DNA of 64,000 nucleotides from Bacteroidia bacterium (GTDB lineage Bacteria > Bacteroidota > Bacteroidia > Flavobacteriales > Flavobacteriaceae), in assembly GCA_030431055.1 (NCBI GenBank), contig JAUIJA010000003.1, forward strand, positions 62,001 to 126,000, given 5' to 3'. The position numbers and the translations under genes are program-made. Positions 1 through 64,000 of this stretch are shown here, in pieces (position 1 is the stretch's first letter; each line of letters starts with the position of its first letter). The notes under the pieces were generated by a model, which was not told the origin of the DNA, ran no database searches, and worked only from the letters and a program-made list of their open reading frames with translations.

Positions 1-2
1 GA

Positions 3-95
3 AAACGAATTCGCATGATTGAAACTTCTCACGGAAGTATAGGAATTGACACACCAGAAGATTTAGAAAAAGCGAGAGAATTACTTAAAAGCTAA
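3..95 (+). CDS. kdsB: 3-deoxy-manno-octulosonate cytidylyltransferase, C-terminal end (partial)
   Basis: Frame ending TAA at 93-95 reads ...[27 protein letters not shown], resembling the [10 protein letters not shown]-terminus of KdsB. Confidence 0.65.
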
Positions 96-99
96 AATT

Positions 100-717
100 A
101 TGACACAAGAAGAATTAAAAAACCTAATTGGTTATAAAGAAGATAGAGTTGAGATTTTAAAAGCAAAAAAGCAATCTTTAGTAACTTTAGAAGAGGAAAT
201 TTCAACTTCAAAGTTTAAGCGTTCAATGCAATCGGCGTTTTATAATGTTAAGCGTTTTTTCTTATTATTTCTTACGGTTATTTTTATTCTAGCAGGTTTT
301 ACTGGATTAATTTATCCTAAGTTTTTATTTTTAAATTCCAGCAAGTATAAAAGTGACGTAGTTACTGATTTTCAGGACAATTATCAAAACAATACAAGTA
401 AAACACTAGAAATCAGTCTAAAAGAATTACAAGGAAATAATAAAGTTAATAACAAAACTGTTGTTCGTAATATTGAAGATTCTGTAGTAGAAGTTTCAGA
501 AGACAATGCTCATTTCTTTATTCGTGTAATTGCCTTTTCTTTAATTTTATTTGCTTTGGTTCTTTGGTATATTTCGAGTTTAACAATCGGAATTAGAAAT
601 AGAGAAGAAGTGGTCTCAAAAGTTATTGTTACAAATAAAGATATTATTAAAGATTACGAATTAAATATTGCTGAAGAAGAACGAGAAATTTCCGATTTAA
701 AACAGAAATTAAGCTAG
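100..717 (+). CDS. hypothetical protein with two predicted TM segments and coiled-coil ends
   Basis: 205-aa ORF with hydrophobic segments FFLLFLTVIFILAGFTGLIY and VIAFSLILFALVLWYI. Confidence 0.7.
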   Translation: MTQEELKNLIGYKEDRVEILKAKKQSLVTLEEEISTSKFKRSMQSAFYNVKRFFLLFLTVIFILAGFTGLIYPKFLFLNSSKYKSDVVTDFQDNYQNNTSKTLEISLKELQGNNKVNNKTVVRNIEDSVVEVSEDNAHFFIRVIAFSLILFALVLWYISSLTIGIRNREEVVSKVIVTNKDIIKDYELNIAEEEREISDLKQKLS

Positions 718-1374
718 TTTTTTAATCGTGAAAAGTTCGTTGTGAACTTCAATTTTCGGATACATTCTCACCGAATAGTTTTCGTTAAAATGACTTTTGT
801 AAGTTGCATTTCGCCGTCTATCTTTAAAACCTAAAACCATAGTATTAAACAAGATAAATCCATTTACTTTAAGTTTTGAATTAACTTTATTTATAAAGTG
901 TTCTTCAAATAAAAAGCTCGGCATTTTTGTGTCTTGAAAAATATCGATGATAATTAAATCGTAGGTTTTTTTCGTTTTTAAAACAAACTCAAAAGCATCT
1001 TCAACAACTAATTCTAAATTCGGAATTTCATTTAATTTAAAATAAGTATTAGCAAGCTTCACAACTTCTTCATCAATTTCAACACCAGTAATTTTTCCTT
1101 TAAATTTCACTTCATCAACCAAAGTTTTTATAACACTTCCTGCAGCAACACCAAGCACTAAAACATTTTCAAAACCTTGAATTCGCTTATAACCAATATA
1201 TTTTAAGCCTTTACGTAAGATTCGCTGTAAACTTCCATAAGAATAATTCGTGTTTTCAGAATCTAAAACCAATTGTCCATTATTCCAAGTAACCTCCAAA
1301 TTTTTACTAATCTGAGATGGCTTTTGATAGATTTTTATCGGTAAAAGGTAACTTAAATACTTCTTAAACATCAA
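709..1374 (-). CDS. spermidine synthase-like SAM-dependent methyltransferase fold protein
   Basis: NVLVLGVAAGSVIKTL...ITGVEIDEEVVKLA and YDLIIIDIF motifs. Confidence 0.75.
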   Translation of the reverse strand: MMFKKYLSYLLPIKIYQKPSQISKNLEVTWNNGQLVLDSENTNYSYGSLQRILRKGLKYIGYKRIQGFENVLVLGVAAGSVIKTLVDEVKFKGKITGVEIDEEVVKLANTYFKLNEIPNLELVVEDAFEFVLKTKKTYDLIIIDIFQDTKMPSFLFEEHFINKVNSKLKVNGFILFNTMVLGFKDRRRNATYKSHFNENYSVRMYPKIEVHNELFTIKKLA

Positions 1375-1399
1375 AAAATGATTTATAATCGTAAATATA

Positions 1400-1975
1400 A
1401 TGTTATTTTTGAGGAAAATTTATCGAATGAAAAAGTTTCTATATAAATTCATTTTTTTTAAGCTATTAGGTTGGAAAATAACCGGTGATATTCCAGCAAG
1501 TGTTAAAAAATGCGTTATGGTTGTTGTTCCGCATACAAGTTGGTACGATTTTTTTCTTGGAATTTTCACAAGAGGAATAATGGGACTAGAAATGAATTTT
1601 GTTGGCAAAAAAGAACTTTTTACATTTCCTTTTGGATATTATTTTAAATGGGTTGGTGGCGCACCTTTAAACAGAAGTAAAAACGAGAATAAAGTTGATG
1701 CAATTGCTAAAATATTTGCAGAAAAAGACGTTTTTCGATTAGCAATCGCTCCAGAAGGAACAAGAAAAAAAGTAAAAGAATGGAAAACAGGATTTTACTA
1801 TATTGCTTTAAAAGCAAATGTTCCTATAATTCCTGTAGGTTTTGATTACGAAAACAAAGAAGTTAAGTTATTTGAAGCTTTTACACCAACAGGCGATAAA
1901 GAAGCTGATTTTGAATATTTACAGAGTTTATTCAGAGGAATAAAAGGTAAAATTCCTGAAAACAGCTTTGAATAA
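1400..1975 (+). CDS. 1-acyl-sn-glycerol-3-phosphate acyltransferase (PlsC-like); start may be 1430
   Basis: VVVPHTSWYDFF (HX4D-like) and APEGTRKK motifs. Confidence 0.85.
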   Translation: MLFLRKIYRMKKFLYKFIFFKLLGWKITGDIPASVKKCVMVVVPHTSWYDFFLGIFTRGIMGLEMNFVGKKELFTFPFGYYFKWVGGAPLNRSKNENKVDAIAKIFAEKDVFRLAIAPEGTRKKVKEWKTGFYYIALKANVPIIPVGFDYENKEVKLFEAFTPTGDKEADFEYLQSLFRGIKGKIPENSFE

Positions 1976-1981
1976 CGCTAG

Positions 1982-2416
1982 TTATTCAGGTTGATAACTC
2001 TTAAAAGTTCCGTTTTTATAAAAAATCACAATTTTATCAATTGATGATTGTTCAACTTTAGCTGTAGTTTCCAAATTTTCTTGTTTAACTAGATTTTCTA
2101 CAACTTCATTTTTATCACTAATTTGCTTTTCTTCAGAAAGATCTTCTTTATTGCTATTTTGAATTGGAGTAGAAGTGAAGTTTTCTTCGTTTTTAGGAAA
2201 TTCCCCTTTTCCTTGTAATAACCAATACAAATCTACTTCTTTAAAAACATCTGTAACTTTTAATACAAACTCTAAACTTGGCTTATTTCTACCAGAGAGT
2301 AGGTGAGATAAACTCGAGCGTTGTACGCCAATTTTATCAGCAAAAGAAGAAGCCGTTAGACTGTAATAATCTAATATCGTTTGTAGTTTAGATGTAAATT
2401 CTTCGATGTTTAACAT
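1982..2416 (-). CDS. XRE-family helix-turn-helix transcriptional regulator
   Basis: N-terminal HTH: TASSFADKIGVQRSSLSHLLSGRNKPSLEFVLKV. Confidence 0.85.
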   Translation of the reverse strand: MLNIEEFTSKLQTILDYYSLTASSFADKIGVQRSSLSHLLSGRNKPSLEFVLKVTDVFKEVDLYWLLQGKGEFPKNEENFTSTPIQNSNKEDLSEEKQISDKNEVVENLVKQENLETTAKVEQSSIDKIVIFYKNGTFKSYQPE

Positions 2417-2417
2417 T

Positions 2418-2703
2418 GTAACAAATGTGATTTCAAATGGTGTTACAAATGTAATTAGAATCTAAAAACAAAACAAGTTTACAATTGTAAAACTCAATTT
2501 ATTTATTAAACTATAACTTTAAATGCTAGTTATAAATAACTGATATATAGTATTTTAAATTATTAAACAATATTTGTTTAATTGTGTGAACTTTTAATTC
2601 TATTAGTTAATTCATTAGATGTAAATTATGTTTACAAGTGTAATTTATTTCGAATATCTTTTTGTTTACATTTGTAAAAATTAAGTTGTTTACATTTGTA
2701 ACA
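2418..2703. promoter_or_regulatory. cluster of operator-like inverted repeats TTTACAnnTGTAA
   Basis: TTACAAATGTAA 2443-2454, TTTACAATTGTAAA 2478-2491, TTTACAAGTGTAA 2631-2643, GTTTACATTTGTAAAA 2664-2679, GTTTACATTTGTAACA 2688-2703, and a weaker TGTAACAAATGTGA at about 2418. Confidence 0.7.
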
Positions 2704-2714
2704 AATCCAACGTA

Positions 2715-3869
2715 ATGAATTTTTTAGATTTAGCAACTCATTATTTATATAATCCAATTAAAGGACGTTATCAAACAAACGATTCAATTCAAGTTTTTTT
2801 AAAAACGCTTTCACATGAATTTATTCAAAAGGAAATAGGAACATCTTTTTTAAAGAAACCGATAACAAGTATTCAGTTTGGTTCAGGTAAAATAAAAGTT
2901 TTAATGTGGTCGCAAATGCACGGAAACGAATCGACTACAACTAAAGGCTTAATCGATTTTTTAAACTATTTGAATTCTGAAGAAAATGCTAAAGAAATCA
3001 AGGATAACTTTACCTTATTATGTGTTCCTATCTTAAATCCGGATGGAGCTGAGTTATACACGAGAGAAAATGCAGTCAAAGTAGATTTAAATCGGGATGC
3101 TAAAAATATAACGCAACCTGAGAGTAAAGTTTTAAGAGCGCTTTATTTGAATTTTCAGCCTGATGTTTGCTTTAACCTACATGATCAACGTACAATTTTT
3201 GCTGCTGGCGATTCTAAACTTCCAGCAACAATGTCTTTTTTAGCACCAGCTTACAATAAGAAAAGGGAGTTTAATGAAGTTCGTTTAAAAACAGTTGCGA
3301 TTATTAACGCTATTAATGCTGAGCTTCAAAAAATTATACCAAATCAAGTTGGACGATATGATGATGCGTTCAACGAAAACTGTATAGGAGATTATTTAAT
3401 GACTCAAAATACGCCAACAATCTTATTTGAAGCCGGACATTACAAAGATGATTATCAGCGTGATGAAGTACGAAAATTCGTGTTTGTTTCCATTTTATCT
3501 GCACTAACAAAAATTGCTAGTGACTTTAATGATTTTGATAATGAATTAGAGGATTATTTGAAAATTCCTCAAAACAAAGTTAGTTTTCAGGATTTTCTTT
3601 ACAAAAACATTAAAATTAACGATGACGGAAACGAAAAAATAATTAATTTTGCCGCTCATTTTAAAGAAGTTCTAAAAAACGCTAAAATAGAGTTTGAAGC
3701 AAGAATTTCAGAAATTGAATGTGTTGAGAGTAAATTAGGTCATTTTGAATTCGACGGAATGAAGTTTGAATTTGATTCGGAATTTGGAAAAAAACCAATA
3801 ATTGACAAAAAAGCTGATTTTTCTTTAAATAAAATGTTAAAATTCCGCAATGGTTTGCAAATAAATTAA
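2715..3869 (+). CDS. M14 family zinc carboxypeptidase
   Basis: MWSQMHGNESTTT (HxxE), NPDGAELYTRENAVKVDLNRDA, FNLHDQR, LFEAGHYKDD. Confidence 0.85.
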   Translation: MNFLDLATHYLYNPIKGRYQTNDSIQVFLKTLSHEFIQKEIGTSFLKKPITSIQFGSGKIKVLMWSQMHGNESTTTKGLIDFLNYLNSEENAKEIKDNFTLLCVPILNPDGAELYTRENAVKVDLNRDAKNITQPESKVLRALYLNFQPDVCFNLHDQRTIFAAGDSKLPATMSFLAPAYNKKREFNEVRLKTVAIINAINAELQKIIPNQVGRYDDAFNENCIGDYLMTQNTPTILFEAGHYKDDYQRDEVRKFVFVSILSALTKIASDFNDFDNELEDYLKIPQNKVSFQDFLYKNIKINDDGNEKIINFAAHFKEVLKNAKIEFEARISEIECVESKLGHFEFDGMKFEFDSEFGKKPIIDKKADFSLNKMLKFRNGLQIN

Positions 3870-3914
3870 TATTTTTGCCCAGTAATTATAAACACAATTT
3901 TTTAAGCACTTTAT

Positions 3915-4394
3915 ATGAGTAAGTTTCGTTTAGATGAAGTTGATCATCAAATTTTGGACATGTTAATCGATAATACACGTGTTCCTTTTACAGATATTGC
4001 AAAAAAACTTTTAATTTCAGCTGGAACAGTTCATGTTCGTGTTAAGAAAATGGAAGATGCGGGAATTATCCAAGGTTCGTCATTAACATTAGATTACGAA
4101 AAGTTAGGATATTCATTTATTGCATATGTAGGAGTTTTTCTTCATAATACTTCTCAAACTAAATTTGTTTTAGAGCGCATTAGCGAAATTCCATATGTAA
4201 CAGTTGCACACGTAACTACAGGAAAGTTTAATGTATTCTGTAAAATTAGAGCTAGAGATACAAAACATGCAAAAGAAGTTATCTTTATGATTGATGACAT
4301 CGAAGGAGTTTACAGAACTGAAACGATGATTTCTCTTGAAGAAAGCATTAATGATAAGAGACGATTAATGCACACAATTTTTAAAGAAATGTAA
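3915..4394 (+). CDS. Lrp/AsnC family transcriptional regulator
   Basis: N-terminal HTH (VDHQILDMLIDNTRVPFTDIAKKL) plus RAM-like domain. Confidence 0.9.
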   Translation: MSKFRLDEVDHQILDMLIDNTRVPFTDIAKKLLISAGTVHVRVKKMEDAGIIQGSSLTLDYEKLGYSFIAYVGVFLHNTSQTKFVLERISEIPYVTVAHVTTGKFNVFCKIRARDTKHAKEVIFMIDDIEGVYRTETMISLEESINDKRRLMHTIFKEM

Positions 4395-4399
4395 TTTTT

Positions 4400-4424
4400 A
4401 ATCCCGATTTATTCGGGATTTTTT
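4400..4424 (+). terminator. rho-independent terminator
   Basis: AATCCCGATTTATTCGGGATTTTTT. Confidence 0.8.
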
Positions 4425-4437
4425 AATCCTTGTATTC

Positions 4438-4947
4438 ATGCATTTTGAAGCTAACGAATTTGGCGCTTATTACAAACCGTATATTGAAAAAGCTATTCAT
4501 TATAATTCAATACTTGAAGGTTTAACCAAAAACAGTAAGGAAGTAATTGCTTTTTTTGAAAATTTACCTTCTGAGAAATTAGAATTTCAATATGCAGTAG
4601 GAAAATGGACACCAAAAGACATTTTATTGCATTTAATAGATGTTGAAAGAGTTTTTACATATCGCGGATTGTGCATTGCTAGAAATGATAAAACAGAGTT
4701 TCCAGGATTTGAAGAAAATGATTACGTAAACGAAGCAAATGCAAACACAAGAGAACTGAAAGATTTAATTGAAGAATTTAAAACAGTTAGAAGTTCTACA
4801 GTTTCTTTATACAATTCGTTTAATAACGAACAGTTAAAAAGAGTAGGAGTTGCTTCTTCTGCTTCGGTTTCTGTTAGAGCGCTAGCCTATATGACAATTG
4901 GGCATTATATACACCACATACAAGTAATAAAAGAACGATATTTATAA
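4438..4947 (+). CDS. DinB family protein
   Basis: KWTPKDILLHLIDVERVFTYR...HYIHHIQVIKERYL. Confidence 0.85.
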   Translation: MHFEANEFGAYYKPYIEKAIHYNSILEGLTKNSKEVIAFFENLPSEKLEFQYAVGKWTPKDILLHLIDVERVFTYRGLCIARNDKTEFPGFEENDYVNEANANTRELKDLIEEFKTVRSSTVSLYNSFNNEQLKRVGVASSASVSVRALAYMTIGHYIHHIQVIKERYL

Positions 4948-4978
4948 AAAAAAGGAAAGCATTTGCTTTCCTTTTTTA
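4948..4978. terminator. bidirectional terminator
   Basis: AAAAAAAGGAAAGCATTTGCTTTCCTTTTTT between convergent genes. Confidence 0.8.
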
Positions 4979-4979
4979 T

Positions 4980-5276
4980 TTAATCTTCGTCAGATTCGTC
5001 TGCTACTTCTAAATCTTTTAAGTCTAAATCGTCGTTTCCGTTATCATCATCCAAATCATCTTCGTCGAAGTTTTCAATTCTATCTGCAAGTTTTGTACTA
5101 ACTTTTACCAAGTAAATAGTGTCTTCTGTTCGTACTTCAACAGCTTCAACTGTTTCATTTTTAGCATTTTTGAAGCGAATGATATCTGAATCTTCATATC
5201 CTTCAGGAAACCTATCTACTAGTAGCGTTAAGATTTCGTTTGTTAATTTTGCATAATCAACAATTACTCTTTTCAT
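4980..5276 (-). CDS. conserved hypothetical protein with acidic C-terminus
   Basis: 98-aa ORF ending in a D/E-rich tail. Confidence 0.7.
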   Translation of the reverse strand: MKRVIVDYAKLTNEILTLLVDRFPEGYEDSDIIRFKNAKNETVEAVEVRTEDTIYLVKVSTKLADRIENFDEDDLDDDNGNDDLDLKDLEVADESDED

Positions 5277-5362
5277 TGGGTTACTTTTTGTATTGTTTTT
5301 TTTTCAAATGTAATACCGAAAATGAAATAATCAAATACTTTATTGTTTTTTTTCGTTAAAAA

Positions 5363-6337
5363 TTACCAACCTAAAATATAAGCAAAAATCAGTGGTGCAA
5401 CTATTGTCGCATCTGATTCTACAATGAATTTTGGCGTGTTAATATCTAATTTCCCCCAAGTTATTTTTTCATTTGGAACTGCTCCAGAATAAGAACCATA
5501 ACTTGTTGTTGAATCTGAAATTTGACAGAAATATGCCCAAAATGGAACATCATGCATTTCCATATCTTGATATAACATTGGTACAACACAAATAGGGAAG
5601 TCACCAGCAATTCCTCCACCAATTTGGAAGAATCCAATTCCTTTTCCTGCACAATTATCTCTGTACCAATCTGCAAGCCACATCATATATTCAACACCAC
5701 TTTTCATAGTTGTAGCTTTGAATTCTCCTTTGATACAGTATGAAGCAAAAATGTTACCCATTGTACTATCTTCCCAACCAGGAACTACAATTGGAATGTT
5801 TTTTTCTGCAGCTGCAACCATCCAAGAATCTTTTGGATCAATTTCATAATACTGTTCTAAAACTCCAGAGTTAATCATTTGATACATAAATTCATGTGGA
5901 AAATATCTTTCGCCAGCTTTATCAGCTTTGTTCCAAATGTCATGTAAATGCGATTGTAGTCTTCTAAAAGCTTCTTCTTCAGGAATACAAGTGTCAGTTA
6001 CACGATTGTAATGGTTTTCTAATAAATCCCATTCCTCTTGTGGCGATAAATCTCTATAATTTGGAACTCTTTTATATGAATTATGCGCAACCAAGTTCAT
6101 AATATCTTCTTCAAGATTTGCTCCTGTACAAGAAATAATATGAATTTTATCTTGACGAATCATTTCTGCTAATGATTTACCTAGTTCAGCTGTTGACATT
6201 GCTCCCGCTAGAGTAACCATCATTTTACCATTATCTAACAAGTGTTCTTCGTAGCCTTTAGCCGCATCAACTAAAGCAGCAGCATTAAAGTGCAAATAAT
6301 GTTTTTCTACAAATTGACTAATTGGACCTTTATTCAT
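5363..6337 (-). CDS. deoxyhypusine synthase family protein
   Basis: GIGFFQIGGGIAGDFPICVVPMLYQDM...YGSYSGAVPNEKITWGKL motifs. Confidence 0.88.
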   Translation of the reverse strand: MNKGPISQFVEKHYLHFNAAALVDAAKGYEEHLLDNGKMMVTLAGAMSTAELGKSLAEMIRQDKIHIISCTGANLEEDIMNLVAHNSYKRVPNYRDLSPQEEWDLLENHYNRVTDTCIPEEEAFRRLQSHLHDIWNKADKAGERYFPHEFMYQMINSGVLEQYYEIDPKDSWMVAAAEKNIPIVVPGWEDSTMGNIFASYCIKGEFKATTMKSGVEYMMWLADWYRDNCAGKGIGFFQIGGGIAGDFPICVVPMLYQDMEMHDVPFWAYFCQISDSTTSYGSYSGAVPNEKITWGKLDINTPKFIVESDATIVAPLIFAYILGW

Positions 6338-6345
6338 TTTTAATT

Positions 6346-7746
6346 TTATTTTTTGTTATAACCTAAAATATCTAAAACTTCATCGGCATTTTGTTGCTGA
6401 GAAAATACTTCTGTAGCTAAAATTCCGTTTTTATCTCTATCGATTAAAATATGCTTTGGTTGTGGAATTAAACAGTGATGTAAACCTCCAAAACCTCCTA
6501 TAGTTTCTTGATAAGCTCCTGTGTTGAAAAATCCTATATATAATGGTTTTTCACGATTATATTTAGGTAAATAAACAGCATTCATGTGTTGTTCTGAATT
6601 GTAATAATCATCAGAATCACATGTTAATCCGCCTAATAAAACTCTTTCGTAAGTATCATTCCAACGGTTTACCGCCAACATAACAAAACGCTTGTTGATA
6701 GCCCAAGTATCAGGTAAAGTTGTAATGAAAGAAGAATCAATCATATTCCAGTTTTCTCTATCGTTTTGTTGTTTTTGATACAATACTTCGTAAATAGCTC
6801 CGCCAGATTCTCCAACAGTAAACGAACCAAATTCTGTAAAGATATTTGGAACTTCAACTTCAGCTTCATCACATGCAATCTTGATTTGATTTAAGATTTC
6901 TTCAATCATATATTGATAATCGTAATCAAATGCTAAAGAATTTTTAATTGGAAATCCGCCGCCAATATTTAAACTATCAAGTGTAGGACATTCTTTTTTC
7001 AAAGCGATGTACACTTTCATACATTTTAAAAGTTCGTTCCAATAATATGCTGTATCGCGAATTCCTGTATTAATAAAGAAGTGAAGCATTTTAAGTTCAA
7101 CTTTCTTATTCTCTTGAATTTGCTTACGATAAAACGGAACAATGTTTTTATAACCAATTCCTAAACGAGAAGTGTAGAACTCAAATTTTGGTTCTTCTTC
7201 CGCAGCAATACGAATTCCGATTTTGATTTTACTTTTGATTTTCTCTTGTAATAAATCTAATTCTTCGTAATTATCGATTACTGGAATTGTATTTTTATGT
7301 CCGTTATTGATTAAACGTGCAATGTTATCAATATAAGCATCACGCTTAAAACCGTTGCAAACTACAAATGTATTTTTATTGATTTTTCCTTCTTCAATAA
7401 GGCTTTCAACAATATTAATATCAAAAGCAGATGATGTTTCAATATGAATGTTATTTTTTAAAGCTTCATCTAAAACGAATTTAAAATGAGAACTTTTTGT
7501 ACAGTAACAATAATAGTATTTACCATCATAATCTAATTTTTCCATTGCGTTTCTAAACCAAATTTTAGATTGGCGAATGTTCTTAGAAATTTTTGGTAAA
7601 TACGTGAATTTTAATGGCGTTCCATATTCTTCGACTAATTTCATTAAATCGATTCCGTGAAACTGTAATGAATCTTTATTTAAAGTAAATTCTTCTTGTG
7701 GGAAGTAAAAAGTTTGATTAATTAAATCGGAATAACTTGTTTTCAT
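6346..7746 (-). CDS. speA: biosynthetic arginine decarboxylase (PLP-dependent, fold III)
   Basis: YYCYCTKSSHF, LNIGGGFPIKNSLAF, GGLTCDSDDYY motifs. Confidence 0.85.
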   Translation of the reverse strand: MKTSYSDLINQTFYFPQEEFTLNKDSLQFHGIDLMKLVEEYGTPLKFTYLPKISKNIRQSKIWFRNAMEKLDYDGKYYYCYCTKSSHFKFVLDEALKNNIHIETSSAFDINIVESLIEEGKINKNTFVVCNGFKRDAYIDNIARLINNGHKNTIPVIDNYEELDLLQEKIKSKIKIGIRIAAEEEPKFEFYTSRLGIGYKNIVPFYRKQIQENKKVELKMLHFFINTGIRDTAYYWNELLKCMKVYIALKKECPTLDSLNIGGGFPIKNSLAFDYDYQYMIEEILNQIKIACDEAEVEVPNIFTEFGSFTVGESGGAIYEVLYQKQQNDRENWNMIDSSFITTLPDTWAINKRFVMLAVNRWNDTYERVLLGGLTCDSDDYYNSEQHMNAVYLPKYNREKPLYIGFFNTGAYQETIGGFGGLHHCLIPQPKHILIDRDKNGILATEVFSQQQNADEVLDILGYNKK

Positions 7747-7814
7747 TATTCTGTTAAGGTTAAAATTTATTAAATAAGCTAAATATTACTCAAACATATA
7801 TTTCAAACTGCATC

Positions 7815-7985
7815 TCAAACTCTAATATTAGCAAAAATTATTGGTAATTTCTTATAATTCGCTTTTAAAAGTAAAAATAAATCGATAAATGTATGTTCTT
7901 GATATTGTTTTAACAAACAATACAATTCTTTCCAGCTTTTAATTGGATAAAATTTAGGTTGTAGCAAAATACATTTAACTTTCAT
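7815..7985 (-). CDS. putative small protein (56 aa)
   Basis: Below the ORF-track cutoff; MKVKCILLQPKFYPIKSWKELYCLLKQYQEHTFIDLFLLLKANYKKLPIIFANIRV* read from the minus strand. Confidence 0.35.
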   Translation of the reverse strand: MKVKCILLQPKFYPIKSWKELYCLLKQYQEHTFIDLFLLLKANYKKLPIIFANIRV

Positions 7986-8034
7986 TAGAGCAAATGTATA
8001 AAATAAAAATATAGAAAATTAAATTTATTTTTAA

Positions 8035-9099
8035 TTATTTGTAATCTTCAAAAGCATTGTAAATCAAATCGTTATCACAATGTTGGTTGATTTTTATTTT
8101 TCCAATTCCATTTAAAAGTGCAAATTGAACTTTCCCAAATTCATTTTTCTTATCAAAAATTAAAAGTTCGATAATAGCATCAATATCTTCTTTAGAAAAC
8201 TCAACTTTATCAAAATATTCACCTATAATATATTTAATTTCGAAATATTCATCATTTGTAAGTAAACCTTTTTCTTTTGAAATAAAACTTTCTAAAATCA
8301 TTCCGATAGCAACAGCGTGACCATGAAGTAGTGTAGGTTTGTTTTCATTTTCTAAACAATAACTCTCAATTGCATGACCAAGCGTATGGCCGAAATTTAA
8401 TGCTTTGCGGATACCATTTTCGGTTAAATCTTCCGAAACTATCGTGTTTTTAATTTGAATAGATTGATGAATTAATCCACCTAAATCTTCTGTAGTTAAA
8501 GAAGTTAAGTTTTTAAATTTATTCCAATATTCTTTGTCGTATATCAATCCGTGTTTTAGCATTTCAGCTAAACCAGAACGCATTTCATCAACAGGAAGCG
8601 TTTCTAAAAAACTAGTATCGACTAAAACAGCTTTTGGTTCGCGAATAATACCAATTTGGTTTTTCAAATTCCCTAAATCAACGCCATTTTTTCCACCAAT
8701 TGCCGCATCAACCATTCCTAAAAGAGTAGTAGGAATATTAATAAATTCGATTCCTCTTTTAAACGTACAAGCAATAAATCCGCCTAAATCAGTAACAACT
8801 CCGCCACCTAAATTTAGCACTAAACTTTTTCTATCGGCACCTAAATCAATTAGCGCTGACCAAATATCAACGCAAGTTTCAATATTTTTAAACTGCTCTC
8901 CAGCTTCTAATTCAATGATTTCGATTTCAACTTCGGTAACTAAGTTTGGCAAAAAACTAGGCAAACAATGCTGTGAAGTATTTTCATCAACCAGAATAAA
9001 AACTTTTGAAAAACTCTTATCTACTAATAAGTTAGCTAAATAATTATAGCAATTTTCGTTAAAAAATATAGTGTGATTAACGGCTTGTATGGTTTCCAT
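8035..9099 (-). CDS. aroB: 3-dehydroquinate synthase
   Basis: NLGGGVVTDLGGFIACTFKRGI, NIPTTLLGMVDAAIGGKNGVDL, ALNFGHTLGHAIE. Confidence 0.95.
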   Translation of the reverse strand: METIQAVNHTIFFNENCYNYLANLLVDKSFSKVFILVDENTSQHCLPSFLPNLVTEVEIEIIELEAGEQFKNIETCVDIWSALIDLGADRKSLVLNLGGGVVTDLGGFIACTFKRGIEFINIPTTLLGMVDAAIGGKNGVDLGNLKNQIGIIREPKAVLVDTSFLETLPVDEMRSGLAEMLKHGLIYDKEYWNKFKNLTSLTTEDLGGLIHQSIQIKNTIVSEDLTENGIRKALNFGHTLGHAIESYCLENENKPTLLHGHAVAIGMILESFISKEKGLLTNDEYFEIKYIIGEYFDKVEFSKEDIDAIIELLIFDKKNEFGKVQFALLNGIGKIKINQHCDNDLIYNAFEDYK

Positions 9100-9193
9100 G
9101 TTTCAATTTTCTAATAGAATACAAAATAAGGTAATTTTTATTTAAAAATTGGGACTTCTAAAGTATATTTGTACTGCTTTTATAAACCAATTT

Positions 9194-10360
9194 ATGGAAA
9201 ACATATTCAACAATACAGAAGTTGCTTTCTCTTTAAAAAGTGACACCGAATTAGAAAGAGCTTTTTTTCTATTCAAACTTATTGAAAAAGAACCACTTGT
9301 AAAGATTGGAACTGCGGTAACCAACTTTGCTTTAAAGGCTCATTTACCAGTTGAAGGATTAATTCGTTCTACAGTTTTTGATCATTTTTGTGGTGGTGTA
9401 AATGAAGTAGATTGTCTTTCGGTAGTTGATAGAATGTACACAAAAGGTGTTTCTTCGGTTTTAGATTATTCTGTTGAAGGAAAAGAAGAAGAAGCACAGT
9501 TTGATGCTGCTTTAAATATGACGTTACGTACGATTGATTTTGCAAAGGAACGAGATGCTATACCGTTTGCAGTGTTTAAACCAACAGGTTTCGGCCGATT
9601 TGCGTTGTACCAAAAAATTGGTGAAGGAAAAGAACTTACAGCAACTGAAAAAGAAGAATGGAATAGAGTAGTAGCGCGTTTTGAAAAAGTATGTAAAACG
9701 GCTTATGATAAAGATGTGGCACTATTAATTGATGGTGAAGAAAGTTGGATGCAAGATGCTGCGGATGATTTAGTTGCAGAAATGATGCAGAAATACAACA
9801 AAGAAAAAGCGATTGTTTTTAATACGTTGCAAATGTACCGATGGGATCGTTTAGATTACCTTAAAAAGTTACACGAAAGAGCTAAAACTGAAGGTTTCCA
9901 CATTGGAATGAAATTAGTTCGTGGCGCTTATATGGAAAAAGAAAACGACAGAGCGGAAGAAAAAGGTTACAAATCGCCAATATGCGAAAGCAAACAAGCT
10001 ACAGACGAAAACTACGATGCTGCTGTTGCCTATATGTTAGAACATATTGATACTATGGCGATTTTTGCTGGAACACATAACGAGAAGAGTTCGTACACTT
10101 TAATGCAATTAATGAAAGAAAAAGAAATTGCAAAAAATGATACTCGTATTTTCTTTGGACAATTGTATGGTATGAGTGACAATATTAGTTACAATTTAGC
10201 CGAACACGGTTACAATGTGGCTAAATATTTACCATTTGGACCTGTACGTGATGTTATGCCATATTTAATTCGTAGAGCAGAGGAAAATACTTCTGTGGCT
10301 GGGCAAACGAGTAGAGAACTCGACTTAATTAAAAAAGAACGAACAAGAAGAAAGTTATAG
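9194..10360 (+). CDS. proline dehydrogenase (ORF track opens at 9149; ATG at 9194 preferred)
   Basis: MKLVRGAYMEKE, AGTHNEKS, FGQLYGMSDNISYNLAEHGYNVAKYLPFGPVRDVMPYLIRRAEEN. Confidence 0.92.
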   Translation: MENIFNNTEVAFSLKSDTELERAFFLFKLIEKEPLVKIGTAVTNFALKAHLPVEGLIRSTVFDHFCGGVNEVDCLSVVDRMYTKGVSSVLDYSVEGKEEEAQFDAALNMTLRTIDFAKERDAIPFAVFKPTGFGRFALYQKIGEGKELTATEKEEWNRVVARFEKVCKTAYDKDVALLIDGEESWMQDAADDLVAEMMQKYNKEKAIVFNTLQMYRWDRLDYLKKLHERAKTEGFHIGMKLVRGAYMEKENDRAEEKGYKSPICESKQATDENYDAAVAYMLEHIDTMAIFAGTHNEKSSYTLMQLMKEKEIAKNDTRIFFGQLYGMSDNISYNLAEHGYNVAKYLPFGPVRDVMPYLIRRAEENTSVAGQTSRELDLIKKERTRRKL

Positions 10361-10386
10361 ACTAAATACGCATTAAATATTAAAAA

Positions 10387-10419
10387 TTTGGAAGTAAAAA
10401 ATATTTGTTTATATATTTG
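10387..10419 (+). promoter_or_regulatory. Bacteroidota-type promoter (TTTG...TAnnTTTG) of the his operon
   Basis: TTTG at 10387-10390 and TATATTTG at 10412-10419, followed at 10442 by the leader ATG. Confidence 0.6.
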
Positions 10420-10441
10420 CACTGTTAAAATAACAGAAATT

Positions 10442-10495
10442 ATGTTTTTAAATCAATTACATCATCATCATCATATCTCCGCTCAAGCGAAGTAA
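10442..10495 (+). CDS. hisL: his operon leader peptide MFLNQLHHHHHISAQAK
   Basis: 17-codon ORF with five consecutive CAT His codons (10460-10474) just upstream of a terminator and hisG. Confidence 0.88.
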   Translation: MFLNQLHHHHHISAQAK

Positions 10496-10527
10496 TGATG
10501 CTATGTAATTAATCCTATATAAATCAG

Positions 10528-10562
10528 AAACCCGTTTGAGTACATCAAGCGGGTTTTTTTAT
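10528..10562 (+). terminator. his operon attenuator terminator
   Basis: AAACCCGTTTGA-gtaca-TCAAGCGGGTTTTTTT between leader ORF and hisG. Confidence 0.88.
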
Positions 10563-10614
10563 TATCTGATAGTTTTAAAACTTCTTGGTGTACTCATTTT
10601 AAAATCAAATTAAA

Positions 10615-11472
10615 ATGAACACGTTAAAAATTGCCATTCAAAAATCAGGGCGCTTACATGATGAAAGCATCCAAATTCTAAAAGATTGCGGTATTTCAAT
10701 TTACAATGGAAATGACCAATTAAAAGTCACAGCTTCTAATTTTCCTTTGGAAGTGTATTATTTAAGAAATTCAGATATTCCTCAATACTTGAAAGATGGA
10801 GTGGTTGATATTGCTATAGTTGGAGATAATCTATTAGTTGAAAAAGGAGATAATATTGAAATCGCAGAAAAATTAGGTTTTTCAAAATGTAAAGTTTCGG
10901 TAGCGGTTCCTAAAAATTTCAACTATAAATCAATTAAAGATTTAAACGGATTGCGTGTTGCTACTTCGTATCCTAAAACAGTTATTGATTACTTTTCTTC
11001 AAAAGGAGTTTCAGTTGATATTCACCAAATCTCAGGCTCGGTTGAAATAGCTCCTAATATAGGACTTTCAGATGCTATTGTTGATATTGTCTCAAGCGGA
11101 AGTACTTTATTTAAAAATGGCTTAAAAGAAGTTGAAGTTATTTTAAAAAGTGAAGCTGTTTTAGCGGTTTCTCCACAAATTTCTGAGGAAGCTAGAGTAG
11201 TATTAGAAAAACTTCAATTTAGAATTCAGTCTGTTTTACGTTCAAGAAAATCGAAATATATTTTAATGAATGTTCCCAACTATAAAATTTCAGAAGTAAG
11301 TTCTATTCTTCCTGTTTTAAAAAGTCCAACAATCATGCCTTTAGCTGAAGAAGGTTGGAGCAGTTTGCATTCGGTTATCGACGAAGATCAATTTTGGGAA
11401 GTTATCGACCAATTGAAAGATGCTGGAGCAGAAGGCATTTTGGTTTGCCCAATTGAAAAAATGGTTCTTTAA
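10615..11472 (+). CDS. hisG: ATP phosphoribosyltransferase (long form)
   Basis: MNTLKIAIQKSGRLHDES, IVGDNLLVEKGD, C-terminal regulatory domain; first gene of his operon. Confidence 0.95.
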   Translation: MNTLKIAIQKSGRLHDESIQILKDCGISIYNGNDQLKVTASNFPLEVYYLRNSDIPQYLKDGVVDIAIVGDNLLVEKGDNIEIAEKLGFSKCKVSVAVPKNFNYKSIKDLNGLRVATSYPKTVIDYFSSKGVSVDIHQISGSVEIAPNIGLSDAIVDIVSSGSTLFKNGLKEVEVILKSEAVLAVSPQISEEARVVLEKLQFRIQSVLRSRKSKYILMNVPNYKISEVSSILPVLKSPTIMPLAEEGWSSLHSVIDEDQFWEVIDQLKDAGAEGILVCPIEKMVL

Positions 11473-11491
11473 TAATTAGAAAATAAATATT

Positions 11492-12769
11492 ATGAAAAAA
11501 ATATACAATCCACAGCCTGAAACTTGGTCAGAAATATGTAAAAGACCTACACAAAATTTTACTGACATTGAAGAAACGGTAAAACAAATTTTTAAAGAAG
11601 TTCAACAAAAAGGAGATAAAGCAATTACAAAATATGCCTCTTTTTTTGATGGCGTTACTTTGGAAAATTTTCAAGTATCTCTACAAGAAATTGATAATGC
11701 TAAAAACGAAGTCTCTACCGAATTAAAAGAAGCGATTCAATTAGCTAAATCAAATATCGAACAATTTCACACTGCGCAAAAAACGGATAAAATTGTAGTA
11801 GAAACTACAATTGGTGTTACTTGTTGGCAAGAAAAACGTGCAATTCAAAAAGTTGGTTTATACATTCCAGGTGGAACAGCGCCTTTGTTTTCAACAGTTT
11901 TAATGTTGGCCGTTCCAGCAAAACTAGCAGGTTGCCAGGAAATTGTTTTATGTTCGCCACCCGATAAAAACGGAAAAATTAATGCTGCTATTTTGTACGC
12001 AGCAGATTTGTGTGGCGTGACTAAAATTTATAAAGTTGGTGGAATTCAAGCTATTGCTGGAATGACATTCGGAACTGAAACGATTCCAGAAGTATATAAA
12101 ATCTTCGGACCAGGCAACCAATTTGTAACAATAGCCAAACAAATTGCTTCTCAAAATGGTGTGGCAATTGATATGCCAGCCGGACCAAGTGAGTTATTAG
12201 TATATGCAGATGAAACAGCCATCCCAAGTTTCGTAGCTTCTGATTTATTGAGTCAAGCCGAGCACGGAAAAGATAGTCAAGTGATTTTGGTTACAACTAA
12301 TAAAAATATTTTGAATGATGTAGAAGATGAAGTCTATAAACTATTAAAAAAGCTACCTAGACAAGAAATTGCTCAAGTCGCCATTCAAAACTCAAAATTA
12401 ATCTTCGTAGAAACCGAGAAGACAGCTCTATCGTTAATTAATGAATATGGTCCAGAACATTTTATTGTGTGTTCTAAAAACGAAGAATATTTCGTTGACG
12501 GCATTCAAAATGCAGGTTCAATTTTCATTGGAAATTATACACCGGAAAGTGCTGGTGATTATGCTTCAGGAACCAATCATACGTTACCAACAAATGGCTA
12601 TTCCAAAAGTTATAGCGGAGTCAATCTTGATAGTTTCTTAAAAGCAATGACATTTCAAAAAATATCAAGCGAAGGAATTCAAAACATCGGAAAAGCAATT
12701 GAAACCATGGCTGAAGCCGAAGGCTTACAAGCTCATAAAAACGCAGTTACATTAAGACTAAAAAAATAG
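11492..12769 (+). CDS. hisD: histidinol dehydrogenase
   Basis: VGLYIPGGTAPLFSTVLMLAVPA, AGPSELLVYAD, SAGDYASGTNHTLPT. Confidence 0.97.
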   Translation: MKKIYNPQPETWSEICKRPTQNFTDIEETVKQIFKEVQQKGDKAITKYASFFDGVTLENFQVSLQEIDNAKNEVSTELKEAIQLAKSNIEQFHTAQKTDKIVVETTIGVTCWQEKRAIQKVGLYIPGGTAPLFSTVLMLAVPAKLAGCQEIVLCSPPDKNGKINAAILYAADLCGVTKIYKVGGIQAIAGMTFGTETIPEVYKIFGPGNQFVTIAKQIASQNGVAIDMPAGPSELLVYADETAIPSFVASDLLSQAEHGKDSQVILVTTNKNILNDVEDEVYKLLKKLPRQEIAQVAIQNSKLIFVETEKTALSLINEYGPEHFIVCSKNEEYFVDGIQNAGSIFIGNYTPESAGDYASGTNHTLPTNGYSKSYSGVNLDSFLKAMTFQKISSEGIQNIGKAIETMAEAEGLQAHKNAVTLRLKK

Positions 12770-12771
12770 TT

Positions 12772-13833
12772 ATGAATTTAGAAAACTTAATTAGAGAAAA
12801 CGTCAAAAAACTGAGTCCGTATTCTTCAGCTCGTGATGAGTTTGAACACTTTACAAAACCCATGATTTATTTAGATGCGAATGAAAACCCTTTTTCTAAT
12901 AGAGTGAATCGCTATCCCGATCCACAGCAAAAAGAGTTAAAATCCATTATAGCAGATAAAAATAAAGTTTCAAAAGATACTATTTTACTTGGAAATGGAA
13001 GTGATGAAGTCTTAGATTTAATTTTTAGAGCGTTTTGTGAACCGAATCGCGATAACATTATAACATTACCACCAACATATGGAATGTATGGTGTTTTAGC
13101 GAATATTAATGCTGTCGAAAATCGTGAAGTAGTATTAAATAAAGAATTTCAACCTAATGTTGAAGCAATTCTAAATGCAGTGGATAATAATACGAAAATC
13201 ATCTTTTTATGTTCGCCAAATAACCCAACAGGAAATTCTTTTTCAAACGAAGCTATTTTAAAGCTTATGAATAACTTCAATGGTTTAATTGTGATTGATG
13301 AGGCATATATCGATTTTTCAAAAGAGGAAAGCTGGTTAAGTGTTTTAAACGACTGTCCTAATTTAATTATCACTCAAACTTTATCAAAAGCTTATGCTAT
13401 GGCAGGTTTGCGTATCGGGGTTTTATATGCTTCTAGAGAAATTATTTCGGTTTTAAACAAAATTAAGCCTCCATATAATATTAATGTTTTATCTCAAGAA
13501 ACAGCTATTAAAAAGTTGTTACAAAGAACTATGCCTTCACAAGTTAAGAAAATAGTAATCGAACGAAATAAGTTAACTAAAGCGTTTTCAAAAAGTGAAT
13601 TTGTACAAGAAATATATCCCTCTGATGCCAATTTTATCTTGATTAAAGTTGATGATGCCGATTTTAGATACCAGCAGTTTTTAGAGAATGGAATTGTCGT
13701 TCGTAACAGAAGTAATCAACCTTTATGCAAAAATTGTTTACGAATTAGTATTGGAACTAAAGAAGAAAATGAACAAATTATTCAATTATTAAAGACTTTC
13801 AACAATGCCGAAAAAAGTAATATTTATAGATAG
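12772..13833 (+). CDS. hisC: histidinol-phosphate aminotransferase
   Basis: [32 protein letters not shown]. Confidence 0.96.
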
Positions 13834-14944
13834 AGATGGAACTCTCGTTTTAGAGCCAGAAAATTACCAATTAGATTGTTTAACCAAATTAGAATTTTAC
13901 CCAAAAGTTTTTCAATTTTTAAGTAAAATAACTAAAGAATTAGACTTCGAATTAGCTATGGTAACCAATCAAGATGGTTTAGGAACAGATAGTTTTCCAG
14001 AAGAAACATTTTGGCCTACTCAAAATTTCATCCTGAAAACATTTGAAAACGAAGGAATTAGATTCGATGAAATTTTTATAGACCGAAGTTTTCCAGAAGA
14101 CAATGCACCAACAAGAAAACCAAGAACAGGAATGTTAACCAAGTATTTAAACAATTCTGATTATGATTTGGAGAATTCTTATGTAATTGGTGATAGAATA
14201 ACAGATGTTGAATTAGCTAAGAACTTAGGCTCGAAAGCAATTTTTATTAAAAACGAAGAAAATTTAGGTAAAAATGAAATTGCAACCTCATTAGAAGAAT
14301 TGCAAAATATCATTACACTACAAACAACAGATTGGCAAAATATATACGAGTTTTTAAAACTCAATGAAAGAACAGCTTCGATTTCTAGAACTACAAATGA
14401 AACAGACATTGCCATTACATTAAACTTAGACGGAACTGGTAAAAGTAACATCAATACTGGTATTTCTTTTTTTGATCATATGTTGGACCAAATTGCACGT
14501 CACGGACAAATGGATTTGGATATTCAAGTAAAAGGTGATTTAGAAGTTGATGAACACCACACAATTGAAGATACAGCAATTGCTTTAGGCGAAGTTTTCG
14601 CAAAAGCTTTAGAAAATAAATTAGGAATTGAACGCTACGGGTTCTGTTTACCAATGGATGATTGTTTAGCGCAAGTAACCATTGATTTTGGTGGAAGAAA
14701 TTGGTTGGTTTGGGAAGCAGATTTTAAACGTGAAATGATTGGAAAAATGCCAACAGAAATGTTCTATCACTTCTTTAAATCATTCACTGATGGAGCAAAA
14801 GCTAATCTAAACATCAAAGCAGAAGGTACAAATGAGCACCACAAAATTGAAGCAATTTTTAAAGCCTTCGCAAAAGCAATAAAAGTAGCGGTAAAAAGAG
14901 ATACCGAAAAAATGATTTTACCTTCAACTAAAGGAATGTTATAA
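13805..14944 (+). CDS. hisB: bifunctional histidinol-phosphatase / imidazoleglycerol-phosphate dehydratase
   Basis: N-terminal HAD domain ([12 protein letters not shown]) plus IGPD domain ([28 protein letters not shown]). Confidence 0.96.
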
Positions 14945-15525
14945 TGAAAGTAGCTATAATTGATTACGGAGCTGGAAATGTACAAAGTGTGTTATTCGCT
15001 TTAGAACGTTTAGGCTTTAATGGAATTGTCACTAACGATTGGAAAACCATAAAATCTGCTGATAAAGTAATTTTTCCTGGTGTAGGTGAGGCGAGTAGTG
15101 CTCTAAAAATGCTACAAGAAACCAATTTAGATTTATTAATTCCATTATTAAGACAACCGGTTTTAGGGATCTGTTTAGGGATGCAATTGATGTGTAAATA
15201 TTCAGAAGAAGGAAACACCAATGGATTAGGAATTTTTGATGTTGATGTGATTAAATTTTCAAACGATGTAAAAGTACCCCAAATGGGTTGGAATACGATT
15301 TATAATTTGAAATCACCATTATTTAAAGGAATTAAAGAAAATGAGTACATGTATTTAGTGCATAGTTATTATGCTCCTGTGACTGAATATACAATTGCAA
15401 CTACAAATTATGAACTTGAATATAGCTCAGCTTTACAGCGAGGGAATTTCTTCGGAGTACAATTTCATCCTGAAAAAAGCGGTGTTTTTGGAGAACAAAT
15501 TTTGAAAAACTTTTTACAATTATGA
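14944..15525 (+). CDS. hisH: imidazole glycerol phosphate synthase, glutaminase subunit
   Basis: [21 protein letters not shown]. Confidence 0.96.
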
Positions 15526-16247
15526 GAATTATTACAGCAATAGATATTATAGAAGGAAAGTGTGTTCGTCTTTCCAAAGGCAATTACGACACAAAGAAAA
15601 TATATAACGAAAATCCGTTAGAAGTAGCCAAATCGTTTGAAGCACACGGAATTCAGTATTTGCATTTAGTCGATTTAGACGGCGCAAAATCAAGCCGAAT
15701 TGTGAATTATAGAATATTAGAGCAAATTGCTTATAAAACAAATTTAAAAATCGATTTTGGTGGTGGTTTAAAATCTAATGCCGATTTGAAAATTGCTTTT
15801 GAAAGTGGTGCTAATCAAGTTACTGGTGGAAGTATTGCCATTAAGCAGCCAGATACTTTCAAGAGCTGGATTCAACAATATGGAGCAGAAAAAATCATTC
15901 TTGGGGCTGATGCTATGAATGAAAAAGTGGCAATTTCAGGTTGGCTTGAAGAATCAAAAGAGGATCTAATTCCTTTTATAAATAGCTATCAAAAGAAAGG
16001 TATTCAAAATGTTATTTGTACTGACATTTCAAAAGATGGCATGTTAGAAGGGCCGAGTTTTGACTTATATCAAAGAATTTTAGAACAAACAAAAGATTTA
16101 AAACTAATTGCTTCTGGTGGAATTTCGGCTTTTAATGAATTACCCAAGTTAGCTGAATTAGGCTGCGAAGGCACTATTATCGGAAAAGCTATTTACGAAG
16201 GAAGAATCAGTTTAAAACAACTTGAAAATTATATTTTAAATCAATAA
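15522..16247 (+). CDS. hisA: ProFAR isomerase
   Basis: [41 protein letters not shown]. Confidence 0.96.
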
Positions 16248-16249
16248 TA

Positions 16250-17005
16250 ATGCTTACAAAAAGAATTATTCCCTGCTTAGATATTAAAAACGGACGAACC
16301 GTTAAAGGTGTGAATTTTGTAGATTTAAAAGATGCTGGCGATCCAGTAGAATTAGCAAAAAAATACGCTGAAACTGGTGCTGACGAGTTGGTTTTCTTGG
16401 ATATCTCTGCAACAGAAGAAAGAAGAAAAACATTAATAGAGTTAGTACGAAAAGTAGCCGAAACTATAAACATTCCGTTTACGGTTGGTGGTGGAATTTC
16501 ATCGCTTTCAGATGTAGATGATTTACTTAAAAATGGAGCCGATAAAATTTCGATTAATTCTTCAGCAGTGAAAAATCCTGATTTAATTAATGAAATTACT
16601 GCAAAATATGGAAGTCAGTGCGTAGTTGTAGCTATTGATGCTAAACAAATTGATGGTGAATGGATAGTACACTTAGTTGGTGGAAAAGTTCCTACGAAAT
16701 TAAATTTATTCGATTGGGCAAAAGAAGTCGAGGAACGTGGTGCTGGTGAAATCTTATTCACTTCAATGAACAATGACGGAACCAAAAACGGTTTTGCAAA
16801 TGAAGCTTTATGTAAGTTAGCAAAAATCGTAAATATTCCCATAATTGCTTCTGGTGGAGCTGGAAATGAGCAACATTTTGCAGAGGCTTTTACAGAAGGA
16901 AAATCTGACGCTGCTTTAGCAGCTAGTGTTTTTCATTTTCAAGAAATCGGCATTCCTCAATTGAAAGAATTTTTACAAAAACAAGATATTTCTGTTCGAA
17001 TTTAA
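16250..17005 (+). CDS. hisF: imidazole glycerol phosphate synthase, cyclase subunit
   Basis: [39 protein letters not shown]. Confidence 0.97.
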
Positions 17006-17023
17006 CTAATAAACAAAAATACA

Positions 17024-17623
17024 ATGAATATAGATTTTTCAAAATATACTAACGGATTAGTACCAGCAATTGTTCAAGATAATGAAACTAAAAATGTATT
17101 AATGCTTGGTTTTATGAATCAAGAAGCATTTGATAAAACAATAGCAACTAAAAAGGCAACTTTTTTCAGTAGAACAAAAAATAGATTATGGACAAAAGGT
17201 GAGGAGAGTGGTAACTTTTTAAATTTAGTAAGTTATGCTGTTGACTGTGATAACGATACTTTATTGCTAAAAGTAAAGCCTGCTGGCCCGACATGTCATA
17301 AGGGAACAGACACATGTTGGGATGAAAAGAACCAGCAAGAATATGGTTTTTTAACAAAATTAGAAAACATCATAAAAGAGCGTAAAGAAAATGCTACTTC
17401 TGAAAAAAGTTATGTAGCATCACTTTTTGAAAAAGGGATTAATAAAATAGCTCAAAAAGTTGGTGAAGAAGCTGTTGAAGTTATTATTGAAGCAAAAGAT
17501 GCTAATGATAATTTGTTTTTAAATGAAAGTGCCGATTTGTTGTTTCACTATTTAATTCTATTGCAAGCGAAAGGTTTTCAGTTAAATGATGTAGTTGATG
17601 TATTGAAAGGAAGAGAGAAATAA
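17024..17623 (+). CDS. hisIE: bifunctional phosphoribosyl-AMP cyclohydrolase / phosphoribosyl-ATP pyrophosphatase
   Basis: FFSRTKNRLWTKGEESGN, GPTCHKGTDTCW, KVGEEAVEVIIEAKD. Confidence 0.96.
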   Translation: MNIDFSKYTNGLVPAIVQDNETKNVLMLGFMNQEAFDKTIATKKATFFSRTKNRLWTKGEESGNFLNLVSYAVDCDNDTLLLKVKPAGPTCHKGTDTCWDEKNQQEYGFLTKLENIIKERKENATSEKSYVASLFEKGINKIAQKVGEEAVEVIIEAKDANDNLFLNESADLLFHYLILLQAKGFQLNDVVDVLKGREK

Positions 17624-17632
17624 GTATATATT

Positions 17633-17677
17633 GAACTCGATTTAATTAAAAAGGAACGAACAAGAAGAAAGTTATAA
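17633..17677 (+). repeat. duplicate of the 3' end of the proline dehydrogenase gene (10316-10360)
   Basis: GAACTCGATTTAATTAAAAAGGAACGAACAAGAAGAAAGTTATAA vs GAACTCGACTTAATTAAAAAAGAACGAACAAGAAGAAAGTTATAG. Confidence 0.9.
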
Positions 17678-17682
17678 AAGAA

Positions 17683-17712
17683 AAAGCGAATGAAATTTCA
17701 TTCGCTTTTTTT
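17683..17712. terminator. terminator hairpin
   Basis: AAAGCGAATGAAATTTCATTCGCTTTTTTT. Confidence 0.8.
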
Positions 17713-18399
17713 ATTTAATAATAATTCAGCAGCTTTAATTGCTTCTTTTTGAAATTTATTTTTTTCTGAAATTATATATTCTAATTCTTTAGGTGTTTTA
17801 TTTTTGAATTTTTTTAAAAACCTATTAATCAAGATATTTTCTTGATTTTCTAAATCCGTTTTATCTTGCAGAATAGATTTTTTTCTTATAATGTAAGGAA
17901 AAATCCTATATTTAATTTCAGTATTGTCAAGTATTGGTTTTTGATGTAAAAAGTTTACTATCAAGTTAGTTAAATAAAATTTTTCACCATCAATAAATTC
18001 TAATTCCCAATATCCTAAATCTGAAAAATTAGCGTAAGTTCTATTTATATTATCAATTTTATTCTTATGGAAAATCCCTATATGAAAAGTTGAATTGAGA
18101 ACTTCATTTTTATTGAAAGATTTTTCTATAGAATTTTTAGTTACAAAAATAGTCTCATTTTCTAATCTTAATTCCATGTTTTTATTTTCAAAATAATATG
18201 AAATAAGTAGATAATAGAAAGGGATATTGTAAATTATAAGTGTTACAAATAATATTATAAAAAAATTAAAATTATATTCTGTAGTAGTATTTCTAAATAG
18301 CAAAATAAAGGGAGTAACAATTAACACTCCAAGAAATAACAAAGAGTTCTCTTTTAGGTTTTTTATAATAACTTTTTTTAATCTCAATTTGTAATTCAA
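17698..18399 (-). CDS. hypothetical membrane protein
   Basis: 233-aa ORF with two N-terminal TM segments. Confidence 0.65.
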   Translation of the reverse strand: MNYKLRLKKVIIKNLKENSLLFLGVLIVTPFILLFRNTTTEYNFNFFIILFVTLIIYNIPFYYLLISYYFENKNMELRLENETIFVTKNSIEKSFNKNEVLNSTFHIGIFHKNKIDNINRTYANFSDLGYWELEFIDGEKFYLTNLIVNFLHQKPILDNTEIKYRIFPYIIRKKSILQDKTDLENQENILINRFLKKFKNKTPKELEYIISEKNKFQKEAIKAAELLLNKKSE

Positions 18400-18562
18400 A
18401 ATTTTAGTTAACTAATTTAATGCTCTATACTTCTATTATTTTAAACTTGGACTAAGGCTTAATTTTTCACCTTCAAATCTAATAAATATTTAAAACATAT
18501 CAATTTCAATACATGAAAATATTATAATATTGTTTGTAACTTTAAATTCTAAAATAAATGTT

Positions 18563-19228
18563 ATGATTACACAACATACTTTTTCCTTTTTAAAAGCGTT
18601 AAGCGAAAACAATAATCGTGATTGGTTTGAAGCGAATAAGCCAGTTTTTGAGAAACAACAAAAAGAAACTAAAGTATTTTTTAATGAAGTAGGAGAAGCA
18701 CTTTCAAAAGTGGATAGTATTGAGAAAACGAAGATTTTCAGAATTTATAGAGATGTTCGTTTTTCTAAAGATAAAACACCTTATAAAACGAATTTTGGTG
18801 CAAGTTACGCTAGAACAAAACCTATGTTACGCGGCGGTTATTACTTACATATCGAAGATAATAATAGTTTTATTGGTGGTGGATTTTGGAATCCGAACAA
18901 GGAAGATTTATTGCGAATAAGAAAAGAAATCGAACTCGACGCTGAAGAATTGCGAGAAATTATCAATACAACGGAATTTAAGAAGTATTTTGGTGAGTTA
19001 GTTGGTGAAGAAGTTAAAACAGCACCTAAAGGTTTTGATAAAAACCATCCTGATATTGATTTAATACGGAAGAAACAATTCTTAGTTATGCGAAAATTTA
19101 CCAACAAAGATGTTTTATCGCCTAATTTTAAAGACGAAGTTATTGCCACATTTCAAGCAATGCATCCGTATTTTGATTATATGAGTTCGGTTTTAACGAC
19201 TAATTTAAATGGAGAATCACTTTATTAA
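18563..19228 (+). CDS. DUF2461 / TIGR02453 family protein
   Basis: FLKALSENNNRDWFEANK...FRIYRDVRFSKDKTPYKTNFGA; ORF track opens at 18530. Confidence 0.85.
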   Translation: MITQHTFSFLKALSENNNRDWFEANKPVFEKQQKETKVFFNEVGEALSKVDSIEKTKIFRIYRDVRFSKDKTPYKTNFGASYARTKPMLRGGYYLHIEDNNSFIGGGFWNPNKEDLLRIRKEIELDAEELREIINTTEFKKYFGELVGEEVKTAPKGFDKNHPDIDLIRKKQFLVMRKFTNKDVLSPNFKDEVIATFQAMHPYFDYMSSVLTTNLNGESLY

Positions 19229-19623
19229 GCAGCTTCTTCAAATACTTGAACTTGGCTTTTTAAACGTTCTACTAATAAATTCATCATTCGTTTATTTAAT
19301 CGCGATGAATTTTGAATATATTCTTTATATTCAGAAATGGTAAACATTCCAATAATAATTCCTTTTAAAGAATTACGAAACTTTATATCACGCTGAATTG
19401 CATTTTCGATGTAATTCATTTTCTTTTCTGGAGAAAGCGTAAAGAAAACACCTTTTTGCTTGGTTGCATAATTTCTAAAAACTTCTACAAATAAATCATT
19501 TTGGAATTTTAAAATTGGTCGTATTGTTTGATTTTGAAAGCGTTCTTCGAGAGTTGAAGTTTCAAAAATTTCGCCTATAGAATTACCTCTAATTTCTAAA
19601 AGCGTTTCGTCTTTAGTTTTCAT
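19225..19623 (-). CDS. conserved hypothetical protein
   Basis: 132-aa ORF with no recognised domain. Confidence 0.6.
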   Translation of the reverse strand: MKTKDETLLEIRGNSIGEIFETSTLEERFQNQTIRPILKFQNDLFVEVFRNYATKQKGVFFTLSPEKKMNYIENAIQRDIKFRNSLKGIIIGMFTISEYKEYIQNSSRLNKRMMNLLVERLKSQVQVFEEAA

Positions 19624-19661
19624 AACGTAAAACGTTTTATAGTTAACTAAAGTTAAAAAAA

Positions 19662-19688
19662 ATAACCTCTGAAATTTTCAGAGGTTAT
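19662..19688. terminator. terminator hairpin
   Basis: ATAACCTCTGAAATTTTCAGAGGTTAT. Confidence 0.7.
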
Positions 19689-19714
19689 AAAAGTTATTAA
19701 GATACTATTGTTAA

Positions 19715-20977
19715 TTAGTTCAGTTTGAACGTAACTCTTCTTACTAACCTTCTTGCTTCAGCAGAATTTGCATCTACAGAAGTATCTTCACCTTGTGGCT
19801 TAATTGTCATTCTATTTGCATTAATTCCAGCTTTAGTAATTACATCTTTTACGTAATTAGCACGAGAAGCTGATAAGTTTTGATTATACTCAGAATTTCC
19901 AATTTCGTCAGCATAACCGTAAACGTCTGCTTTTTTAGATGGATTATTTCTCAAATAATTTGTAATAAAATTAATTGCATCGTATGAAGCAGCTGTTGGC
20001 TTACTTGAGTTAAAATCAAAATATACATTAATATAACCACCATTAATCATTTCTTCTAATGAAGTTCCAGATTGAGAAGAAGAATTTTCTTTCTTCATTT
20101 TTTCAATGTAAGCTTCAATTTGATCTGGAACACCATTTTTGTTCATATCAATTCCGCGACCTTTAGTATCAACGTCAATTCCAGTAATTGTATTTGGTTC
20201 AACATCAAAAGCATCAGCAACACCATCTTTATCAGTGTCATTTAATTTAACTTCTAAATCAGCTACTCTTTTTTCTAAAGCTTCATACATTTCTTGTAAT
20301 TCTGAATCTTCACTTACCCAGTCAGCATGTTTTTCATTTTTACCTAAGTAGATTGATAAACCTAAAGTTGCGTTATAAAGTGTTGAATTAAATCCTCTAT
20401 CTTCAGAAACCGCTGGATCTTCGTAACCATCAAAAGTATATTGTTGGTTTACATTGTTAATCATTGTAAAGTCAGCATTTAAAGCAATTCTGTTAGATAA
20501 TCTAAATTGAGCTGTTAAACCTAAAATAAAATTAGTCATGTCGTCATTACCATGAAACTTATCATTAGTCATAAATGAAAAACCAGCACCTGTATGAGCT
20601 TGAAGATTGATTGTATTAGTCCATTCTTCAAAATTCATTATTCTTCCTAAATTTACAACACCTTGTAAACTTGTTCTGTAATATTTTCCAGAAAATTCAA
20701 AAGATCCAGATTTGTTTTCAAAAGTATCTAAACCAAAATCTAATTTAAGACCAAATTTATTATTAAGCATATAACGTACACCTAAATCACCATGAATAAA
20801 ATTAGTATTTGCCGAATAGTAGTTTACAGAAAATGGAGCAGTAGGCTTACTTAAACCCGCATTTAAATCAATCGACCATCTGTTGTAATCAACAGTGTTT
20901 TTGTTTTGTTCTTCTTGTGCATTTAAACTTGCAATACTCAATACAGAAATTGAAAAAATTGTAATTAAATTTTTCAT
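19715..20977 (-). CDS. OmpA family outer membrane protein
   Basis: Signal peptide, beta-barrel N-terminus, DTDKDGVADAFD repeat, OmpA C-terminus (YGYADEIGNSEYNQNLSASRANYV). Confidence 0.92.
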   Translation of the reverse strand: MKNLITIFSISVLSIASLNAQEEQNKNTVDYNRWSIDLNAGLSKPTAPFSVNYYSANTNFIHGDLGVRYMLNNKFGLKLDFGLDTFENKSGSFEFSGKYYRTSLQGVVNLGRIMNFEEWTNTINLQAHTGAGFSFMTNDKFHGNDDMTNFILGLTAQFRLSNRIALNADFTMINNVNQQYTFDGYEDPAVSEDRGFNSTLYNATLGLSIYLGKNEKHADWVSEDSELQEMYEALEKRVADLEVKLNDTDKDGVADAFDVEPNTITGIDVDTKGRGIDMNKNGVPDQIEAYIEKMKKENSSSQSGTSLEEMINGGYINVYFDFNSSKPTAASYDAINFITNYLRNNPSKKADVYGYADEIGNSEYNQNLSASRANYVKDVITKAGINANRMTIKPQGEDTSVDANSAEARRLVRRVTFKLN

Positions 20978-21085
20978 TTATAACCTCTCTTTTTTTAAAA
21001 TTCTCTGCGAAATTAGCTATTTTTGTTATAATTCAAAACATTTAGTTGTAAAATATTTAGTATTAAAACATTACAAAATTGTAAA

Positions 21086-21484
21086 ATGAGATTTCATACA
21101 CGAAAATGGGTTAAACCCGAAGACTTAAATCCTAACGAAACATTATTTGGAGGACGCTTACTTGCTTGGATTGATGAAGAAGCAGCGCTTTATGCTATAA
21201 TTCAACTTGAAAATCAGCGTGTTGTTACTAAACATATGAGTGAAATTAACTTTATGTCTTCTGCAAAGCAAGGTGATATTATAGAGCTAGGTTTAGATGT
21301 TGTTAAATTCGGGAAAACGTCACTCACACTTCGTTGCGAAGCAAGAAATAAAATGACTCGAGAAACTATTTTAACTATAGATTCTATTACAATGGTTAAT
21401 TTAGATGAATTTGGAAAACCAAAAACACATGGTAAAATGGAAATAGAATTTGTAAAAGATAGATTGAAAAATAACGAAAGTTAA
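21086..21484 (+). CDS. acyl-CoA thioesterase (hotdog fold)
   Basis: NPNETLFGGRLLAWIDEEAALYA. Confidence 0.85.
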   Translation: MRFHTRKWVKPEDLNPNETLFGGRLLAWIDEEAALYAIIQLENQRVVTKHMSEINFMSSAKQGDIIELGLDVVKFGKTSLTLRCEARNKMTRETILTIDSITMVNLDEFGKPKTHGKMEIEFVKDRLKNNES

Positions 21485-22716
21485 TCTGAAATTACATTTT
21501 CTAACTCAAATAACTCCAAATCAAAATAAGCAACTGAGGCAATCACGTGATCTAAAATATCAGCCATTATATATTCATAGTTTTCCCAAACTTTATCTTT
21601 AGAAAAACAATAAATTTCCAACGGAATTCCTTTTTCTGTTGGTTGTAAATGGCGAATCATTAACATCATATCTTTATTAATTCCAGAATGATTTTGAACA
21701 TATTGTGTTAAATATTTTCTAAACAACCCAAGATTTGTTAAGTTTCTTCCGTTTATAATTACAGACTTATCGATAGCGTTTGCTGAATTAAATTTATCAA
21801 TATCTGCTTGACGATGTTCAATATAAGAAGTAAGATGTTGGATTTTTTTAAATTTTTCTAATTCTTCTGGAGTAACAAAGCGTACCGATTTTGAACGAAT
21901 TAATACGTGACGTTTAATTCTTCGTCCATCAGACTTTAACATTCCACGCCAGTTTCTAAAACTATCAGAAATTAAACTGTATGTAGGAATTGTTGTTGTT
22001 GTGTTATCAAAATTTCGAACTTTAACGGTTGCTAAGTTAATTTCAATTACATCTCCATCAGCCCCAAATTTCTCCATCGTAATCCAGTCGCCAATGCGAA
22101 CCATATCATTTACAGACACTGAAATACTTGCTACAAACCCTAAAATAGTATCTCTAAAAACTAAAATTATAATTGCTGAAATAGAACCAAAAGCAGCTAA
22201 AAATGTTGTTTCATCTATACTAAACAGAACAGATAAAAATGAGAAAGCACCGAACATCCAAAGCAAGATCATTATTACTTGAATGTAGCTATCAATTGGT
22301 TTATCGCTAAAACGTGGTTTTTCTTTTAGAAAATCTTTTAACGCATTAAAAACACTACGAATTATCCAAAGAGATAAAAATATAATGTAAATTTTAACGC
22401 CTTTTTCAAATAAAATTTCCCAGCGTGTAAAGTCTCTTAAAATTATAGGAACTGTTTTGAAAACAAACAATAACGGAACTAAATGTGCAATATATTTTGC
22501 TGTTTTATTTGAAACTAAAATATCATCGAATTTTGTTTTAGTTCTACTTGCCATAACAGACAAAGTATAGATTAGAATTCGTTTAAAAATATAATCTAAA
22601 AGAAAAGCTATTATGATTAAAACAATAGTATTTACAACCAAGTTTCCGTAAGAAGCTACGTTTTCTGAAAAACCAAACTCTAAAAAAAAATTATTTGCCC
22701 AATTGAATATTTGCAT
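21481..22716 (-). CDS. mechanosensitive ion channel family protein (MscS)
   Basis: VNDMVRIGDWITMEKFGADGDVIEINLATVKVRNFDNTTTTIPTYSLI. Confidence 0.9.
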   Translation of the reverse strand: MQIFNWANNFFLEFGFSENVASYGNLVVNTIVLIIIAFLLDYIFKRILIYTLSVMASRTKTKFDDILVSNKTAKYIAHLVPLLFVFKTVPIILRDFTRWEILFEKGVKIYIIFLSLWIIRSVFNALKDFLKEKPRFSDKPIDSYIQVIMILLWMFGAFSFLSVLFSIDETTFLAAFGSISAIIILVFRDTILGFVASISVSVNDMVRIGDWITMEKFGADGDVIEINLATVKVRNFDNTTTTIPTYSLISDSFRNWRGMLKSDGRRIKRHVLIRSKSVRFVTPEELEKFKKIQHLTSYIEHRQADIDKFNSANAIDKSVIINGRNLTNLGLFRKYLTQYVQNHSGINKDMMLMIRHLQPTEKGIPLEIYCFSKDKVWENYEYIMADILDHVIASVAYFDLELFELENVISD

Positions 22717-22998
22717 TTATGATAACTGACTTAAATATTTCTTTTCAATGTAAAATGTTCCAAAAGGTAGAACAGATGCAATACAGATTATAAAATATTT
22801 TTTAAAATCCCAATTCAATTCAAATTTTAATAAAGTAGCTATTGCAATATAGGCTAAAAACAAAACGCCATGCGCCATTCCAATATGTTTTACATACTCA
22901 GGATTTTCAAACATATATTTCATTGGCATAGCAAAAAATAATAATGCTAATAAAGAAAGACCTTCTAATAAGGCAATAATTTTAAAAAATTTTATCAT
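22717..22998 (-). CDS. DUF3817 membrane protein
   Basis: 93-aa ORF: ALLEGLSLLALLFFAMPMKYMF...AHGVLFLAYI. Confidence 0.75.
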   Translation of the reverse strand: MIKFFKIIALLEGLSLLALLFFAMPMKYMFENPEYVKHIGMAHGVLFLAYIAIATLLKFELNWDFKKYFIICIASVLPFGTFYIEKKYLSQLS

Positions 22999-23636
22999 GA
23001 TAATGCAGAATAAATGGCGTAGCCATAAATAACAAAACGAAATACTCGAAGCGAAGCAAATACAAAAAAGTGACGTTGTGGAAATTTAATCATTCCAGCA
23101 GCTAGACAAGCCATAGCAAATGGTAATGGAAGTAAAGCTCCAACGGCAATTAAAAATCCGCCCCATTTTTGCATATTGTTAATATGTTTAGACATTTTCC
23201 CTTCTAAATAATCATTTATCTTAGGAACTAAAAGCAACGTTCTTCCTTTGTAATAAGAAATAATTCCACCAGCTAATGATAAAACTGCTAATAATGTTAA
23301 ATAGAGTAGTGGAGTATCGGCGTTTTTTGTCCAAGCAATAAATATATCTGGAGGCAAAAGCCCTAAAAAACTTTCAGATATAAAAAACAAAGTAAATACA
23401 AAAGTATCGCTGTAATTTTGAGTTACATAAAGAAGCATATCATTTATGCTCATTACTTTATAGTTGACATACAGAAGTATTCCAACAAATATAGCAATAG
23501 GAATTAGTGCTTTTTTTGTGCTATTCCATATAAAAGCATAAAAACCAGTATATTTATAATACTGATGTAATAAACGAGCTCTTGATTTTTTTTGTTTTTG
23601 CATTAATTTTGAATTACAAAATATTTGATTGGGCAA
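22995..23636 (-). CDS. VTT/DedA-like membrane protein (YqaA-like)
   Basis: FISESFLGLLPPDIFIAW...GGFLIAVGALLPLPFAMACLAAGMIKFP. Confidence 0.75.
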   Translation of the reverse strand: MPNQIFCNSKLMQKQKKSRARLLHQYYKYTGFYAFIWNSTKKALIPIAIFVGILLYVNYKVMSINDMLLYVTQNYSDTFVFTLFFISESFLGLLPPDIFIAWTKNADTPLLYLTLLAVLSLAGGIISYYKGRTLLLVPKINDYLEGKMSKHINNMQKWGGFLIAVGALLPLPFAMACLAAGMIKFPQRHFFVFASLRVFRFVIYGYAIYSALS

Positions 23637-23708
23637 ACTTATTAAAACATAATCACTATTTTAGTTAAAAAATAGATAAAGCTTTTAAAAATTATGTAAA
23701 ATAGACTG

Positions 23709-24071
23709 TTAAAAGTTTAGAAATGCTTCGTTATAAGCTTTAATATCTAATACGTTGTTTTTTTTCGTCAAATCAGTAAGTAAAGACAAATAATATTCAA
23801 AACTTTCTAAATCGTTATTTTCAGAGAATTTTGCAGTTGATTCTTCAGAATCTTCATCTAAATCTTCAGGAATACTAACTAAAAACGCTTGATTTGAAGC
23901 AAGATGTTCGTAAGCTAAACGCAAAGATTTTGTTACTGTAGGAATTTTTTCTTCAAGAGAATATTCACGAATTTGCTTTAAGCTTTCAATAATGTCATCG
24001 ACGTCAAATTTGTCTTGTAATAAATTCTTTTGAATTTTCTCTATTAGCTTAATCGCGTATTTATTTTCCAT
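23709..24071 (-). CDS. conserved hypothetical protein
   Basis: 120-aa ORF. Confidence 0.65.
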   Translation of the reverse strand: MENKYAIKLIEKIQKNLLQDKFDVDDIIESLKQIREYSLEEKIPTVTKSLRLAYEHLASNQAFLVSIPEDLDEDSEESTAKFSENNDLESFEYYLSLLTDLTKKNNVLDIKAYNEAFLNF

Positions 24072-24151
24072 GGTAGTTAAGTTTATGTTTGCAAAGCTAA
24101 TTTAATTTTGATTTAAGTGCAATATTTGTTATCATTTTAATTGCATAGCAT

Positions 24152-24179
24152 TTGATTTATAATTTACAGTATGTAATTT
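24152..24179 (+). repeat. left dif-like Xer site
   Basis: TTGATTTATAA-TTTACA-GTATGTAATTT; shares TTATAATTTACA and TATGTAA with the right site. Confidence 0.7.
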
Positions 24180-24216
24180 AAAAACGACATTTTTGGGATT
24201 ATTAAAACCCTAAAAA

Positions 24217-24525
24217 ATGTTAAAACACGCTAAAAAAGAAAATCCAACTTTGGAGCAGTTGGTAGCTTTTAATTCTTCAAGTTATTACACTCATTATTCA
24301 ACCGCAAATTTTCAAAGAAAGTACCGCAAACATTTTAAATTCTCTTTACTTTCTGATTGTTTGTTTTCTATTACTTCAAAAGCTACTAAACATAGTTTAA
24401 AAATTGAGGTTCAAGAAAATAATTATTTCAGATTGTCATCTACTAAAAAAGGGGTTGTTTGTGATGTTTGCGCTTTATCTACTCGTGAACTCGTTGAAAA
24501 AATCATTTATCACGAATTAATTTAA
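24217..24525 (+). CDS. hypothetical protein of the element
   Basis: 102-aa ORF, ATG start, first gene inside left site. Confidence 0.6.
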   Translation: MLKHAKKENPTLEQLVAFNSSSYYTHYSTANFQRKYRKHFKFSLLSDCLFSITSKATKHSLKIEVQENNYFRLSSTKKGVVCDVCALSTRELVEKIIYHELI

Positions 24526-24536
24526 TACGATTTTAT

Positions 24537-24950
24537 ATGAAAATGTTAATCATTAGAACCGCACAAAACGAGGTTCAAACAATCGGGCACGCTTTAATTT
24601 TAGATAATTCGGGACAAAGACTTGAAACGTTTACAACATTAGAATTACCATTTATAAATAATTTCCGCAAAATTTCGTGTATTCCTCCAGGAGAGTACAA
24701 GGTTAAAAAACGCTTTTCTAAGAAGTTTGGCAACCATTTTCACGTGCTTGACGTTAAGGGGCGTGATTTTATTTTGATACACAAAGGGAATTATTACACA
24801 CAAACAAAGGGATGTATTTTGTTAGGTCGTGAGCATAAATACATAAACAACGATAACGTTTTAGACGTGTCGCAAAGTGCTTATTCTATGGCTTTATTAA
24901 ATCGTATTGCGCCAATTTATTTTACTCTTAAAATTGTTGAATTATGGTAA
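24537..24950 (+). CDS. DUF5675-like protein
   Basis: TLELPFINNFRKISCIPPGEYKVKKRFSKKFGNHFHVLDVKGRDFILIHKGNYYTQTKGCILLG. Confidence 0.75.
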   Translation: MKMLIIRTAQNEVQTIGHALILDNSGQRLETFTTLELPFINNFRKISCIPPGEYKVKKRFSKKFGNHFHVLDVKGRDFILIHKGNYYTQTKGCILLGREHKYINNDNVLDVSQSAYSMALLNRIAPIYFTLKIVELW

Positions 24951-25135
24951 ATAGTTATATGAGTAAAGAAGAGAAACGCTATTGCGTAGAATGGTTGAAA
25001 CTTGAAATTGCTTCAATAGAATATGAGTTGGAATGTTTTAGGTATGGCGGTTTAGTGTCAAAACCCATTTCAGTTTTAGAGGAAGAGCTCGAGCAGTATA
25101 AAAGTTTATTAAAACACGCTTTAAAACGCAAGTAA
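24944..25135 (+). CDS. hypothetical small protein
   Basis: 63-aa ORF overlapping the preceding stop codon (ATGGTAA). Confidence 0.5.
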   Translation: MVNSYMSKEEKRYCVEWLKLEIASIEYELECFRYGGLVSKPISVLEEELEQYKSLLKHALKRK

Positions 25136-25185
25136 CTAAGTATTGGTTTATTTAAGTTCGGACAATTCAAAATCTTTAAAAAGCA

Positions 25186-26241
25186 ATGGAAAATCTTTAT
25201 TATTCAGTACCCGCTTTTAGTTTAACGCCGTCAAAGTTGGTATTATATTCAAAAAATTTCAAACGTTCTTTAAATTCTAATACGCCTTATGATCCATTTG
25301 TAAAAAATGGTATAAGTCGCAGAATCTCAAATTTGCAAAAATCTGAAAATGGTAAGATTTCAAGGTTTCACAATTTTCAAATTTCAATACAAGCAAGAAA
25401 AAACCTATTTGATAAAATTAACTGGTTGTATTTTATGTCAAAATCAAGGCACAAAAAAACCGTATCGGGCAAAGATATTTACAACTTTCGAATTAATTTT
25501 ATAACATTGACTTTACCAAGTAAGCAAGAGCATAACACGGCTACGATAACAAATGAGTGTTTTAATCAATTTTTAACCGAATTGCGTGAAAAATACAATT
25601 TAGAAAACTACGTTTGGCGTTTAGAGTTTCAAAAAAACGGGAATGTGCATTATCATTTAGTTACTGATGTTTATTTGGATTATTACGTTTTATTAAAAAA
25701 TTGGAATAGAATTTTGTCTAAATTGGGATATGTTCAAAAGTATGCGGAAAAACATAGTTTAATGTCTTTAAGTGATTACGTTAAGGAATATTCTAATAAT
25801 AATAAAATAGATTTTGAGGTTTTAAAAAAGCGTTATATTAAGGGAAAGGCGTTAAAGTGGAAAGTGCCAAATACTGTTGATGTTAAGAGCGTTTTAGGTC
25901 AGAAAAAAATAGCTTTTTACATTTCAAAATATTTCGGTAAAGGCTCTGAAAAAGGCCCTAAAAAAAACGTTCTCGATAATGAGGAAAATAGTAAAGGGCT
26001 TCGTTTGTGGTTTTGTTCCCGCTCACTTTCAAAACTTAAAAAAATTGTTGATTTTGTTCCCGCTTTTGATATTGATTTGATTTCGTTAATATCGGGGTGT
26101 AAGGATGTTTTTAAAATAATTCACGATTATTGTACTGTTTTTTATTATTCGGCTTCTTTACTTACTGATAAAGCGAAATCGATAGTAAATAAATTACTGC
26201 GTCAATATGCTATTTCATTAGATTATAAACCCGCAATTTGA
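25186..26241 (+). CDS. rolling-circle replication initiator (HUH endonuclease)
   Basis: FITLTLP (motif I), VHYHLV HUH motif (H155/H157), YISKYFGK YxxxY motif (Y245/Y249). Confidence 0.85.
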   Translation: MENLYYSVPAFSLTPSKLVLYSKNFKRSLNSNTPYDPFVKNGISRRISNLQKSENGKISRFHNFQISIQARKNLFDKINWLYFMSKSRHKKTVSGKDIYNFRINFITLTLPSKQEHNTATITNECFNQFLTELREKYNLENYVWRLEFQKNGNVHYHLVTDVYLDYYVLLKNWNRILSKLGYVQKYAEKHSLMSLSDYVKEYSNNNKIDFEVLKKRYIKGKALKWKVPNTVDVKSVLGQKKIAFYISKYFGKGSEKGPKKNVLDNEENSKGLRLWFCSRSLSKLKKIVDFVPAFDIDLISLISGCKDVFKIIHDYCTVFYYSASLLTDKAKSIVNKLLRQYAISLDYKPAI

Positions 26242-26246
26242 TTTAT

Positions 26247-26525
26247 ATGGCTCGAGCATATAATTATAAATTTCAGAAAATAAAGCCCGTCATATTGTTT
26301 ATTTGGGAGTATCGTTGTTATGTTTGCGGTCATCAAAACACACGAAATCACGTACACCATTTTAACGAAAATCCTCACGATAACGGAGCGCATAATTTAA
26401 TGGTGCTTTGTGATATTCATCATAAAATGATACATAAAAATATTATTATCGATGAGATACAATACACGGATGAAGTCGCTCGTCAGTTGTGGGCGCTTGA
26501 CGAACTCTGGAAAAAATTAGGTTGA
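26247..26525 (+). CDS. HNH endonuclease-like protein
   Basis: YRCYVCGHQNTRNHVHHFNENPHDNGAHNLMVLCDIHHKMIH; ORF track opens at 26238. Confidence 0.85.
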   Translation: MARAYNYKFQKIKPVILFIWEYRCYVCGHQNTRNHVHHFNENPHDNGAHNLMVLCDIHHKMIHKNIIIDEIQYTDEVARQLWALDELWKKLG

Positions 26526-26627
26526 GTTTTATTAAGTAAAGTAAAGTTTAATAATATAGAGTAATACTTTTAGTATTATGATCTATATTATTTTATTGTT
26601 TTATAGTTTATTATTTATTTACATTTC

Positions 26628-26960
26628 GTTCCCTTTGGTTAAAGATTGTTTTAATTATTTATTATTTATTGATTGTATTATTATTGTTTATTGTATTGTA
26701 TGTATTGTATATGTAGTGTATGTAGAGTATATGTAGAGTATATGTAGAATAAGTATAGTATTATAAGTAGTTATTGAATTGCTTCTCATTTTGTTCCCTT
26801 TGGTTAAAGATTGTTTTAGTTATTTGATTGTATTATAGTAGTTATTTAGTAGTTATTGAGTAGTTATATAGTAGTAATAGAGTAGAAGTATTGAATATGT
26901 AGAATAAGTATAGTTATTGTAGTTTTGTTCTCATATCGTTTCCCTTCGGTTAAAAATTTT
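26628..26960 (+). repeat. three direct repeats GTTCCCTTTGGTTAAAGATTGTTTTA
   Basis: Identical 26-mers at 26628-26653 and 26793-26818; diverged third copy at 26938-26960. Confidence 0.85.
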
Positions 26961-27013
26961 GATAAAAAAGAAGAATAAAATTGAATAATGAATAAATAAT
27001 GTAGATTTGTAGA

Positions 27014-27112
27014 ATGAATATTGATAATGAATTTGTAAAATTTGTCTTAACTGTAATCTTTTGGTTATTTGGTTTGTATTTATATGGCAAAGCTTTTAAA
27101 AATAAAAAATAG
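27014..27112 (+). CDS. putative small single-pass membrane protein (32 aa)
   Basis: MNIDNEFVKFVLTVIFWLFGLYLYGKAFKNKK*; too short for the ORF track. Confidence 0.45.
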   Translation: MNIDNEFVKFVLTVIFWLFGLYLYGKAFKNKK

Positions 27113-27659
27113 TTTTACTCGCTTCGCTCGTTCGCTTCGCTCACTCGCTTGACTCGTCGTGCTTCCAGAAAAAAACAAAGTTTTTTTAATTAATACGTGC
27201 TTTCAATCGGTCTCTCTCCGTTCGTTCATTTAGTTTCATTCCTCACTTTCAGTCGTTTTGAAAAAACTCCGTTTTCGTTCGTCTTTTCACTCATTACCTT
27301 ACTGCGTTCGTCGTGCTTCCTGCTTGCTTACTCATTTTATTCGCTCCGCAAGTCAGCCCTTATTTTAAGGGTGCGCTTACTGTTCCCTCAATTCGTTTTG
27401 GTTTAATAGTTCGGCTCGTTTCCCTCGCCTTTTTAAATCGGGAAAACTCACGTTTCACGCTCACACGCCCCGCCGTGTCGTTTCACTTTTACGGCTCTCG
27501 CCGTGTGGTTTCGGTTACATTCCACCCGCGCACCGCCCGTGCGTTCCTCGTGCTTTGCACTGCGTTACTTCGGGGTGCTTAATCAAGCAACCAATTATTT
27601 ATATTTAAAGGCATAAAAAATAAAAAAATTACAGCAAGTTTAAGCTATGTTCAACATCG

Positions 27660-27699
27660 CCGACAAGGGTATACAAAGCGCATAAATGCGCCCTTGCGG
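27660..27699. other. strong hairpin in the element's non-coding region
   Basis: CCG-a-CAAGGG-tatacaaa-GCGCAT-aa-ATGCG-CCCTTG-CGG. Confidence 0.65.
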
Positions 27700-28198
27700 A
27701 CTTGTTTCACGTCGCTTGGCTTTTTGGCTTTCTTTTTTTATTGTTTTTTTCTTTGCCTTTAAATATGCGTTTATTCACAGTCAATCCAGCCGTTATCCGT
27801 CATCAAATCCTTACGTCAAATAAATTTCAGCTTCAATCGCTTGGCTCTTCTTTGCGTTTAGAGTTAGAAAAATTACCCGTTACGCCTTGCAATGCAAATT
27901 ATCGTTATATGCTTTTGCGTTTACTTCGTTTTGCTCGTCAAGTTTACATTGCTCGTTATCTGCGGTAAATTGTAAACCGATTTTTTAAAATCTCGCACCG
28001 ATTTTGCCGATTAAGAATATTTTAGTCGATTTTTTTAATATTATCGGTTATTTGTCGGCTTAGTGTTTCACTATACTTGCTTATTTGCGTTTGATTTTAA
28101 CGCCAAAATTAAGCCGTATTTCGATTTTTTTTATTTTTTGATACTTTGATATATTTTTTTTTATATCTTCGCTTAAAATTAATTTATTACGTTTTTTT

Positions 28199-28387
28199 AT
28201 GAAATCAAGTTTTTTAGCAACTACTTTAACGGGTTTAGTAGGTATTGGAACGAGCGGAGCGGTCGAGGTTGCTTCTAATATTGACCCAACACCTATACAA
28301 GAGGGGGCAACGTTGTTAACTCAGTTAGTTATTTTGGTGGTTACGATTATTAATTTGTTTAAAAGAAAAAAGACACAAACAACTTAA
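28199..28387 (+). CDS. small membrane protein (62 aa), coat-like or holin-like
   Basis: Hydrophobic N-terminus, TM segment LLTQLVILVVTIINLF and basic tail KRKK. Confidence 0.65.
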   Translation: MKSSFLATTLTGLVGIGTSGAVEVASNIDPTPIQEGATLLTQLVILVVTIINLFKRKKTQTT

Positions 28388-28399
28388 AATCAATCTATT

Positions 28400-29083
28400 A
28401 TGGCAAAAGTAAAATTTGGTATGATGATGACCGACGCAAGCGGTAAATTAGGCGGGCACGTTTTCGCAAAAAATCGTGGCGGGTCATACGTTCGTACAAA
28501 AGGTATTCCTTCAAATCCTCAAACGTCAGCACAGATGAATGTTCGAGGTATTTTCGCAAGTATTTCGAGTGCTTGGGCGTCGCTTACAGAAGCACAGAGA
28601 AACTCTTTCCGTGGTTTTGTTTCTGATTATGCTCGTACTGATATTTTCGGAGATTTAAGAAACCCGTCGGGGAAATCGTTGTATCAGCGTTTAAATCAAA
28701 ATTTAGCAATTTCGGGTCAAACGTTGTTAAATGAATGTGTTTCGCCCGTGGAGGTTCCATTTGCTAATTTATCAAGTGCGGACGGCGTTGTTTCAACTAC
28801 TCAATTTGATATTGAGACGGTTGGCGATACTACGGGGAGTAAATTGGTAATTTGGGCAACTCCGTCAATGTCTCAAGGTAAAAAATTCGTTAAAAACGAC
28901 TTACGTCAGTTGTCAGTTGTGAATGGTGGCTCGGCGGTTACAACTGATATTTGGGCGGATTATGTGGCTAAATTTGGTACTCCAGCGGTGGACGCTAATA
29001 TTTATATTGGTATTCGTGTTGTAAACGCTAATGGTCAAGCTTCGCCTTTAGAGGTTGTAAAGGCTACTATTGTAAACGCTTAA
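28400..29083 (+). CDS. DUF6266-like protein, candidate virion protein (copy 1, 227 aa)
   Basis: GMMMTDASGKLGGHVFAKNRGGSYVR...AWASLTEAQRNSF. Confidence 0.7.
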   Translation: MAKVKFGMMMTDASGKLGGHVFAKNRGGSYVRTKGIPSNPQTSAQMNVRGIFASISSAWASLTEAQRNSFRGFVSDYARTDIFGDLRNPSGKSLYQRLNQNLAISGQTLLNECVSPVEVPFANLSSADGVVSTTQFDIETVGDTTGSKLVIWATPSMSQGKKFVKNDLRQLSVVNGGSAVTTDIWADYVAKFGTPAVDANIYIGIRVVNANGQASPLEVVKATIVNA

Positions 29084-29110
29084 GTTTTAATTATTTTTTT
29101 GGTGTATATT

Positions 29111-29140
29111 AGGCGGGGGGTGGTTGCTCTCCGCTTTTTT
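29111..29140 (+). terminator. possible terminator between the two paralogous genes
   Basis: GGCGGggggtggttgctctCCGCTTTTTT. Confidence 0.45.
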
Positions 29141-29158
29141 ATTTTAAATTTTTATATT

Positions 29159-29842
29159 ATGGCAAGATTTTTATTAGGTTCAATCGTTACAGATATTCAG
29201 GGCTCTATTGGTGGTACTACTTTTAGGCGTACGCCTACGGGTCATATTGCTTACAATAAGCAAGCTCGACAGTTGCGCTCATCGAGTTCTGCTTATTCTC
29301 GAAAAATTCAATTAGGTAAAATTTTTCAAGCTTGGAGTAATTTGACTCAAAATGAGCGAAACGCTTGGGCAGAAAAAGCCGTGTTGTTTCCTTTTCCGGA
29401 TAAGTTCGGGAAATCAAAGTTTTTGACGGGGAGGCAGTTATTCATTAAGTTAAATTCGCAGTTAACAGTTAAAGGCAGTTCGGTTTTAGACCCGTCTTTG
29501 TTAGATTCTACTTTGAATTTTAGCGCAATTAATTCTATGAGTATTGATATAGGTGCTAATACTTGCGACATTGATTTTGACACGAATGTTTCAAGTGGTA
29601 CTATTGTTGTCTCGTTTTATAAACTACGCAAAGGCTCAAAGGTTAAGCCACACGCTCATTTTAGAGCTTCGGGGAATATTTCGGCGACGGGAACGAATAC
29701 TTATGATTTTTGGACGCAATTAAATCAGCGTTATCCTAATTTGAAACCTGGGGAAATTATAGGCGTGAATGCGTATTTGTTGAATGATAGCGGTTTTAAA
29801 TCTGCGGTTGCAAGTGCGTTAGCAGTAGTCGAAATGAATTAA
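29159..29842 (+). CDS. DUF6266-like protein, candidate virion protein (copy 2, 227 aa from ATG at 29159)
   Basis: GSIVTDIQGSIGGTTFRRTPTGHIAYN...AWSNLTQNERNAW; same length and layout as copy 1. Confidence 0.7.
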   Translation: MARFLLGSIVTDIQGSIGGTTFRRTPTGHIAYNKQARQLRSSSSAYSRKIQLGKIFQAWSNLTQNERNAWAEKAVLFPFPDKFGKSKFLTGRQLFIKLNSQLTVKGSSVLDPSLLDSTLNFSAINSMSIDIGANTCDIDFDTNVSSGTIVVSFYKLRKGSKVKPHAHFRASGNISATGTNTYDFWTQLNQRYPNLKPGEIIGVNAYLLNDSGFKSAVASALAVVEMN

Positions 29843-29986
29843 TATTATAATTTTTTCTTATCGATAAATAAATTTTTTCTATTTGGATTATTCAATTTTA
29901 TTTTACAATATTTGCCTATCGCTCTGCGGGGACGCAACGATAAACCAAAGCAAGTAAAAAATATTTTACTCACGTTCTTAAGAAAT

Positions 29987-30020
29987 AAGTGTTGTCTATT
30001 TTAGTCAGCACTTTTTTTTT
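29987..30020 (+). terminator. rho-independent terminator at the right end of the element
   Basis: AAGTGTTG-tctattttagt-CAGCACTTTTTTTTT. Confidence 0.75.
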
Positions 30021-30078
30021 TATATGCTTGGGGAAAAAATCCAATTAAGTTCAATTTTGTTTCAAAAGTGTTGTTTTT

Positions 30079-30106
30079 GTGAATTATAATTTACATTATG
30101 TAAAAT
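30079..30106 (+). repeat. right dif-like Xer site
   Basis: GTGAATTATAA-TTTACA-TTATGTAAAAT; right arm differs from E. coli dif TTATGTTAAAT at one position. Confidence 0.75.
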
Positions 30107-30152
30107 AGAAAATATCTAATTAATTTGTACATTTACTACTCAACGCTTTATT

Positions 30153-32069
30153 ATGAAAAATTCAATTGCATATAGCATTGCTGATTTTCTAAAATACTAT
30201 CACCCTTTTAGTGAACTTAAATTTGAAAGTTTACTTCTAGTGGCTCAAAGTTGTTCTGTAATATATTTAGAAAAAAACGAAACTTTATTCAAAATTAACG
30301 ACGATATTCACGATTCATTTTATGTTGTGGCTTCTGGTGCTGTTGGACTTTCAGTAACTTCAGATACTGATGATGTCTTAATTGATAAATGTGACGAAGG
30401 TGATATTTTAGGTTTACGTCCGTTTTTTGCGCAAGACAATTATTTAGTAACCGCAAAAACTCGTGAAGATTCTATATTATATGCTATTCCTATTGCTGTA
30501 TTTAGACCTATTGCTTTAGAAAATAAAGATGTATTAGATTTTTTACTAAGAAGTTTTGCTTCAAACACTCGTAATCCGTTTGATGATAAAAATAAAGGAA
30601 AATTAATTTCTGAAAATGTAATTTTTGATGAGCAATCAGTAGAAATTCAGTACTATCAACCTATTTCCTATTCAAAAAGCCCTGTATTGGCTTCAGCAAA
30701 TGACACTGTTAAAGATGTTGCAAAAACCATGACTTTTAAAAGTATTGCAAGCATTATAATTCATGAAAATAAACTTCCAATAGGAATTGTAACCGATAAA
30801 GATTTACGTTCTAAAATTGCAACTGGTTTTTACGCTGTAGATACTAAAGTTGATAAAATTATGTCGTCTCCAGTACTAACAGTTCCTGATAATTTATCTA
30901 TTTCTCAAGCCCAAATGTTGATGTTGAAACACAACGTAAGTCATTTGTGTGTTACTGAAGACGGTACCAATAAATCGGAAATAATTGGCGTTATTTCAGA
31001 ACACGATATTGTTGTAGCTCAAGCTAATAATCCTGGAGTTCTTTTAAAACAAATAGGAAAAGCTGAAAAAACACATGAGATTAAACACTTACGCGAAAAA
31101 CTAACAGTCTTAATTCAGAATTCTATCGATAAAAACATTCCTATAAATCATATTTGCTCTATCGTAGGCGAAATTCACAATGCAATTATTAAACGATGTA
31201 TTGATCTTTCAATTGAAAAATTAGGCTTCGCTCCTGCTCAATTTGCATGGATAAATATTGGGAGTCAAGGAAGAAAAGAACAATTATTACTAACCGATCA
31301 GGATAACGCTATAATTTTTGAAGATGTTGAAGACAATCGATACGATGAAGTAAAAGAATACTTTGTGGCGTTAGGTAAAAATGTAAATAAAATGCTTGAT
31401 GAAATAGGTTTTTCATTTTCACCTGATGGCTTAGTGGCTGGTAATGAAAATTGGTGTAAATCATTAACAGATTGGCAATTACAATACAAAAGTTGGATTC
31501 AAAACAGTAAAGAAAAAGAAGCATTAAATGCTACAATATTTTTCGATTATGATTTTGTTTATGGAAATGAAACTCTTGTAGATTCTTTAACTGAAACAAT
31601 AAGTAAATACACGCAGGAAAATGAATTATTTTTTGCTTACTTAGGTGCTGATACTTTGAAAAATCCGCCGCCACTTGGGTTTTTCAGACAATTTTTAGTA
31701 GAAAATGATGGCGAACATAAAGACACTTTCGATATTAAATCGAGAGCAATTGATTCTTTAGTCGATGCTGCTAGAGTACTTGCTCTACAGAATAAAATTA
31801 ACAACAATTCTAATACCGCATACCGATTTATTAAATTAGCTGAAATTGAACCTAAAAACTCAACTATTTATGAAGCTTGTAGCGAAGCTTTTTTAGAATT
31901 ATTAAAATTTAGAACAATTGAAGGTTTACTTAATAATAATGACGGTAAATATTTAAAATTAAATGAATTATCAAAACTAGATAAGGTTAAGCTGAAGAAT
32001 AGCTTTCAACCTATTTCTGAAATTCATGAAATTCTTAAAAATCGTTTCCAACTAACCTACTTTTCATAG
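30153..32069 (+). CDS. DUF294 nucleotidyltransferase-like protein with cyclic-nucleotide-binding and CBS domains
   Basis: cNMP-like N-terminus, paired CBS (VTDKDLRSKIA, VISEHDIVVA), INIGSQGRKEQLLLTDQDNAI. Confidence 0.9.
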   Translation: MKNSIAYSIADFLKYYHPFSELKFESLLLVAQSCSVIYLEKNETLFKINDDIHDSFYVVASGAVGLSVTSDTDDVLIDKCDEGDILGLRPFFAQDNYLVTAKTREDSILYAIPIAVFRPIALENKDVLDFLLRSFASNTRNPFDDKNKGKLISENVIFDEQSVEIQYYQPISYSKSPVLASANDTVKDVAKTMTFKSIASIIIHENKLPIGIVTDKDLRSKIATGFYAVDTKVDKIMSSPVLTVPDNLSISQAQMLMLKHNVSHLCVTEDGTNKSEIIGVISEHDIVVAQANNPGVLLKQIGKAEKTHEIKHLREKLTVLIQNSIDKNIPINHICSIVGEIHNAIIKRCIDLSIEKLGFAPAQFAWINIGSQGRKEQLLLTDQDNAIIFEDVEDNRYDEVKEYFVALGKNVNKMLDEIGFSFSPDGLVAGNENWCKSLTDWQLQYKSWIQNSKEKEALNATIFFDYDFVYGNETLVDSLTETISKYTQENELFFAYLGADTLKNPPPLGFFRQFLVENDGEHKDTFDIKSRAIDSLVDAARVLALQNKINNNSNTAYRFIKLAEIEPKNSTIYEACSEAFLELLKFRTIEGLLNNNDGKYLKLNELSKLDKVKLKNSFQPISEIHEILKNRFQLTYFS

Positions 32070-32070
32070 T

Positions 32071-32685
32071 ATGAATTTGAATTGGCTTAACTCTATAAAC
32101 GGTAATATTCCAAAATTTTGGGAAGATTATTTGGCTTCATTTTCAAATACTTCAAAACCATTGCGATTTGTCGTTTTCGATTGTAAAACAACTGGGAAAA
32201 ACATTGAAGAGGATAACATGATATCTTTAAGCGCAGTTTCTGTAATTGAAAACCAAATTAAAATTCAAGATTCATTTATGGTTTTTATTAAGCAAGATGA
32301 ACTCGACAATGAAGCAAAAGCAACACGAAAAATACTGAGAAATAACATCGATGAAGAAGAATTTATTGAAATTGAAGCTATTATCCAGTTTTTAGGCTTT
32401 ATTAAAAATGCAATTTTAGTTGCTCACCAACCTAATTTTGCCATTGATATGATTAATGAAGCGTTAACAAGAATGGATTTAGGAACGCTTAAAAATGAAT
32501 ACATGGATATTAATATAATGTATCAAAAATTACAACATTTATCTAGCGCACAAACCACTTCTCTAGACGAATTATGCGATAAATATAAAATAGATAAAGC
32601 TAATAGATTTACACCTCATGGAGATACTTTTATCATGGCAAAGTTGTTCATTATTTTGTGTAAAAAACTGAAAATTAATTCATAA
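32071..32685 (+). CDS. DEDD 3'-5' exonuclease (DNA pol III epsilon-like)
   Basis: VFDCKTTGKNIEEDNMISLSAV, HGDTFIMAKLF. Confidence 0.8.
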   Translation: MNLNWLNSINGNIPKFWEDYLASFSNTSKPLRFVVFDCKTTGKNIEEDNMISLSAVSVIENQIKIQDSFMVFIKQDELDNEAKATRKILRNNIDEEEFIEIEAIIQFLGFIKNAILVAHQPNFAIDMINEALTRMDLGTLKNEYMDINIMYQKLQHLSSAQTTSLDELCDKYKIDKANRFTPHGDTFIMAKLFIILCKKLKINS

Positions 32686-32747
32686 TTAAATATTTTTTTA
32701 AAGTTTTAGTGTGACAAAAGAAAAATGTTTACTGATTATTTAATCTA

Positions 32748-33437
32748 TGAAAATTAAAAAAATAGGCTTATTAATTCCTACAATTATACTTTTACTAGTC
32801 TATTACAGTTCACATATTCTTTATAATCCTGAGAATATGTACGCTATATAAAACCGTTTATCATTCCTAGTTTTATGTAGCAGCTACGAACTATAAAAAA
32901 CTCACTGTTAATTATATTCTTTTTGTATTGTTTTTTTACATCAGTGGAATACTCTTGTTTGAGGAAAACATAGTTCTTTTTTTAGAATAGGATTAATCTC
33001 AACTTCGTTTACTTATATACTATTAATAAATCTTTCTAATCGGTTTATAAAAAGCATAAAAGATGTTATTCCTAACGATTACACTCTTGCGGTTTTAGTA
33101 TTTAATATATTTCTCATTGGCTATATACTATATATAATCGTAACGGCTATTGATGATTTATTCTTAAATATAATTTTAAGTATAAATGCTCTGGCTATTA
33201 TACTTTTAATGTTAGGTTTCTTTAAATATCTTTCAAAAAACACTTCTAAAAAATCTAAGCTTTACTTTTTTGGTGTAATGACTATTATAATTAGTGATAC
33301 ACTTTTAGCTTTGGTTGCCTATTAAGTTGATAGTTTTGAATTAAATCAAGTACAACGCGTTTTACATTATTTAGGTTTTTTCTTGATTTATTGGTTTGTA
33401 AGCTGTGATTTTAAAAATAAAGAAAAGGAAAACTTAT
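32748..33437 (+). pseudogene. degenerate lysoplasmalogenase-like (YhhN family) membrane protein
   Basis: Pieces in shifted frames: MKIKKIGLLIPTIILLLVYYSSHILYNPENMYAI*, KPFIIPSFM*, AATNYKKLTVNYILFVLFFYISGILLFEENIVLF, RIGLIST...FFGVMTIIISDTLLALVAY*. Confidence 0.7.
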
Positions 33438-35341
33438 AGTTTTCCTTCTTTAATTTCTTCTACAATTTCTGGGTTTAATAAAGTTGAAGTATCTCCAAAA
33501 TTACTAAAATCTCCTTCTGCTATTTTTCTCAAAATTCGTCTCATAATTTTTCCAGAACGCGTTTTAGGTAAACCACTTACAAATTGAATTTTATCGAGTT
33601 TTGCAATTGGACCTATTTGATCAGAAATCATTTGGTTAATCTCTTTTCTTAAATTATCCTGATTTCTAGATTCTCCCGTTTCTTTTAAAATAACATAACC
33701 ATAAAGTGCATTTCCTTTAACTTCGTGAGGAAAACCTACAATTGCACTTTCAGCAATGGCAGGATGCTCATTAATTGCATCTTCAATAGGTGCCGTACCA
33801 AGATTATGTCCAGAAACAATAATTACATCATCTACTCTACCTGTAATTCTATAATATCCAACTTCATCACGTAGAGCTCCATCACCAGTGAAGTATTTTC
33901 CTGGATAAGCTTTAAAATAAGTATCTACATATCTTTGGTGATCACCCCAAATTGTTCTTGCTATACTTGGCCATGGAAATTTAATACACAAACTTCCGCT
34001 AACTTGATTTCCTTGTATTTCATTTCTTAAATCATTCATTAATACAGGTTGTATACCTGGTAGTGGTAACGAGGCGTATGTTGGTTTTGTTGGAGTTGCA
34101 AACGGCACTGGAGAAATCATAATACCACCTGTTTCGGTTTGCCACCAAGTATCTACTAGCGGACAACGCTTTCCTCCAACATGATCGTTGTACCAATGCC
34201 AAGCTTCTTCATTAATAGGCTCTCCAACTGATCCAATTACTTTTAAAGTATCTAATTTAAATTTCTGTACATATTCTATGTTTTCTTTTGCTAGAGCGCG
34301 TATAGCGGTTGGTGCAGTGTAGAACTGATTTACTTTATGTTTTTGAATTACCTCCCAAAAACGACTATAATCAGGATACGAAGGAACTCCTTCAAAAATT
34401 ACGGTTGTTGCTCCGTTTAATAGCGGACCATATAAAATATACGAATGTCCGGTAATCCAACCTATATCTGCTGTACACCAGTACACATCATTTTCTTCAT
34501 AATTAAAGACATTTTTAAAGGTATAAGCCGTGTATACCATATAACCAGCAGTAGTATGCAACATTCCTTTAGGCTTGCCTGTTGAGCCTGAAGTATATAA
34601 AATAAATAAAGGGTCTTCAGCATCCATAATTGCAGCAACGTGTGTGCCTTCTGCTTTTTCTAACAAAGGTTTCACCCAAAAATCTCTTCCTTCTTTTACT
34701 TGAATTTCCTCTTTTGTTCTTTCTACTAATAGAACTTTTTCTATTTCTGGAGTATTTTCTAAAGCCTCGTCAACAATTCCTTTTAAATTAATTGTTTTAT
34801 TACCTCTATAACTTCCATCAGAAGTAATAACAACTTTAGCTCCACAGTCATTTATTCTAGCTGCTAGAGCTGACGCTGAAAAACCTGCAAAAACAACAGA
34901 ATGAATAGCTCCTATTCTAGCACAAGCTAAAACCGCGTAAGCTAATTCAGGTATCATAGGTAAATACATACAAACTCTATCACCTTTTTTCACACCTTGT
35001 TTTTCAAGCATGTTTGCCCATTTAGAAACTTGTTTATAAAGTTCTTCATAAGTAATATGTTGTGCTGGCTCTTCAGGATTATTTGGTTCAAAAATAATTG
35101 CAGTTTTTGTACCTCTTTTATTTAAATGTCTATCAATACAATTTTTAGTAATATTCACTTTTGCATCTAAAAACCATTTAAAGTCTGCCTTTTCCATATC
35201 AAAATCGAAAACTTTATCCCATTTTTGATACCATGTAAAGTTTTCCTCGGCTATTTTCCCCCAAAATTTTCTAGGTTCTCTAACCGATTTTTTATGCATT
35301 TTAAAATAATTCTCTAAATCTTTAATTTTATAATAACTCAT
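33434..35341 (-). CDS. acs: acetyl-CoA synthetase
   Basis: LFILYTSGSTGKPKGMLHT, DTWWQTETGGIM, TRSGKIMRRILRKIA. Confidence 0.97.
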   Translation of the reverse strand: MSYYKIKDLENYFKMHKKSVREPRKFWGKIAEENFTWYQKWDKVFDFDMEKADFKWFLDAKVNITKNCIDRHLNKRGTKTAIIFEPNNPEEPAQHITYEELYKQVSKWANMLEKQGVKKGDRVCMYLPMIPELAYAVLACARIGAIHSVVFAGFSASALAARINDCGAKVVITSDGSYRGNKTINLKGIVDEALENTPEIEKVLLVERTKEEIQVKEGRDFWVKPLLEKAEGTHVAAIMDAEDPLFILYTSGSTGKPKGMLHTTAGYMVYTAYTFKNVFNYEENDVYWCTADIGWITGHSYILYGPLLNGATTVIFEGVPSYPDYSRFWEVIQKHKVNQFYTAPTAIRALAKENIEYVQKFKLDTLKVIGSVGEPINEEAWHWYNDHVGGKRCPLVDTWWQTETGGIMISPVPFATPTKPTYASLPLPGIQPVLMNDLRNEIQGNQVSGSLCIKFPWPSIARTIWGDHQRYVDTYFKAYPGKYFTGDGALRDEVGYYRITGRVDDVIIVSGHNLGTAPIEDAINEHPAIAESAIVGFPHEVKGNALYGYVILKETGESRNQDNLRKEINQMISDQIGPIAKLDKIQFVSGLPKTRSGKIMRRILRKIAEGDFSNFGDTSTLLNPEIVEEIKEGKL

Positions 35342-35431
35342 ATTTCGTTTTTTTAACTTTTACTAAAATATTAACTTTAGTTAAAAACAGTGTAATATAC
35401 AAATAGGTTACATATCAACAAACTATATTTT

Positions 35432-37456
35432 TTAATATGCTAATAAATTTTTTAGCTCTTTCTCAAAACGTTGCTTTGGTAAGTATTGATCTTCTAATGC
35501 TTTTACAAATGGAATAGCTGTTTCGATACTTCCTACTCTTTTTACTGGAGCATCTAAATATTCAAAACAATTTTCCATTATCATCGAAGAAATATCACTT
35601 GCAACACTTCCAAATAATGTGTCTTCTGTCAAGATAATTACTTTATTCGTTTTCTTAACCGAATTAAAAATCGTTTCCCAATCCATTGGTTGTAAAGTTC
35701 TTAAATCAATTAAATCAGCAGAAATCTCTGGATTTTTATTCAAAATATCTAAAGCCCAATGAACTCCTGCTCCAAATGAAATAACTGTAACTTGATTTCC
35801 TTCTTTAAGTAAAGAAGCTTTTCCTAATGCTAAAGTGTAATAATCTTTAGGAACATCTTGATATACACTTCTATACAATTGCTTGTGTTCGAAGAATAAA
35901 ACCGGATTTGGATCATTAATTGAAGTATTTAATAAACCTTTTGCATCATACGGAAATGCAGGATAAACTACTTTTAAACCTGGCGTTTTAGTAAACCAAG
36001 CCTCATTGGTTTGCGAATGGAAAGGTCCAGCTCCAGTTCCGCCACCACAAGGCATACGAACAACAACATCGGACTTTTCTCCCCAACGGTATTTTTGTTT
36101 GGCTAATAAATTTACAATCGGATTAAATCCTGTAGAAACGAAATCAGCAAATTGCATTTCCATTACAGCTTTAAATCCGTTAATAGACAAACCATTTGCA
36201 GCCGAAACTACAGCACTTTCACAAATAGGTGTATTGCGTACACGCTCTTTTCCAAATAAATCTACAAAGCCTTCTGTAATTTTGAAAGCTCCTCCATATT
36301 CTGCAATATCTTGTCCCATGATAACTAAGTTTTCATGGCGCTCCATTGATTGTTTTAAACCTTGAGAAATAGCATCAATTACACGAATGTTTTCTATATC
36401 ATAATTCGCCTTAACTTCTTGATATTGAAAATCTTCATACATATCATTTAACTCTTCGATTAAATTAGCAACAATATCAGATTGCGCTTGAGTAATTGCC
36501 CAATTTTCATTGATTTCGTCCTTAATTTGCTTACTAATTTCAACTTCATGTTCTTCAGTTAAAATATTGTTATTTCGTAAGAATTCTTTGTAATTTTCAA
36601 TTGGATCTTTCTTTCCCCATTCGTCCATTAATTCTTGCGGAACATATTTAGTACCACTCGCCTCTTCATGACCACGCATTCTGAAGGTTTTAAACTCTAA
36701 CAAAATAGGACGTGGATTTTCAACCATTGATGCTTTTAATTCTTTCATTTTAGTGTAAACTTCTAGAATATTATTTCCATCAATAATATGACTTTCCATA
36801 CCATAGCCAACACCTTTATCAGCTAAATTTTCACAACGATATTGCTCGTTTGTTGGTGTTGATAATCCATAACCATTATTTTCAACAACAAAGAAAACAG
36901 GTAAATCCCAAACGGCTGCAATATTTAAAGCTTCGTGAAAATCTCCTTCAGAAGTGGCTCCTTCTCCAGTAAATACAGCCGTAACTTTTCCATTTTTCTT
37001 CAATTTATTGGCTAACGCAATTCCATCAGCAACTCCCAATTGCGGACCTAGATGCGAAATCATTCCAATGATTTTATATTCTTGAGTTCCAAAGTGAAAA
37101 CTTCTATCACGACCTTTAGTAAAACCTTCTTTTTTACCTTGCCATTGCGAAAACAATCTGTGTAACGGAATTTCTCGTGTTGTAAAAACACCTAAATTAC
37201 GATGCATAGGTAAAATATATTCGTCTTTATCTAAAACAGAAGTAATTCCAACAGAAATTGCCTCTTGTCCTATTCCAGAAAACCATTTTGAAACCTTTCC
37301 TTGGCGAAGAAGAATCAGCATTTTTTCTTCTATCATTCTAGGTTTCAATAACTTTTTATATAAATCTAATAATTGCTCGTCAGTTAAGTCTTTTCTATCA
37401 AAATTCATTACGAATTGTATATTAAAATTTGACTTCAAATGTATGAAAAATAACAT
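35432..37456 (-). CDS. 2-oxoacid (branched-chain) dehydrogenase E1, fused alpha and beta subunits
   Basis: E1-alpha TPP motif ([34 protein letters not shown]) followed by E1-beta ([17 protein letters not shown]); likely ATG within the ORF at MNFDRKDL. Confidence 0.92.
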
Positions 37457-37609
37457 TTTTAAAATATAATGTTATGATAATTATTTGCTTCAAATATCCA
37501 TCGATATGAAAATTGTTGATAACTTTAAATTTCTTAAATAAAAATATTTCAATACATTTGTAGTTATAAGGCATTTAGCCGATTTAAGTTATTAACAAAA
37601 TGTAAAGCA

Positions 37610-38563
37610 ATGCAAAAAATTCCTAGTGTTGACTTGCGTGATTTCCTATCGGATGACCCGATACGCAAACAAAAATTTGTAAATGAAATCGGAAAAGCCT
37701 ACGAAGAAATTGGTTTCGTAGCATTAAAAGGTCACTTTTTAGATGATCAATTAGTAGATGATTTGTATTCTGAAGTACGAAACTTTTTCAATTTACCATT
37801 AGAAACCAAAGAAAAATATGAAATTCCTGGTATTGGCGGACAAAGAGGTTATGTTTCTTTTGGAAAAGAACATGCAAAAGGTCGCTCTGCTGGAGATTTA
37901 AAAGAATTTTGGCATTTCGGGCAATATGTTTCTGAAGGCTCAAAATGGGAAGGAGAATATCCTGACAATGTTGAAGTTTCGGAATTACCTAAATTTAATA
38001 CTGTAGGTAAAGAAGCTTATCAAATGCTTGAAAAAACTGGTATTTATGTTTTAAGAGCTTTAGCATTGTATGTTGGTTTAGATGAGTTTTACTTTGATAA
38101 ATTTATTAAAGATGGAAATTCAATTTTAAGACCAATTCACTATCCACCTATTACAGATGAACCTCAAGATGGTGCTGTACGTGCTGCTGCTCACGGTGAT
38201 ATTAACCTAATCACTTTGTTAATGGGAGCGCAAGGTAAAGGTTTACAAGTTCAAAACCATAAAGGTGAATGGATTGATGCTATGGCACAACCAGATGAAT
38301 TAATGATTAACGTTGGTGATATGTTATCTAGACATACAAACAACAAGTTGAAATCTACAATTCACCAAGTTGTAAATCCTCCTAGAGAATTATGGGGATC
38401 CTCTCGTTATTCGATTCCTTTCTTCATGCATCCTGTAAGCGATATGAATTTAAATTGCTTACCAGAATGTATTGATGATAATAATCCAAAATTATACGAA
38501 GATATTACTGCTGGTGAGTTTTTACACGAGCGTTTAGTAGAATTAGGGTTAATTAAGAAATAA
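37610..38563 (+). CDS. 2OG-Fe(II) oxygenase, isopenicillin N synthase family
   Basis: IPSVDLRDF, AAHGDINLITLLMG (HxD), LKSTIHQVVNPPRE, RYSIPFF. Confidence 0.88.
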   Translation: MQKIPSVDLRDFLSDDPIRKQKFVNEIGKAYEEIGFVALKGHFLDDQLVDDLYSEVRNFFNLPLETKEKYEIPGIGGQRGYVSFGKEHAKGRSAGDLKEFWHFGQYVSEGSKWEGEYPDNVEVSELPKFNTVGKEAYQMLEKTGIYVLRALALYVGLDEFYFDKFIKDGNSILRPIHYPPITDEPQDGAVRAAAHGDINLITLLMGAQGKGLQVQNHKGEWIDAMAQPDELMINVGDMLSRHTNNKLKSTIHQVVNPPRELWGSSRYSIPFFMHPVSDMNLNCLPECIDDNNPKLYEDITAGEFLHERLVELGLIKK

Positions 38564-38581
38564 TAATTTCAAAACATATTG

Positions 38582-38620
38582 AATTCCAAATTCCAATTAA
38601 TTTTGGGGTTTGGAATTTTT
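38582..38620 (+). terminator. terminator hairpin
   Basis: AATTCCAAATTCC...GGGGTTTGGAATTTTT. Confidence 0.55.
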
Positions 38621-38640
38621 ACTTTTTGTACTTTTACCTT

Positions 38641-38973
38641 ATGGATTTACAAGACCAATTAAAAAAACTTTTTCCTGATCACCAACCTTCAAACGAACCT
38701 GAAGCAGTTGAAGAACAAGAACATAAATTATTCGTTCAAAAAGAACCTATGATTTGTAAGTATGAGAAGAGAAAAGGAAAACCTACAACTATTATTTCAG
38801 GTTATGAAGGTGAAGACGAAGATTTCAAGCTTTTAGCTAAAGAAATAAAAAGCAAATTAGCTGTTGGCGGAAGTTTCAAAGATGGTGAAATCATTATTCA
38901 AGGTGATTATCGAGATAAAATCATGAAAATGCTTCAAGATAAAGGCTTTAAAACAAAAAGAGTTGGAGGATAA
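38641..38973 (+). CDS. SUI1/eIF1-like translation initiation factor
   Basis: KRKGKPTTIISGYEGEDEDFKLLAKEIKSKLAVGGSFKDGEIIIQGDYRDKIMKMLQDKGF; ORF track opens at 38626. Confidence 0.88.
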   Translation: MDLQDQLKKLFPDHQPSNEPEAVEEQEHKLFVQKEPMICKYEKRKGKPTTIISGYEGEDEDFKLLAKEIKSKLAVGGSFKDGEIIIQGDYRDKIMKMLQDKGFKTKRVGG

Positions 38974-39033
38974 CTAAATTACGAACTAAAAATCACTTAA
39001 AGTTTTCTGCTTTAAGCAAAACGCATATTTAAA

Positions 39034-39900
39034 ATGATAAAAGATTCAGAATTAATATTAAATCCGGATGGTAGTGTTTATCACATCAATCTGAAACCAG
39101 AACAAATTGCAAAAGACATCATCTTTGTAGGTGACCAAAATAGAGTTGAAAAAATAACAAAACATTTTGACAGTGTTGAATTCACTACTCAAAAACGTGA
39201 ATTTAAAACACAAACTGGTGTTTACAAAGGAAAGCGTATGACTGTAATGTCAACAGGAATTGGTCCTGATAACATCGATATTGTAATGAACGAACTTGAC
39301 GCTTTAGTAAACGTTGATTTAAAAACTCGAACAATTAAACCAGAATTAACTTCGTTAAACATTGTTCGTATTGGAACTTCGGGTTCTTTACAAAACGATA
39401 TTCCAGTAGATAGTTTTGTTATGAGTCAGTATGGCTTAGGTTTAGACAATATGCTTCGCTCCTATTTAATTGACGATATTTCTGAAACAGAAATGGAAGA
39501 TGCTTTTATCAAGCAAACGCACTGGGATTTACGCAAAGGTCGTCCTTATGTAATCGCTGGAAGCAAATCTTTAGAAAAACGTCTAGATAGTGATAAAGTT
39601 CATAAAGGTTTTACAGGAACTGCTGGCGGATTTTATGGACCACAAGGTCGTGTTGTTCGATTAGGAATTCAAGACCCAGAATTAAACAGCAAAATGGATA
39701 ATTTCAATTTCAATGGAACTAAAATGACCAATCTTGAAATGGAAACTGGTGCTATTTATGGTTTAGGAAGACTTTTAGGTCACGAATGTTTATCTATGAA
39801 TGCTATTATTGCTAATCGTGCAAACGGAACTTTCAGTGCTGATCCTTATGCTGTTGTAGAAAACTTAATTGAATATACTCTAAACAAATTAGCTGAGTAA
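39034..39900 (+). CDS. nucleoside phosphorylase (uridine phosphorylase-like)
   Basis: IIFVGDQNRVEKI, MSTGIGPDNIDIVMNELDAL, NLEMETGAIYGL. Confidence 0.85.
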   Translation: MIKDSELILNPDGSVYHINLKPEQIAKDIIFVGDQNRVEKITKHFDSVEFTTQKREFKTQTGVYKGKRMTVMSTGIGPDNIDIVMNELDALVNVDLKTRTIKPELTSLNIVRIGTSGSLQNDIPVDSFVMSQYGLGLDNMLRSYLIDDISETEMEDAFIKQTHWDLRKGRPYVIAGSKSLEKRLDSDKVHKGFTGTAGGFYGPQGRVVRLGIQDPELNSKMDNFNFNGTKMTNLEMETGAIYGLGRLLGHECLSMNAIIANRANGTFSADPYAVVENLIEYTLNKLAE

Positions 39901-40079
39901 CTTTCATTCAGAACAAAATGAGGAATCTCCTAATTATTAGACTTCTCGACTTCGCTCGAAGTGACAAAAAAACATAAAATGAATAGCAATTAAAAAAGAA
40001 TACGTTTGGAATAATAGAATTCCTTATATTTAGTATGCGTCCAAATAAATTATAAAAATCTAAAGCTTAAAGCAAAAAC

Positions 40080-40925
40080 ATGAAAACAATCAAAATTGTT
40101 GGCGTACCAGAACATTTTAATTTGCCTTGGCAAATGTGCATTGAAAATGGCGAATTCGAAGAAGTTGGAATCAACTTAGAATGGACAGATATTCCTGAAG
40201 GAACTGGAAAAATGTGCCAAATGCTTCGCGATGGCGAAACCGATATTGCTGTAATTCTTACCGAAGGAATTGTAAAAGATATCGTTGCTGGAAATGAATC
40301 TTCTATTATTCAAGTGTATGTGCAATCGCCTTTAATTTGGGGAATTCACGTTGCTGCTAATTCAAAATATAAAAGTTTAGCCGATTTAAAAGGAACAAAA
40401 GCCGCAATTTCACGTTTTGGTTCAGGTTCACATTTAATGAGTTTTGTAAATGCTCAAAATAACAATTGGAAAACAAACGATTTACAATTTGAAATCGTAA
40501 ATACAATTGATGGCGCTGTTGAAACTTTAACCAAAGGCGAAGCCGATTATTTCATGTGGGAACGTTTTATGACAAAACCATTAGTCGATAATGGAACGTT
40601 TCGCCGTGTTGCTGATTGCCCAACGCCTTGGCCGTGTTTTGTAATTGCTGTTCGTAATGAAGTTTTAGAAAACAATTCAAATATAATTGAACAAATTCTT
40701 GATATAATTAACGCTACAACCGAAGAATTCAAGTACATTCCAAGTATAGATAGGACTTTGGCAAACAAATACAATCAAAAACTGGAAGACATACAAGAAT
40801 GGTTGTCGCTCACACATTGGTCGCAAAAGCAAATCGATAAAAACACTTTAGAAAAAGTTCAAAACCAATTACTTTCGTTAAATATTATTGAAAATAAATT
40901 GCCATTTGAAGCAATCGCTAAATAA
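40080..40925 (+). CDS. ABC-type substrate-binding-domain protein without apparent signal peptide
   Basis: NMT1/SsuA-like fold pattern: GETDIAVILTEGIVKDIVAGN, SLADLKGTKAAISRFGSGSHLM. Confidence 0.7.
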   Translation: MKTIKIVGVPEHFNLPWQMCIENGEFEEVGINLEWTDIPEGTGKMCQMLRDGETDIAVILTEGIVKDIVAGNESSIIQVYVQSPLIWGIHVAANSKYKSLADLKGTKAAISRFGSGSHLMSFVNAQNNNWKTNDLQFEIVNTIDGAVETLTKGEADYFMWERFMTKPLVDNGTFRRVADCPTPWPCFVIAVRNEVLENNSNIIEQILDIINATTEEFKYIPSIDRTLANKYNQKLEDIQEWLSLTHWSQKQIDKNTLEKVQNQLLSLNIIENKLPFEAIAK

Positions 40926-40953
40926 TTGCTTAATTTTATCGTTTTAAAATCAG

Positions 40954-41883
40954 ATGGTTGCTTTATCCCAAATTTCTTTACAACAATTAAAAGAAAAGCT
41001 TTCTTTGCCAAAGCCTTGGGATTCGGTAATTATCTTTATTTTAAATGTGCTTATTGCGATTCCATTATTTCTAATTGCGCACCAAAATTTAATCGAACTC
41101 AATTGGCCGTATAATCTCGACAGAGTTTTTCTTTTTGTCGGAATTATTGTCATTATCCAATTATTATTGCGATTACTTAAAACCATTATTGTTTTATGCA
41201 TATTCGCTTATTTGTTGGTTTTACTCTACGGAACTTTATTTGGAAATTATGGTTTCCAACGTGTTTTTGAAGATTATCGTTATATGATTTATGCGATGAG
41301 CGAAAACCCAAAACCTCAAGATATTATCATTTCAAAGCTTCTACCCTTTCCTAATAAATCAAAAATTATTGATGCGGTTGATTTTGAAAATCCTAAAGTG
41401 CGAAACTTTGCCTTATCAGCAACGACAAAACATTTTAAAAATGTAAAATATCCTGAAAGTGAACGTTTAATGATACAATGTTTTGCTGTTTTTGCCGAAA
41501 TAAAACAACGTTGGAACTACGTAAACGACCCAAAAGGCAGAGAATATATTGCCTATGCTTCCGAGAGTTTACAGCATTTTTCTGGTGATTGTGACGACCA
41601 TGCTATTTTGATGGCGGCCTGTATAAAAGCAGTTGGTGGTTCGCCTCGATTGATACATACTGGCGGACATATTTATCCTGAAATGTTAATTGGCACCCAA
41701 GCCGATTTAGAAACTGCGGTGTATTTAATTAAGCAAGTTTTATTTACAAAAGAAAGTAAAAACAAAGATATTCACTACCATATAGACGAACGTGGAAATA
41801 TTTGGTTAAACCTCGATTATACCGCAACATATCCTGGCGGACCTTTTATGAAAGAAGAAATTCTTGGGGAATTAACATTATAA
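40954..41883 (+). CDS. transglutaminase-like domain membrane protein
   Basis: YASESLQHFSGDCDDHAILMAACIKAVGG. Confidence 0.8.
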   Translation: MVALSQISLQQLKEKLSLPKPWDSVIIFILNVLIAIPLFLIAHQNLIELNWPYNLDRVFLFVGIIVIIQLLLRLLKTIIVLCIFAYLLVLLYGTLFGNYGFQRVFEDYRYMIYAMSENPKPQDIIISKLLPFPNKSKIIDAVDFENPKVRNFALSATTKHFKNVKYPESERLMIQCFAVFAEIKQRWNYVNDPKGREYIAYASESLQHFSGDCDDHAILMAACIKAVGGSPRLIHTGGHIYPEMLIGTQADLETAVYLIKQVLFTKESKNKDIHYHIDERGNIWLNLDYTATYPGGPFMKEEILGELTL

Positions 41884-41886
41884 ATT

Positions 41887-43227
41887 ATGAGAAACAAAAT
41901 TTTAAAAAAAGAACCCATAGATCGATGGGTTGTAGAACCAATAAAAGATTTTATTAACAACAGTACAACGAGTGGAATTGTTTTATTTTCTTCGGCAATG
42001 TTGGCTTTAATCTTGGCTAATTCGCCTTTGGGAGAATCCTATCATCATTTTTGGGAAACACCTTTTAGTATAGGTTTTGGAGATAATGTTTTAACCAAAA
42101 CACTACATCATTGGATAAACGATGGTTTAATGGCTGTATTCTTTTTTGTCGTTGGCTTAGAACTAAAAAGAGAAATCGTTGGAGGTGAATTAAGTCAACC
42201 TAAAAATGCTATATTACCCATCATAGCCGCTATTGGAGGAATGGTATTTCCTGCTGTTATTTATTTGGCCTTTAATAGTTCTGGAGAATCTTCTTATGGT
42301 TGGGGAATACCAATGGCAACTGATATTGCATTTGCCCTTGGTGTACTCTATTTATTAGGTAGTCGTGTACCTTTGCAAGTAAAAATATTTTTAACCGTTT
42401 TAGCCATTGCTGATGATATTGGTGCAGTACTAGTAATTGCTTTTTTTTATACATCAAATATTGATTTTAATAGTTTACTTGTTGGTGTAATTTTTATGGC
42501 AGTACTAATTTGTGGAAATATAGTTGGAATAAGAAGTACTTTGTTTTATGGAATTATTGGTATATGTGGACTTTGGCTAGCATTTTTAATGTCGGGGGTT
42601 CATGCTACCATTGCAGCTGTTCTAGCAGCATTTACAATTCCAAGTAACCCTAAGATTACCGAAAAACAATTCATTTTTAAATTAGATTCACTTTATAATG
42701 AATTTAAGGAAACTAAACCAAATGATAATCCAACTGTTACATCAGAACAGCTTCATATATTAGAAGAAATACGTGACTATGCTAAAAGAGCACTTACTCC
42801 TTTACAGCGATTAGAACACGGTATGCATCCAATTGTAGCTTTTATTATTATGCCAATTTTTGCACTATGTAATGCTGGTGTTCAAATAAACGCTACTATG
42901 TTTGAAAATGGAATTAGTATGGTTACTTTAGGCGTAATTTTTGGGTTAATTTTTGGGAAACTGATTGGAATAATTGGGTTTACTTGGTTGTTTACCAAAA
43001 TGAAATGGGCAAAACTACCCGAAGATTTGAACCTTTTACATATTGTAGGTATCGGTTTTCTAGCTTCAATTGGATTTACCATGTCGCTCTTCATTACCGA
43101 ACTTGCATTTGAGGATGCACAACTTATTAAAGAAGCTAAATTAGGTGTCTTAATTGCCTCTATTCTAGCTAGTTTCCTAGGCTATTTTACTATGAATTAC
43201 GCAATCAAAAGACAAAATTTAAAATAG
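41887..43227 (+). CDS. nhaA: Na+/H+ antiporter NhaA
   Basis: HHWINDGLMAVFFFVVGLELKREIVGGELS, MATDIAFALGVL. Confidence 0.96.
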   Translation: MRNKILKKEPIDRWVVEPIKDFINNSTTSGIVLFSSAMLALILANSPLGESYHHFWETPFSIGFGDNVLTKTLHHWINDGLMAVFFFVVGLELKREIVGGELSQPKNAILPIIAAIGGMVFPAVIYLAFNSSGESSYGWGIPMATDIAFALGVLYLLGSRVPLQVKIFLTVLAIADDIGAVLVIAFFYTSNIDFNSLLVGVIFMAVLICGNIVGIRSTLFYGIIGICGLWLAFLMSGVHATIAAVLAAFTIPSNPKITEKQFIFKLDSLYNEFKETKPNDNPTVTSEQLHILEEIRDYAKRALTPLQRLEHGMHPIVAFIIMPIFALCNAGVQINATMFENGISMVTLGVIFGLIFGKLIGIIGFTWLFTKMKWAKLPEDLNLLHIVGIGFLASIGFTMSLFITELAFEDAQLIKEAKLGVLIASILASFLGYFTMNYAIKRQNLK

Positions 43228-43252
43228 TTTAATGGATACAGTTATACCTGAT

Positions 43253-43279
43253 AGCGCGGATTTATAATCCGTGCTTTTT
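43253..43279. terminator. terminator hairpin between convergent nhaA and ung
   Basis: AGCGCGGATT-tat-AATCCGTGCTTTTT. Confidence 0.7.
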
Positions 43280-43289
43280 CTTTTTAAAC

Positions 43290-43967
43290 CTACCACTCAA
43301 CTTTCTCCTTACCAACACTTTCTAAAATCTCATTCGTTTTAATAAAATGTTGGTTCCCAAACCATTTACCTTGATTGGCACTCATAGGCGATGGATGTCC
43401 AGAAATTAATACATGATGTTTTGTAGTATCAATTAACTTTGCTTTTTTTTGCGCAAAATTGCCCCATAACAAAAACACTACATTTTCTTTTTCGTTAGAA
43501 ATTGTTTGTATTACCGCATCGGTAAATTGTTGCCAATGTAAATGTTTATGGCTATTCGGAGAATCTTTTCGCACGGTTAGCGTAGCATTTAGAAGTAAAA
43601 CACCTTGTTTTGCCCAACGTTCTAAATTTCCGGAAGTTTGTTCAACAGGTTCAAAAATAGATTCGTATTCTGCATTAATTTCTCGGTAAATATTGCGCAA
43701 AGAAGGTGGAATTTTTATACCATCATTAACCGAAAACGCTAAACCATTGGCTTCACCTTCTCCATGATACGGATCTTGTCCTAAAATTACAACCTTTACA
43801 GCATCAAAAGTACACGAACTAAACGCATTAAAAATCAACTCTTTTGGCGGAAAACAAGTATGCAACTCATATTCTTCTTCCACTTTTTGGTGCAAGTCTT
43901 TAAAATACGGTTTTTCAAACTCTTGTTGTAAGTGTTGTTGCCAAGACGAATCAATTTTTGCGAACAT
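43290..43967 (-). CDS. ung: uracil-DNA glycosylase
   Basis: KVVILGQDPYHGEGEANGLAFSV, LLLNATLTVR, SGHPSPMSA. Confidence 0.97.
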   Translation of the reverse strand: MFAKIDSSWQQHLQQEFEKPYFKDLHQKVEEEYELHTCFPPKELIFNAFSSCTFDAVKVVILGQDPYHGEGEANGLAFSVNDGIKIPPSLRNIYREINAEYESIFEPVEQTSGNLERWAKQGVLLLNATLTVRKDSPNSHKHLHWQQFTDAVIQTISNEKENVVFLLWGNFAQKKAKLIDTTKHHVLISGHPSPMSANQGKWFGNQHFIKTNEILESVGKEKVEW

Positions 43968-44044
43968 ATTTTAAAATTTTCTCAAAAATAGAAATAAATC
44001 ATACAAATGCTTGTAAATTTGCAGTAAAAGCGAGAAAAAAGAAG

Positions 44045-46213
44045 ATGATTTCAGTCACTAAAAAGACCTTACAAGATTTAGAATTCAACACTATATTAGA
44101 TACGATTTCGGCGTATTGTACAACCGAATTAGGCTATCAAAAATCGCTAGAAATACTTCCATTTAAAAATAAAAGCGAATTATTAGCCAATTTAAAGCAG
44201 ACATCTGAATATGTGGCTTCGTTTACTAATAACAATGCGATTCCTAATCACGGATTTGAAACTATTTCAAACGAATTGAAGTTTTTAGAAATTGAAGATA
44301 GTTTTTTAGAAGCACCAAGTTTTAAAAAGATTGCTGTTTTAACCGAAAATGCACAAATTTTAGTCAAATACTTTAAAAAATTTGAAGATTATTACCCAGA
44401 ATTGAACAAAAAAGCTTCAGAAATTACTATTGAAAAGCAAATTCTTCAATCAATTCTCCAAGTTTTTGATAAATATGGGGAAATTAAAAACAATGCTTCT
44501 CCAGATTTGGTTTACATTAGAAAAAATATTCAGGTTGTTCGTGGAAAAATTAATCAGAGTTTTGGTTTGGCTTTATCACAGTACAATTCCGCTGGATATT
44601 TAGATGATATTAAAGAAACTATTGTTGAAAATCGCCGAGTTTTAGCGGTTTTAGCAATGTATCGTAAAAAAGTAAAAGGTTCGGTTTTAGGAAGTTCAAA
44701 ATCGGGAAATATCGTTTATATCGAACCAGAAACTACGTTACGTTATTCTCGAGAATTAGCCGATTTAATTCAAGATGAGCGTGAGGAAATCATCAGAGTT
44801 TTAAAAAGTTTAACGAATGAATTACGTCCGTTTATTTCTTTATTAGAAGAATATCAAACCTTTTTAAGCGATATTGATGTCATTGCTGCAAAAGCCAAAT
44901 ACGCTAATAAAATTAACGGTTTACTTCCAAAAATATCTAAAGAAAAACGCTTGTTTTTTAGAGAAGCCTTCCATCCTATTTTATGGCTGACGAATAAAGA
45001 AAAAAAAGAACCTATTTATTCGCAAACAATTGAGTTAAAAAGCGACAACCGAATTATTGTTATTTCTGGACCAAATGCTGGTGGAAAAAGTATTACGTTA
45101 AAAACCATAGGTTTACTCCAATTAATGTTACAAAGCGGAATTTTAATTCCGGTTCATGAGCGAAGTGAAACCTTTTTATTCGATAGGATTTTAACCGATA
45201 TTGGCGACAATCAATCTATTGAAAATCATTTAAGTACATACAGTTATCGTTTAAAAAACATGAATTATTTCTTAAAGAAATGTAACGATAAAACCTTATT
45301 CTTAATTGATGAATTTGGTACCGGTTCTGATCCTGAATTAGGTGGTGCTTTAGCCGAAACATTTTTAGAAGAATTTTATGCTCGTGAAGCTTTCGGAATT
45401 ATTACAACGCATTATACCAATTTAAAGATTTTAGCCAACGAATTACCTTTTGCAACAAATGCTAATATGCTTTTTGATGAGAAATCATTAGAACCAATGT
45501 TTAAATTGCATTTAGGCCAAGCCGGAAGTTCGTTTACCTTTGAAGTTGCTCAAAAAAATGGTATTCCGTACGGATTAATTAATCGTGCGAAAAAGAAAAT
45601 TGAAAAAGGAAAAGTTCGTTTCGATAAAACTATTGCAACACTTCAAAAAGAACGTTCAAAATTGGAAAAAACGTCGCAAAACTTAAAACAAGAAGAAAGC
45701 AAAGCACGTAAAGAAAGTCAGAAATTAGAACAGATTAACGTTAAAATTCAAGATAAATTAGAACGTTATCAAGAGCTTTATGATGCTAACCAACGTTTGA
45801 TTTACTTAGGTCAGCGTTTAGATGATATGTCAGAGAAATATTTCAACAACAAAGACAAGAAAACTTTGATAGGTGAATTCTTAAAAATGGTTGAAATTGA
45901 AAATTCTAAACGTAAAAAAATTACCAAAAAAGAGAAAATTGCCAAAGAAAAAGTTGAACGTCAAGTTAAAGCTGAAGTAAAGGTAAAAGTTGAGGAAATT
46001 AGAAAAGAGAAAAAAGAAAAGAAAATTGAAGCTAAAAAAGCGGAAGAAAACAAACCAAAAGTTACCTTAAAAGTTGGAGATAGAGTTCGTATGATAGACG
46101 GAAAAGCTATTGGAACCATTGATAAAATCGAAAAGGAAAAAGCAACTGTTAATTACGGAATTTTCACATCGCAAGTGAGTTTAGACCAATTGGAGTATAT
46201 TCAACCGCTTTAA
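44045..46213 (+). CDS. MutS2-like DNA mismatch/recombination ATPase lacking a C-terminal Smr domain
   Basis: ISGPNAGGKSITLKTIGLLQLM, FLIDEFGTGSDPELGGALAE; ORF track opens at 43958, ATG at 44045. Confidence 0.9.
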   Translation: MISVTKKTLQDLEFNTILDTISAYCTTELGYQKSLEILPFKNKSELLANLKQTSEYVASFTNNNAIPNHGFETISNELKFLEIEDSFLEAPSFKKIAVLTENAQILVKYFKKFEDYYPELNKKASEITIEKQILQSILQVFDKYGEIKNNASPDLVYIRKNIQVVRGKINQSFGLALSQYNSAGYLDDIKETIVENRRVLAVLAMYRKKVKGSVLGSSKSGNIVYIEPETTLRYSRELADLIQDEREEIIRVLKSLTNELRPFISLLEEYQTFLSDIDVIAAKAKYANKINGLLPKISKEKRLFFREAFHPILWLTNKEKKEPIYSQTIELKSDNRIIVISGPNAGGKSITLKTIGLLQLMLQSGILIPVHERSETFLFDRILTDIGDNQSIENHLSTYSYRLKNMNYFLKKCNDKTLFLIDEFGTGSDPELGGALAETFLEEFYAREAFGIITTHYTNLKILANELPFATNANMLFDEKSLEPMFKLHLGQAGSSFTFEVAQKNGIPYGLINRAKKKIEKGKVRFDKTIATLQKERSKLEKTSQNLKQEESKARKESQKLEQINVKIQDKLERYQELYDANQRLIYLGQRLDDMSEKYFNNKDKKTLIGEFLKMVEIENSKRKKITKKEKIAKEKVERQVKAEVKVKVEEIRKEKKEKKIEAKKAEENKPKVTLKVGDRVRMIDGKAIGTIDKIEKEKATVNYGIFTSQVSLDQLEYIQPL

Positions 46214-46248
46214 TTGTTGATTTGTTTAAATATTAATATTTTATTTTT

Positions 46249-46360
46249 CGTCAATTCGAGTGATTTTTGACAGAAAATTATATCGAGAATAGAAAAATAT
46301 AAATTCGTTCTCGATACATTTTTTATATTGCTTTACAATAAAAAAATACTCGAACTGACG
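46249..46360. repeat. nested inverted repeat, REP/MITE-like
   Basis: Outer arms CGTCAATTCGAGT/ACTCGAACTGACG, inner arms TATCGAGAA/TTCTCGATA-like (ttcgttctcgata). Confidence 0.75.
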
Positions 46361-46385
46361 GCTTTAATTCTTTTACTTGACAATT

Positions 46386-46802
46386 ATGATTAATTTACCC
46401 GAAAATAAAAAGATTATACTATTTGATGGCGTTTGCAATTTGTGCGATGCTTCGGTTCAATTTATTATAAAGCACAATAAGAACGATGTTTTTCGTTTTG
46501 TTGCGATACAATCAGAATTAGGCCAAGAAATTATCAAATACTTAGGAATTGATACTTCAAAAACCGATTCTATTATTTTATACGAACCAGGAATTGCTTA
46601 TTATTTCAAAGCTGAAGCTGCTTTACGTATTGCAAAAGATTTAAAAAGTTGGCATTCTATTCTTTATATTTTTATAAAAGTTCCAAATGGAATTAAAAAT
46701 GGAGTTTACGATTTTATAGCTAAAAATCGTTACAAATGGTACGGTAAAAAAGAAGCTTGTATGATTCCTACTCCAGAATTAAAAGCAAAATTTTTAGAGT
46801 AG
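46386..46802 (+). CDS. DCC-family thiol-disulfide oxidoreductase
   Basis: IILFDGVCNLCDASVQFIIKHN. Confidence 0.92.
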   Translation: MINLPENKKIILFDGVCNLCDASVQFIIKHNKNDVFRFVAIQSELGQEIIKYLGIDTSKTDSIILYEPGIAYYFKAEAALRIAKDLKSWHSILYIFIKVPNGIKNGVYDFIAKNRYKWYGKKEACMIPTPELKAKFLE

Positions 46803-46869
46803 TATGATAAAAATCAGATTTTCATTAACTTTATATCTTTAATTTTGAATAAATTCTAAAACTAAAAAT

Positions 46870-47013
46870 ATGAAAAGTCTAGTTCTTCCTTTATTTGATT
46901 TTGCCAATGGCGCTTTTATAATGGTAGGTATTTTTGCCTTAGTTATTTTAGGTCTTGTAGGAGCAGTAATGATGATGATGAATTCTGATAAAAAGAAAAA
47001 AGAAAACGACTAA
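46870..47013 (+). CDS. small membrane protein (47 aa)
   Basis: MKSLVLPLFDFANGAFIMVGIFALVILGLVGAVMMMMNSDKKKKEND*; below the ORF-track cutoff. Confidence 0.7.
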   Translation: MKSLVLPLFDFANGAFIMVGIFALVILGLVGAVMMMMNSDKKKKEND

Positions 47014-47063
47014 TATTTTTAGTCGTTTCCTTTTTAGTTTAGAATGTATGAACTAACTTAAAA

Positions 47064-47813
47064 TTAGTTTTTAACAAACTTTTTAACAGTTTTTCCTTCT
47101 TCAGTTTGTATATTAAGCATATAAACTCCCGAATTTAGATCAGAAACATTAATTTGAGAGTATGTCTTATTTAACTCTACTTGTTTAACTGTTCTTCCGT
47201 TTAAATCAACAACAGATACCGTTTGAATTGTTGCTAACTCAGATGTAATGTTTAATACATCATTAGCTGGATTAGGATAAATATTTAATTTCAGATTATC
47301 GAAACTTTCTGCAGAAGCAGTATTTTCAGTAACACCATAAAGAGTAATAGATATATTACTCCATGTTCCTGAATTAGTTGGAGGGTTAGCATCGGCATAA
47401 CCATTACCTAAAAAAACTGCATAATCTGGGTTTGCTGTAAAATTTATTGGTGCTGCCAAAACAATAGTACCAGAAACAACTGTTCCAGGAACTTCTGAAG
47501 CACCATTAGGCCATGGTTGTTGTTCTGCTGCTCCAAAATCAGAAAATCCTCCTGCTTGTAAAAGCAAATTTGAAGTCCCCAAATCATTAGAATCTGTTAC
47601 CGCTATTGTTAAATCATCAGCGTAAGTCTCATTTACAGACGCGTCAAGCGTAGCACTAATTTCAATACTAGTTAGAGTTCCTTGTAATTCAGCTGCATCA
47701 TATAATAAACCAAAACCTGCGCCATTAAAAGATAACGGACCCGCAATATTTACAGTTACTTGAGCAAATGAAATAATTGGAAAAATTAAGAAGAATAGTA
47801 ATTTTTTTTTCAT
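47064..47813 (-). CDS. secreted protein with T9SS type A C-terminal sorting domain
   Basis: Signal peptide and NIYPNPANDVLNI...GVYMLNIQTEEGKTVKKFVKN. Confidence 0.9.
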   Translation of the reverse strand: MKKKLLFFLIFPIISFAQVTVNIAGPLSFNGAGFGLLYDAAELQGTLTSIEISATLDASVNETYADDLTIAVTDSNDLGTSNLLLQAGGFSDFGAAEQQPWPNGASEVPGTVVSGTIVLAAPINFTANPDYAVFLGNGYADANPPTNSGTWSNISITLYGVTENTASAESFDNLKLNIYPNPANDVLNITSELATIQTVSVVDLNGRTVKQVELNKTYSQINVSDLNSGVYMLNIQTEEGKTVKKFVKN

Positions 47814-47890
47814 AAAAAGATTTTTTGTTAATTAATACATCAAATATATGTATATTTTCTCACACAAAATAATTTATAACACAAACAAAA

Positions 47891-48940
47891 TTATTTTAAC
47901 AAAAAATTATCAACCAAAACCATAGCAGCCATAGCCTCAACTATTGGAACAGCTCTTGGCACAACACAAGGATCATGTCTTCCTTTTCCTTGTTGTTCAA
48001 TTATTTCACCTTTATTTGTTAAAACTTCTTGTTTCTGAATTAATGTAGCAACTGGTTTAAAAGCTACACGGAAATAAATATCCATTCCGTTGCTTATTCC
48101 ACCTTGAATTCCTCCAGATAAATTCGACTTAGTCGTTCCGTCTTCATTATATAAATCGTTGTGTTCGCTTCCTTTCATTTTAGCACCGCAAAATCCGCTA
48201 CCAAACTCAAAACCTTTAACTGCATTTATAGAAAGCATTGCTTTTCCTAATTCTGCATGGAGTTTATCAAAAACAGGTTCGCCTAAACCAATTGGAACAT
48301 TTTGAATTACACATGTAACTGTTCCGCCGATTGTATCTCCTTGTTTTTTGATTTCCTTAATGTGTTCTTCCATTTTTAAAGCCGTAGCTTCATCTGGACA
48401 ACGAACGGCATTACTTTCGGTTTTTGAAAAATCTAAATCTTGGTACGGTTTATCGATAAAAATTTCTCCAACAGATGAAACAAATGCGTTTATTTTAATT
48501 TCAGGTATAATTTGTTTTGCTACTGCTCCGCCTACTACTCTACTCGCCGTTTCTCTAGCCGAACTTCTTCCACCACCACGATAATCTCGTAAGCCATATT
48601 TTTGTTCATAAACATAATCGGCATGACTTGGACGAAATGTATTTTCAATATGCGAATAATCGTTTGATTTCTGATTGGTGTTTGGAATAATAAAACCTAT
48701 TGGTGTTCCTGTTGTTTTTCCTTCAAAAATTCCAGATAAAAACTGAACTTCATCTTCTTCTTTTCGTTGGGTTACAATAGAAGATTGTCCGGGTTTTCTT
48801 CGTTGCATTTCAATTTGAATTGCTTGAAAATCTAACTCAATTCCAGCAGGACAACCATCAATGATTCCGCCTAAAGCTTCACCATGAGATTCGCCAAATG
48901 TTGTTAGTTTGAATAATTTTCCAAAGGTATTTCCAGCCAT
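47891..48940 (-). CDS. aroC: chorismate synthase
   Basis: [43 protein letters not shown]. Confidence 0.97.
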
Positions 48941-49089
48941 GTTAAGTTAGGTTTTGTACAAAAATAGCTATTTTTTAAACGTAATTCCTATACTTTTAGT
49001 TAACATAAACCAACAAACCGTAACAAACTGATAATATTACATTTAGATTGAATTAATTTTAGTATATTTTTTTTGAAGAAACTTTTATT

Positions 49090-49920
49090 TTGAAAAAAAG
49101 AACAGTTGAACTTGTTGTAATTTCCGATGTTCACCTAGGAACTTACGGTTGTCACGCAAAAGAATTATTAGAATATCTGAATTCTATTAAGCCAAAAACT
49201 TTAATTTTAAATGGAGATATAATTGATATCTGGAATTTTAGAAAATCATATTTTCCAAAAGCACATTTGAAAGTCATCAAGAAACTTTTAAGCATTTCTA
49301 CAAAAGGAACTAAAATTTATTACCTAACTGGTAATCACGATGAAATGCTGCGTAAATTTAGCGATACGCACATGGGAAACATTTCACTTCTTGATAAAGT
49401 TGTTTTAGAATTAGACGGAAAAAAAGCGTGGTTTTTTCATGGTGATGTTTTTGATAGTTCTGTACATTCAGCTAAGTGGATTGCAAAACTTGGCGGAATT
49501 GGTTATGATTATCTAATCTTATTAAATCGCTTTATTAATTGGTGTTTAAGTAAAGTTGGCAAAGAACCTTATTCACTATCAAAAAAGATAAAAGGAAGCG
49601 TAAAAAAAGCAGTTAAATTTATCTCAGACTTTGAAAAGACAGCTTCCGATATTGCCATTGACAATCAATATGATTTTGTTGTTTGCGGTCATATTCATGA
49701 ACCAAAAATCATTAGAAAATCTTCATCTAAAGGTTCTACGTTGTATTTAAATTCAGGTGATTGGATTGAAAATCTAACAGCTTTAGAATACAATAGAAAA
49801 AGATGGAAACTATACGAACACAAGCCAATTTTGGAAGTTAATGAAGAAGAAGAATATTTTATGATGGAATCGACTTTAAGTGAGCAAATGTTTACGAATT
49901 TGATAAATATCAATAAATAA
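49090..49920 (+). CDS. UDP-2,3-diacylglucosamine diphosphatase-like metallophosphoesterase (TTG start)
   Basis: VISDVHLGTYG, LNGDIIDIW, GNHDEML, HGDVFD, CGHIHEP. Confidence 0.85.
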   Translation: MKKRTVELVVISDVHLGTYGCHAKELLEYLNSIKPKTLILNGDIIDIWNFRKSYFPKAHLKVIKKLLSISTKGTKIYYLTGNHDEMLRKFSDTHMGNISLLDKVVLELDGKKAWFFHGDVFDSSVHSAKWIAKLGGIGYDYLILLNRFINWCLSKVGKEPYSLSKKIKGSVKKAVKFISDFEKTASDIAIDNQYDFVVCGHIHEPKIIRKSSSKGSTLYLNSGDWIENLTALEYNRKRWKLYEHKPILEVNEEEEYFMMESTLSEQMFTNLININK

Positions 49921-49951
49921 TATATATTAGCTTTCTAAATCTTTAACATTT

Positions 49952-50746
49952 ATGAAAGCCTTAAAATTATTACCATTTTTATTAATTTCAGTTTTATTCT
50001 CTTGTTCTTCGGATTCTGATGATTCCAATAGTGGTTCCAATCAACCCTATAATCTTACATTAACGGATGGAGACTATTGGACTTATGATGTTACTGGTGC
50101 TGCTGGAACTTCACGAGATTCGTTATTCGTTGCGAATGATACAGTTATAAACGGAAAAACATATAAAAAATTTAAGACTGAAAGTTTACCAACAGGTTTC
50201 TATTCTTCTAGCTTAAATAATAATGGTGTAAGGTTAGAAAACTACAATCTTCTTTTATCTGGAGGTTTAGATTTTGGAGCTAACCAAGGTTTACCTACAA
50301 ATATTTCAATTTCATTAGACGATTTTGTAATTTTTAATCCAAATGCAAATCAAGGTTCTACATTAGATACGTATTCAGACTCTTTTCAACAAACCGTTGG
50401 AACTTTTCCATTAACAATTAACTATACGCTTAAATCAACAGCTGGCAATAGTTATGCTACATTTACTTCAAATGGAGAAACTTATACTAATGTAAAATCT
50501 ACTATTATCACTTTAAATATGAATATTACTACTGATTTTAATGGATTTGCAATACCTGTATTAAGTAGCCAAGATGTATTAGTTTCTGAACAATTAATTG
50601 CAGAAAACATAGGAGTATTCAAATCAAACTCAACGTTTAGTTATACTATAGATCCTTTATTTGCTTCTCAAATTTCTCAATTTGGAATTCCAGCAAGTGC
50701 TTCTCAAGATCAAGAAGAATTATTAGATACTTATATGGTTAATTAA
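49952..50746 (+). CDS. hypothetical lipoprotein
   Basis: Lipobox LISVLFSCSSDSDD. Confidence 0.75.
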   Translation: MKALKLLPFLLISVLFSCSSDSDDSNSGSNQPYNLTLTDGDYWTYDVTGAAGTSRDSLFVANDTVINGKTYKKFKTESLPTGFYSSSLNNNGVRLENYNLLLSGGLDFGANQGLPTNISISLDDFVIFNPNANQGSTLDTYSDSFQQTVGTFPLTINYTLKSTAGNSYATFTSNGETYTNVKSTIITLNMNITTDFNGFAIPVLSSQDVLVSEQLIAENIGVFKSNSTFSYTIDPLFASQISQFGIPASASQDQEELLDTYMVN

Positions 50747-50833
50747 TCATAATTTTATAAATAAAAAAGAAAATAATATAAACCCTTATTACGATATTAT
50801 ATCTAAATTTGTAATAAATTAAATACGAAAATT

Positions 50834-51325
50834 ATGAAAAAATTACTTTTATCTGCTTTTATACTATTCGGAATGGTATTTAGCGCACAAGCACAAGACA
50901 TTTCAAAAAATGCATTAGGTTTGCGTTTGGGTGATAACGATGGTTTTGGTGGAGAAATTTCTTATCAAAGAGGTTTACAGTCTAATAATCGTTTAGAGTT
51001 TGACTTAGGTTGGAGAAACAGTGATCATGTTGATGCATTCAAATTAGTAGGTTTATACCACTGGGTGTGGAATATTGATGGAGGTTTTAATTGGTACGCT
51101 GGTGCAGGTGCTGGTGTTGGTTCTTGGAGTTACGATTATCAAGGAGCAAAAGCTGATGGTTCTTACGTCTTAGCAGCGGGTGATATTGGTATTGAATATA
51201 ATTTCGATTTTCCGTTACAACTTTCTCTAGACTTTAGGCCTGAATTATATTTTGGTGGAGATTATGCTGATTACAGAGATGATTTCGGACCAGATATCGC
51301 GCTAGGTATTAGATATAGATGGTAA
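50834..51325 (+). CDS. small outer-membrane beta-barrel protein
   Basis: Signal peptide ending AQAQ, Gly/aromatic alternation, terminal YRW. Confidence 0.75.
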   Translation: MKKLLLSAFILFGMVFSAQAQDISKNALGLRLGDNDGFGGEISYQRGLQSNNRLEFDLGWRNSDHVDAFKLVGLYHWVWNIDGGFNWYAGAGAGVGSWSYDYQGAKADGSYVLAAGDIGIEYNFDFPLQLSLDFRPELYFGGDYADYRDDFGPDIALGIRYRW

Positions 51326-51342
51326 TACATGAATAATAAACA

Positions 51343-51379
51343 AAAAAAACTCCCAATTAAAATTGGGAGTTTTTTTTTA
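51343..51379. terminator. bidirectional terminator
   Basis: AAACTCCCAATTAAAATTGGGAGTTTTTTTT. Confidence 0.85.
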
Positions 51380-51811
51380 TTTATAAACTTGTATTTCTTT
51401 TGCTTTAGGAATTGAAACGACACAATAAGGAGTTGTTATTACCATGGTAACATTTTCACCTTTTCCAGGTTTTGTAATAATCGTTTCTATATTTAATATT
51501 GAATCTTGCCAATACAGACTATCAACTGAAATACTATAACCGCCTGTATTTCGCTGACCTAAATAAATTACTACAACATCATTTTTACTAAAATCTAATT
51601 CTAACATTTTATCATTTTCAACTTCTTGAAGATTAAGACGCTCTATTAAAGTTAGAAAATCTTCATTTGAAGTTATATGCTCGTAAGCAAACTCATCTTT
51701 ACCTCCTATTTGTGAATTATAAATTTCTTCAAAAACTGTATTTGTGTAATCTTTCGTAGAATTACACGATACCAAAATAAATAACAGACCTATTAGTATT
51801 GTATTTTTCAT
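51377..51811 (-). CDS. PrcB-like lipoprotein
   Basis: Lipobox FILVSCNS; VVIYLGQRNTGGYSISV. Confidence 0.65.
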   Translation of the reverse strand: MKNTILIGLLFILVSCNSTKDYTNTVFEEIYNSQIGGKDEFAYEHITSNEDFLTLIERLNLQEVENDKMLELDFSKNDVVVIYLGQRNTGGYSISVDSLYWQDSILNIETIITKPGKGENVTMVITTPYCVVSIPKAKEIQVYK

Positions 51812-52938
51812 ATTGTTGCTAAAGCTTGTTTATAAATATCTTCGTATAGTGGTAAAATCTTTTTAATGTCAAATTCGGCAGCTTTTTCTAAGGCATTTTG
51901 TTTAAACTGATTCAAAACATTATCATCTGATAAAATTTTCAGTGCATTAACACTCATTTCATTTACATTTCCAACATCACTTAAAAAACCAGTTTTTCCA
52001 TTTACATTCACTTCTGGTAAACCTCCAGAATTACTTGAAATAACAGGAACGCTACACGCCATTGCCTCTAAAGCGGCTAAACCAAAACTTTCCGTTTCGG
52101 AAGGCAATAAGAACAAATCTGAATAACATAAAATCTTATCAATTTCATTACTGTTTCCAAAGAAGATAACCTTATTTGTAATATTCAAGTCTTCACACAA
52201 TTGCTCAGCTTTTTCTTTTTCTGGGCCATCTCCTACCATCATTAATTTTGCAGGAATTCTTTCTTGAATTTTATAAAAAACCTGGATTACATCATCAATT
52301 CGTTTTACTTTTCTAAAATTTGAAATGTGCGTTATAATTCGTTCATTTTCATTTGCCATTAATGAACGAGAGCAAGGCGAATTTTTAACCGCTTCTGTTT
52401 TATCTAATTCGATAAAATTTGGAATAACTTTAATATCTTTTTTAATATCAAATAACTTATAAGTATCGTCACGTAAACTCTCTGAAACGCTTGTAACGAT
52501 ATCTGATTTGTTAATACTAAAATTTACCGCAGGTTTATAAAAAGGATGGTTTCCAACTAAGGTAATATCGGTTCCGTGTAAGGTTGTAACCATCGGAATT
52601 TTAATTCCTTCTTCTTCAAGCATTTTTTTTGCCATATAACCTGCATATGCATGAGGAATAGCATAATGTACATGTAATACATCAATTTTATGAAGTTTAA
52701 TCATATCAACTAATTTGCTCGATAAAGCTAATTCGTATGGCTGATAATGGAATAAAGGATATTCTGGTACGTGAACTTCGTGATAGTGAATATTTTGATT
52801 GAGTAGTTCTAAACGAACTGGTTGACGATAAGTAATAAAATGAATTTCATGTCCTCTATGTGCTAATTCTAAGCCAAGCTCAGTTGCGACAACTCCACTT
52901 CCTCCAAATGTAGGATAACAAACAATTGCAATTTTCAT
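51808..52938 (-). CDS. bshA: N-acetyl-alpha-D-glucosaminyl L-malate synthase
   Basis: GT4: IVCYPTFGGSGVVATELGLELAHRGHEIHFI, TLHGTDITLVG, PSETESFGLAALEAMA. Confidence 0.92.
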   Translation of the reverse strand: MKIAIVCYPTFGGSGVVATELGLELAHRGHEIHFITYRQPVRLELLNQNIHYHEVHVPEYPLFHYQPYELALSSKLVDMIKLHKIDVLHVHYAIPHAYAGYMAKKMLEEEGIKIPMVTTLHGTDITLVGNHPFYKPAVNFSINKSDIVTSVSESLRDDTYKLFDIKKDIKVIPNFIELDKTEAVKNSPCSRSLMANENERIITHISNFRKVKRIDDVIQVFYKIQERIPAKLMMVGDGPEKEKAEQLCEDLNITNKVIFFGNSNEIDKILCYSDLFLLPSETESFGLAALEAMACSVPVISSNSGGLPEVNVNGKTGFLSDVGNVNEMSVNALKILSDDNVLNQFKQNALEKAAEFDIKKILPLYEDIYKQALATI

Positions 52939-53004
52939 TTATATAATTTTAAAGCCTTAAAGTTACACCTATTAGCTTTGACTAGTTTTTAATTATTCGT
53001 TAAA

Positions 53005-53460
53005 TTATCTTTTAAAAGCTGATTCGTATGTTTTAATCCAATCTTCAGCTGATACTTTTTGAACTAATTCTCCTATTAATTTATACGGAATATCTTCTGG
53101 TTTTTTAAAACGCATACAACTTTTTCCCATATCTAATTTCTTTTTAGAATATTTAGGAAATTCTGAAGTAAACCAATCTAATAAATCTTTATCAGCATAA
53201 ATTCCCATGTGATAAAAATTGATACTATTTTTTTGCGAAGCAAAACTCATAAAAGGTAAAGGTTGTTTTGAATCACAATGATAACCATCAGGATAAACTT
53301 CGTGAGAAATAAAATAACCAATCATTCCATACTGCATTCCTTCTGAAAAATTTTTAGGTAAATTATCGTTAATTGTTCTACGCAATTTTTCTAAAGCACT
53401 TCTTCTCTCTTCTGGTGCTTCTGCTATATATTCTTCTGGTGAAGTTGCATTTGAAGTCAT
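53005..53460 (-). CDS. DUF1801 domain protein
   Basis: EGMQYGMIGYFIS, DMGKSCMRFKKPEDIPYKLI. Confidence 0.75.
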   Translation of the reverse strand: MTSNATSPEEYIAEAPEERRSALEKLRRTINDNLPKNFSEGMQYGMIGYFISHEVYPDGYHCDSKQPLPFMSFASQKNSINFYHMGIYADKDLLDWFTSEFPKYSKKKLDMGKSCMRFKKPEDIPYKLIGELVQKVSAEDWIKTYESAFKR

Positions 53461-53462
53461 AA

Positions 53463-56351
53463 TTAATCAGTTATAGATTCGTAAATAATTTTTTGAATAT
53501 TCTCTCTGATATTTTCTCGAGAAAGCACGTTTGTAGTTGCTTCTGGATAGGTTCTATTAGAAAGAAAAACATATACAATCTCCTTTTCTGGATCAGCCCA
53601 AGCCATTGTTCCTGTAAAACCTGTATGACCGAAACTCGTCATAGAAACACAACCACACGTTGGTCCGCGTTCACCTAATTGTGGTTTATCAAAACCAACT
53701 CCACGCCTGTTATCATCTTTACAATAATAACACGTATTAAATTTATTGAATGTTTCTTTAGAAATGAATTGATGATTACCATAGTTTCCATTCTGTAAAA
53801 ACATTTGCATCATTTTAGCAACATCTAAGCTTGTAGCAAAAATTCCAGCATGGCCGCCAACTCCACCTTGCATTGCAGCACACATATCGTGTACATAACC
53901 TTGAATTGTAGTATATCTAAAATAATTATCTTTCTCTGTAGGAATAATTACAGATGAGTCAAATTTTTGTAATGGATTATAAGTCATTCTACTTGCTCCA
54001 ATAATTTTATAAAAATTATTTTCAGCTAATTTGTCTAATTTTTTTCCAGTAGCTTTTTCTAAATATTCTTTTAATAAAATAAAAGAAAAATCACTGTATT
54101 TATACTTAACTTTTGGTAACAATTCGCTATCAGCAATTATTTTAATTATTGAATCGTTATAATCTTTTCGTAAATATAAATTTTCTGAAACTTGTACTGG
54201 AAATTCTTTTGAATATGTTTTGCGATAATATTTTTCACTCGGTTTTCCTGTAACTGAATCTAATGTTGCTTTATAAAAACCAATCCAAGGATAAAATCTT
54301 GCCTGATGCGTTAACATATCTACTAAAGTTGCATCTTTTTTATTTGAATTCTTAAATGCTGGCAACATTGTTCCAAGCTTTGTTTGCATAGTCAGTTTAC
54401 CTTTATCAAACTGTTGCATAACATTAGGTAAAGTAGATAAAATTTTTGTTAATGAAGCAACATCGTATAAATCAGTATTTTCAACTTTCATTTGATTGTC
54501 GTAAGTATGATATCCAAATGATTTCTGATAAATAACTTTTCCTTTTCTAGCCACTAAAACCTGAATTCCTGGTGTCATTTTCTCTGCAATAGCATGATTT
54601 GCAACAGAATCAATTTTAGTTAATATTTTAGCATTCATTCCCACATTTTCAGGTGAACCAAATGCTAAACGGTTCATTTTCTTTGTTGTTAAACCATCAT
54701 TTACATAAAAGTTATCATTAATTGAAACTGGCAATTTTCCTTTACAAGAAACTGAACCGAAAATAGCTTCAGCAGCAACAGTTTGTGCGAAGTCATTATT
54801 TTGATAAGCTAATAAAATGGCTTCAATATTTGCGAAGTTTTTAATTTTTAATAGAGAATATGGTTTGGTAAAAAACGTTACTATAACTTTATTTTGTTTA
54901 GAAATTTGTTCTATCCAATATAATTCTTTAAATGATAAATTATGATTTTTCCAAGCGCCATCAGCTTTGTGATAACCTATAATTACTTTTGAATATTTTT
55001 TTAATTCTACTAAAACAGAATCTAGATTTTTAGTTTTTATTTCAGTAACATTTGTGTAATCATTTAAATGCTGTAAAAAACCTTCTCCATCATCATTTCC
55101 TAAATGAACATAAGCGATTTTTTCTTTTTCCAACTTTTTAATTGGCATAACATTCTCTTTATTCTTTAATAAAGTCAACGCATTTTCATACAATAAATAG
55201 TTCAGAGCATCATATTCTGATTTATTCAAGTCACTTACCAAGTTTTCTAACTCAATTTCTTTGTAATTATTTAATCCTGCTTTGTATTTATACTTTAAAA
55301 TCTTTTTTACAGATTCGGCTAACCTTTCATTTGTTAACGAACCATCTTCAAAAGCTTTTCTGAATTTTTGAACAGCAACAGGAACATTTTCTGCAAAAAG
55401 TAACACATCGTTTCCGGCTAAAAAAGCTTCCAAATCAATTGCGCCTGGTTCTTTAAAATTACTTGCGCCTTTCATATTTAAAGCATCGGTAAAAATTAAG
55501 CCTTCAAAACCTAATTCTTTCTTTAAAATATTAGTAACAACATTATATGAAATTGAAGTAGGAAATCCATCTCGAGGTTCGATACTTGGGACATTTAAAT
55601 GTGCTACCATTACACTAGCTAAGCCTTTCTTTACTAATTCTCTATAGGGATACAATTCAACATTATCTAATCTTTCTTTATCAAAATTAACAACGGGTAA
55701 AGTATGATGAGAATCGGTTGAAGTATCGCCATGACCTGGAAAATGTTTAGCAGTAGCAAATACATTTTCACTTTGTAAACCAAGCATTATTGCTTCGGCT
55801 GCGTTTGTAACATTAATTTTATCTTCTCCAAAAGAACGATTTCCAATAATAGGGTTTTTTGGATTTGTATTGATATCCACAACGGGTGCAAAATTGAAAT
55901 GAATTCCCATTCGTTTAGATTGGCGTCCCATTTGTTTACCCATTTCCTTAATCAATTCATAATCTTGAATAGCTCCTAATGTCATATTCCATGGGTAACG
56001 ATATGTAGAATCTAAACGCATACTCAAACCCCATTCGGCATCAATTCCTATAAATAAAGGAACTTTTGATTTTGATTGATATCTATTTGTTAATTGCGCT
56101 TGTCGTACTGGTCCTCCTTGAAAGAAAATTAATCCGCCAACATTATATTTTTCAACTAAAGCATCAATGTCTTGATAATGATTTTCGTTCTTATTAGAAT
56201 AAGCCGCAACCATAAATAATTGTCCGACTTTTTCTTCAAACGACATTTGGTTATAAATACTATCAACCCACTTTTCTTGAGGTAAACTTGAGTTTTTTTG
56301 ACTAAAAGCAATTGAAACGGTTAATATGAAAAGATACTTTAAGTAACGCAT
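53463..56351 (-). CDS. GH3 beta-N-acetylhexosaminidase-like plus serine beta-lactamase-like fusion
   Basis: KHFPGHGDTSTDSHHTLP (GH3 NagZ-like) and C-terminal DVASLTKI (SxxK) ... YSD, HTGFTG. Confidence 0.92.
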   Translation of the reverse strand: MRYLKYLFILTVSIAFSQKNSSLPQEKWVDSIYNQMSFEEKVGQLFMVAAYSNKNENHYQDIDALVEKYNVGGLIFFQGGPVRQAQLTNRYQSKSKVPLFIGIDAEWGLSMRLDSTYRYPWNMTLGAIQDYELIKEMGKQMGRQSKRMGIHFNFAPVVDINTNPKNPIIGNRSFGEDKINVTNAAEAIMLGLQSENVFATAKHFPGHGDTSTDSHHTLPVVNFDKERLDNVELYPYRELVKKGLASVMVAHLNVPSIEPRDGFPTSISYNVVTNILKKELGFEGLIFTDALNMKGASNFKEPGAIDLEAFLAGNDVLLFAENVPVAVQKFRKAFEDGSLTNERLAESVKKILKYKYKAGLNNYKEIELENLVSDLNKSEYDALNYLLYENALTLLKNKENVMPIKKLEKEKIAYVHLGNDDGEGFLQHLNDYTNVTEIKTKNLDSVLVELKKYSKVIIGYHKADGAWKNHNLSFKELYWIEQISKQNKVIVTFFTKPYSLLKIKNFANIEAILLAYQNNDFAQTVAAEAIFGSVSCKGKLPVSINDNFYVNDGLTTKKMNRLAFGSPENVGMNAKILTKIDSVANHAIAEKMTPGIQVLVARKGKVIYQKSFGYHTYDNQMKVENTDLYDVASLTKILSTLPNVMQQFDKGKLTMQTKLGTMLPAFKNSNKKDATLVDMLTHQARFYPWIGFYKATLDSVTGKPSEKYYRKTYSKEFPVQVSENLYLRKDYNDSIIKIIADSELLPKVKYKYSDFSFILLKEYLEKATGKKLDKLAENNFYKIIGASRMTYNPLQKFDSSVIIPTEKDNYFRYTTIQGYVHDMCAAMQGGVGGHAGIFATSLDVAKMMQMFLQNGNYGNHQFISKETFNKFNTCYYCKDDNRRGVGFDKPQLGERGPTCGCVSMTSFGHTGFTGTMAWADPEKEIVYVFLSNRTYPEATTNVLSRENIRENIQKIIYESITD

Positions 56352-56428
56352 AAAAATAAACTTGTTGTAAATAAAAAATCATCATTAAGTTGGTTTAATG
56401 ATGATTTTCAAATATACTAATTTTTTAA

Positions 56429-56911
56429 TTAGAAAAATCGATTGTGCCAACTATCACTAGCTGGAACTTCCCAAAAATCCTGCCATTCTTGAATAGTATT
56501 GACTAAGTTGTTAAAAACGATTGTATTAGGCGAAACCGCTTTTTGTTTTGCCATTTTTTTGAAATCTATTAATGGTTTGTGAGCAATGAATTCTCCTTGT
56601 TTATAAGTTACATTCATTTTATCTAATAAATCGATGTTATATTTTTGCTCTAGTTCTTGAATAAATTTAACCGAAGCATCAATAGAACAACCTGTCGCAG
56701 ACTGCAAATCTTGATTTACTGCAATTATGATAAAACGATTGTATTTTATTAAAAATGAAGCTTCTAAACCTTGTCCGTGAGCAGACCAATCTTCCAGAAA
56801 ACTTTGTGTTTGGGTAGAAATTTCTTCAACTTCTTCATCAGATAGTTTTCTATTAGATTGATAAATCCAAATTCTAGAATGTTTTGGTAATGTGTCAAAT
56901 GGAACGTACAT
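56429..56911 (-). CDS. conserved hypothetical protein
   Basis: 160-aa ORF: WIYQSNRKLSDEEVEEI...EWQDFWEVPASDSWHNRFF. Confidence 0.75.
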   Translation of the reverse strand: MYVPFDTLPKHSRIWIYQSNRKLSDEEVEEISTQTQSFLEDWSAHGQGLEASFLIKYNRFIIIAVNQDLQSATGCSIDASVKFIQELEQKYNIDLLDKMNVTYKQGEFIAHKPLIDFKKMAKQKAVSPNTIVFNNLVNTIQEWQDFWEVPASDSWHNRFF

Positions 56912-56913
56912 TA

Positions 56914-57720
56914 TTATAAATCTTGAGCGTTTGCAATAATTTCGGCTATATCTAAAACTTGAACTTCATCTTGTTTATGACTGAACTTTACACCGTCTGT
57001 CATCATCGTATTACAATAAGGACAACCCGTAGCGATAACATTTGGGTTAACTTCTAACGCATCTTTTGTTCGTAATACATTAATATCCATATCACCTTTT
57101 TCTGGTTCCTTAAACATTTGAGCTCCACCAGCACCACAACATAACGAAGATTCTTTACTTCGTTTCATTTCAATAATGTTAGCATTTGTTGCTTGTAAAA
57201 CATTTCTTGGAGAATCGTATTCGTTATTAGCTCTACCCAAATAACAAGGGTCATGAAAAGTTATCTTTTTACCTTTGAATTTGTCCTTATTGACAGAAAG
57301 TTTTCCTTCACTAATAAGTTGGTTTATAAATTGTGTATGATGAATTACTTCATAGTTTCCACCAAGACTTGGATATTCATTCTTTAAAGTGTTAAACGAA
57401 TGTGGATCACAAGTAACAATTTTTTTGATTTCGTAAGCATTTAAAACTTCGATATTCATCATAGCTTGCATTTGGAATAAAAACTCATTTCCAGCGCGTT
57501 TTGCAACATCTCCAGTACAAGTTTCTTCAGTTCCTAATACAGCAAAGTTAACATTTGCCTTATTCAATATTTTAACAAAAGCTCTTGTAATTTTTTTTGC
57601 TCTATCATCATAGCTACCAGCAGAACCAACCCAAAATAAGATATCTGGTTGTTTTCCTTGAGCCATCATTTCTGCCATTGTAGGCACTATTAAATTTTGA
57701 GACATATCGTTTATTTTCAA
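56914..57720 (-). CDS. CCG-domain (Fe-S)-binding protein, HdrB/LutA-like
   Basis: FHDPCYLGRANNEYDSPRNVL, CCGAGGAQMF, CPYCNTMM. Confidence 0.88.
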   Translation of the reverse strand: MKINDMSQNLIVPTMAEMMAQGKQPDILFWVGSAGSYDDRAKKITRAFVKILNKANVNFAVLGTEETCTGDVAKRAGNEFLFQMQAMMNIEVLNAYEIKKIVTCDPHSFNTLKNEYPSLGGNYEVIHHTQFINQLISEGKLSVNKDKFKGKKITFHDPCYLGRANNEYDSPRNVLQATNANIIEMKRSKESSLCCGAGGAQMFKEPEKGDMDINVLRTKDALEVNPNVIATGCPYCNTMMTDGVKFSHKQDEVQVLDIAEIIANAQDL

Positions 57721-57729
57721 TTTAATAAT

Positions 57730-58179
57730 CTATTCTGTGTGATGTTCGTCATCAAAAACTTGAATCGTAACTTCTTTTTCAACCAAATCAGTAAATTTTC
57801 CTCTGTAACGAGTTGCTTTTACTAGATGATTATCTATCCAATGGTAATTGCCACCACGTGGTTTTCCCATTAACATACTATGGTATTTAAATCCGTGTTT
57901 TTTTAACCAAGCTTCTGTTACTCCTCTATGTTCCTCTGTACGTGAAGTAAAAAAGCAAATAATATGACCTTCATCATACCATTTATTTAAAGTTGCTAAA
58001 GCATCTGGGTAAACTTCTGCTGTAGCCATTCTTTCTGGTTCTTCATTAGGAATATCATCACAAATTGTTCCATCGATATCGATTAAATAATTTTTAACTC
58101 CTTCTGGTAAAACCGGACTTATATGTTCGCCATTAATCGAAAGACTTTGTAATTGTTTTTCGACTTCTTCTTTTTTCAT
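57730..58179 (-). CDS. HAD-like hydrolase
   Basis: YLIDIDGTICDDIPNEEPERM, FFTSRTEEHRGVTEAWLKKHGF. Confidence 0.8.
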   Translation of the reverse strand: MKKEEVEKQLQSLSINGEHISPVLPEGVKNYLIDIDGTICDDIPNEEPERMATAEVYPDALATLNKWYDEGHIICFFTSRTEEHRGVTEAWLKKHGFKYHSMLMGKPRGGNYHWIDNHLVKATRYRGKFTDLVEKEVTIQVFDDEHHTE

Positions 58180-58217
58180 GTTGTTGTGTTGTAGTTAGTG
58201 TTGTTGTTTGTAATAAT

Positions 58218-59549
58218 TTACTCTTCGTTAACCCAATTTAAACGATCCATTTGGTTATAAGGCCAAGGTGCTCCGTTATTTTCAATATTTGTCATCATGT
58301 TGTTTAATTCTGTTGGTGCAGCACTTTGCTCCATAACTAAATAACGACGCATATCCATAATAATTGAAAGCGGACTAATACTTACCGGACATTCCTCCAC
58401 ACACGCGTTACAGGTTGTACACGCCCAAAGCTCTTCTGTTGTAATGTAATCGTTTAATAATGATTTTCCGTCATCTACAAATTTTCCTCCATTAGCATCA
58501 ATATTTTTACCAACTTCCTCTAATCTATCTCTCGTATCCATCATGATTTTACGAGGTGAAAGCTTTTTACCTGTTTGGTTAGCTGGACAAGATGAAGTAC
58601 AACGTCCACATTCTGTACACGTGTAAGCATTTAATAATTGTACCCAATTTAAATCTTGAACATCTGAAGCTCCAAATTTAGCTGGAACAGCATCTGGATT
58701 GGCTGGTGCAGCAAAAGGATCAGCATTTGGATCCATCATTAATTTTACTTCATTTGTTACACTTTCTAAATTATCTAATTTTCCGAAAGGATTTAAATTT
58801 GCAAAATAAGTATTTGGAAACGCTAATAAAATATGTAAATGCTTAGAAAAATATAAGTAATTTAAGAAAATTAAAATCCCAACAATGTGTAACCACCACG
58901 CTACTCTTTCAATCATAGCAACTATAGCGTTATCCATTCCGTCAAAAATAGGCGCTATAAACTGAGAAATAGGAAAAGTTCCTGCTTGATGATAATGTCC
59001 AAAACCGCCAGGCACAAATTGTAAGTGAAAATCAGCAGCATTCATAACTAAGAACAAAGTCATTAACACCATTTCGAAATATAAAATGTAATTTCCGTCA
59101 TTTTTAGGAAAACCTTCCATTTCTGGCTTCCAAAAACGCTGAATTTTAACTACATTTCTTCTAATCCAGAATACAATTACAGCAACTAAAACTAGAAGTG
59201 CTAAAACTTCAAACGAACCAATTAAAACATCATAAAAACCGCCTAAGAATCTGAAAATTCGATGTGTTCCAAACAAACCATCGATTATAATTTCTAAAAC
59301 TTCAATATTAATAATTACAAATCCTAAATAAACCAAAATATGTAAAAAACCTGCAATTGGTCTTTTAACCATTTTAGATTGTCCAAGAGCAATCATAGCC
59401 ATATTTTTCCAACGAGCTGAAGGATTATCTGAACGATCTACATCTTGCCCTAATTTAATATTACGAATTAACTTTTTTACATTACGTGCAAAATAACCTA
59501 TTCCAATAATTAGGACAATAGCAAATAAAATATTAGGTAAAATACTCAT
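58218..59549 (-). CDS. 4Fe-4S dicluster membrane Fe-S oxidoreductase
   Basis: CTECGRCTSSCPANQTG and CTTCNACVEECPV plus N-terminal TM helices. Confidence 0.9.
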   Translation of the reverse strand: MSILPNILFAIVLIIGIGYFARNVKKLIRNIKLGQDVDRSDNPSARWKNMAMIALGQSKMVKRPIAGFLHILVYLGFVIINIEVLEIIIDGLFGTHRIFRFLGGFYDVLIGSFEVLALLVLVAVIVFWIRRNVVKIQRFWKPEMEGFPKNDGNYILYFEMVLMTLFLVMNAADFHLQFVPGGFGHYHQAGTFPISQFIAPIFDGMDNAIVAMIERVAWWLHIVGILIFLNYLYFSKHLHILLAFPNTYFANLNPFGKLDNLESVTNEVKLMMDPNADPFAAPANPDAVPAKFGASDVQDLNWVQLLNAYTCTECGRCTSSCPANQTGKKLSPRKIMMDTRDRLEEVGKNIDANGGKFVDDGKSLLNDYITTEELWACTTCNACVEECPVSISPLSIIMDMRRYLVMEQSAAPTELNNMMTNIENNGAPWPYNQMDRLNWVNEE

Positions 59550-59555
59550 GTTTAA

Positions 59556-60521
59556 TTAGTTGTTAATTTGTTCGTTATTTTCGTTTACTTCTGGTGCTTT
59601 ATAAGGCTTGTCTTTTTTTCCAAAGATTGAAACATTTACATAACGCGTAGGGTGTAAACGTAAATCTTGAAGCAATAATTCTAATTCTTTTGAAGCACTG
59701 GCGAAATTATTATACATTTCATCATCTTTCATTAATTTCCCCATCGTTCCTTTGCCTTGCTCAATATCAGCCATTAATTTATCTACGCTAGCCAATGTTT
59801 TTTCTAAATTTTGTACCGTTTTTCCATAATCTGCTTTTGCAAGAGAATCTGAAATTGTAGCGAAATTTTGAGTTGTTTTATCTAGATTAGTAAAAGTACT
59901 ATCAAGTTTAGATTTATTATTCGATAATAAATCATTTAAGTCTTTAGAAGCTCCACTAAATTCATTTAATGTTTTATCTAGATTAGCTAGGCTATTTCTT
60001 AGGTTAGCTTTAGCTTTCTCGTCTAAAACTTCATTAATATTTGCAAATAAAACATTTGCATTATCTAAAAGTTTCTCAATCCTATCCTTAATAGGTTCAA
60101 TTTCTTGTGCTAAAGCATCGGTTAAACCTAATTTATTTGAAGATTTTAAAAAGTCTCCGCTTTTTGTTTCATTTTTATCTTCTAGATTTGGAATAATTGC
60201 AATTTCTCTTCCTCCTACAAGACCTGAATCGTAAATTTGAGCAATACTCGACTTAGAAATAGGAAAATCAGTAGTAATTTGCATTTGCACTAATAATTTT
60301 CCATCAGGTTGGATTTTTATAGAGTTAACTCTACCTATTTTTAATCCGTTTAGCGTTACAGGAGCAGCAGGAACTAAACCCGAAACATTTTCATAAACAG
60401 CATTTAGCTTTTTACTGGTGTCGAAATAATTTTTCCCTTTCAGAAAATTGTATCCCCAAATAAATAAAAATATAGATAAAATGACTAAAATAGCCGTTTT
60501 AATTTCTCTAGATAGCTTCAT
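59556..60521 (-). CDS. MlaD/MCE family protein
   Basis: YENVSGLVPAAPVTLNGLKIGRVNSIKI. Confidence 0.92.
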   Translation of the reverse strand: MKLSREIKTAILVILSIFLFIWGYNFLKGKNYFDTSKKLNAVYENVSGLVPAAPVTLNGLKIGRVNSIKIQPDGKLLVQMQITTDFPISKSSIAQIYDSGLVGGREIAIIPNLEDKNETKSGDFLKSSNKLGLTDALAQEIEPIKDRIEKLLDNANVLFANINEVLDEKAKANLRNSLANLDKTLNEFSGASKDLNDLLSNNKSKLDSTFTNLDKTTQNFATISDSLAKADYGKTVQNLEKTLASVDKLMADIEQGKGTMGKLMKDDEMYNNFASASKELELLLQDLRLHPTRYVNVSIFGKKDKPYKAPEVNENNEQINN

Positions 60522-60608
60522 CTGTTAGTTTTAGTTGTTTTGTATTTTCAATGATAATGAATAATAACTTACAAAACATTCAATTTTTAACAAAAATAAA
60601 ATTTTATT

Positions 60609-61697
60609 TTATTTTATGGCATCAGCAAGGCTAATTTTTACTCCATCTTTATAAGCAACTATAAAAGCAGAAGAATATCCTTTTGATTTTGCTTCTTCTA
60701 AACGTTTTTTTGCAGTTTCATAACTTGCTTCATCACTGTAAAAATATTTATAAAGTGAACCGTGTTGCTCTCTAGATATAGGAGATAATTTTTTAAAATT
60801 TGACGGTGTAGTTTCTAATTTCCTTCCACTAGCAGCTAATTGTACTTTAAAAACAATTCCTTTTTCGTCAACAACTTCTGTTGGCTGAGTTGTGTTCCCT
60901 TCTGGTGTTTCAACAATTGTACTATTTTTTTGAAAAAACTCATTTTTATAATCTAACAAAGCTTGAGCTATAGCTGAAGCCATTTCGCTTTTACCTTTTG
61001 ATGAGTTTAAATAACCGCCTTCTTTTTTATTAGATAAAAAACCAAGTTCGATTAAAACACTTGGCATATAAGAATAATCTAACACTAATAATGGTGTTTG
61101 TTTTACTCCTCTACTCTTTCTTTTCAATTTATTTGAAAAGTTTTTTTCTACTCTATCAGCTAATTCTATACTTTGTGACAAATACTCTTCTTGAAGAATT
61201 TTTAAACCAATTAATGATTCTGGTTTATTTGGATCAAATCCGTTGTATTTTTCTTTGTAATCTTTTTCTAAGAAAATTACCGAGTTCTCATTTTTTGCTA
61301 CTTCTAAATTATCATTACTTCGAGACAAACCCATTACAAAAGTTTCGGTTCCAAATGGAGTAAAACTACTTACAGCATTACAATGAATCGACACAAACAA
61401 GTCGGCATCTTTTTCATTTGCAATACGCGGACGATCTTTTAGTTCAATAAAAACATCTTTTTTACGCGTGTAGATTATTTCGATATCAGAATGTTTGTCT
61501 AAAAACTCACCAACCAATAAAGTGGTTTCTAATGCAATTTTCTTTTCTACAAAACCATGATAGGAGTTTCCAGGATCTTTTCCACCATGACCAGCGTCTA
61601 ATACTACTTTAAATTTACTCGCTTGTGCTTTAGCCTGATTTACAAATAAACTTAAACTTGTAAAAATCAATATGCTAAATATGTTTTTTATCGACAT
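60609..61697 (-). CDS. N-acetylmuramoyl-L-alanine amidase (Amidase_3)
   Basis: VVLDAGHGGKDPGN, LFVSIHCNA, SVLIELGFLSNKKE. Confidence 0.93.
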   Translation of the reverse strand: MSIKNIFSILIFTSLSLFVNQAKAQASKFKVVLDAGHGGKDPGNSYHGFVEKKIALETTLLVGEFLDKHSDIEIIYTRKKDVFIELKDRPRIANEKDADLFVSIHCNAVSSFTPFGTETFVMGLSRSNDNLEVAKNENSVIFLEKDYKEKYNGFDPNKPESLIGLKILQEEYLSQSIELADRVEKNFSNKLKRKSRGVKQTPLLVLDYSYMPSVLIELGFLSNKKEGGYLNSSKGKSEMASAIAQALLDYKNEFFQKNSTIVETPEGNTTQPTEVVDEKGIVFKVQLAASGRKLETTPSNFKKLSPISREQHGSLYKYFYSDEASYETAKKRLEEAKSKGYSSAFIVAYKDGVKISLADAIK

Positions 61698-61770
61698 AAA
61701 ACCGTAAGTTTTTTATTGTGGCGTTATAATTTTATTAATTCTTTATTTTTGCCAAAAAATATATGTAAGT

Positions 61771-64000
61771 TTGACACTTCAAAAAGCAAGCCAAACTTTT
61801 ACAAAAATAGTATTAATAGTATTGCATAACAAGTTATTTTATATCGTTTTATCAGCAATTTTGCTAACAATCGGAAATCAGTTTTCTTATTCTCAAGAAA
61901 TTAAAGGTGCTGATACACTTCGATTAAATTCAAAACCTACTATTAATGATACAGAAATTGACTCTTTAAAAATAGATATCGCAGAAACTTCTGAAGTTGA
62001 AAACGATTCTATTGTAAATGATTCTATTAAACCTAAAAAGAATTTGCTTGACGGAATTGTTAAACGAAAAGCAAAAGATTACGAGAAACTTGACCAAAAG
62101 AAAAAACAGCTTACTTTATATAATGAAGCAGAACTATATTATACTGATATCGAATTAAAATCAGGTATAATAGTTTTAGATTATGAAAAAAATGAAGTAT
62201 ATGCTGGTCGTTTAAAAGATAGTTTAGGAAATTATATTCAATATCCTGTTTTTAAACAAGGAAGTAATGTAATTGAACCCGATTCTATTCGTTTTAATTT
62301 CAAAACAAAAAAAGCGCTGGTTTGGAACTCAAGAACAAAACAGGGCGATTTAAATATTAAAGCAGAAGTTTCTAAAAGGGAAAATGATTCGGTTTATTTT
62401 CTTAAAAATGCTAGAATAACAACCTCAAAAAACATCGATGATCCTGAATATTATTTTTTAGTTAGAAAAGTAAAATTTGTTCCAAAAAAGAAAGTTGTTG
62501 CAGGATTAACTAATATGGTAATTGCAGATGTTCCTACTCCATTAGGTTTACCTTTTGCTTATTTTCCTATGACTGAAGAAAGTACATCTGGTTTTATCAT
62601 TCCTACTCCTGGACAATCAAACCAACAAGGTTATTTTCTACAAAACGGAGGTTATTATTTTGCTTTAAGCGATTATTATGATTTAGCATTACTTGGAGAT
62701 TATTATACAAATGGAAGTTACGGATTACGTGCCGAAAGTAGCTACGCTAAAAGATATAAATTTAATGGTAGAGTTAATTTTAGATTTGAAAACAACATTC
62801 AAGGAGAAAGAGGATTTCCAGATTATGTAAAGTCTAGACAATACAACATTCAATGGAGTCATAACCAAGATTCTAAAGCTTCAGCTAACTCTAGATTTTC
62901 TGCTTCTGTAAACTTAGGTAGTAGTCAATATTTCAGACAATCTGTTAATCTGTATAATGTAAGTTCAAGTTTAAATAACAATATGAGTTCATCGATTTCA
63001 TATCAACATACTTTTCCTACTGAACCTCAAATAAATTTTTCTCTTTCTGCAACTCATAATCAAAACACAAATACCGAGTTAATTAATATGACATTGCCTA
63101 CACTTCAGGCAAGTGTTGGTAGAATATTTCCTTTTGCTCCAAAAGATGGAATTAAAAAAGGCTTTATTAAAAATATTAATTTTCAATACAATTTAAGAGG
63201 CGAAAATAGAATCTCAACAGCCGATTCTTTATTTTTTAAACCACAAATGTTTAGAGATGCTAAAACTGGATTTCAGCATTCTATTCCTATTAGTACAAAT
63301 TTTAAAGTATTTAAATACTTTAGTGTTACAACAAGTGCTAACTATAATGAAGTTTGGACATTAAATACTGTAAACAAATATTTCGACACAACTGAAAATA
63401 AAGTGGTAACAGAAGACCAAAACAATTTTGATGCTTTTAGAACCTATAATTTTTCGGCTGGAATAGGTACTACTATTTATGGAACTTTTGAGTTTGGTGA
63501 AGATAAAAAAATTCAAGCTATTCGACACGTAATGCGTCCAAATGTTTCATATAGCTACACTCCTAGTTTTGACCAGTATTATGACACCTATGCAATAGAT
63601 GCTACTGGAAACACAATGCAAGAATACACACGTTTTGAAAATAGTATTTTTGGCGCGCCTGGAAGAAATTATGCACAAAATTTAGGTTTTTCATTAAGTA
63701 ATACATTTGAAGCTAAAGTAACTGATAATAAAAGTGAAACTGATGAGCCAAAAAAAGTAATGCTTTTAAACAACTTAAACTTTTCTTCTAGTTACAATTT
63801 AGCCGCAGACTCTTTAGCTTTAGCCCCTTTGAGAATGAGTGGTGGAACTCAGCTTTTTAAACAAAAAATGAATGTGAATTTTGCTGCTACTTTAGACCCT
63901 TATGCCATAGATAATTCAGGAAGAAGAATTGATGTTTTCAATATTGATAATGGCGGAAGTTTATTTAGAATGACTAGTGCTAATATGACAATAAATTATG
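61771..64000 (+). CDS. lptD: LPS-assembly protein LptD, 5' part (runs off window)
   Basis: Open frame from TTG at 61771; IVLDYEKNEVYAGR..., GLTNMVIADVPTPLGLPFAYFPMTEESTSGFIIPT; partial, so absent from ORF track. Confidence 0.8.
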   Translation, partial: MTLQKASQTFTKIVLIVLHNKLFYIVLSAILLTIGNQFSYSQEIKGADTLRLNSKPTINDTEIDSLKIDIAETSEVENDSIVNDSIKPKKNLLDGIVKRKAKDYEKLDQKKKQLTLYNEAELYYTDIELKSGIIVLDYEKNEVYAGRLKDSLGNYIQYPVFKQGSNVIEPDSIRFNFKTKKALVWNSRTKQGDLNIKAEVSKRENDSVYFLKNARITTSKNIDDPEYYFLVRKVKFVPKKKVVAGLTNMVIADVPTPLGLPFAYFPMTEESTSGFIIPTPGQSNQQGYFLQNGGYYFALSDYYDLALLGDYYTNGSYGLRAESSYAKRYKFNGRVNFRFENNIQGERGFPDYVKSRQYNIQWSHNQDSKASANSRFSASVNLGSSQYFRQSVNLYNVSSSLNNNMSSSISYQHTFPTEPQINFSLSATHNQNTNTELINMTLPTLQASVGRIFPFAPKDGIKKGFIKNINFQYNLRGENRISTADSLFFKPQMFRDAKTGFQHSIPISTNFKVFKYFSVTTSANYNEVWTLNTVNKYFDTTENKVVTEDQNNFDAFRTYNFSAGIGTTIYGTFEFGEDKKIQAIRHVMRPNVSYSYTPSFDQYYDTYAIDATGNTMQEYTRFENSIFGAPGRNYAQNLGFSLSNTFEAKVTDNKSETDEPKKVMLLNNLNFSSSYNLAADSLALAPLRMSGGTQLFKQKMNVNFAATLDPYAIDNSGRRIDVFNIDNGGSLFRMTSANMTINY

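Follow-up and report, generated by a model that had tools for sequence, protein, structure and literature searches.

A dif-integrated element of Flavobacterium probably represents an undescribed lineage of single-stranded DNA phages and may be a satellite

Which kind of mobile element occupies the 5,927 bp between two dif-like sites of a Flavobacterium genome, and how did it enter the chromosome? The locus lies within 64,000 nucleotides of contig JAUIJA010000003.1, a stretch that we call, in its full length, the window, and the original prediction was that of an integrated, ssDNA phage-like element. Our analysis points in the same direction: with a probability of roughly 60%, we regard it as a temperate, rolling-circle ssDNA-phage-like element that resides in the native dif site, was integrated by a TLC-type Xer reaction with assistance of a gp01-like protein, and is packaged by means of the proteins p1 and p2. 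The mode of insertion is not new, since this genus is already known to harbour ssDNA prophages at dif: phiCjT23, an isolated temperate ssDNA phage, has prophages flanked by dif in Flavobacterium (PMC9719478). What is new here are a GTATG half-site signature, a remote gp01 homologue beside the att site, and a Rep and candidate particle genes that are unrelated to those of phiCjT23.

Table 1. Features of the element and of its flanks, in positions of the window.
Feature	Position	Strand	Remarks
Left flanking host gene	23709..24071	-	Left flank collinear with relatives beside dif
Left att site	24152..24179	+	TTGATTTATAA-TTTACA-GTATGTAATTT; chromosomal XerC arm TTGATTTATAA, phage-type XerD arm GTATGTAATTT
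gp01-like protein, 102 aa, gene adjoining att	24217..24525	+	Remote profile homology to phiCjT23 gp01
DUF5675 protein	24537..24950	+	PF18925, E=2.7e-25
63-aa protein	24944..25135	+	Relatives searched, none found
Rolling-circle Rep	25186..26241	+	HUH (HYH) and YxxKYxxK two-tyrosine motif; PF23343, E=6.3e-10; phrog_3419
HNH endonuclease-like protein, 92 aa	26247..26525	+	phrog_8048, E=4.8e-9, and other HNH endonuclease families
Long non-coding region, 1.67 kb, between HNH and membrane protein	26526..28198	+	AT-rich repeats 26599-26914; GC-rich block ~27100-27960
62-aa membrane protein	28199..28387	+	Basic C-terminus (KRKK)
p1, 227 aa, candidate virion protein	28400..29083	+	Relatives in L002, MW202486 and L138
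p2, 227 aa, p1 paralogue	29159..29842	+	Predicted C-terminal fibronectin-III-like domain (low confidence)
Right att site	30079..30106	+	GTGAATTATAA-TTTACA-TTATGTAAAAT; phage XerC arm GTGAATTATAA, chromosomal XerD arm TTATGTAAAAT
Right flanking host gene (cNMP/CBS/DUF294)	30153..32069	+	Orthologue just downstream of dif in relatives

As predicted, the element is bounded by two sites of 11-6-11 organisation on the same strand (Table 1), and these are the only good matches to the dif consensus in the window. This consensus, TTGAACTATAA-TTTATA-TTATGTAAAAT for the genus, was derived from 50 dif sites of relatives, which were collected with a pattern that includes the XerD arm and allows up to three mismatches, some genomes being represented twice. 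The left site agrees with it at 22 of 28 positions and the right one, a near-consensus dif, at 25 of 28, while the third-best site in the window scores 19; a dif-like match was present in 141 of 150 genomes of the genus. The arm TTATGTAAAAT of the right site, which had been likened to proteobacterial dif, is instead the exact Flavobacterium XerD arm and identical in all 50 chromosomal sites (found, as stated, with a pattern that contains it). The outer arms fit the host (TTGA..TATAA on the left, TTATGTAAAAT on the right) and the inner arms belong to the element. From the latter we deduced an attP, GTGAATTATAA-TTTACA-GTATGTAATTT, the one dif-like site that the circular form would carry, with a dif-like XerC arm and centre and an altered XerD arm that keeps 8 of the 11 bases of the host arm.

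A comparison with an empty site, proposed as a check, bore out the insertion. The nearest relative, L036 (G134:C252), has a single dif, and the two flanks meet inside it: the alignment of the left flank (72%) extends to base 906, that of the right flank (75%) begins at base 883. Therefore, the 5,927 bp are a real insertion into the native dif of Flavobacterium. In most close relatives, dif immediately precedes the orthologue of the right flanking gene, and the orthologue of the left flanking gene adjoins dif in L130. Nothing that had been named as contrary evidence, such as the region being a stable part of related chromosomes or the empty site lacking a dif, was encountered. Moreover, no integrase or recombinase was detected among the scanned proteins of the element, and the host genome encodes an XerD above the NCBIfam cut-off together with an XerC-like recombinase, whose best model is XerC at a score below the equivalog cut-off. 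Integration by Xer at dif without an integrase of its own is thus backed by both the empty site and the host enzymes. Host XerC and XerD would recombine attP with dif, after which the right-hand site would continue to serve as dif.

The architecture of the sites is that of TLC phage and of the IMEX GGI, whose attP has a dif-like XerC arm and centre and a divergent XerD arm and is first cut and exchanged by XerD (PMC4246890, PMC5357621); these elements likewise do without an integrase of their own. Exchange of the TLC type is, in addition, independent of FtsK and involves an activation factor. They belong to another phylum, however, and the divergence of the XerD arm is milder in our element than in TLC phage. 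Given this att layout, a reversible, XerD-first integration would be expected by analogy. TLC phage also encodes an XerD-activating factor, XafT (PMC9765430), and the gp01-like protein may assist or regulate recombination in a similar way. The original prediction had set the element against filamentous phages that carry a Zot/pI ATPase. This contrast holds inasmuch as no PF05707 match was found in the element, but it is incomplete, since phiCjT23 (PMC9719478) and the temperate microviruses of Bacteroidetes (BMV), known to be integrated at dif-like sites (PMC3091885), also use dif. The BMV are small RCR elements between dif-like sites and lack an integrase as well, whereas they differ in having microvirus capsid genes, for which no Pfam or PHROG capsid match was obtained among the element proteins.

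The closest parallels at the level of the att site come from phiCjT23-like prophages. The attP of phiCjT23, which is split across the ends of its record, reads ATGAACTATAA-TTTATA-GTATGATTTGC on the complementary strand, and its XerD arm starts with GTATG as does that of our left att site. Among 18 other prophage att sites, many of which come from close relatives so that the independent cases are fewer, this arm starts with GTATG in 16, GTAAG in one and ATAAG in one, compared with TTATG in 50 of 50 chromosomal dif sites. Furthermore, the gene adjoining att in phiCjT23 encodes the 102-aa protein gp01, whose family is present in 22 of 300 genomes of the genus, our host included, and lies directly beside dif in the phiCjT23-type loci that we read. 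A gp01 profile iterated without the window matched the product of the gene at 24217 with 25.3 bits (E=1.4e-6; best of 2000 shuffles, 13.8 bits) and no other reading frame of the window, while a narrow profile of close phiCjT23 gp01 copies missed it (6.6 bits). The intermediates were first recruited by a profile containing the window protein, and three of four were also recovered without it. Linked through these intermediate sequences, the 24217 protein is a remote homologue of phiCjT23 gp01. The side of att on which gp01 is encoded varies, being that of the XerC arm in the phiCjT23 group and that of the XerD arm in our element and in L128/L131, L129 and L130; therefore, a simple site-binding role is weakened. 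L130 carries a different prophage at the same dif, beside the orthologue of the left flanking gene of the window.

Beyond the shared genus, dif insertion, rolling-circle-type Rep, size class, GTATG arm and gp01 gene beside att, the phiCjT23-like prophages differ from our element in an unrelated Rep sequence, in other accessory genes and in an att site that is inverted relative to the genes. Neither Rep, a Rep profile nor p1/p2 gave a significant match to phiCjT23 proteins, including gp03 (Rep) and gp05. The double jelly-roll capsid protein (gp05) and the spike of phiCjT23 were not found in the element by sequence, the structural models of p1 and p2 being of low confidence. Homology of the 63-aa protein to phiCjT23 gp02 found no support, its score of 6.4 bits lying within those of shuffles.

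The gene content agrees with the original prediction in that the HUH Rep, the DUF5675-like protein and the small membrane protein (62 aa) were confirmed and the HNH protein matches HNH endonuclease families. Residues H155, H157, Y245, K248, Y249 and K252 are invariant in the three Reps compared. In the DUF5675 protein, a sub-threshold Tlde1 match spans an H..(S/T)xGC-like motif, which suggests an L,D-transpeptidase-like cell-wall enzyme. Homologues of this protein also occur in L152/L153. Homology of p1 to the 251-aa proteins of L152/L153 was not supported (E ~0.04), and these are absent from the matches of a p1-only profile. The long non-coding region, in which no Rfam family was found, is a candidate origin or structural region; after excision, Rep would nick an origin, probably within this region, yielding ssDNA circles, in whose packaging the membrane protein, p1 and p2 could take part. 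The claim that the enclosed DNA differs in composition applies mainly to the right half (41.7% GC at 27100-27960 and 39.0% at 28199-29842), whereas the left part, with 30.6%, is close to the flanks (27.9 and 29.9%).

The two candidate virion proteins had been proposed to be paralogues, and this part of the claim is sound: a p1-only profile retrieves p2 with E=1e-19, where the best-scoring one among 2000 shuffles reached 6.7 bits, which marks them as true paralogues by sequence comparison. No match above noise was found for p1 in Pfam, PHROG or PDB. The AlphaFold models are poor (pLDDT 53 for p1 and 58 for p2), and FnIII matches of the low-confidence p2 model give a weak hint of an FnIII-like C-terminal domain. 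The virion role is unproven, and a copy of p1 with ~40% identity is encoded by a tailed phage, L138 (IMG/VR contig 3300020044_009829, a myophage). Therefore, p1 is found beyond ssDNA elements and is not necessarily the major capsid component.

Only in MW202486 and L002 were matches to both Rep and p1 found. MW202486 is a 4,577-bp circle represented by three records of identical length, and its source virome was 0.22-µm filtered and treated with chloroform and DNase (PMC8388828; we infer this link from where the sample was taken and from the fact that the paper reports five Inoviridae genomes). This preparation supports encapsidation of the relative MW202486 only. The contig L002 (JAENWI010000062.1; 222x according to the record title) measures 7,340 bp and, as its ends repeat each other over 141 bp, corresponds to a circle of 7,199 bp; it keeps the gene order Rep, non-coding region, small membrane protein, p1. 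Unlike our element, both relatives carry a DNA methyltransferase and no Flavobacterium-type dif was found in them; L002 has, in addition, Peptidase_M15-like and GIY-YIG genes that the window element lacks. A 513-aa protein of L002, though included in alignment A2, scored only 6.2 bits with the p1-only profile, so that its homology to p2 is not supported. The IMG/VR contigs L067-L071 have only a distant Rep in common with the element. Rep was carried by our host alone among 200 genomes of the genus, and p1/p2 by our host alone among 396 genomes of the phylum, so that activity is not judgeable from polymorphism; in plasmids, p1 was not found. With DNase-treated particles as the source of one relative and a 7.2-kb circular contig as the other, the idea of a separate, little-known lineage of ssDNA viruses, or of a satellite of such a lineage, is supported, and the element is probably an ssDNA phage whose lineage has not been described, or perhaps a satellite.

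The main rival to an autonomous phage is a helper-dependent satellite, a Rep-bearing and capsid-less element that would be packaged by a phiCjT23-like, filamentous or tailed helper, whose particles p1 and the membrane protein would redirect. We consider this improbable but worth serious attention. Besides the missing Zot/pI, no capsid, assembly or terminase gene was recognised among the element proteins in Pfam and PHROG, which leaves an autonomous viral life unproven, and the att site is of the type of TLC phage, itself a satellite that depends on other filamentous phages (PMC4246890). Moreover, L138, a dsDNA phage with head and sheath genes, carries p1 together with a homologue of the 62-aa membrane protein directly upstream of it (pairwise E=9e-8), located directly before the head protease; the GC-rich block of our element is 75% identical over 88 nt (E=1.7e-11) to a similar block preceding the same gene pair. 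A Rep of the element's type was not found on the profile-scanned half of L138. Against a satellite, no helper was found, the only Zot match elsewhere in the host genome being below the cut-off; the complete circles of MW202486 and L002 contain p1 but no recognised helper genes; and p1 has diverged from the tailed-phage copy to the ~40% identity given above.

A decayed or domesticated remnant that has lost excision is unlikely: it would fit the occurrence in one genome, where neither a second copy nor polymorphism was seen, but all listed reading frames are open and both att sites have good XerC arms and identical centres. Still less probable is an inovirus-like filamentous phage, with the 62-aa protein as coat and an export ATPase that is unrecognised or supplied by the host. 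Such a coat would match the signal-like N-terminus, single hydrophobic stretch and basic C-terminus of this protein, and the depositors of MW202486 labelled it Inoviridae. However, the pI ATPase, the only universal marker of inoviruses (PMC6813254), was not found, neither p1 nor p2 matches a protein family of inoviruses, and the small protein that takes the corresponding place in L002 looks unlike it. Finally, chance or unrelated dif-like repeats in stable host DNA, which an AT-rich genome might favour, can practically be dismissed in view of the genus consensus, of the empty site in L036 and of a first-order Markov simulation of 60 windows, in which a mean of 0.017 sites scored at least 22 and none at least 25.

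For a temperate, Xer-integrated ssDNA phage-like element as preferred here, the significance lies in what it shares with otherwise different prophages. Because the GTATG half-site and the adjacent gp01 gene are common to unrelated elements, gp01 becomes a concrete candidate, outside Vibrio, for a factor of Xer activation or directionality. We tentatively entertain, with the odds against it, that a transferable dif module of an altered XerD half-site and a gp01-type Xer activator circulates among unrelated Flavobacterium ssDNA phages, alongside an undescribed family with p1/p2 particles. Overall, our findings suggest that Xer hijacking in Bacteroidota may be modular, the half-site and small protein being combined with unrelated replication and particle genes, and they connect MW202486, an orphan circle from a virome, with a family in which the host genus of one member is known.

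In an IMG/VR myophage contig (3300020044_009829), a homologue of p1, the 227-aa candidate virion protein, lies together with a GC-rich non-coding block and a small membrane protein gene between the Dam and head protease genes of the phage. Two Flavobacterium islands, which are not located at dif, encode DUF5675, DUF6943, a 251-aa protein and small membrane proteins, and contain short segments similar to the GC-rich block of the window element.

The virome circle MW202486 carries a highly stable hairpin (z -8.6, matched by 0/200 shuffles) with two inverted dif-like sequences within its stem, a structure reminiscent either of the attP of CTX phage in its folded form or of an origin.

In genome G061, dif lies ~34 kb away from the gene that it adjoins in relatives, which suggests a big insertion or rearrangement at this site. 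A dif-flanked insert of 2.1 kb contains only a gp01-like gene and one for a 341-aa protein. Finally, an 11-kb element with a dif site on each side represents a further, bigger type of dif prophage, which carries a gp01 relative as well as lysozyme-like and M23-peptidase-like genes, a 650-aa candidate Rep and a candidate capsid (assigned by eye).

Coordinates of the compared features
Locus	Source	Position	Feature
L138	myophage	690-2479	p1 segment
L152	Flavobacterium	3890-8700	island
L153	Flavobacterium	1700-5200	island
L003	MW202486	4480-4577	hairpin
L085	G061	18364	dif ~34 kb from flanking gene
L040	G061		dif ~34 kb from flanking gene
L131	G658:C9	1908-4050	2.1-kb insert
L129	G078:C5	3582-14738	11-kb element
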